From the NCBI GenBank assembly GCA_001871765.1, contig MNVN01000018.1:1-35472 (forward strand): a DNA stretch of 35,472 bases, written 5' to 3'. The translations under genes and the position numbers were made by a program. The stretch comes from Candidatus Nomurabacteria bacterium CG1_02_43_90 (GTDB lineage Bacteria > Patescibacteriota > Minisyncoccia > Phycocordibacterales > UBA1550). The notes beneath the pieces are model-generated. The model saw nothing but the letters and a program-made list of their open reading frames with translations, did no database searches and had not been told where the DNA came from. Every line of letters starts with the position of its first letter. The stretch's first letter is position 1. Positions 1 to 35,472 of the stretch are shown piece by piece.

Positions 1-438
1 ACGAGAACTAAGGCTCCAAATACAGATATCTGCCCTGCTTTCAGTGTCCTCAACAACCGCTGTCGCTGTTTCTCTATTTAGAATTGGTAAAGTCATTTCC
101 ATCTGCAACGCCAACGCATACTGCAAAAGCACCGCGCGGGTTTTTGCCGACTTTGGATATTCCTTAAAAATAGCGAGCTCCACGTCATCACGGATACCGT
201 TTCTGTTTGCATCAACACCTACAACGGTTTTGTCGGCTTCAGCACCTGGGTCGGGAGGCAAGTTTTTCCCCATTACGTCATCGAGAGTAAGCTTTGTTGC
301 GTGGATTTTTACGACCTGTTCGGCAGTCTTTTTATTCTGGAGATAAAACGGAAGGCGCAAAAGCATTGCGAATATAAAAATAAGTATACCCCACACGATA
401 ACCTTCTTCACAATATTCCACACTTTATGTGTTTCCAT
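1..438 (-). CDS. Partial CDS (continues beyond window start): N-terminal TM segment plus EF-hand/thrombospondin-3-like motif (VGVDANRNGIRDDVE)
   Basis: Not in the ORF track because it has no stop in the window. Minus-strand ATG at 436-438 is open to position 1: METHKVWNIVKKVIVWGILIFIFAMLLRLPFYLQNKKTAEQ...VGVDANRNGIRDDVELAIFKEYPKSAKTRAVLLQYALALQMEM... Confidence 0.75.
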   Translation of the reverse strand, partial: METHKVWNIVKKVIVWGILIFIFAMLLRLPFYLQNKKTAEQVVKIHATKLTLDDVMGKNLPPDPGAEADKTVVGVDANRNGIRDDVELAIFKEYPKSAKTRAVLLQYALALQMEMTLPILNRETATAVVEDTESRADICIWSLSSR

Positions 439-549
439 TTTTTAAATTTGTATGTATAAAAATTTTTAATAACTTATTCCAGTGTACCACGCAACATAAA
501 AAATAATCATGAAACAACCATAATTTTTTAGAAAACTGTGGATAACTCT

Positions 550-572
550 CCAGGAAGGCCCGGCCTTCCTGG
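550..572. repeat. REP-like palindrome copy 1 (CCAGGAAGGCC C GGCCTTCCTGG)
   Basis: Perfect 11-bp arms around a central C; followed by an extra half copy (ggccttcctggatta) at about 579-590. Confidence 0.85.
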
Positions 573-589
573 ATTACGGCCTTCCTGGA

Positions 590-1267
590 TTATGTTTTTT
601 CTTCCCTGAACGTAAGCCAGTCATTCACAAAATCATCAAACTCTTTTACTGTTTCAAAATATTCAGGAGAGGCATCACTACTCAAGACTTTTGATTCCGT
701 ACGAGGTTCTCCTTGCCAGTCGGGATAGCTTGAGTATTCATAATCCTTCAAAAAGTTTTGTGCTGCAACGCGATCATGAATACCATTTTCTTTCCACTTT
801 GGGTCAATAATTTTCACGGGATTCAAGTGTATGTACGCAAAAAGATATTTCAAATACTCATCAGTATTAGCATACTTTGCCTTAAAACGCCCCTCAAACA
901 AGGATCCTGTTCGTGCATTTTTATTATTGAAATACATAGAGTAGGCAGTGGATAACTTACCCATAAACTTTGTGATTCCGCCTTCTGTTTTTTCGCGAAT
1001 TAAAATATGAAAATGATTTTGCATGAGACAATAAACAACAATGTCCACAAGCGTTTCCTCTCTTTCGATGCCGAAAAGCTCCAGGAAGGCCCGGCCTTCC
1101 TGGAGGTGCGTATTCATGTCTACGGGCTTGACACTATTACAAACATACAAGAGTGCGACGAATCGTCGGTGATCATGTCCGTCAATAAAAATGGCTCTTT
1201 TCTCTGTGCCACGATTATAAATATGGTAATACTCACCCACTGAAAAAGATATTTTTCGACTGCTCAT
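590..1267 (-). CDS. REP-associated tyrosine transposase / Y1_Tnp (IS200-like) family
   Basis: YHIYNRG start, HUH motif QNHFHIL, candidate Tyr in STAYSMYFNNKN, GSLFEGRFKAKY, LFAYIHLNPVK; surrounded by REP-like palindromes. Confidence 0.9.
   Translation of the reverse strand: MSSRKISFSVGEYYHIYNRGTEKRAIFIDGHDHRRFVALLYVCNSVKPVDMNTHLQEGRAFLELFGIEREETLVDIVVYCLMQNHFHILIREKTEGGITKFMGKLSTAYSMYFNNKNARTGSLFEGRFKAKYANTDEYLKYLFAYIHLNPVKIIDPKWKENGIHDRVAAQNFLKDYEYSSYPDWQGEPRTESKVLSSDASPEYFETVKEFDDFVNDWLTFREEKT
1079..1105. repeat. REP-like palindrome copy 2, inside the transposase ORF
   Basis: CTCCAGGAAGGCC C GGCCTTCCTGGAG, 27 bp, in frame on the minus strand as LQEGRAFLE. Confidence 0.85.
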
Positions 1268-1295
1268 TTTTAGGAAGGCCGGGCCTTCCTAAAAA
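1267..1295. repeat. REP-like palindrome copy 3, opposite orientation, abutting transposase ATG
   Basis: TTTTTAGGAAGGCC G GGCCTTCCTAAAAA, 14-bp perfect arms. Confidence 0.85.
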
Positions 1296-1351
1296 TTATA
1301 TCATGGAATGCATGCTAGTATGAAATTCCATATAACCCTTGTGCTCTATAC

Positions 1352-1378
1352 CCCCAGGAAGGCCGGGCCTTCCTGGGG
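1352..1378. repeat. REP-like palindrome copy 4
   Basis: CCCCAGGAAGGCC G GGCCTTCCTGGGG, 13-bp perfect arms. Confidence 0.85.
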
Positions 1379-1410
1379 AGGGTGGTGCACATACGCACAT
1401 ACACATACAA

Positions 1411-1453
1411 AACAAAAAGCCCCGACTTCCTTGCGGAAGCGGGGCTTTTTGTT
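1411..1453 (-). terminator. Terminator downstream of S-layer-like gene (bidirectional sequence)
   Basis: AACAAAAAGCCCCG / CGGGGCTTTTTGTT 14-bp arms with inner CTTCC/GGAAG stem and T-tract. Confidence 0.8.
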
Positions 1454-1568
1454 GAATTGAGGTTTGATGATTATCGTGTCGTATCTGATTGGAATAATTT
1501 TTCTCAATCAAGAAATTGACGGACTATCTTCTCCCCTCTTTTCATTTCGAACCGTCTACCTAATCTCC

Positions 1569-1585
1569 GGAAGGCCGGGCCTTCC
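1569..1585. repeat. REP-like palindrome copy 5 (core only)
   Basis: GGAAGGCC G GGCCTTCC just 3' of the S-layer gene stop. Confidence 0.7.
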
Positions 1586-1594
1586 TAGGAATGA

Positions 1595-4500
1595 CTAGTT
1601 AGAACGAGTCTGGAGGAGACCACCTGCTGGAAGACCTGCAACACCGTAACCATTTGTCCAATCAAGATATGTGAGAGGAGATGTTGTGGTTGCATTGCCT
1701 GACCAAATGAGGCTGTTTGCTGCTGCAATTGTTGCTGCTGCAGAAACTGCCACACCTGCTGTTGCGTCACCGAGGAGATTCGTCGTAATTGATGAACCAA
1801 CGGTTCCGCTTGTACCTGTACCACGGAGTTCGAAGTAGTACGTTACACCTGCAGGGATTTCAACTGCTGCTGCTGGGGTAATCGTAACTGCTCCACCTAC
1901 ACCTGGAACGATGTTTGCAGCGCTGTTTACCATACCTGAGGTAAGGCCTGCAATCGTTGATGAGTATGATGCATCTGTGTAACCGTAAAGGTTAACGTTT
2001 GCAACACCTGCAATACCAGTTGAGGTTGCAATGGTGAACTTGAATTGTCCAAGACCTACGCCACCATTTGAGTTGGCAGTAACCTTGAAGCGCATAAGTT
2101 TACCATCTGCAGCACCTGTCGTTGTAAGAGCGTCAGCTGATACAACAGGGAATGACTTGAAGAGGCGGATGCCTGATACTGCCGTTGAACCTGTTGCATT
2201 AACTGTTGTACCTGAGTTTACTCCTGTACCTTGTGCGGCGTAGAAGTTAACTGATACCGTGTCGCCCTGAACACCTGTGAATCCAGTACCAATCTGAGCA
2301 AAGTCTACCTTAACGGTAATGTCCTTGTCAGCATCCTTAGGAAGTGCGAGTGTTGAAGTCAACGTTGAAGTTGCTTGCGTCGATGCTCCTGTGAATGTTG
2401 CAGTACCTACCTGAGTAGCACCATCCCAAAGCGAAACCTGTACGAGATCACCTGTTGATCCAGTAAGAGTAAGCCCGAGTTGTGAAAGGTTTGTACCTTC
2501 GTTTACTGAACGGAAACGGATAACGCCAACGGTGTTACCTGTCGAACCTGCAGCCGCTACTGCGAATGAAGGAGTCGAAGGTGAAGTTGAAACTACGAGT
2601 GAACCAGCACCAACAGTCTGTGTTGCGCTTGATGGCGTTGGAGCACCTGTTACAACAACAGTTGATCCTGAAACAACACCTGTTGTTACTGGAGCGGTAG
2701 CAACGTTCCATGCGTACGTACCCGTAGCGCTTGAAGAAACATTACCCTTGAGAGTCAAGGTCTTTACCGTGTTCTTTGAAACGATAAGAGCTTGGTCAAA
2801 AGTAATGGTTGTTGCTGCTGCTGAAACTACAACGTTTGAACCCGTGTTCAATGCTGTTGCACCGTCGAAGAGCTGCATGCTCGTAACGTTTGCAAACTGA
2901 CCAGCACCTGTAAAGGTGAGAGGAATTGAACTGAGGCGAACGTCTTCACCAGATTGACTTGCGTCAAGCTGAATGTTTGCCAAGACTACACCTTGTCCAC
3001 CGGCAACAACGAATTGTGCTGCTGGGTTTGTTGACATGGTAAGTGCAAGAGCTGCTGACTTAACGGTCATGGTGTTCATTATAAAGCCGAGAATTGGGGA
3101 AGCAATTGTGTTTCCTGTTGTCTGGCCCATAATGTTCCCCATAGAAGTTGCGACAGTTGAGTACGTAACACCATTGAGAACCCCTGCTGCAACTTTACCC
3201 TTTAGGGTGTAAACATGCTTGCCGAGGGGGTAAGTAACGGTATCAGTAAACGTAACGGTCTGTGTTGTACCACCAGTTGAGACTGCGTCTACTGGACCTG
3301 CAACAACCGCACCGTTCTCATTGTAGAGAGATACGCTTGTTAGCGTGTATCCAACATTTGATGCTCCACTGTTTGTAACCGTGAAAACATGATTCTGTAC
3401 AGAGATAGTTTCTCCTGTAATGTCCATAGTGTAACCACCGAGAACCTGGCCTGCGAGGTTAATCGCAATGTTCTGTGCAGCTACTTCTGTTGCCTTCGTT
3501 ACTGAAGTGAATGAACCTGCTGAAACGGTAATCGTGTTACCCTGGAGAGAAGGAGTTGCGTTTGCGATTGTGCCACCCGCGATAATTCCTTGACCGTAGG
3601 TCTCACCCATAACGTAGAGGTCGGTGTTCTTCTGGATGTCGAAGCGGATCGTACGACCTGCTGCGCCTGAACCAGTGATGTCACCTTGAATCCAGATGTC
3701 TTTTGCAAGACCACGTGAAATCACGATACCTGAACCAAAGTTTGCTGAATAGTAACGATCCGTTGATACCGTATCGTAAGGGGTACCATCAACGTAGATC
3801 TTTACATTTGAAAGATCTGCTGCTGATACTGAACCTGCCTGGTAGAAACGAATTGACTTCAAGCGAACATCTTCTGCTGAACCAGCAGTAAGGCGAACGC
3901 CACTAAACTTGTAAGCTGATGTACCAATTGCTTTGGTTGCATCTACTCCTGGAGTGTAGGTTGACAATGAACCAACTGCAGTACCAATGGTCAACGTACC
4001 GTTGATCGTGTGGTATGCGCCCGTGATAGGAAGTGAGCCTGAAACAGTTCCTGTGGTATTAACCGCAACAACTGAGATAGCTGCAACCTGTCCTGCGCTT
4101 GTTACAAGACTTGCATTCATGTTACCTGCTACGGTCAATGTTAATGACGTGTTTGCAGGAACAACGAACGTACCACCGACGATTGTCTGGTGATTAGAAC
4201 CAAAGGTCTTTGCAATATCGAGCTGAGTACCATCCTCCTTAAGGAGAACGATGCCTGCAAAGTTCGAATCGATTGCAGCACCCGTGCGCTCTACCGTAAG
4301 GCCGTTTACGACAACATCCGAAGATCCTGCAGTAAGGGTAACCTTGGTAAATGCAACGCGTGATGCGTTCTGGATTGCGAGACCATTAACTGGCTGTGTT
4401 GCTGAAGCGATGGTAAGACTTCCTCCTACTGTAGAAGTAGATGTTGTCGTAGTCGTCGTTGAAGCGTCACACTTCTGACCATTTACTGGACTGAAGCCTG

Positions 4501-5005
4501 TGGTTGAAGTACAACCAGCAACGGTACTTGTCGTAGCAGTTGTTGTCGTTGTCGTAGCCTCACACTTCTGACCATTTACTGGACTGAAGCCTGTTGCTGA
4601 AGAACAACCATCTGGCAATGACGTCGTGCTTGTTGAAGCGCTTGTAGCGTTCAAGTGCGCACGCGTTGATGCACCAACGAACCCTGTACCCTTGGTCAAA
4701 CCAACGGGTGCAAGAATGTCAGATGCATACTTTTCCTGGAACTTAATAACTGCAGCTTTCGTTGCGGGTCCAAAGTAGGAAGTTTCCTTTCCTGGTGAAC
4801 CTGCACCTACTGATGCAACTTGAGTGTCAGCGTTCATGTTCAAAACCACTTGGAGGTTTTTAACATCAGCGCTGGTGCTGCCTTGCTTGAGGTTTGTTGT
4901 GAATGTAGCAGCTGATGCGGTGGTTGCGATCATCGCAAACCCAGCAATCAGTCCTACCAAACCTGCAGCAATTTTTGCAGACTTTGATGAAATAATTTTA
5001 TTCAT
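1595..5005 (-). CDS. Large secreted S-layer-like/surface protein with N-terminal signal sequence and peptidoglycan-binding-like region
   Basis: MNKIISSKSAKIAAGLVGLIAGFAMIATTASAA signal peptide; PG-binding-like LKQGSTSADVKNLQVVLN...TSYFGPATKAAVIKFQEKY; two CxSxxGFSPVNGQKC repeats; long Thr/Ser/Gly/Val-rich beta body. Start moved from 5053 to the ATG at 5005. Confidence 0.85.
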   Translation of the reverse strand: MNKIISSKSAKIAAGLVGLIAGFAMIATTASAATFTTNLKQGSTSADVKNLQVVLNMNADTQVASVGAGSPGKETSYFGPATKAAVIKFQEKYASDILAPVGLTKGTGFVGASTRAHLNATSASTSTTSLPDGCSSATGFSPVNGQKCEATTTTTTATTSTVAGCTSTTGFSPVNGQKCDASTTTTTTSTSTVGGSLTIASATQPVNGLAIQNASRVAFTKVTLTAGSSDVVVNGLTVERTGAAIDSNFAGIVLLKEDGTQLDIAKTFGSNHQTIVGGTFVVPANTSLTLTVAGNMNASLVTSAGQVAAISVVAVNTTGTVSGSLPITGAYHTINGTLTIGTAVGSLSTYTPGVDATKAIGTSAYKFSGVRLTAGSAEDVRLKSIRFYQAGSVSAADLSNVKIYVDGTPYDTVSTDRYYSANFGSGIVISRGLAKDIWIQGDITGSGAAGRTIRFDIQKNTDLYVMGETYGQGIIAGGTIANATPSLQGNTITVSAGSFTSVTKATEVAAQNIAINLAGQVLGGYTMDITGETISVQNHVFTVTNSGASNVGYTLTSVSLYNENGAVVAGPVDAVSTGGTTQTVTFTDTVTYPLGKHVYTLKGKVAAGVLNGVTYSTVATSMGNIMGQTTGNTIASPILGFIMNTMTVKSAALALTMSTNPAAQFVVAGGQGVVLANIQLDASQSGEDVRLSSIPLTFTGAGQFANVTSMQLFDGATALNTGSNVVVSAAATTITFDQALIVSKNTVKTLTLKGNVSSSATGTYAWNVATAPVTTGVVSGSTVVVTGAPTPSSATQTVGAGSLVVSTSPSTPSFAVAAAGSTGNTVGVIRFRSVNEGTNLSQLGLTLTGSTGDLVQVSLWDGATQVGTATFTGASTQATSTLTSTLALPKDADKDITVKVDFAQIGTGFTGVQGDTVSVNFYAAQGTGVNSGTTVNATGSTAVSGIRLFKSFPVVSADALTTTGAADGKLMRFKVTANSNGGVGLGQFKFTIATSTGIAGVANVNLYGYTDASYSSTIAGLTSGMVNSAANIVPGVGGAVTITPAAAVEIPAGVTYYFELRGTGTSGTVGSSITTNLLGDATAGVAVSAAATIAAANSLIWSGNATTTSPLTYLDWTNGYGVAGLPAGGLLQTRSN
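4467..4594 (-). repeat. Two in-frame direct repeats encoding GFSPVNGQKC units
   Basis: TCACACTTCTGACCATTTACTGGACTGAAGCCTGT at 4467 and again at 4560 (93 bp = 31 aa period). Confidence 0.85.
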
Positions 5006-5081
5006 AAATAATAGTAATTTTACTAATCGCACATTAATGTGCCTTATGCACACCTTCGCGCAAACTTAATTTGACGTCGAC

Positions 5082-5156
5082 GGTGAGGGCACACCGCACA
5101 GGAATCTTTTGCTCTTTTTTTGTATGAGTAAAATTTCTCTGCGGTATGCCCTCTCC
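5082..5156 (-). promoter_or_regulatory. Imperfect inverted repeat in the S-layer gene upstream/leader region
   Basis: GGTGAGGGCACACCGCACAG (5082-5101) vs reverse complement of CTCTGCGGTATGCCCTCTCC (5137-5156): 17 of 20 match. Confidence 0.5.
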
Positions 5157-5530
5157 TTGTCAAGATGTTTACGCTTCTCATTTTCGATCTATCATATGTC
5201 GGTCATGCGGTAGTGCTTCGACCTGCTTAGGGTGAAGTCAAGGGAAACTGAAAATGCACCGTATTGTGTGATGCGATTTTCTATTTAGTTTTCAATGACC
5301 TCGCTCCGGGCATGCAATCTATCGTAGACAGGAGCTTTCTTTTTGAAGTAGCGACAATGTGAACACTGCCTCTACACCTAAATTCAGGGTGGTGGAAAAT
5401 TCCATCACACTGAACTTAATCTTATTATATAGAATGCAAGATAAATCTGCAAAGTATATACGTGTGGATAACTCAAAAAGAGCTATCCATACAGAGGAAG
5501 TATACCAGAAATCATCTAAAAAGTCCATCA

Positions 5531-5584
5531 ACAAAAACAGAAGACCGCCCTTCGCATGTGCGAAGGGCGGTCTTCTGTTTTTGT
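5531..5584 (-). terminator. Terminator for the wHTH gene, 26-bp perfect arms
   Basis: ACAAAAACAGAAGACCGCCCTTCGCA TG TGCGAAGGGCGGTCTTCTGTTTTTGT immediately 3' of the stop. Confidence 0.85.
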
Positions 5585-5585
5585 G

Positions 5586-6479
5586 TTAGGCGAGCGCGTA
5601 GCGTGACCACCTCCGCTCTCCAAATTTCTTAAGGACACCACTATCGGACATTGCGAGAAGTTCACGCTGTATCGTCTTCTCAGACAGATCGGGGAAGTGT
5701 GCAACAATGTCCTTTATCGCAACTTCACGATTGTCTTTTATCAATTTTAAAATTTGTGCCCGCCTACTCTGTTTCGCAATCTCAGTGTTGGCGCGAGTGT
5801 TCGATACTACGTGAGTATTCGTATTTTCTGGCTTCACCTTATCTCCTTTTATTTTACTATCGGACATTACAAATGTTCTTTGAGGGAGGTCATGTCCTTT
5901 AGGAAAATGCTGCTCGGTCGCCTGACCATAAAGCTTTGTGCTTGTGCTCGAAGTTTTCGTACGAGGAACGGCGTCGTCTTCCGTCTCGGGTATGTTAAAA
6001 AAGGTATCACCGAGGAGTGTGTCTGTAGAAGATTCTTGTGCATCTTTTTTTGCGAGTACTGCATTCCTGAGTGAAGCATACTCTTGTTTTAAAATAGTAA
6101 AATTCATCTCCGAGACAAGTCCGGCGATAAGTGATATTTCGAGAAGGGTGAGTGTCTCGTTTATGTTCTCTTGAATTGTTTCAAAAACTTTTTTTTCACT
6201 CCCTTGTGTACTTCGGTGTCCTGTCAAAAATTCTTTAAGGAGGGTGAGTGAGAGGTCTCTCAGGCGTAACTTCATCGGCTCGTTGTCCGATAGAAAATCA
6301 GTGACAAGATAAATCGCTGTTGCGAGACGTTCGCCCTTTTTTGAAAAAACAGTGCCAAAGATATTTATAGAAGAAGAATGACTAACCTGTAGGGCGGTAC
6401 GGTGTCCAATAAGAAGACCTCCGCTACTGGTTGGTTGTGCAAAAATTCTCTCTTCTTTTGTGTCTTTTTTGATGTCCAT
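5586..6479 (-). CDS. Putative transcriptional regulator with C-terminal DeoR-like winged helix-turn-helix
   Basis: C-terminus RRAQILKLIKDNREVAIKDIVAHFPDLSEKTIQRELLAMSDSGVLKKFGERRWSRYAL reads as a wHTH; N-terminal helical domain of unknown function. Confidence 0.7.
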   Translation of the reverse strand: MDIKKDTKEERIFAQPTSSGGLLIGHRTALQVSHSSSINIFGTVFSKKGERLATAIYLVTDFLSDNEPMKLRLRDLSLTLLKEFLTGHRSTQGSEKKVFETIQENINETLTLLEISLIAGLVSEMNFTILKQEYASLRNAVLAKKDAQESSTDTLLGDTFFNIPETEDDAVPRTKTSSTSTKLYGQATEQHFPKGHDLPQRTFVMSDSKIKGDKVKPENTNTHVVSNTRANTEIAKQSRRAQILKLIKDNREVAIKDIVAHFPDLSEKTIQRELLAMSDSGVLKKFGERRWSRYALA

Positions 6480-6534
6480 TTGTTTGTGTCTTTTATGTGT
6501 CCTTTAACGCCAGAGATGTCTTTTATGGCACCTA

Positions 6535-6579
6535 TTTTTTTGTATGTCCATTATATAACGGACATACAAAAAAAGTCAA
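6535..6579 (-). promoter_or_regulatory. Promoter with embedded inverted repeat (putative operator) for the wHTH regulator
   Basis: TTTTTTTGTATGTCC (6535-6549) / GGACATACAAAAAAA (6560-6574) perfect 15-bp arms; minus-strand -35 TTGACT (6574-6579), 18-nt spacer, -10 TATAAT (6550-6555). Confidence 0.65.
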
Positions 6580-6654
6580 TGATTTTCAATGTCTTTTACG
6601 TATTTCTATTTGGGAATACCTCTATTTTCTGGTACTATATCTTGATATACACTT

Positions 6655-8904
6655 ATGGCAAAAGACATTCGCACAAACAAAAGAAACGGTAAGGAAACGA
6701 TTATAAAAAAAGTGACCAAAATAAAACAAGAGAATCCTGCACCTTCGTTCCGTTTTTCTTTTCTGGATGGTCTCTCTGATGAGACGCGCCATAGTGTCAT
6801 TGCAATCCTCTTTTTTGTTATTGGTATCTTTTTCTTAGCCGCGCCTTTTGGAAAAGGTGGTCTTATGGGCTCCTCTATTTATGGTGGGTTTGAATACCTT
6901 CTTGGGGTCGGGTATTTCGCACTCCCTATTCTCCTCTTCCTCCTTGGTATCTCTTTCTTTCGTGAGTCCCGTCCCAACGTTGCCATGACTGCGAGTGTTG
7001 GTGCTTTTCTTTTTCTTTTCTCTGTTCTTGGACTCGTTAATATCTTTTCTGGTGATGCTGAAGGAGGGCTTCTTGGGCAAGCGGTTTCCTATCCTCTGGT
7101 TAAACTTTTTGATACCTATGTTGCAACGCTCTTCCTTCTTTCTTTCCTCGCAATATCATTCCTTATTATGTTCAACGCCAAACCAAATTTTGGCGCACTC
7201 CTCTTTTGGCGAAAAGAGTCAGAGGAGATAGAGGAGGACGAAGATATTCAGATAAAAGAAAACGAGGACACAAAACAGAAACCCAACGACACAAAACAGG
7301 AACAACTCCTCGAAGAAGAGAAGCCTTCGAAGCTTGCACAAGTTGCAGCAAAAATAAAAGACTTACCCAAGAAAAACGAAGGGATGGGTGAAGGGATGCC
7401 TCTCAACCAAGTCATGAACACCGCGTACACCCCTCCCCCACTTTCCATACTTCAGGGTGACCGTGGTAAGCCTGGTGTCGGTGATATTAAGGCGAACGCA
7501 AACATTATCAAACGCACACTCTCGCAATACGGTATCACTGTTGAAATGGACGAGGTTTCCATCGGACCATCGGTTACTCGCTACGCGCTGAAACCTGCCG
7601 AGGGGGTAAAACTTTCTCGCATTGCCGGACTACAAAGTGAACTCTCGTATGCACTGGCGGCACACCCTATTCGTATCGAAGCACCGATCCCGGGACAGTC
7701 GCTCGTGGGTATCGAAGTACCGAACTCCACAAAAACCGTCGTTGGTCTTCGTACACTCTTTTCATCTGATGAATTCCGCGAATCACCAAAACATCTCCTC
7801 CTCGGACTTGGTCGTGGCATCTCGGGAAAACTCTATTTTGCTGACCTTGCAAAGATGCCTCATGTCCTCATTGCAGGTGCCACGGGTTCGGGAAAATCGG
7901 TAACGATTCATGCCATCGTAAACTCACTACTCTTCCGTAATGCACCCGAGAATCTTCGTTTCATTATGATCGACCCAAAGCGTGTTGAGCTGACCCTCTA
8001 CAACAAAATCCCCCACCTCCTCACCCCCGTTATTACCGATGCAAAGAAGGCAATCCTTGCACTCAAGTGGGCAGGAAAAGAAATGGATCGTCGCTACAAC
8101 GTTCTCGAGTCTCATTCGGTCCGTGATATCTCTTCGTACCACAAAAACATTCTCGAACCCGCACTCAAGAAAATGAAGACGGGATCCATTACCGACGAGG
8201 ACATGCCCGAGCGTATGCCTTACATTGTGGTCGTAATAGATGAACTCGCCGACATTATGCAAGCATTCCCCCGCGAACTCGAGAGTGCTATTGTGCGCCT
8301 TGCTCAAATGAGCCGTGCGGTGGGTATTCACCTCATCCTCTCGACTCAACGTCCTTCGGTAAATGTTATTACCGGGCTCATTAAGGCAAACATCCCTGCT
8401 CGTATTGCACTCCAAGTATCGTCACAGATTGACTCGCGTACGATTCTCGATGCTTCAGGGGCAGAAAAGCTCCTTGGTGCGGGCGATATGCTCTATATCT
8501 CGGGAGAAATGTCCAAACCAACACGTATTCAGTCGGCATACATGTCCGAAACGGAGCTCAAAGCTGTCGTAACATACCTTACGAGCCTTCCTGCTAACAA
8601 CAATCTCCCTGATCAGATAAATCTTTCCCAAGGGAGCGTGGGGACGGATCGGGACACTATTTTTAGTTCTTCGTTTGAAGAAGATGAGGAAAATGAGGAT
8701 GATGACCTCTATGAAGATGCACGTATGATTGTTATCGAGGCAGGTAAGGCTTCCACTTCCTATCTCCAGCGTCGTCTCAAGGTGGGCTATGCCCGCGCAG
8801 CACGCCTTATGGACATGCTTGAAGAACGCAGTGTTATTGGTCCTGGAGATGGCGCAAAGCCTCGCACGGTACTTGAAAAGGCAGGGACGGAGACCAACGA
8901 GTAG
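6655..8904 (+). CDS. ftsK: DNA translocase FtsK/SpoIIIE
   Basis: N-terminal TM segments, Walker A GATGSGKS, VVIDELADIM Walker B, STQRPSVNVITG, C-terminal gamma-like wHTH. Confidence 0.95.
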   Translation: MAKDIRTNKRNGKETIIKKVTKIKQENPAPSFRFSFLDGLSDETRHSVIAILFFVIGIFFLAAPFGKGGLMGSSIYGGFEYLLGVGYFALPILLFLLGISFFRESRPNVAMTASVGAFLFLFSVLGLVNIFSGDAEGGLLGQAVSYPLVKLFDTYVATLFLLSFLAISFLIMFNAKPNFGALLFWRKESEEIEEDEDIQIKENEDTKQKPNDTKQEQLLEEEKPSKLAQVAAKIKDLPKKNEGMGEGMPLNQVMNTAYTPPPLSILQGDRGKPGVGDIKANANIIKRTLSQYGITVEMDEVSIGPSVTRYALKPAEGVKLSRIAGLQSELSYALAAHPIRIEAPIPGQSLVGIEVPNSTKTVVGLRTLFSSDEFRESPKHLLLGLGRGISGKLYFADLAKMPHVLIAGATGSGKSVTIHAIVNSLLFRNAPENLRFIMIDPKRVELTLYNKIPHLLTPVITDAKKAILALKWAGKEMDRRYNVLESHSVRDISSYHKNILEPALKKMKTGSITDEDMPERMPYIVVVIDELADIMQAFPRELESAIVRLAQMSRAVGIHLILSTQRPSVNVITGLIKANIPARIALQVSSQIDSRTILDASGAEKLLGAGDMLYISGEMSKPTRIQSAYMSETELKAVVTYLTSLPANNNLPDQINLSQGSVGTDRDTIFSSSFEEDEENEDDDLYEDARMIVIEAGKASTSYLQRRLKVGYARAARLMDMLEERSVIGPGDGAKPRTVLEKAGTETNE

Positions 8905-8958
8905 TTCCCCTTCAGACAAAGAAGCCTCGCACGAGTAATTCAAAACACTATATAACCT

Positions 8959-9357
8959 ATGGATGGACGGACAATAATTAAAAGGATTCTTGTGTGGATA
9001 ACGATTGCCATTATTTTAGGGTATTCAATGTTCGCACTCTATGGGTATTTTCGTGGACCCCGTATCCTCTTTCTGAGTCCTGAGAGCGGGTTCTCGACCT
9101 CGACCCCCGTGGTTTTAGTTGAAGGGAAAGCGATTCATATTGCCACACTTACCATAAATGATGCAGAGGAACCTACGGACCTTGAGGGTAACTTCCGGAG
9201 TCGATTGCTACTCTCTGAGGGCTATAATATAATAAAGGTTGCGGCAAAAGATCACTATAATCGCACCGTAGAAAAAACAATTGAGATTACCCTCTTACCA
9301 CAAGTCGTGGCGACGAGTAGTCGACAAATGGGGACAACAACTGTAAGGAAATTTTAA
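8959..9357 (+). CDS. Single-TM protein with Glucodextranase-B/Ig-like domain
   Basis: N-terminal TM; PRILFLSPESGFSTSTPVVLVEGKAIHIATLTINDAEEPTDLEGNFRSRLLLSEGYNIIKVAAKDHYNRTVEKTIEI. Confidence 0.65.
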   Translation: MDGRTIIKRILVWITIAIILGYSMFALYGYFRGPRILFLSPESGFSTSTPVVLVEGKAIHIATLTINDAEEPTDLEGNFRSRLLLSEGYNIIKVAAKDHYNRTVEKTIEITLLPQVVATSSRQMGTTTVRKF

Positions 9358-9402
9358 ATTAACTATGTTAGGAAAAACTTTATTCATTAAGCAAAATCAA
9401 CC

Positions 9403-10434
9403 ATGGCGTTAGCAAAAAAACCGTTAAAAGATAAGAAGGAGATGGGTGCGAACATTGAAGACACCATAAAAGCAATTCAAGCGAAATTTGGTGAAGGTTC
9501 TATTATGAAATTAGGAGATAAGCCGAAGGTTGGCGTTGATGCCATCTCTACGGGCTCGATAGGGCTCGACTATGCACTCGGCGTAGGAGGTCTCCCCCGT
9601 GGCCGTATTATTGAAATCTTTGGACCGGAATCTTCAGGAAAGACGACGCTCTCTCTGCATGTTGTTGCTGAAGCACAGAAACTTGGTGGGATTTGTGCGT
9701 TTGTGGACGCAGAACACGCTATGGACCCTGATTATGCGGGAAAACTTGGGGTAAATATCAATGAACTCCTCATTTCTCAGCCAGACAATGGTGAGCAAGC
9801 GCTTGAAATTGTAGAAAGCTTGGTGCGTTCAGGAAAAATGGATGTTATCGTGGTTGATTCTGTAGCAGCCCTCACCCCCAAGGATGAAATCGAGGGGGAT
9901 ATGGGTGCACACCACGTGGGAAAACAGGCGCGCCTCATGTCCCAAGCACTCCGCAAGCTCACAGCTATTGTAGCAAACTCAAAGACTGTTGTTATTTTCA
10001 TCAACCAAATCCGTATGCAGATTGGAGTGATGTTTGGCAACCCCGAAACGACCCCTGGAGGTAAAGCGCTCAAGTTTTACACTTCAGTTCGCCTCGACAT
10101 TCGTCGTACTGCACAAATTAAAAAAGGCGAGGATGTGATTGGGGGACGCATTAAGGTAAAAGTAGTTAAGAACAAAGTTGCTGCACCATTCAAACAAGCG
10201 GAGTTTGATCTTCTCTATAATAAAGGTATTTCACAAGAAGGCGAAATCCTTGGTCTTGGTGAAAAATTTGATATTTTGCAAAAATCGGGTTCGTCGTATT
10301 CCTATGGCGAAGTGAAGATTGGTCGCGGGTATGACTCGGCAACCATCTTTCTTGCCGACAAAGAGAACAAAGCGGTACGCACTTCGCTCTTGAAAGAAAT
10401 TCGTGAGAAGCTAAAAGAGGTTGAGACTCTCTAA
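9403..10434 (+). CDS. recA: Recombinase RecA
   Basis: [59 protein letters not shown]. Confidence 0.98.
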
Positions 10435-10564
10435 ACAAGAGTAAACAATAAAGGTTCCCCGCGCCAAGCGGTGAGGTATTATACCTATATTAACTCCTCA
10501 GCTCGAACATATAAAAGACTACTTTTTGTATGTTGCTCGCTTTACGTCCTTAATAAAAACAATT

Positions 10565-10593
10565 CAAGGCGACTTCCTCTGGAAGTCGCCTTG
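10565..10593 (+). terminator. Terminator-like hairpin downstream of recA
   Basis: CAAGGCGACTTCC TCT GGAAGTCGCCTTG, 13-bp perfect arms. Confidence 0.7.
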
Positions 10594-10904
10594 TGTTTTG
10601 CCTTTTTATGGCTTTTTTTGTTTTTTGGGCGGTCGACGGACCGCGCCTAAAACATGTCGGTCTGCGACTTCGTTAAATGCTTCGACACAGTAGACGGCCG
10701 AATCCTTTATGACAGGCAACCGACGCATCCTGCGATGGCTACGTAGAACAAAATGTCATACAAAATCATTCCTCCCAGGAATGTCATGCTTATGTTTTCC
10801 ATTTTCCTCGCCCTCCTTTGGGGTTATTGACACAAAAAATTAAAAGGAACTATTCTTTTTCTTTTTCATACCTACTCTCGTAAATACGAGTATTAGTATG
10901 AAAG

Positions 10905-10936
10905 TTGAATTAAGTAGTTTACTTTACTTAATTCAA
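10905..10936 (+). promoter_or_regulatory. Hairpin in the efp upstream/leader region
   Basis: TTGAATTAAGTA GTTTACTT TACTTAATTCAA, 12-bp perfect arms; possible promoter TTGACA near 10829 with an 18-nt spacer to TATTCT. Confidence 0.45.
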
Positions 10937-10987
10937 GGTGTCAACCCACTTGGCTTTTTCTAAAAAAGCGAGTAGAATATGAGGATT

Positions 10988-11563
10988 ATGGCAATAATAG
11001 ATTATAATGAAATTAAACCAGGGAAATGTATTGTTTTAAAAGGTGAGCCTTATGAGGTTCTGTCTTCGCATGTTGCACAAAAGCAGAAGCGTCGCCCAAC
11101 CAACCAGACCAAACTTAAGCACCTTATCACAGGCCGTGTTGTCGAAGAAACTTTTCAACAATCAGACCGCGGAGTGGAGGCAGATATTGAGACAAAGGAA
11201 ATCAAATATCTTTATTCTGGAAAAGGTGAATCGTGGTTCTGCTCGGTAAAAGACCCTTCAGACCGTTTTTCTTTAAAAACAGAGGTACTTGATGGTAAAG
11301 AAGGGTTCCTTAAGGCGAATACCCTCGTTACAGCGATGCTCTTTGACGATAACGTCATTAGTGTTCGCCTTCCTATTAAAGTTGAGCTCCTCGTAAAAGA
11401 AGCTCCTCCTGCAGTTCGCGGAAACACCGTATCTGGTGGTTCAAATACTGTTACTCTCGAAACAGGCGCAACTGTGAACGTGCCAATGTTCATTCACGAA
11501 GGCGACCTCATTCGCATCAACACCGAGACAGGTACCTACGCAGAGCGCGTAGACAAAAAATAG
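10988..11563 (+). CDS. efp: Elongation factor P
   Basis: MAIIDYNEIKPGKCIVLKGEPYEVLSSHV...VELLVKEAPPAVRGNTVSGGSNTVTLETGATVNVPMFIHEGDLIRINTETGTYAERV; start moved to ATG at 10988, preceded by GAGG. Confidence 0.93.
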   Translation: MAIIDYNEIKPGKCIVLKGEPYEVLSSHVAQKQKRRPTNQTKLKHLITGRVVEETFQQSDRGVEADIETKEIKYLYSGKGESWFCSVKDPSDRFSLKTEVLDGKEGFLKANTLVTAMLFDDNVISVRLPIKVELLVKEAPPAVRGNTVSGGSNTVTLETGATVNVPMFIHEGDLIRINTETGTYAERVDKK

Positions 11564-11567
11564 CAAA

Positions 11568-11604
11568 ACAAAAAAACACAACCTTTTGGTTGTGTGTTTT
11601 TTTG
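11568..11604. terminator. Bidirectional terminator between convergent efp and rpsR
   Basis: A-tract CACAACC TTTT GGTTGTG ... T-tract. Confidence 0.8.
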
Positions 11605-11611
11605 TTGTTAA

Positions 11612-11824
11612 CTATTTCGCTACAAAAGGAAGTAGGGACATAAAGCGGGCGCGCTTTACTGCAGAAGCAAATTGACGCTGGTGCTTTGCACACATACCGG
11701 TACGTTTGCCTGCAATCATACGCGCGTGCGGATTGAGGAATTTCTTCAAAAGATCCACATCTTTATAGTCGATGAGCTTCACATTATTTGCCGAAAAATA
11801 GCATTGATTGTTTGTTTTTTTCAT
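11612..11824 (-). CDS. rpsR: 30S ribosomal protein bS18
   Basis: CYFSANNVKLIDYKDVDLLKKFLNPHARMIAGKRTGMCAKHQRQFASAVKRARFMSLLPF. Confidence 0.95.
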   Translation of the reverse strand: MKKTNNQCYFSANNVKLIDYKDVDLLKKFLNPHARMIAGKRTGMCAKHQRQFASAVKRARFMSLLPFVAK

Positions 11825-11867
11825 GATTAATTTAAAGGAGTGGAGCGACTATTAAAATCATTACCCG

Positions 11868-11926
11868 GTTAAATGCGATTTTTCAAATCGCGATTTCAAA
11901 TTTGCATAAATTTGAAATCATTTAAC
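11868..11926 (-). promoter_or_regulatory. Perfect three-way-junction structure in the ssb-rpsR intergenic region (putative rpsR leader)
   Basis: Closing stem GTTAAAT 11868-11874 / ATTTAAC 11920-11926; hairpin GCGATTT-TTC-AAATCGC 11875-11891; hairpin GATTTCAAATTT-GCAT-AAATTTGAAATC 11892-11919; no unpaired junction bases. Confidence 0.6.
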
Positions 11927-11965
11927 TAAGCAAATAATCTAATGTCGCTATGCTCGTTATCTTAT

Positions 11966-12418
11966 TTAGAACGGAATATCATCCGGGTTAATATCTTCTT
12001 CTGGATATTCAATCGTAGCAAGGGCTTCTGGTGCTTCCTGAGGTGCTGATGCGCCCTTTGGTGAAGTAGGTGCTGATGACGGCGCTCCCCCTGTAGAACG
12101 AGGGCCGAATTGCATCGTGTCAGCAACAATTTCCATGCGGTATTTTTTGCCCGTTGCGTCGTCCCAACTCCTTGTTTGCATACGCCCTTCGATAAATACT
12201 CCTGATCCTTTTTTGAGATACTGCGCAGCGAGTTCTGCAAGTTTGGAAAAAAGTACGATATTGTGATAATCAACACTTTCCTGTTTTACTCCACTCTTGT
12301 CCTTCCATACGCGATTCGTTGCGAGACTAAAACTTGCAACTTGTTGTCCTGAAGGAAGCGCGCGCATTTCTGGGTCACGCGTTAAATTTCCATAAACGAT
12401 TGCTTTGTTGATGTACAT
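11966..12418 (-). CDS. ssb: Single-stranded DNA-binding protein
   Basis: MYINKAIVYGNLTRDPEMRALPSGQQVASFSLATN...acidic tail ending DINPDDIPF. Confidence 0.95.
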   Translation of the reverse strand: MYINKAIVYGNLTRDPEMRALPSGQQVASFSLATNRVWKDKSGVKQESVDYHNIVLFSKLAELAAQYLKKGSGVFIEGRMQTRSWDDATGKKYRMEIVADTMQFGPRSTGGAPSSAPTSPKGASAPQEAPEALATIEYPEEDINPDDIPF

Positions 12419-12457
12419 TCCGTTAGAAGTTTTAACTGATAAATTATTACTACCCTC

Positions 12458-12949
12458 TTATGCTACCAATTTTTCAATAGCTTTGTCTATCTCATCACCC
12501 TCTGGCGCTTTTTCAATAACTTCTTCAATATTTTCTTCAATTATTTCTTCTGTAACAAGTTCTTCTTGTCCTTTTACTTTCACGGAAGCAAATTTCTTTG
12601 CAATGAAGGTATCTTCGCGAAGAGTTTTTACCACGAGGTAGCGGAGGACATTATTGTCCTTCTTGAGTCCTTCCTCAAGCTCTGCGATTCCTTTTGGTTC
12701 TGCTTCAAACTTAATCCACCCGAAGTAAGCTTCGTCAAAACGCTTATTCTTGTGTTCGACTGTTTTTACAATCTGATAGGCGAGGTCGATAAATACAGGT
12801 AATTCCTCGGCAATAATGTCCTTGGAAATCCGTTCAATCATACCACGCACGGCTCCCGACGCTGCAGGGATTTGCTCCTCGGCAAGCGTTGGAATAAGAT
12901 GGTAGCCAAGCTCATAAATACGTGGCTCCGTGTGTTCTTGATGATCCAT
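12458..12949 (-). CDS. rpsF: 30S ribosomal protein bS6 with acidic C-terminal extension
   Basis: YELGYHLIPTL...FDEAYFGWIKFEAEPKGIAELEEGLKKDNNVLRYLVVK; rpsF-ssb-rpsR gene order. Confidence 0.85.
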   Translation of the reverse strand: MDHQEHTEPRIYELGYHLIPTLAEEQIPAASGAVRGMIERISKDIIAEELPVFIDLAYQIVKTVEHKNKRFDEAYFGWIKFEAEPKGIAELEEGLKKDNNVLRYLVVKTLREDTFIAKKFASVKVKGQEELVTEEIIEENIEEVIEKAPEGDEIDKAIEKLVA

Positions 12950-12961
12950 ATTTTAATTGCG

Positions 12962-13116
12962 AACCTAGTTTTAAAATAGTTACTACTGCGTTTGGCAAAA
13001 TCCTACTACAAACCTTCGTAATACTCGTCATTGTGCCTCGGCACATTTCCTCCCATTTCTCGGTTTTCGCTACGAATTTTGCAAAAGTCGCTACGCAATT
13101 ATTTTAAAACCAAGTT
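12962..13116 (-). promoter_or_regulatory. Large imperfect inverted repeat in the rpsF upstream region (putative structured leader)
   Basis: AACCTAGTTTTAAAATAGTT (12962-12981) vs reverse complement of AATTATTTTAAAACCAAGTT (13097-13116); inner similarity around GGCAAAATCCTACTAC vs TGCAAAATTCGTAGC; central GTGCC..GGCAC hairpin. Confidence 0.5.
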
Positions 13117-13189
13117 CTGTAGGGTTTCCCCCGTTAACCTGATAACTTTCGTATAGTAGCAGAGCGAGGGTCAAAAGTCAAAAATCAGC

Positions 13190-14020
13190 TTACACGTTTA
13201 CCCCAAATACCCGCATTGCATTCTGTACCATCGCCACGCGAACCGTTTCAAAATCCTCGCTACGGATTTCGGCTATTTTCTTTACCACCTCTTCTACAAG
13301 AATAGGTTCATTGCGTTTACCACGATAGGGCACTGGCGCCACGTAAGGACAGTCAGTTTCGGACATTATTTTGTCGAGGGGTGCAAGACGGACGACCTCG
13401 TCGTACTCATGTGAAAAAGTAATCACCCCCGTAAACGAAATCGTAAAATCGAGGGAAAAATATTTCCGCGCTATATCAATTGTTTGTGAAAAAAAATGCA
13501 CATTGCCTCGCAATTTTTCGCCAAATTCTTTTTTCTTTTCAAGAAGTATCGCCAATACGTCACGGTGTGCGTCCGCAACTACCTTATCATTATCGCGAAC
13601 ATGAAGCATGAGAGGGAGATTGTGTGCGACCGCAAAATCAATCTGTTGTTCAAAAAGTGCGCGTTGCCGAACTTTCTCTTTCTGAATATCGGGAACATCG
13701 ACAAGGCGAGAATAATCAATCCCGCACTCACCTACTGCCACGACTCCTTTCCCTTCGAGAAGGTCCTCAAAAAATTGCTCTCGAAAAAGTGCATCTCGGT
13801 CATCGATAGGGTGCACACCAATAGCAGAAAAAATACCATCGTCGATAAAAGATGCCATCATTGCAGAATCTTGAGAACTCTTATAATCCGTCCCTACCAT
13901 AATGCCAAAAACTCCGCGCTCCCGCATTCGTGCAAGTACCTGTGTGCGGTCATCGTCAAACTGAGTATCGTTGACGTGTGTGTGAATATCAAAAAATTGA
14001 GGAAGAGTGGGTTCAGTCAT
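13190..14020 (-). CDS. tatD: TatD family metal-dependent hydrolase
   Basis: FFDIHTHVND, IGVHPID, VAVGECGIDYSR, PLMLHVRD, HFFSQTIDIARKY, SETDCPYVAPVPYRGKRNEP; start at MTEP. Confidence 0.92.
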   Translation of the reverse strand: MTEPTLPQFFDIHTHVNDTQFDDDRTQVLARMRERGVFGIMVGTDYKSSQDSAMMASFIDDGIFSAIGVHPIDDRDALFREQFFEDLLEGKGVVAVGECGIDYSRLVDVPDIQKEKVRQRALFEQQIDFAVAHNLPLMLHVRDNDKVVADAHRDVLAILLEKKKEFGEKLRGNVHFFSQTIDIARKYFSLDFTISFTGVITFSHEYDEVVRLAPLDKIMSETDCPYVAPVPYRGKRNEPILVEEVVKKIAEIRSEDFETVRVAMVQNAMRVFGVNV

Positions 14021-14074
14021 TCGTTCATAATAACCCTCCGTAGAAAAAATACAAAATCTATTTTGAAAGCACAC

Positions 14075-15640
14075 TTATTTTCTCATAAACAAAGGTTCAG
14101 ACGGTACGTTGGAAGAAAAAGTTATGTCCCCTTCTTTTCCTACCTTCGCCCCCAAAAGTTCTGAAATCTTTTCTGCAGTTTCTGGCATCATCGGCGCAAG
14201 CATGGTACTTATTTCTCGTAATCCATACAAAAGACCCCACAAAACTTTTTCTGTTGCTTCTTTGTCTGTCTTAATAAGTTTAAATGGCTCGTAATCAGTA
14301 ACAAACTGATCAAGGTGCCCTACAAGCTCCCAAATAGCATCTGCAGCCTTATTTACTTCATATGCCGTCATATGAACATGATAGCGAGGAAGAATGTCAC
14401 TCGTTATTAAGTACGGAAGGGTTAACCCCGGCAAATCACCAAGCGCTTCGACTTCTTGAATACGCGTGCGAAGAGGTGGAACACTCGTAGTATCCCCTTT
14501 CACTTCACCCTCAAAGTATTGTTCCGCCATTTTTAACGTTCTTGAGACCAAGTTCCCCAAACCATTTGCAAGGTTCGCATTGTAGACTTCTTTGAATTTT
14601 TCACGGGTGAGATCCCAATCCTCACCAGTCGAAACCTCCCGTGCAAGATAGTATCGTAAAGAGTCAAGTCCATATTCAGAAATGAATTCTCCAGGACTTA
14701 GTACGTTCCCTATAGTTTTTGACATTTTTTTACCGCCTGAAGTCACGAAACCATGAACTAAAAGCTCTTGCGGAAGGGGGAGTTTTGCAGAAAGGAGGAA
14801 CGCCGGCCACAAAAGTGCATGGAAACGTAGAATATCTTTCCCGAGAACCTGTACATTTGCTGGCCAAAACTTCTTAAAGTTCTCATCATCTTTCCTTCCA
14901 TATCCCAATGCAGTTATATAGTTCGAAAGCGCATCACACCAAACATACATAAGCTGATTTGGTTCATTAGGCACGGGAATACCCCAAGGAATTGCGCGTT
15001 CAGGACGAGAAATACTCACATCGTTTAAAACACCGCCCTCCTCCCCTGCTTCAATGAGGGCAATCACTTCATTAACTTTTGATTTTGGGGTAATTTTTAA
15101 TTCCCCACTTTCGAGAAGTCTTTTAATCTCGGGTGCATATTTTGAAAGCTTAAAAAAATAATTCTCCTCCTCTATTTTTTCGGGAACAGAATCATGGTTC
15201 ACGCATTTCCCCTCAACGAGTTCTTTCTCGGTAATAAATGCCTCGCACCCAACACAATAAAGTCCTTTGTAAATACCCTTATAAATATCTCCTGCTTCTT
15301 CGAGCGCATGCCAAAGTTTTGTAACTCCCTGCCAATGGTGCTCTTTGTCAGAAGTTCGGATAAAGAGATCGTTCGAGACGTTAAGCTCTTTGATGAGTTC
15401 CTGCATTTTTGCAACGTTCGCATTCACGAAGGCTTGTGGACCCATATCCTGCTTTTGTGCCGCACGCACAATCTTATCACCATGCTCATCTGAACCCGTA
15501 AGAAAAAAAGTCTCATCTCCAATTCCGCGATGATAGCGTGCCAAAATATCTGACAAAATTAACGTATACGTGTGCCCTAAATGAAGCTCGGCATTCGCGT
15601 AAAATATTGGCGTCGTAATATAAAATTTTTTTGTATCCAT
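14075..15640 (-). CDS. metG: Methionyl-tRNA synthetase
   Basis: TTPIFYANAELHLGHTYT, TGSDEHGDK, YVWCDALSNYITALGYG, KMSKTIGNVLSP. Confidence 0.97.
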   Translation of the reverse strand: MDTKKFYITTPIFYANAELHLGHTYTLILSDILARYHRGIGDETFFLTGSDEHGDKIVRAAQKQDMGPQAFVNANVAKMQELIKELNVSNDLFIRTSDKEHHWQGVTKLWHALEEAGDIYKGIYKGLYCVGCEAFITEKELVEGKCVNHDSVPEKIEEENYFFKLSKYAPEIKRLLESGELKITPKSKVNEVIALIEAGEEGGVLNDVSISRPERAIPWGIPVPNEPNQLMYVWCDALSNYITALGYGRKDDENFKKFWPANVQVLGKDILRFHALLWPAFLLSAKLPLPQELLVHGFVTSGGKKMSKTIGNVLSPGEFISEYGLDSLRYYLAREVSTGEDWDLTREKFKEVYNANLANGLGNLVSRTLKMAEQYFEGEVKGDTTSVPPLRTRIQEVEALGDLPGLTLPYLITSDILPRYHVHMTAYEVNKAADAIWELVGHLDQFVTDYEPFKLIKTDKEATEKVLWGLLYGLREISTMLAPMMPETAEKISELLGAKVGKEGDITFSSNVPSEPLFMRK

Positions 15641-15652
15641 AAAAAGAGAGTC

Positions 15653-16729
15653 CTAGGCACGAGTTTTTTTCTGTTTTTCAATATCATTCACAAATTCCAT
15701 GAGCGCAGCGGCAACGGGCACAGAAATAAGGATGCCCAGGAATCCTCCAAGTTCAGCTCCCGCAAGAAGGGCGAGGATAACAAGGATAGGTGGCACACCG
15801 ACGACTTTTCGAACAACGAGTGGGTAAATGAGGTGACTCTCAAACTGCTGGACAAGGATATAGAAACCAGCAATCATAATCGCAAGGCTTGCCCCGCCGG
15901 TAGTAAATGCAAGGATAACCCCTGGAATGGCCGAGATAATTGGTCCAAAGACCGGAATGATTTCGAAAAGCCCTGCAAGAAGTGCGAGTAACATTGCGTA
16001 AGGAATGCCAAAAATGGTAAGTCCGAGATATACAAGAACAAAAATGAGCACCCCGAGGAGTAGCTGACCTTGCATCCATTTCCCTATTTTTTCCTTTGAG
16101 CGTTCCCAGAGGTTGATTGCGTATGCTTCGTTACCAAAAGGAATAACGATCTTTAGAAAATTCTCAATACCACGTTCCTGCATTGCAAAATAAAAAGAAA
16201 GAACAACAATAAGGATAAAGCTGAGAGCACTGCCCAAAACGATATTCGCAGTACCTAAAACTCCGCGAGAAGTTGCCCCTCCTATTCCAGAAACACTCTT
16301 TATGATCTCTTCAAAAAAAGGATTTGTACTATTTGCTGATGTAGCTTGTCCCGTTTGAGAAAAAGCAGGGGTAAGAAGACTGTTTCCCCCGAAAAGACTT
16401 TGATCAACTGAATGAATCATGCTGGGAAGGTTTTGCGAAACTTCGGCAAACTCATTAATAATAGGCGGAATAAAAATGTACGCGACCCCAAAAAACAACC
16501 CCGCGAGTCCAGCATACGTGACAAGCACTGCAGGAATACGGTGAACGCGGTACTTCCCTAAAAACTTAATGCCTGGCTCAATAGAAGATGCCAAAATAAC
16601 TGCGGTAATAACAATGAGCGCAAGGTCACGCAAAACCCACAACGCCCAAACAACGGCAAGGATGATGATTGCTTTTATAATCGTCCCAGTCGTAATCGAA
16701 ATAGTTGTTTCAGTCTTAGAATCTTTCAT
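15653..16729 (-). CDS. AI-2E/PerM-family permease (YhhT-like membrane protein)
   Basis: Multi-TM; ALLAGLFEIIPVFGPIISAIPGVILAFTTGG, FYILVQQFESHLIYPLVVRKVVGVPPILVILALLAGAELGGFLGILISVPVAAALMEF. Confidence 0.9.
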   Translation of the reverse strand: MKDSKTETTISITTGTIIKAIIILAVVWALWVLRDLALIVITAVILASSIEPGIKFLGKYRVHRIPAVLVTYAGLAGLFFGVAYIFIPPIINEFAEVSQNLPSMIHSVDQSLFGGNSLLTPAFSQTGQATSANSTNPFFEEIIKSVSGIGGATSRGVLGTANIVLGSALSFILIVVLSFYFAMQERGIENFLKIVIPFGNEAYAINLWERSKEKIGKWMQGQLLLGVLIFVLVYLGLTIFGIPYAMLLALLAGLFEIIPVFGPIISAIPGVILAFTTGGASLAIMIAGFYILVQQFESHLIYPLVVRKVVGVPPILVILALLAGAELGGFLGILISVPVAAALMEFVNDIEKQKKTRA

Positions 16730-16847
16730 GGTTGTATCGTACCACAAAATCTACCTTAGGGGAACCCGTAGAAAATAGATCCTCAAAAAGGCTACTTGAA
16801 GCGACAAAGCTTTCTTTTTTGCAATAAGTCTCGAGAAATCCTCTTCT

Positions 16848-18116
16848 CTAAAATTTCAAAAGTTTTTTAAAAGAATTACCCTCTTTCGTTGGACCAATAA
16901 GTGCCAGATTACAATTTTTATCTACAAAAATAATACGCGCTATTTTTTGTATATCTTCCGCCGTTACTGCTCGAATTTGCCACTCACGCTCTTGAGGTGT
17001 TACAATTTCACGACGAAAGATCTCCTGCATGCCATAGTACTCAGCAAGGTCTTCAGACGACTCGAGTCCGAGATACATCATACCGACGAGGTGTTCCTTC
17101 ACTTTTGCAAGTTCTTCTTTTGAGACGAGCTCTTCTTTCATACCTTTGAATTCTGTCATGACAGCCTGCAATACTTCTTCAAGGCGATCGTTGGCAACAC
17201 CTGCTGAAACTGAGAAGTAGCCACTATCAGTCGAAGTACTGTTCCCCGCACGGACATAATACCCGACCCCCATTTCGTCACGCAATTTTCTAAAAAGACG
17301 CGAAGACATACCACTTCCCAATATCCCCCCAAGGACTGCGACTATCGGATTTCTCTCGTCATACAGAGGGAATGAACGCACGCCAAGAATAAAATGGGTT
17401 TGATCAGTCTCCTTGAACTGTGTAGCAATTTGTGGAGATACTTGTTTTGTCGTTGTTCTTTTTTTACCTTTCTTTTTACTTTCGGAAACCCCTTTAAACT
17501 TTTTTGTGATTTCCTTGAAAGCCTCTCTCTCGTCGATATTCCCCGACACGATGACCGTAGTCGCAGAAGCTACATAATGAGCCTTGCGGTACGCGATAAA
17601 ATCTTTGCGATTCATTCCTCGTACAATGTCCCGCGGACCCGCAATCGCCCACCCTGCAGGTTGGTCGCCATACAAAAGACTCATCCACACCTCATGGACT
17701 TTTTGCATCGGCATATCGTCGTACATATTGATCTCATCCACGATAACTCCTTTTTCTTTTTCAATTTCAGATTCTTTGAGGAGGGGGTTGAGGTAGAGAT
17801 CGGAAATGATATCAATAAGTTTTAGGAAATCTGAGGCCTTCCCTTTTGCGTAAAAACCCGTGAATTCCTGTCCGGTAAACGCGTTGAATTCACAACCAAG
17901 CGTATCGAGCTCTTTTGACAAATCACTAGTGTTGGGGCGGTTGATTGTACCCTTGAAACACATATGTTCAAGAAAATGAGAGACTCCATTCTTTGCCTTT
18001 CTCTCATATTTTGAGCCAGCCTCCACCAGCACCAATACGGTTACTGTAGGATTGTCCGCCATAGGAATCGTAATCATACGCAAACCGTTGGGTAATGTTT
18101 TTTTCTTGAATTTCAT
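16848..18116 (-). CDS. M16 family zinc peptidase
   Basis: NGVSHFLEHMCFKGTINRP (HxxEH), IVDEINMYDDMP, ILGSGMSSRLFRKLRDEMGVGYYV. Confidence 0.95.
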   Translation of the reverse strand: MKFKKKTLPNGLRMITIPMADNPTVTVLVLVEAGSKYERKAKNGVSHFLEHMCFKGTINRPNTSDLSKELDTLGCEFNAFTGQEFTGFYAKGKASDFLKLIDIISDLYLNPLLKESEIEKEKGVIVDEINMYDDMPMQKVHEVWMSLLYGDQPAGWAIAGPRDIVRGMNRKDFIAYRKAHYVASATTVIVSGNIDEREAFKEITKKFKGVSESKKKGKKRTTTKQVSPQIATQFKETDQTHFILGVRSFPLYDERNPIVAVLGGILGSGMSSRLFRKLRDEMGVGYYVRAGNSTSTDSGYFSVSAGVANDRLEEVLQAVMTEFKGMKEELVSKEELAKVKEHLVGMMYLGLESSEDLAEYYGMQEIFRREIVTPQEREWQIRAVTAEDIQKIARIIFVDKNCNLALIGPTKEGNSFKKLLKF

Positions 18117-18150
18117 AAAGGTAGTCTAGCATAAACTATACCCAACAAAC

Positions 18151-18200
18151 AAAAAGCCCCTCAATTCTTTATGGAAATATCCATGAAGAATTGAGGGGCA
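18151..18200 (-). terminator. Terminator upstream of the M16 gene (ends the preceding unit)
   Basis: GCCCCTCAATTCTTTATGGA aa TATCCATGAAGAATTGAGGGGC with minus-strand T-tract. Confidence 0.75.
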
Positions 18201-18320
18201 ATACCATCCTCACTGAGGATGGTGGGGGGGGCGCGTAACCGGAAAGAAAGGACTTTTCTTTGTATGAGAAGAACCGCAGAATAAATAAAGAAAAGCACGG
18301 GGTTCCGGGCTTTTTGTGAT

Positions 18321-18629
18321 TTACGAGATGAGAGCTGATTCATCTTTCAAGCGACGACTACCTTTAACCGCAAGTGCGAACATCACCGCAAAAAACAACT
18401 CGAGAAAAGACCACGCCATGTCCCCGATTAAGAAGTCCCAACAGGAAATACTAATGGAAAACAGAAAAAGTACTGAGAGCAACAACGTTATCTTCTTTTT
18501 TACAAATTCTGCCACACACGTTGTTACTTTCGGATAGTACGCAGAGAGTAACTCATACGCTACCACAAAAACCAAAAAAATAAGCACTACCACGAATAAT
18601 TCCTGGTAATACTGGACAATTAGCAACAT
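18321..18629 (-). CDS. Small hypothetical membrane protein (about 3 TM)
   Basis: Hydrophobic segments, e.g. LFVVVLIFLVFVVAYELL and ITLLLSVLFLFSISISCW; flanked by a terminator-like hairpin near 18290-18317. Confidence 0.55.
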   Translation of the reverse strand: MLLIVQYYQELFVVVLIFLVFVVAYELLSAYYPKVTTCVAEFVKKKITLLLSVLFLFSISISCWDFLIGDMAWSFLELFFAVMFALAVKGSRRLKDESALIS

Positions 18630-18678
18630 ACGCCCTCTCTTTACATGGTAAACGCTACAAAAACAAAACTAAAACTGA

Positions 18679-20094
18679 CTATAAAATAACGCTCCTTATA
18701 TAGTTTGTCAACTCACTAATTGACATACGCTGTTGCTCCCCTGTATCGCGATCGCGAATAGTGACCGTGTCTTTGAGTGCAGGAGTCTCGCCTAATGTAT
18801 CAAAATCGATAGTTACGCAGAACGGTGTGCCAATTTCGTCTTGGCGACGATAGCGCTTGCCGACATTGCCATTGTCGTCAAACTCACACATAAAGTCTTT
18901 GCGGAGCAAAGCAAAAACCTCGCGCGCTTTTGCCACGAGTTCTGGTTTGTTTTTCAAAAGTGGAAAGACGGCGCATTTGATAGGTGCGAGTTTTGGAGGA
19001 AATTTCAAAAATACTCGCGTATTATCCCCTTCGCCGACTTCGGTATAAGCGTTATCGAGGAACATCAAGAAAAGTCTCCCGAGACCAACTGAGGTTTCCA
19101 TAATATGCGGAACGAATCGTATCTTCGTCTCTTCGTCAAAATAATCGAGAGATACACCAGAGAACTTTGCATGCTGAGTTAAATCCCAATCCCCACGCGC
19201 ATGAATACCCTCAACCTCTTTGAACGATCCTCCAAAAAAAGCGTATGCATACTCAATGTCATACGCATCGCTCGCATAGTGCGCAAGTTTTTCGTGTTTA
19301 TACCAGCGAATCTTTTCCGCGGGAATACCCAAGGAAAGGAACCACTGCCAACGAACCTCTTTCCACATTTCGTACAGCTCTTTCGTTTGCGTAGGGTTAT
19401 GAAAATACTGCATCTCCATTTGTTCAAACTCACGCGTTCTAAAGATATATTGGCGAGCGGCGATTTCGTTACGAAAAGCCTTTCCTACTTGCGCAATACC
19501 GAACGGCAATTTTGGGTGAAGTGAATCAAGCGTGTTTTTATATTCCAGATAAATACCCCCACAGGTTTCGGGGCGGAGGTACATGACGTTCTCCTCCGTT
19601 AAACTATCTACCGGCGAGCCGAGGTTTGACGTTACCATCATGGAAAAAGACTTTGCGGGAGTAATGTCCGCGGAGCCACATTTTGCGCAGACAAGCTTTT
19701 TCTCCGCGCGCAATTTGTCGAGCTCTGTATTCAAAAAATCAAGGGGCATTTTATCTGCAGGAATACCAAAACCTTCGAGGATATGGTCCGCACGATAGCG
19801 TGATTTGCAATTGCGACAGTCTACCTGCGGGTCGTTGAATCCACCCACATGCCCCGAGGCAACCCATGTTTGTGGATGCATGAAGATAGCACTATCGAGG
19901 CCATATACATCATCACGAAGTTGCACCATACTCTTCCACCACTCACTCTTGATATTCTCTTTGAGGAGAACGCCGTAGTGCCCATAGTCGTATACACCAG
20001 CAAGCCCTCCGTAAATCTCAGAGGATGGGTACACGAAACCACGCCGTTTTGCGAGCGAAGTGATTTTTTCCATTACTTCAGTTAAGGGGTTCAT
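18679..20094 (-). CDS. glyS: Glycyl-tRNA synthetase (dimeric class II type)
   Basis: LAKRRGFVYPSSEIYGGLAGVYDYGHYGVLLKENIK, LRPETCGGIYLEYKN, GKAFRNEIAARQYIFRTREFEQMEMQYF, ETSVGLGRLFL. Confidence 0.96.
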   Translation of the reverse strand: MNPLTEVMEKITSLAKRRGFVYPSSEIYGGLAGVYDYGHYGVLLKENIKSEWWKSMVQLRDDVYGLDSAIFMHPQTWVASGHVGGFNDPQVDCRNCKSRYRADHILEGFGIPADKMPLDFLNTELDKLRAEKKLVCAKCGSADITPAKSFSMMVTSNLGSPVDSLTEENVMYLRPETCGGIYLEYKNTLDSLHPKLPFGIAQVGKAFRNEIAARQYIFRTREFEQMEMQYFHNPTQTKELYEMWKEVRWQWFLSLGIPAEKIRWYKHEKLAHYASDAYDIEYAYAFFGGSFKEVEGIHARGDWDLTQHAKFSGVSLDYFDEETKIRFVPHIMETSVGLGRLFLMFLDNAYTEVGEGDNTRVFLKFPPKLAPIKCAVFPLLKNKPELVAKAREVFALLRKDFMCEFDDNGNVGKRYRRQDEIGTPFCVTIDFDTLGETPALKDTVTIRDRDTGEQQRMSISELTNYIRSVIL

Positions 20095-20123
20095 AGAGGT
20101 GACGAGTGGTCTTTGTTACTAGC

Positions 20124-22034
20124 TCAATTTACCACAGTTACTTGGTTTTGACCAACTTGAGGGTCTGAAGAGAGGTAAGTCGTTAAAGGAGGTTTTTGGT
20201 CGCGTAATTCCGTCTTCGTAAAATCATCGGTACCCAGAAGAACAACGTCTCCCGTAAGTTTTGGTGCCTGTCCTACCTGACTGAGACTTGGCAAGAAAGA
20301 GATTTGGAAGGAAACATCACGTGTGCCCCCTGCCGGGATGCGCCCCGCATTCCACGTCACTTCGGAGTTCACGTCAGTGTAGATTACCCCTTCACCTTCA
20401 GGAGAGATTTTGTTCAACCACTTTACGTAAATTGGTAAGGTGGTTTTAACAACAGCATTTGAAACACTATTCGAAGAATTGTGTACCGTGAAGGAAACAG
20501 TGTAGGTTGTTTCCTTGTCTACCTTGGGAGGTAGTGCTCCCGTGTTTTTAAAAGGACCAGAAAAATATGTCGCGCGCGCGCCAAGACGAAGGTCCGTATC
20601 AAACTTCACCGTACGCGAAGCAAAGGTGGTGATGTCTTCTGAGCTCCCTGAAGTAGACGTGCGCTGTGCATGAGCCTGAACATCAAAGATTACCTGTGGA
20701 TTTTTTATGATTGAGGTCGTGTTCGCATCAAGTGCCCGCGGAGAAAAACTGAAACCAACGGACCCTCTTGCTCCTGGTTCGACAAGGCGGAGCTCTGGAT
20801 TTCCTCGTTTGTCCCAAACGATAGTATCGTCAATGGATCGATAAAACCCGCCGATTGAAGCGTACACTGAATAGCGATTAAGTACTTCACCATTGAGTTT
20901 TGCTTCAATTACGACGTTGCTAAGTGGTGCGGGATTGTTATTTTGCCAAGAAATAACTGCTTGCACCGTTTCCCCGAGTCCCATAACATACTCAGGAGAA
21001 TGCTCGTTGTTGACCGTGAGGTCGAGCCCGAGAAAAGGCTTAGTTATTACCGTTGACTCACTAACAGAATCATAGATAATTCCAATCAATCTTTCATCTC
21101 TTGTACTCTGTGTCCCTACAGAAATTTTTGTAATTTTTTCTTCGTTTTCTTGGCCTTCGAGGATACCATGGATTTTAATAATGCGCGTTTCCTCAGGAGC
21201 AAGGTTCGCTATCTGCCAACTATTCGTATTGTATGTTGGCGAAGGATCAGCACTTTTGAAGCTGAATCCCACGGGATATTCTGCGGTAACAATGAGGGCT
21301 CCCGTGGGGTCTTTTGTATTAGAACTGACGCTTAGGTCAAACTCAGCTTCCTGTCCTGAATTTGCTTCTTTGCGAGCTCCGAGAATTATATTGACCGGGG
21401 ATGAGGATACTTTGATGGCGTAGGTTTTTGATTTCTTTAATGTTGCATTTGACCCCGCCATACGGTACTCCAAAGTTACGGTCACTTCTTTGCTTGTGTT
21501 TTCTTGTCCGTATAGAAGCGCGGGTACTTTTTCTGTGATGACCTGTCCTGGGAGAATTGCGCCTACATCTTGTGAGTTCCGCAAAAGTTCCGATTTATCA
21601 GTTGAGGAATAGAAACCAGAAGGATATTCAACGAGAAGTGTTGCTGAGTCAACGGAAACCTTATTTCCATTGGTTATCACAAAATTCGTATCAAAGGGCT
21701 CCCCTCCAGCAATAGCAAGGGGGGCAGAAATATCAATGTTAATATTTGTACCAGAAACAACATTAAGTCCTTTCCACCAAACAAAACTTGTAACGAGTGC
21801 AGCGATAAAGAAAAAACCTGCTGAGAATAGTGTAATTTTTTTCATCATACGATGTCGTTTTTCTTTACGTGCCTCTGCTTCTTCGAGAGAGAGGGCGTCT
21901 GTTTTTGCATCCCACGATTCCCCTACGGAGATTTCTTTATGCGTAAGCACGTTTTCTTCAGTGAGGGGCTTGAAATCTTTTGAATACAGCTCCTTCTCGA
22001 GCTCCTCAATTCTACTTTTTACATCATCTGCCAT
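20124..22034 (-). CDS. Hypothetical single-TM protein with large extracellular beta-sandwich/CARDB- or DUF11-like repeats
   Basis: Cytoplasmic N-terminus, TM ITLFSAGFFFIAALVTSFVWW, repeated Ig-like segments. Confidence 0.7.
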   Translation of the reverse strand: MADDVKSRIEELEKELYSKDFKPLTEENVLTHKEISVGESWDAKTDALSLEEAEARKEKRHRMMKKITLFSAGFFFIAALVTSFVWWKGLNVVSGTNINIDISAPLAIAGGEPFDTNFVITNGNKVSVDSATLLVEYPSGFYSSTDKSELLRNSQDVGAILPGQVITEKVPALLYGQENTSKEVTVTLEYRMAGSNATLKKSKTYAIKVSSSPVNIILGARKEANSGQEAEFDLSVSSNTKDPTGALIVTAEYPVGFSFKSADPSPTYNTNSWQIANLAPEETRIIKIHGILEGQENEEKITKISVGTQSTRDERLIGIIYDSVSESTVITKPFLGLDLTVNNEHSPEYVMGLGETVQAVISWQNNNPAPLSNVVIEAKLNGEVLNRYSVYASIGGFYRSIDDTIVWDKRGNPELRLVEPGARGSVGFSFSPRALDANTTSIIKNPQVIFDVQAHAQRTSTSGSSEDITTFASRTVKFDTDLRLGARATYFSGPFKNTGALPPKVDKETTYTVSFTVHNSSNSVSNAVVKTTLPIYVKWLNKISPEGEGVIYTDVNSEVTWNAGRIPAGGTRDVSFQISFLPSLSQVGQAPKLTGDVVLLGTDDFTKTELRDQKPPLTTYLSSDPQVGQNQVTVVN

Positions 22035-22087
22035 GCTTTCTAGTATACCACTACGGAGTTAGAAAGTTAAAAGTTTTTGGGGAATGA

Positions 22088-22675
22088 TTAGAGATGTGAT
22101 GCGCTGAGTGCTTCGTTAATAAGGGGAAGTACTTTTGAGCGCAACGGTTCGAAACCTTCAAGGATCTCCTTCGTCCAGACTCCCGACTCAAGAAAAATAT
22201 CGTAACCTGTTGCATCAAGGTATCCCAAATGCGCCAACACGCGCATCGCAACCAGCGTCTCAAAAGAAAGCACGAGTTCGAGGGGTAGTGGTTGCTCCTC
22301 CAAAAAACTGACTGCACCAACGAGATCATTAAATACTTCATCTTCCCTCCCCTCGCCCTGCAAAAGTCGCACGAGAAGTGTGCAGTACCGCGCAAAAAGT
22401 TTGAGCGAGGTACTATTATTTTTTATATGCAAAAGCGGGCGCCACTCCCCCGCGCTCGTAATTCGCCACACTTCCTTCCCACGCACAAGGTCAAGGTGGA
22501 CAAAAGAAAAATCTTGGAGAACATAGCGGAGTTTTGACTTTTCCTCGCGTACTGATTGAGCAGAGGCGCTTACGAGCCCGAGCTCTTCGGTAAAAATTTT
22601 ATAAAAACGGTTTGACTCACCAATCGCTACACTCCCCAGAATAACCCCGCGTGTATGATACACCTGATATGCCAT
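22088..22675 (-). CDS. recO: DNA repair protein RecO
   Basis: MAYQVYHTRGVILGSVAIGESNRFYKIFTEELGLVSASAQSVREEKSKLRYVLQDF; RecO N-terminal OB-like pattern. Confidence 0.85.
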   Translation of the reverse strand: MAYQVYHTRGVILGSVAIGESNRFYKIFTEELGLVSASAQSVREEKSKLRYVLQDFSFVHLDLVRGKEVWRITSAGEWRPLLHIKNNSTSLKLFARYCTLLVRLLQGEGREDEVFNDLVGAVSFLEEQPLPLELVLSFETLVAMRVLAHLGYLDATGYDIFLESGVWTKEILEGFEPLRSKVLPLINEALSASHL

Positions 22676-22677
22676 AG

Positions 22678-25600
22678 TTATTTCTCGAGCGTGCACACAA
22701 AAGAAAGGTCGTCAACGGTAATCGACTTACCTTCCATCTCCCCAAAAATAATTTCACTAATAAGTGCAGTTTTTTTGATTTCTGACGCAAACTTTTCTAC
22801 GAGTGCTTGCCCGTCCGCATCTGTCTGAATACGCAAAACAACCACATCTGCAGGGGTAAGTGCCATCTTCTTGCGAAGTTCCTGTACACTTCGCAAGAAA
22901 TCACGGAACTGTCCTTCTTGTTTGAGCGCAGGGATGATTATCGTATCCAAAAGTACTTCCTCCTCACTTGCAGAATTAAACGATAATTCCTTAATATTTA
23001 TTTCGTCAAGAATAATAGACCGATATCCCTCGTCATCTTTTAAGAGTGCGTTTTTTACCGTAATGAGCGCAAGCGGTTGACGAACCTTGATACCGACTTT
23101 CGCGCGAACCTCAAGAGCGAGCGAAACGATGCGTCGCGCCTCTTCCATCTTTGCAAGGAGACTCTGATCTTCCTGTGCCTTGAGATTTTCTGGCCATGAT
23201 TCGAGGTGCACACTTTCCTTCTCGCCACCGACTCTCCCATAGATATGCTCCGCCAAAAACGGCATCACCGGTGCAAGCACTTTTGAAAATTCAAGAAGTA
23301 TAGTGCGGGTAGTTGCAAGCGCTTGTGCTCGGTCGAGAACATCGTCTGCCTTGAAGCGCTCACGGGAACGGCGCAAGTACCACGTGGAAAGGTCATCGAC
23401 AAAAAGATTGAGAGGCTTCATTGCGCGGTCAAGCTCGTAAGTATCAAACGATGCCGTTGTCTCCCTTACCACTTCGGCAAGTCGCGTGAGAATCCACTGA
23501 TCAAGAATATTTTGCGATCCCCCCTCTGTTTGTTGTACACCCTTCTCTGCATACAATTCATAGAAAGAGAGCACATTCGTAAGGCGCATGATAAATTTTT
23601 TAACGACCTCATCAACGCCCTTCTCTGAAAATGCCATGTCCTCGGCATGAACGATAGGAGCAGACAACAAATAGTAGCGTATCGCGTCAGCGCCATACGT
23701 GTTGAGGAGCATCCAGGGGTCAGGGTAATTCCTAAGCTTCTTCGACATCTTCTGTCCATCTTCGGCGAGAATTTGCCCATTCACGACCACTTGCTGAAAT
23801 GGCGCCTTATTAAAAAGTCCGACGGACAAAACGAGCATATTATAAAACCAGCCACGGGTCTGGTCGACCCCTTCACCAATAAAGTTTGCAGGAAAATTCT
23901 TTTCAAAAAGTTCGGCATTTTCAAATGGATAATGAAATTGCGCATAGGGCATCGAGCCCGATTCAAACCAACAATCAAAAACGTATGGCACGCGCTTCAT
24001 ATCACTACCACATGAGCAACCTACCGGGACTTTATCAATATAGGGACGATGAAAATCAAATTCAAAATCTGCGTTATGAGGAAAGAGAACAAAAGGAAGG
24101 TCACGAGCTGTTCCCGTCTCAACAAAATCGTCCGGCCCTTCTTTGAGCAACGTTGCCTCGTCCTTATTCATTCCCCGTGTTCCCGCTTCCAGCATCCATA
24201 CGCCATATTCATGGGTAATAATCAAAATCGTTTTACCCAGATATTTCGATTCTAATTCTTCAAGAAGGTTCATGACCCGATACTTCATTTCCATGAGTGT
24301 CTCTCCACCTTCGGGGCAACGATCAAACTTTTCACGAATCGTGGTAAATGTCTTGTGATATTCTTGCCCACTTTTCCCATCAAGAACGCCAAAGCCAATC
24401 TCGCGCAAACGATTATCGAGGATAATCGCCTCTTCTTTTATACCAATCGTTTCAGCAACAATTTTTGCGGTATCGTGGGTACGCTTGAGCGGTGAAGCAA
24501 CAATGAGGTCGATATTTTTCCCTTTGAGTGTTTCCGCAGTCTTGTGTACCATCTTGGTCCCCTCTTCGGTAAGTCCAAGCTTCCCCCCGCATCCTTCGAT
24601 ACTTGCGCACAGAATATTTTGCACATTGCTCTCTGCTTGCCCATGACGCATCACGATATAGGTATTGCCTGACTTCTTCGTATGCTCGGCAAGTTCGGCG
24701 CGACTGCCCAAAACTTTTTCGGTAGTGCACGTCTCGCATTTCCATACGGGAAGTGGTGCACCCCAGAAACGAGAACGCGAGATAGCCCAATCGCGCGCGC
24801 CCTCGAGCCATTTTCCAAAACGCCCGTCACGCATATTTTTTGGTACCCAATTTGTCTCTGCATTTTGGGCGAGGAGCTTTTCCTTGAGTGCGGAAACTTT
24901 TACAAACCATGACTCCGCTGCATAGTTCAAAAGCGGTGTATCGCATCGCCAACAATGTGGATATGCGTGCACCATTTTTTCTTTTGCAAAAAGCGCGCCC
25001 ATGCCGGCAAGGTGTTTAATAATTAAAATGTCGGTGGACTGGTGTCCATCCTTTTCTTTTGCCTTTGGTTTTACTGATACCCCCGCAAAATCACGTACTT
25101 CGTTTTTCATTACCCCATCCATTCCCACGTGTTGCACAAAGGGCAGATTTTCTTTTTTCCCGAGAGCCATATCATCCTCGCCAAAAGCAGGAGCAATATG
25201 CACAACTCCGGTACCACTCTCCATGGTCACAAAATCGGCACCATAAATCTTCCAGCCATTTTCTTTGTACGGAAGATTTGCTTGAGCGGAATAATAATCA
25301 AAAATCGGAGTGTATGACTTCCCTATCAAGTCCGTCCCGCGGATTGTTTCAATAACAACATATTCTTTATCTTTAAATACTGTTTCTAAGCGCGCAGAAG
25401 CAAGGATATAGTGAACTTCCCCTGAAGAAATTTTTACATACTCCTCAACAGGGTTCACTGCAAGCGCAACATTGCCCGGCAATGTCCACGGCGTCGTCGT
25501 CCATACGAGCACAAAGGTGTTTGGCTCGCCCACGAGTGCAAACTTAGCGGTGACCGAAATATCGGTAATGTCTTTGTATCCATCGGCAACTTCATTACTC

Positions 25601-26178
25601 GAAAGAGTCGTCTCACAGCGAGGACAAATGTGCATCGACTTGAACCCTTGGTAGATGAGCCCTTGATCAAAAAGATTTTTGAAAGCCCACCAAATGGATT
25701 CCGTGTAGTTGGCATCCATCGTGCGGTACGAATGCTCCATATCAATGAAGCGCCCAATACGGGGGATTATTTTTTTCCATTCGGTATCATAGCGTACCAC
25801 CGAAGCACGCGCTGCTTCGTTAAACTTTTCAAGGCCATACGCCTCGATGTCTTTTTTGTGCCCCAGGCCAAGCTCCTGCTCAATCAAGTTTTCTACGGGG
25901 AGACCATGACAGTCCCAGCCCCATACACGACGCACGTAGCGACCACGCATGGTCTGATAGCGTGGTATAACATCTTTGATTACCGAGGTAAGAATATGTC
26001 CATAGTGAGGCAACCCTGTCGCAAAAGGAGGCCCGTCATAAAATGAAAAGGGTTTTCCGTCTTTCGTCTGCTCGAGTGTTTTCTCAAAAATATGCAGGGT
26101 CTCCCAGCGCGCAAGAGTTTCCTCTTCGCGACGTGCTATTTCAGAAAGTTTATTTGGTTCTTTTTCCTCTTCGTTCAT
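22678..26178 (-). CDS. ileS: Isoleucyl-tRNA synthetase with embedded histidine-phosphatase domain
   Basis: PPFATGLPHYGHI, VWTTTPWTLPGNVALAVNP, WFVKVSALKEKL, KMSKKLRNYPDP; insertion with RHGQAESN, SPLKRTHDTA and ITHE. Confidence 0.95.
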   Translation of the reverse strand: MNEEEKEPNKLSEIARREEETLARWETLHIFEKTLEQTKDGKPFSFYDGPPFATGLPHYGHILTSVIKDVIPRYQTMRGRYVRRVWGWDCHGLPVENLIEQELGLGHKKDIEAYGLEKFNEAARASVVRYDTEWKKIIPRIGRFIDMEHSYRTMDANYTESIWWAFKNLFDQGLIYQGFKSMHICPRCETTLSSNEVADGYKDITDISVTAKFALVGEPNTFVLVWTTTPWTLPGNVALAVNPVEEYVKISSGEVHYILASARLETVFKDKEYVVIETIRGTDLIGKSYTPIFDYYSAQANLPYKENGWKIYGADFVTMESGTGVVHIAPAFGEDDMALGKKENLPFVQHVGMDGVMKNEVRDFAGVSVKPKAKEKDGHQSTDILIIKHLAGMGALFAKEKMVHAYPHCWRCDTPLLNYAAESWFVKVSALKEKLLAQNAETNWVPKNMRDGRFGKWLEGARDWAISRSRFWGAPLPVWKCETCTTEKVLGSRAELAEHTKKSGNTYIVMRHGQAESNVQNILCASIEGCGGKLGLTEEGTKMVHKTAETLKGKNIDLIVASPLKRTHDTAKIVAETIGIKEEAIILDNRLREIGFGVLDGKSGQEYHKTFTTIREKFDRCPEGGETLMEMKYRVMNLLEELESKYLGKTILIITHEYGVWMLEAGTRGMNKDEATLLKEGPDDFVETGTARDLPFVLFPHNADFEFDFHRPYIDKVPVGCSCGSDMKRVPYVFDCWFESGSMPYAQFHYPFENAELFEKNFPANFIGEGVDQTRGWFYNMLVLSVGLFNKAPFQQVVVNGQILAEDGQKMSKKLRNYPDPWMLLNTYGADAIRYYLLSAPIVHAEDMAFSEKGVDEVVKKFIMRLTNVLSFYELYAEKGVQQTEGGSQNILDQWILTRLAEVVRETTASFDTYELDRAMKPLNLFVDDLSTWYLRRSRERFKADDVLDRAQALATTRTILLEFSKVLAPVMPFLAEHIYGRVGGEKESVHLESWPENLKAQEDQSLLAKMEEARRIVSLALEVRAKVGIKVRQPLALITVKNALLKDDEGYRSIILDEINIKELSFNSASEEEVLLDTIIIPALKQEGQFRDFLRSVQELRKKMALTPADVVVLRIQTDADGQALVEKFASEIKKTALISEIIFGEMEGKSITVDDLSFVCTLEK
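24076..24666 (-). other. Histidine phosphatase (phosphoglycerate-mutase-like) domain inserted within IleRS
   Basis: NTYIVMRHGQAESN ... GLTEEGTKM ... LIVASPLKRTHDTAKIVAE ... LREIGFGVLDGKSG ... PEGGETL ... ILIITHEYGVWML, between GSRAELAEH and FHRPYIDKVPVGC. Confidence 0.9.
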
Positions 26179-26241
26179 ATTTCTCAACAATACCACAAAA
26201 ACAACCATCCAACAAAAACCCCTTGTGAGACAACGGAATTT

Positions 26242-27993
26242 TTACATTCTCTCGGGGGATGAAATACCCAAAACCCATAAACCTTCTTTTAAGACAGTTT
26301 TCGCTCGTCTCGTAATCGCAAGATGATGTTCCGTTTTTTCCTTGTCATCGGTAATGATTTGCGTGTTCGCATAAAAACCATTAAAGAGTTGTGTAACCTC
26401 AAAAAGATATGTTACCAATTTTTGCGGAGCAATATTTTCGATTGCATCAGTAAGTAAAACCTCAAAATAGGCGAGTTCTCTTTCAAGATTTGTAGCAGGA
26501 ATATTTTTAAATACCGGTTCATATCCTTTCTCTTTCCCCTTTTCAAGAAGTGAAGCACATCGTGCATGTGTATACAAAAGATACGGACCAGAATCCCCCT
26601 CAAAAGAAAGTGACATCTCTGGGTCAAAATTAATACTCATACCTGGCTTCGAACGCAAGACTGCGATACGAAGAGCCGAAAGTGCGATTTCTCGTTCAAG
26701 TTTCTTTTTCTCTTCCGCACTCAAGTGAGCAATCTTCTCCCCTGCTCGCTCACGCACCTCTTCTTCGACCACACCGATAACGTCAAGTGCAAGCGGAATA
26801 CCGCCAAGACGGCTCGACATCTTTTGTCCTTTAAAAAGCATGCGACCGTGAGGGACATGTGTACTCTTTTTTACATAGTCAATCCATTCATCTCCTAGTT
26901 TATTTGCGGCATCAAACACTACTTTAAAATGAGGAACTTGCTCAACATCAGTGATCGAAAAAGACATATCTGGGAAAAAATTTTTTATGCCAACGGTTGC
27001 GAGTCTTTCAAATTTAATCTTAAGTAATCCGAGGTCTTTTGCTTCATAGGTTGGATACCCCTGGCTATTAACAAATACTGCTGTATTAATATCCTTTCTT
27101 TCCTCACTGGGTGTATACACAATAGCACCTTCACTTTCTTTAAAAACCTTTCCTTCTCCGGTATTTTCTTGAACGATTTTTTTGCCTTCATCCCCTGCCC
27201 AGCCTTCATACACAAACGCATCGATTTCTGAACCTATCTCGCTGAGTATTTTCTTAAAATAAGACTCGTTCACTTTTTTAGTTGCCACCACAAGATCATA
27301 AAAGGTATCGTCTACAAGGTGGTACATCTTATCGAGAACTTTTTTTGCACCTTGAAGGCTTTCTTCGTTTTTCTCACACTCTTTGACCCCGCGCACATAT
27401 GCATCACCTAAATACTTTATAACGTCATTTTCTTTGTTATTTTGAAAATAAGTAAGGTCTATCTCCCCCGCCTTCATATCTTTCTCTAAGATAAAAAGTG
27501 CTTTGGCGATACCCAAAGAGACATCCGAAGGGAATGACATACTTTTTACTTTTCCTCCACTTATCTTTGCGCCACGAACAATAAATTCTCCAATAAAATT
27601 ATTCATCAGGTGCCCGATAGAAAATGGCTTAAAAAGATTTGGGGATGAGTGCTCAACAAGAATATTTTTGCCAGCATAACAAGTAATGAGTGAGCTCTTT
27701 TCTTTTGCGTTCTCGTTTCTTATTGCATCATCCGAAAGTTTGAAGTTTATAAACCCCGGTCCTGCAATCGTAATGTCCTTAATCTCCTCAATCTCCTGTT
27801 CACGGATTTTTTCTACCATTTTTTCCGCAAGCTCACGAGGAGAGAGCCCAGCCTCCTTTGCACAGGCAAGCGCCACATTCGTCGAATAATCTCCGTGGGT
27901 AATATCCGCAGGGCGTTCTATCACAACGCCATTTACCTCAATGCTGAGAGCGCGAAGAGCTTCTCGAACGATTATTTCTAGTTTCTCCTTCAT
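26242..27993 (-). CDS. argS: Arginyl-tRNA synthetase
   Basis: THGDYSTNVALACAK, NILVEHSSPNLFKPFSIGHLMNNFIGE, GRMLFKGQKMSSRLGG, C-terminal anticodon-binding domain. Confidence 0.96.
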   Translation of the reverse strand: MKEKLEIIVREALRALSIEVNGVVIERPADITHGDYSTNVALACAKEAGLSPRELAEKMVEKIREQEIEEIKDITIAGPGFINFKLSDDAIRNENAKEKSSLITCYAGKNILVEHSSPNLFKPFSIGHLMNNFIGEFIVRGAKISGGKVKSMSFPSDVSLGIAKALFILEKDMKAGEIDLTYFQNNKENDVIKYLGDAYVRGVKECEKNEESLQGAKKVLDKMYHLVDDTFYDLVVATKKVNESYFKKILSEIGSEIDAFVYEGWAGDEGKKIVQENTGEGKVFKESEGAIVYTPSEERKDINTAVFVNSQGYPTYEAKDLGLLKIKFERLATVGIKNFFPDMSFSITDVEQVPHFKVVFDAANKLGDEWIDYVKKSTHVPHGRMLFKGQKMSSRLGGIPLALDVIGVVEEEVRERAGEKIAHLSAEEKKKLEREIALSALRIAVLRSKPGMSINFDPEMSLSFEGDSGPYLLYTHARCASLLEKGKEKGYEPVFKNIPATNLERELAYFEVLLTDAIENIAPQKLVTYLFEVTQLFNGFYANTQIITDDKEKTEHHLAITRRAKTVLKEGLWVLGISSPERM

Positions 27994-28046
27994 ATAAACA
28001 TGAGCATATCACGGAGGACACAAAACAAAAAATGTTCCCTTAATTT

Positions 28047-28068
28047 TTTACCATATACGTATGGTAAA
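28047..28068. promoter_or_regulatory. Operator-like palindrome upstream of argS
   Basis: TTTACCATA TACG TATGGTAAA, 9-bp perfect arms, with a related half site TATACGTCTATGGTTAAA shortly after. Confidence 0.45.
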
Positions 28069-28154
28069 CTATAGTATCATATACGTCTATGGTTAAAATG
28101 TATGACAGTACCCGTCCCCCCCCACACGGGGAACCGAGGAGTGCCGTCTCGTCT

Positions 28155-29333
28155 TTAGTTTTTTGTCCGCAGAGCGTCGTCTATCTCTCGAGCTATTTTT
28201 ATAAAATCTTTTTCCTTTTTGCCACGCGTGGTTTCTGCGGCAGTGCCAAGTCGGATACCCGAAGGGTCAGTAGGTGGGCACGTGTCAAACGGGATAGCAT
28301 TTTTGTTTACAATGATACCCACTTTTTCAAGTCGATCACTTGCTTCCCCTCCCCCCATACCTTTGCCATCCATCGACACATCTACCAAGAAGAGGTGGCT
28401 ATCCGTGCCCCCCGAAATAATTCTCCAGCCAAGTTTTGAAAGCTCACCAGCAAGCGCTTGTGCATTCTTCACTACCTGTTTTGCATATTTTTTAAAATCA
28501 CCTATCGATGCTTCTTTGAGTGCCACAACAACTCCTGCTATCTGGTTTATGTGGGGGCCACCTTGAAGCCCCGGAAAGACCGCCTTGTCTATTTTCTTGC
28601 CCAGCTCACGTACATCCTTTTTTGCAAAAATGAGGGCTCCACGGGGACCACGGAGCGTCTTATGGGTGGTTGTGGTTACAATATCTGCATACGGAAACGG
28701 TGAAGGATACACACCTCCTGCCACAAGCCCTGCCGTGTGTGACATATCCACCACAAGGTATGCACCGACGCTATCCGCAATCTCCCGAAACTTTTTCCAA
28801 TCAACAATACGTGCGTATGCCGTGAACCCTGCGATAATCATTTTTGGTTTTTCTCGCTTTGCAATTTTCGCAAGTTCTTCGTAATCAAGTTGCTCCGTTT
28901 CTTTCGAGAGCCCGTACGGCACTTGCATCCAAAATTTCCCCGTCGCGGATGCCTTGTGTCCGTGCGTTAAGTGTCCCCCTTGATCAAGCGACATGCCCAT
29001 CACTTTGCTCCCCAAAGGCAAGAGCGCTGTATAGACTGCCAAGTTTGCCGGCGACCCCGAGAGCGCTTGCACATTGACGTGCCATTCTTCTTTTTTAAGT
29101 TTAAATAATTTCAATGCGCGTGCAATGCAGAGGTTTTCTATTTTATCCACCACGGTATTCCCGCCATAGTAGCGCTTGCCTGCGTACCCCTCGGCATACT
29201 TATTAGTAAACTCTGAACCAAGTGCCATGAGCACATCTTTTGAAACATAGTTCTCCGACGCAATAAGGTTAATCACTTTTTTTTGTCGCGCCTTTTCTGC
29301 TTGAATAAGTTTTTCGATTTGTGTGTCGTTCAT
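28155..29333 (-). CDS. glyA: Serine hydroxymethyltransferase
   Basis: NLIASENYVSKDVLMALGSEFTNKYAEGYAGKRYYGG, DMSHTAGLVAGGVYPSPFPYADIVTTTTHKTLRGPRGALIF. Confidence 0.98.
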   Translation of the reverse strand: MNDTQIEKLIQAEKARQKKVINLIASENYVSKDVLMALGSEFTNKYAEGYAGKRYYGGNTVVDKIENLCIARALKLFKLKKEEWHVNVQALSGSPANLAVYTALLPLGSKVMGMSLDQGGHLTHGHKASATGKFWMQVPYGLSKETEQLDYEELAKIAKREKPKMIIAGFTAYARIVDWKKFREIADSVGAYLVVDMSHTAGLVAGGVYPSPFPYADIVTTTTHKTLRGPRGALIFAKKDVRELGKKIDKAVFPGLQGGPHINQIAGVVVALKEASIGDFKKYAKQVVKNAQALAGELSKLGWRIISGGTDSHLFLVDVSMDGKGMGGGEASDRLEKVGIIVNKNAIPFDTCPPTDPSGIRLGTAAETTRGKKEKDFIKIAREIDDALRTKN

Positions 29334-29347
29334 TTTTAAAAAAATGA

Positions 29348-29770
29348 TTACTTCCCTGTACTTCCAAAACCACCTTCCCCGCGTGTGGCATCTGAGAGAT
29401 TTTCCACTTCCACTATCTCTGCGTGCTCCACTTTTTGAATAAGCATTTGCGCAACTTTGTGCCCTACAACAATCGTATAGTCCTCATTGCTCAAATTTAT
29501 CATTCCCGCTTTTATTTCCCCCCGATATCCTGCGTCGATTACCCCACCGAGATTTTTCAATCCGTGCTTTATCGAAAGTCCGCTTTTGTCCCATATAAGA
29601 CCGACATACCCGTCAGGAATCTCTATCGCTATCCCCGTACCGATAAGTACCCGTGCGCCTACGGATATAGTCACTGTCTCCGTCGCGAACAAATCAAACC
29701 CCGCATCGCCATGGTGTGCATAGGTGGGGATTTTTGCATCGGGGTGAACTTTTTTTATGTTGAGTTGCAT
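29348..29770 (-). CDS. dut: dUTP diphosphatase
   Basis: AHHGDAGFDLFA, IWDKSGLSIKHGLKNLGGVIDAGYRGEI, VGHKVAQMLI, TRGEGGFGSTGK. Confidence 0.96.
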   Translation of the reverse strand: MQLNIKKVHPDAKIPTYAHHGDAGFDLFATETVTISVGARVLIGTGIAIEIPDGYVGLIWDKSGLSIKHGLKNLGGVIDAGYRGEIKAGMINLSNEDYTIVVGHKVAQMLIQKVEHAEIVEVENLSDATRGEGGFGSTGK

Positions 29771-29777
29771 AACAGAC

Positions 29778-29783
29778 ATTATA
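29778..29783 (-). promoter_or_regulatory. Putative -10 box for dut, 7 nt from its ATG
   Basis: Minus strand: TATAAT gtctgtt ATGCAACTC. Confidence 0.45.
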
Positions 29784-29796
29784 TCACAACAAAATA

Positions 29797-29824
29797 TTGA
29801 CAAATGTATACTTTCTGATATAAC
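29797..29824 (+). promoter_or_regulatory. Promoter of thyA
   Basis: TTGACA - 16 nt (aatgtatactttctga) - TATAAC, with TG extended -10. Confidence 0.65.
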
Positions 29825-29881
29825 TCAGTCAGTAACTGAAGTTCATTATCAATCACAAACATCAACCAAATGGAGGCACTC

Positions 29882-30796
29882 ATGGCCAATCCACCTGTTG
29901 CAAACTATCTCCCCCTCGAACAGAGGGTTCCTGATTTTCAAATAAGGAACTTGCTTGAACACATCATGAAGGAAGGCCGTATCGTCCACCCCATACAAGG
30001 TGGCGAAGCACGGATGATTGTAGGTGCGCAATGCCACTTCAAAATGGCAAATGGAGCTCCTGTCATAAACTTACGTGATATTTCTGGATCCATGTTCTAC
30101 GGAGCAATCGCCGAGCATATCAGCTTCCTTAATGGCGCACAGACACTTGAGGAACTCGTTTCGTACGGCATGAACCCTCATTGGTGGGACCGCTGGGTAA
30201 CAAAGAAAAAATGTGCAGACTTCGGGCTTCCTGAGGGAAACCTTGGGACAGCTTCATACGGCGCTGTTTGGACAAGGTTCCCTACAAGGGACGGTGGTTT
30301 TTTTAACCAAATCACCGCAGTCATCGAGCAAATCAGGCGTGCACCACATTTGCGTACTCACAAAATCACCCCCTGGTTCCCTCCTGAAATTATCGGGCCA
30401 CCAGGGACACGGAAAGTGGTTGTTGCTCCTTGCCACGGAGAAGTGCACATCATCGTTGACCCCGAAACCAAGGAACTCATTGTGCATCATGTGCAAAGAA
30501 GTGGCGATCTCGCTGTTGGTGTGAAGTTTAATATCGTCCAGTACACATCACTCGGAATGATGTTGGCACAAATACTCGGATACACTTTTTCGGAGCTCGT
30601 GTATACATTTTCTGATGTGCACATCTATGAGGTGCAGTATCCGTTTGTTGAAGAACTCATCTCGCGTGAACCTTTCCCTTTCGGCAGAATCACTCTGCAA
30701 GAAGGGATAATGGATATTCATGATTTCCTGCCAGAGCACTTCACACTGTCGGAGTATCAAGCACATCCAAGGATGAACATTCCTACACCTGTTTGA
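29882..30796 (+). CDS. thyA: Thymidylate synthase (ThyA family), divergent
   Basis: APCH active-site Cys, QRSGDLAVGVKFNIVQY, FSDVHIYEVQYPFVEELISREPFPF, DFLPEHFTLSEYQAHPRMN; SD GGAGG before ATG 29882. Confidence 0.85.
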   Translation: MANPPVANYLPLEQRVPDFQIRNLLEHIMKEGRIVHPIQGGEARMIVGAQCHFKMANGAPVINLRDISGSMFYGAIAEHISFLNGAQTLEELVSYGMNPHWWDRWVTKKKCADFGLPEGNLGTASYGAVWTRFPTRDGGFFNQITAVIEQIRRAPHLRTHKITPWFPPEIIGPPGTRKVVVAPCHGEVHIIVDPETKELIVHHVQRSGDLAVGVKFNIVQYTSLGMMLAQILGYTFSELVYTFSDVHIYEVQYPFVEELISREPFPFGRITLQEGIMDIHDFLPEHFTLSEYQAHPRMNIPTPV

Positions 30797-30808
30797 TATA
30801 TTTTCTAT

Positions 30809-30840
30809 TTTGTCCCCGACCTTCCAAGGTCGGGGACAAA
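30809..30840 (+). terminator. thyA terminator
   Basis: TTTGTCCCCGACCTT CC AAGGTCGGGGACAAA, 15-bp perfect arms. Confidence 0.8.
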
Positions 30841-30857
30841 TTTATTTAACGAAAACA

Positions 30858-30885
30858 TTGACAAAATCATATTTTCTGATATAAA
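30858..30885 (+). promoter_or_regulatory. Promoter of the HIT gene, near-identical to the thyA promoter
   Basis: TTGACA - 16 nt (aaatcatattttctga) - TATAAA, TG extended -10. Confidence 0.65.
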
Positions 30886-30929
30886 TCACTTAGTGTTCTT
30901 TTTATAAAAAACAACGAGGAGTACATCTC

Positions 30930-31409
30930 ATGCCAGAAGACAGTGCCGTAAACCTCGCGCACGCGCGAGGAAAAACAAAAGAGGTCTACGAAAAGATTAT
31001 GAAAGATAAGACTTGCCCCTTCTGCACAGACTTTTCAAAAAGAGGGGTGGCCCCGCAGTATCACACAAAGCCAATTATCACTGATGGAAAGTACTGGGTT
31101 CTCACGGAAAACTTCAACGCGTACAAAGGGGCAAAGTATCACTTTTTGATCGTCCATCGCAAGCATATTACCTCTTTTTCTGAATTAAAACCGGCAGCAC
31201 TCAAAGAGCTCGTGACCATCACCAAAAGGCTCAAGGAAGAGTTTAGTCTTCCTGCTGGCGTTCTCCTTTTTCGTTTTGGCGACACGGAGTACACAGGCGG
31301 AAGTGTGAACCATTTCCATGCGCACTTCATTCTCGGAGCAAAGTGTGTAGATGGCGGGGAAAATAAACCACTGCTCTTGTATGCAGGGTATGCATCTCCA
31401 GATACATAA
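30930..31409 (+). CDS. HIT-family (histidine triad) nucleotide-binding protein
   Basis: KTCPFC, FLIVHRKHITSFSEL, histidine triad NHFHAHFILG; SD GAGGAG. Confidence 0.88.
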   Translation: MPEDSAVNLAHARGKTKEVYEKIMKDKTCPFCTDFSKRGVAPQYHTKPIITDGKYWVLTENFNAYKGAKYHFLIVHRKHITSFSELKPAALKELVTITKRLKEEFSLPAGVLLFRFGDTEYTGGSVNHFHAHFILGAKCVDGGENKPLLLYAGYASPDT

Positions 31410-31425
31410 AAACTGCACAAAAAAT

Positions 31426-31455
31426 AAAGGCTAGCGAATAAATCCGCTAGCCTTT
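31426..31455. terminator. Bidirectional terminator between convergent HIT and deaminase genes
   Basis: AAAGGCTAGCG aataaatc CGCTAGCCTTT. Confidence 0.8.
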
Positions 31456-31477
31456 TGTCTTGCCCAAAATACATCAT

Positions 31478-32332
31478 TTAGGTTTCGACATAAATTAGCT
31501 CAACCCCCTGATCACGCAAATCCTTCACCCCGTTCAAGTTCGAGTATCCGCCAGTAAAAAATACCCGTTGTATACCCGAAACAGAGATCTGACTCGCACA
31601 AATTGCACAAGGGAATGTCGTGACGTAGAGGTCTGCACCCTCAACAGAGATACCTCTTTTTGCTGCCTCAGTAATAATGGCGGCCTCTCCATGAATTGAA
31701 GTATAGAGCTCAACGTGTTCTCCTGGACCAAAATTATTCCTGGGGTCACCGTCAATATAGGGGGCGTATTCATTCGGCAGATGTTTATTGTAGGCAACAA
31801 TAATTTGCCCATTTTTACATCGAGCCATCGCTGCGACCTGTCGCCACCAGTCAGAACTTTTTGCTTGCTCTTGAGGAAGTATTCGCATATACCGCGAAAT
31901 TTCTTCTGCTTCAGGAGAACCTTTGTGGATAATTCTGTCTGCATCGGGAATCGCAGGAGTAAATCCAACTGACCTGCTCCAATCCCACCGCAAAAAAGTA
32001 GTGACGAAGGTTACTTCTGCTCCCTCAAAATGCCTTGCATACACCACGCGCGAAATATCTTCGTCCGGCATTACCAAAACAACGTCTTCTGTTGATTTCT
32101 CAAGGGTACCTACCGCACGGGAAAACCGCCGAACGTTGTACCCAAAACACTCAAGAATTTTTGCAGTTTCCTCAAAGTGTAGCGCCCGAATTTCCCGTAC
32201 AAAACGAGTGAGGTCAGGAACATCAGACGCCTCTAAAAGAAAAATATCCTTTACCCCACTTTCCTTCAGGAAATCCATATATCCCCTATGTAACACGGGG
32301 ATATAGGCAACAACTACCTTGGTTTTTTTCAT
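31478..32332 (-). CDS. dCMP/cytidine-deaminase-like protein with extra N-terminal domain
   Basis: C-terminal HGEAAIITEAAKRGISVEGADLYVTTFPCAICASQISVSGIQRVFFTGG (H-x-E plus PCxxC); about 150-aa N-terminal domain VVVAYIPVLHRGYMDFLKESGVKDIFLLEA. Confidence 0.82.
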   Translation of the reverse strand: MKKTKVVVAYIPVLHRGYMDFLKESGVKDIFLLEASDVPDLTRFVREIRALHFEETAKILECFGYNVRRFSRAVGTLEKSTEDVVLVMPDEDISRVVYARHFEGAEVTFVTTFLRWDWSRSVGFTPAIPDADRIIHKGSPEAEEISRYMRILPQEQAKSSDWWRQVAAMARCKNGQIIVAYNKHLPNEYAPYIDGDPRNNFGPGEHVELYTSIHGEAAIITEAAKRGISVEGADLYVTTFPCAICASQISVSGIQRVFFTGGYSNLNGVKDLRDQGVELIYVET

Positions 32333-32931
32333 GACTTAACCCCCATTTCTCGATAGTACCGCTGTATCACTTCATTGATCTCTGCTTCCAATCCTGAGAC
32401 TCCATCAATCATGAGACCACGAATTCGAGCAGTGCTTGATGTTTCTGCTTGAGGCTCAAAAATCTCGACCCGCCCAACATGCTGTTCGGTTTCTCTTTGT
32501 TTCTCGAGGGGAAAGTCGTTGGTCGTCGTAGACATCACGAACACATCAGGATGAAGCGCTTTATGAAGATAGTCAACGTCTTGCTCCGATGCTTGAAGAG
32601 TCCTGAGGGTGACGATGTCCACTGACCGTAAAAACGTGAGCATCCTGAGTCGTTCTGATTCCGGAACAACTGGACGATTGTCCCCCTTGCGCTTACGTGT
32701 GTATTCGTCAGTATCCACACCAACAATAAGGACATCTCCTTGAGCTCTTGCTCGCTCGAGATACTTTCCATGCCCTTCGTGAATCAAGTCAAACACTCCT
32801 TGCGTAAGAACAACCTTGTAGCCCGCATCTTGCAATGCCTTTGTAATAAGCTTAAGTTCCTCGAGGTTAGGGATAAACCTTTCCTCAAAAGACGCAGCTG
32901 GTGAAAGAATACTTCGTATACTGGTAGCCAT
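32329..32931 (-). CDS. HxGH nucleotidyltransferase (RfaE/glycerol-3-phosphate-cytidylyltransferase-like)
   Basis: KVVLTQGVFDLIHEGHGKYLERARAQGDVLIVGVDTDEYTRKRKGDNRPVVPESERLRML, SSTARIRGLM; strong SD GAAGGAGG before ATG 32931; overlaps the next gene by 4 bp. Confidence 0.88.
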   Translation of the reverse strand: MATSIRSILSPAASFEERFIPNLEELKLITKALQDAGYKVVLTQGVFDLIHEGHGKYLERARAQGDVLIVGVDTDEYTRKRKGDNRPVVPESERLRMLTFLRSVDIVTLRTLQASEQDVDYLHKALHPDVFVMSTTTNDFPLEKQRETEQHVGRVEIFEPQAETSSTARIRGLMIDGVSGLEAEINEVIQRYYREMGVKS

Positions 32932-33001
32932 TTGATACCTCCTTCTCTGCATTTAGTTTTAAATAACGATATTTCTACGTTGGATACTACGGTAAAGAGA
33001 C

Positions 33002-33049
33002 GCGAAAGTAAAGGGCGACAACCGTGCGGTTGTCGCCCTTTACTTTCGC
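33002..33049 (-). terminator. Perfect 23-bp-arm hairpin (terminator-like)
   Basis: GCGAAAGTAAAGGGCGACAACCG TG CGGTTGTCGCCCTTTACTTTCGC. Confidence 0.6.
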
Positions 33050-33058
33050 CAAATTAAT

Positions 33059-33098
33059 CCAAAAGAAAAATCCGCCCGCGGGCGGATTTTTCTTTTGG
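33059..33098 (-). terminator. rplK terminator; perfect 40-bp palindrome
   Basis: CCAAAAGAAAAATCCGCCCG|CGGGCGGATTTTTCTTTTGG. Confidence 0.75.
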
Positions 33099-33108
33099 AT
33101 TTTTAAGA

Positions 33109-33531
33109 TTACTTCACCTCGATTCCTGCGCTTCGTGCGGTACCGGAAATGATTTTCATTGCTGCTTCCACATCGTTGGCGGAAAGGTCAGGGAGCTTCT
33201 TTTCTGCGATTTCGCGGAGCTGTGCTTTAGTGATGGATGCAACAACGCTGGTTCCTGGTTTCTTTGAACCACTGGTTATCCCTGCAGCTTTGAGAACCAA
33301 GCCTGAAGCAGGAGGTGTCTTCATAACAAAGGAGAAGGTTCGATCCTCGTAGACGGTAATAACTACCGGTACCATGTCTCCCATTTTGTCCTTTGTTGCA
33401 TCGTTAAATTTTGTAACAAATTCACCAATGTTAACCCCTGCTTGTCCGAGTGCAGGCCCTAAAGGAGGCGCTGGTGTTGCCTTACCTGCGGGAATAACAA
33501 CCTTTACCTTTTTTGTAATTTTCTTTGCCAT
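33109..33531 (-). CDS. rplK: 50S ribosomal protein uL11
   Basis: [67 protein letters not shown]. Confidence 0.98.
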
Positions 33532-33579
33532 AATAGTTTAGTAAGTCTACCTTAGTTTTCGGAATTTTTCAAGTATAAA

Positions 33580-34125
33580 TTAAATCTTCTTGATTTGAAG
33601 GAAATCAAGCTCTACGGGTGTATCGCGACCAAACATCGAAACGAGCACCTTCGCGCGACCACGTTCATTGTCCACTTCAGCAACTTTCCCTTCAAGATCC
33701 TTGAAAGGTCCGTCCACAATAGAAACCTGATCACCTACCACAAGATCAATATTGTGTTTTGGAGTACTGTCTGCCATACGACTGAAGAGTGCGTCCGCTT
33801 CTTCTCTTGCAAGAGGCACGGGGGTGACACCTGCTCCCACAAATCCCGTCACCCGAGGAGTGTTGCGTACCACATACCACGAATCATCAGTCACAATCAT
33901 GTCCACGAGAATATACCCGGGATAGATCTTTTCTTCCACTTCAACGCGCTTCCCTCCCTTCACTTTGATTTTTTTCTCCAAAGGAATGAGTACGTTAAAA
34001 ATCTTGTCCTCCATGCCGAGAGACTCAATACGCTGTTTCAAGTTACGAAGTACGGCATTCTCGTATCCTACATAGGTATGAATTGCATACCAATTGCGCT
34101 CTCCAGTTGTTTCTTGTTTTGCCAT
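33580..34125 (-). CDS. nusG: Transcription termination/antitermination protein NusG
   Basis: NWYAIHTYVGYENAVLRNLKQRI, YPGYILVDMIVTDDSWYVVRNTPRVTGFVG, KOW VGDQVSIVDGPFKDLEGKVAEVD. Confidence 0.98.
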   Translation of the reverse strand: MAKQETTGERNWYAIHTYVGYENAVLRNLKQRIESLGMEDKIFNVLIPLEKKIKVKGGKRVEVEEKIYPGYILVDMIVTDDSWYVVRNTPRVTGFVGAGVTPVPLAREEADALFSRMADSTPKHNIDLVVGDQVSIVDGPFKDLEGKVAEVDNERGRAKVLVSMFGRDTPVELDFLQIKKI

Positions 34126-34137
34126 GAGATTAAAAAA

Positions 34138-34320
34138 TTAGCGAACAAAGAAGTTTTTAATAAGGGTCGTGAACAACGTATCAAAAGCACCGAGGTACAA
34201 CGAAGTTGCCACCGAGAGAATGATAACGAGTAGAGTAAACGCAATAGCCTGGTTGCGGGTTGGCCACGAGACATGTGCAAGTTCACCTTTTGATTCTTTG
34301 ATGTATTCAATAAATTGCAT
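34138..34320 (-). CDS. secE: Preprotein translocase subunit SecE
   Basis: MQFIEYIKESKGELAHVSWPTRNQAIAFTLLVIILSVATSLYLGAFDTLFT. Confidence 0.95.
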   Translation of the reverse strand: MQFIEYIKESKGELAHVSWPTRNQAIAFTLLVIILSVATSLYLGAFDTLFTTLIKNFFVR

Positions 34321-34381
34321 GGTAGTTTTGATTATTTTATTCTTCTCCTATCTAAAAAACCGCCCCGGAGGGCTTTCTTTG

Positions 34382-34410
34382 ACTATACTCTCTCATGGAT
34401 GAGAAGTCAA
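34382..34410 (-). promoter_or_regulatory. Promoter of secE-nusG-rplK
   Basis: Minus strand TTGACT (34405-34410), 17-nt spacer, TATAGT (34382-34387). Confidence 0.6.
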
Positions 34411-34500
34411 GATACAGGGCAATCCATATATTGACTCCTCGGCTCAAGAATCAAAAAGATTACTTTTTCATTCTCCTCGGATCTACGTCGCCAATAGAAA

Positions 34501-34526
34501 TGCCCCGCAAGCAAGCTTGCGGGGCA
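34501..34526 (-). terminator. Hairpin downstream of the hypothetical gene
   Basis: TGCCCCGCAAG CAAG CTTGCGGGGCA. Confidence 0.65.
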
Positions 34527-34556
34527 GAATTCCCTCCTATCGGTCCTTTCAGCCGA

Positions 34557-35381
34557 TTATTTTGGTTTGAGGAATGCGAGAAGCGCCTGACACCCAGCGT
34601 GGTTCAGCGTCTTCCCGTTGGTGATCAGGTCATGGGGCACAAACGTGCCTTTGGCGACCTTACCGAACAGAGGGTGCTTAGAATTAATCTCCATCACCTC
34701 AACGGCAAGGACTGCTGTTTTGTGACCTTTGCCGAGACGGCGAGGGTGGATTTCGTAAACAGCCAGCACGATGCGGTCCTCACCTTTCCCTAAGACATAT
34801 TTGCCAGGAGTTCCAGCAAGGATAACACTGAGAGTCGCATCGTCAGCGTGTGCCATTGCTTTTTGCTCTGTCTTCACGACATGGGCAACGGGCGCTTCCA
34901 CCAGCTTCACGACGGGTGCATGCGGGGGTTCTTTGACCCCTTGCGCGATGAGTGCGTCGTTGAGGATGTGAAAAAAGAACTCTTGAATGGCACGCTTATT
35001 CGAGCCTTCAGACAAGCCCGATTCAAAGCGAGGCATGTGTAACTGACGAACCAGCACATACATATCCTTTGGAGCACAGGATAAAATATTTCCCTGTGGA
35101 GCGCTGTGAACAAAAATGGCACGGGTATCCTTTTCAGGATTAATTTTTCGTACCGCCACGCAGACACCGTTGCCGAGGTCATACAAGCCACAAAACCCGC
35201 GAAACAGATGTTCCAAGTTGTCGGAAACAAGTTCCGGCTTTGTATTCTGTTTTGGCTTATAGCTAGCAGGCACGAGGCCTTTCGGCTTTGGTGGCTTCAC
35301 GTACTTCGGCTGATTGGCCACTGGTTTTACAGCGCTCTTATTTTGATTGGCTTGTGCTTGTTTCTTCTGGGTATTTGACAC
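34557..35381 (-). CDS. Hypothetical protein with Lys/Pro/Gln-rich N-terminus
   Basis: GTG start at 35379-35381 with AAAGGAG SD; MSNTQKKQAQANQNKSAVKPVANQPKYVKPPKPKGL...; no family recognised. Confidence 0.7.
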   Translation of the reverse strand: MSNTQKKQAQANQNKSAVKPVANQPKYVKPPKPKGLVPASYKPKQNTKPELVSDNLEHLFRGFCGLYDLGNGVCVAVRKINPEKDTRAIFVHSAPQGNILSCAPKDMYVLVRQLHMPRFESGLSEGSNKRAIQEFFFHILNDALIAQGVKEPPHAPVVKLVEAPVAHVVKTEQKAMAHADDATLSVILAGTPGKYVLGKGEDRIVLAVYEIHPRRLGKGHKTAVLAVEVMEINSKHPLFGKVAKGTFVPHDLITNGKTLNHAGCQALLAFLKPK

Positions 35382-35472
35382 GTCGTTCTCCTTTGAAAAA
35401 GTTGAAAAAGTTTTTTACAATGTTCGAAAGCTAATATGAGCATAGCAGATTATAGGATTTTGTCAAGGGGCG

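Follow-up and report, generated by a model that had tools for sequence, protein, structure and literature searches.

A histidine phosphatase domain carried within, or coupled to, isoleucyl-tRNA synthetase in Patescibacteria

Introduction

Why would an isoleucyl-tRNA synthetase (IleRS) carry a second enzyme inside its own chain? The question is raised by the ileS gene in the window analysed here, the whole 35,472-nucleotide contig MNVN01000018.1 of Candidatus Nomurabacteria bacterium CG1_02_43_90. Few enzymes of translation have been studied as thoroughly as IleRS. An earlier note, made from the sequence alone, described a histidine phosphatase domain within this IleRS and suggested that databases may already hold the fusion architecture unremarked. 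A full-text literature search found no published description of an IleRS-phosphatase fusion. Here we describe the domain, its conservation and its distribution in Patescibacteria (CPR), and weigh the roles that it might have.

Results

The ileS gene reads without interruption through 1166 codons, from an ATG at 26178 to a stop at 22678-22680 on the minus strand, in agreement with the frame given in the earlier note (Table 1). An alternative in-frame ATG at 26208 would give an IleRS of 1176 residues. The score against the IleRS equivalog model TIGR00392 was well above its cut-off of 621 bits, and the match consisted of two stretches with the insert between them. The signatures expected of an IleRS were located, namely PHYGH, the editing-domain motifs TTTPWTLPGN and GTGVVHIAPAFGEDD, and KMSKK (KMSKS in the earlier note). 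By equivalog model and motifs, the window protein thus appears to be an isoleucyl-tRNA synthetase. The genome assembly has 682 kb in 22 contigs with a completeness of 98.8%; it belongs to the class Paceibacteria, and its nearest named relatives are Candidatus Yonathbacteria. Within positions 16851-30793 of the window, ileS stands with argS, a class II aminoacyl-tRNA synthetase (aaRS) gene (tRNA-synt_2b and HGTP anticodon domain), recO, SHMT, dUTPase and thymidylate synthase.

Table 1. Features of the ileS locus in the window. Residues are those of the 1166-residue IleRS.
Feature	Position	Strand	Residues	Remarks
ileS with phosphatase domain inside	22678..26178	-		1166 aa + stop; TIGR00392 853 bits, open frame
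PHYGH, class I aaRS signature	25996..26010	-	57
KMSKK, class I aaRS signature	23737..23751	-	810
Zinc knuckle, first Cys pair	24727..24741	-	C481, C484	immediately before insert
Insert including linkers	24061..24675	-	502-706 (205 aa)	missing from relatives' insert-free IleRS
PF00300 core	24172..24657	-	508-669	Pfam, AlphaFold model, Foldseek
RHGQ	24637..24648	-	511	Arg511 and nucleophile His512; invariant in 138 IleRS copies
SPLKRTHDTA	24466..24495	-	562	second phosphate-binding Arg566; invariant
LREIGFG	24388..24408	-	591	acid Glu593; Glu in 136/138, Asp in 2/138
ITHEYG	24202..24219	-	654	second catalytic His656; invariant
Zinc knuckle, second Cys pair	24007..24018	-	C721, C723	immediately after insert
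argS, upstream neighbour	26242..27993	-		same strand as ileS; DALR_1, Arg_tRNA_synt_N, tRNA-synt_1d
recO-like gene, downstream	22088..22696	-		RecO_N; longest frame overlaps the end of ileS

Across the whole synthetase, the best match in sequence and fold was to type 2 IleRS (IleRS2 of Priestia megaterium, 8c8u, and the yeast enzyme, 8wnd), which shares the HYGH, editing and KMSK motifs with the window IleRS but has no domain where the latter has its insert. Residues 7-500 align to 3-478 of 8c8u and residues 701-1100 to 480-878, leaving approximately 200 residues without a counterpart. The insert-free IleRS of relatives aligns to 7-501 and 706-1161, near-seamlessly across the site. Pfam assigned the intervening region to PF00300 (E 3.5e-31; 109 bits against a gathering cut-off of 21.7), and the Pfam scan found no other family in it. 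This is the family predicted in the earlier note, whose four phosphatase motifs were found in place and whose interval, 24076-24666, was correct to a few codons. We read the two Cys pairs that flank the insert as the halves of a zinc knuckle that it splits; among relatives the two pairs are largely retained or lost jointly. The PF00300 match and the lack of a counterpart in 8c8u rule out an ordinary IleRS subdomain. A misassembly or frameshift is likewise excluded, because many assemblies, obtained independently, have the same insert at the identical point; the one-contig genome G017 is one of them.

An AlphaFold2 model of the insert, built on an alignment of 29 inserts, had a pLDDT of 94.5 and a pTM of 0.92. 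Foldseek matched it in the PDB to 4ij6, 6s2q, 4pz9 and 1h2e at E ~1e-12, all of which are histidine phosphatases, and the top matches were the phosphoserine phosphatase PspA, the mycobacterial GpgP and PhoE. In the model of the full-length protein (pLDDT 84, pTM 0.73) the insert was predicted as a well-folded unit, and the closest structures were again of type 2 IleRS, from mupirocin-resistant Priestia and from eukaryotes. The insert is therefore predicted to have the branch-1 histidine phosphatase fold. In fold and catalytic residues it resembles PspA of Hydrogenobacter (4ij5), GpgP Rv2419c (4pz9), PhoE (1h2e) and CobC; these enzymes are free-standing, whereas the window domain sits in, and its kin sit in or are coupled to, IleRS. 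None of the NCBIfam equivalogs, which are curated models of characterised phosphatases, accepted the insert at its cut-off. The best match was the archaeal dPGM model NF038349 (83-85 bits against 225), and the scores were also below cut-off for the dPGM model TIGR01258 (26 against 81.7), the alpha-ribazole phosphatase CobC model TIGR03162 (73 against 162.9) and the PspA model NF045917 (56 against 350).

Arg511, His512, Arg566 and His656, together with Glu or Asp at 593, were present in all 138 IleRS-borne copies aligned to the profile, a few of which are one locus cut differently, so that independent sequences are slightly fewer than 138. The catalytic columns are among the most conserved, although the domains are overall only about 26-54% identical to that of the window. 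Eleven of the 12 copies borne by valyl-tRNA synthetase (ValRS) also have intact catalytic residues. Since the active-site residues are kept while the rest of the domain diverges, catalysis appears to be under selection, as the earlier note had argued from the motifs of a single protein; such conservation is evidence for activity, not proof of it.

The domain was matched in 57 of 61 genomes (the window genome and 60 relatives), in frames mostly of 1100-1270 aa. With a profile of these domains, wider draws gave matches in 324/387 genomes of the class and 278/381 of the phylum, counts that take in free-standing phosphatases too. For a clean count we used 104 Paceibacteria genomes of at least 95% completeness. 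By our count the domain occurs within a frame of at least 700 aa in 73/104; a close free-standing gene was found in 9/104, and the remainder had none, distant ones only, or a fragment at the edge of a contig. Wherever an aaRS-sized frame with the domain was checked, it proved to be IleRS or ValRS. Across 199 genomes from a different phylum, that of L097 (Lachnoanaerobaculum), no aaRS-sized phosphatase fusion was seen, and among the matches listed there the related phosphatases are free-standing, in frames of about 190-275 aa and one of 413. Two same-genus assemblies (G008 and G009) have no IleRS match at all, so their apparent lack of the insert is not evidence of loss. The only fusion to a non-aaRS partner was seen in two CPR proteins (L187 and L188), in which a VTT membrane domain is joined to a C-terminal histidine phosphatase.

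The earlier note had treated the case as a single fusion, and this part of it does not hold: the domain is widespread in CPR, enters at several sites, is sometimes a separate overlapping gene and is sometimes accompanied by other inserted enzymes. With the insert-free IleRS of L067 as a ruler, most IleRS inserts lie at residue ~497 and others at ~515, ~548 and ~668. One IleRS has two phosphatase domains (L063) and another three (L085), and in L195, L198 and L199 two lie near each other. The ValRS of several lineages carries the domain, in L112 and L113 at roughly the same loop (ValRS positions are approximate), and the Ile/Val assignment is supported in several proteins by the Pfam ValRS C-terminal arm. 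A single origin of all ValRS inserts was not rejected by the AU test (p-AU 0.225); the tree by itself is therefore no ground for claiming that ValRS captured the domain several times independently.

Other enzymes were observed in the same synthetases. A NUDIX domain lies in the editing region of two IleRS (L202, identical to L066, residues 347-462; L275, residues 18-136), once with and once without the phosphatase. The IleRS of L196 has a GNAT acetyltransferase at residues 666-764, near the site of the second phosphatase of L085, and scored below the cut-off of the IleRS-GNAT model NF040702. The ValRS of L213 carries three inserted enzymes, a serine hydrolase, a phosphatase and a HAD hydrolase, and that of L210 a serine-hydrolase domain plus a phosphatase. 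At residues ~250-432 of L201, an editing-region insert of ~180 aa looks serine-hydrolase-like by eye (HSLG) and is below every Pfam cut-off.

Ten of the genomes surveyed (L175-L181, L183, L185 and L186), some of which are outside the 104 and belong to the larger draws, have an insert-free ileS that is immediately preceded, on its own strand, by a close phosphatase gene. Stop and start overlap as ATGA in L175, L183 and L185 and as ATGCTAA in L177; the other coupled genes end a few to ~15 nt before ileS. Several of the encoded proteins terminate in a GELRKL-like sequence, similar to that with which the inserted domain ends. In the domain tree the coupled genes nest inside the insert clade, grouped with the inserts L161, L162 and L168 (SH-aLRT 95). 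L205 has an insert plus an upstream copy ~300 nt away, and the latter groups with the insert L172 (96). Within the IleRS-linked lineage, free phosphatases mostly adjoin ileS, whereas the more distant CPR phosphatases do not; in L182 the close gene is located away from ileS. The tie of the phosphatase to IleRS proposed in the earlier note is supported, and both the coupled genes and the occurrence of the domain in ValRS strengthen it.

In a tree of 212 IleRS cores from which the phosphatase had been removed, the linked or unlinked state changed 28 times, a number that the use of FastTree and gene transfer may inflate; 21 of the changes are forced by well-supported branches. Certain changes are unambiguous at close range: L263 (without the insert) and L147 (with it), which belong to one family, form a sister pair at 100%, and the insert-free L256 falls within a clade of insert carriers. 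The trait has been gained or lost often, which indicates that linkage to the phosphatase is not essential everywhere.

Discussion

We propose that the insert functions as a branch-1 histidine phosphatase of the PhoE/CobC/PspA-like kind, carried at the zinc knuckle of IleRS. His512 would accept the phosphate, Arg511, Arg566 and His656 would hold it, and Glu593 would give the proton. Whether joined in one polypeptide or translated from neighbouring genes, with the phosphatase frame adjoining or overlapping the ileS start, phosphatase and synthetase would be co-located and present in similar amounts. The phosphatase might then remove, on the spot, a small phosphomonoester made by, or inhibiting, charging with Ile or Val, as a form of housecleaning or protection; this role, like the substrate class itself, is a guess. 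That an active phosphatase is kept at the synthetase to clear such a compound of Ile/Val charging is the reading we favour, at about an even chance of being right. Branch-1 histidine phosphatases cleave phosphomonoesters, and Ile-AMP, a mixed anhydride, and PPi, both named, with AMP and (p)ppGpp, as possible substrates in the earlier note, are therefore unlikely. AMP is not favoured either, because its removal would seem a waste in cells that are likely to salvage nucleotides.

The NUDIX, GNAT, HAD and serine hydrolase inserts suggest that such domains may clean up around the synthetase or protect it. A broader and more tentative possibility is that the IleRS and ValRS of CPR are platforms for housecleaning enzymes in cis, the phosphatase foremost among them, and that together they form an undescribed layer of quality control or self-protection, acting on a phosphorylated small molecule and separate from CP1 editing.

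Other synthetases with an added enzyme offer a comparison. The IleRS described by NF040702 (ileS_w_GNAT), like the window IleRS, bears an extra enzyme domain, there GNAT and here the phosphatase; the window protein scored 307 against a cut-off of 1999, and Pfam found no GNAT domain in it. The methionyl-tRNA synthetase of Mycoplasma penetrans has an N-terminal aminotransferase that was shown to be active, supplies methionine and was reported to be unique to that species (PMC7694997). It is likewise an aaRS with an added catalytic domain, in an organism that is a reduced parasite, but that fusion is terminal and found in one species, whereas the phosphatase of CPR IleRS is internal and widespread in the phylum.

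The alternative that survives best, although we consider it rather improbable, is that the phosphatase is active in an unrelated job such as sugar or nucleotide salvage, was joined to IleRS because insertions are tolerated in the zinc-knuckle loop, and persists in its own right. Compact genomes can yield fusion and overlap without shared function. A genome-wide Pfam match found no PF00300 protein in the window genome besides the IleRS insert, so a general job is possible, and several genomes with additional stand-alone phosphatases still retain the insert, which argues against it. The close gene away from ileS in at least one genome (L182) and the capture of other enzymes by CPR IleRS and ValRS would also fit an unrelated job; the tendency of free phosphatases to adjoin ileS only in the IleRS-linked lineage, and the restriction of all aaRS-sized hosts checked to IleRS and ValRS, would not.

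HipA-like kinases phosphorylate some aaRSs, and some histidine phosphatases act on phosphoproteins. The domain could thus undo phosphorylation of the synthetase or of a partner, for example by such kinases, and being fused to its target would make it efficient. Among solved structures, the nearest are those of small-molecule enzymes (phosphoserine phosphatase, glucosyl-3-phosphoglycerate phosphatase and PhoE), and we regard a protein phosphatase as improbable. A phosphoglycerate mutase filling a missing glycolytic step is most unlikely: an archaeal dPGM model is the best NCBIfam match and most relatives are without iPGM, but that match is far below its cut-off, the window genome has iPGM, and the 57 of 61 genomes with phosphatase matches include those with and those without an iPGM found. 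We give equally little credence to a structural or allosteric spacer without catalysis, which could brace the enzyme or bind tRNA at the split zinc knuckle but would be expected to lose the active-site residues that are invariant here amid divergence.

If the favoured reading is right, with the phosphatase kept active for the synthetase, IleRS would be bifunctional in a large part of a bacterial group that ranks among the largest, as its sequences suggest. Three features, an active site that is conserved, a phosphatase that alternates between insert and coupled gene, and hosts limited to IleRS and ValRS, lead to a testable claim, that a phosphate ester matters in branched-chain aminoacyl-tRNA charging. 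Patescibacteria are believed to rely on hosts for their amino acids. Identification of the substrate would uncover a new step of quality control or protection, or a new regulatory link, in such bacteria. The pattern as a whole suggests a phosphate-removing step, so far undescribed, that is linked to protein synthesis.
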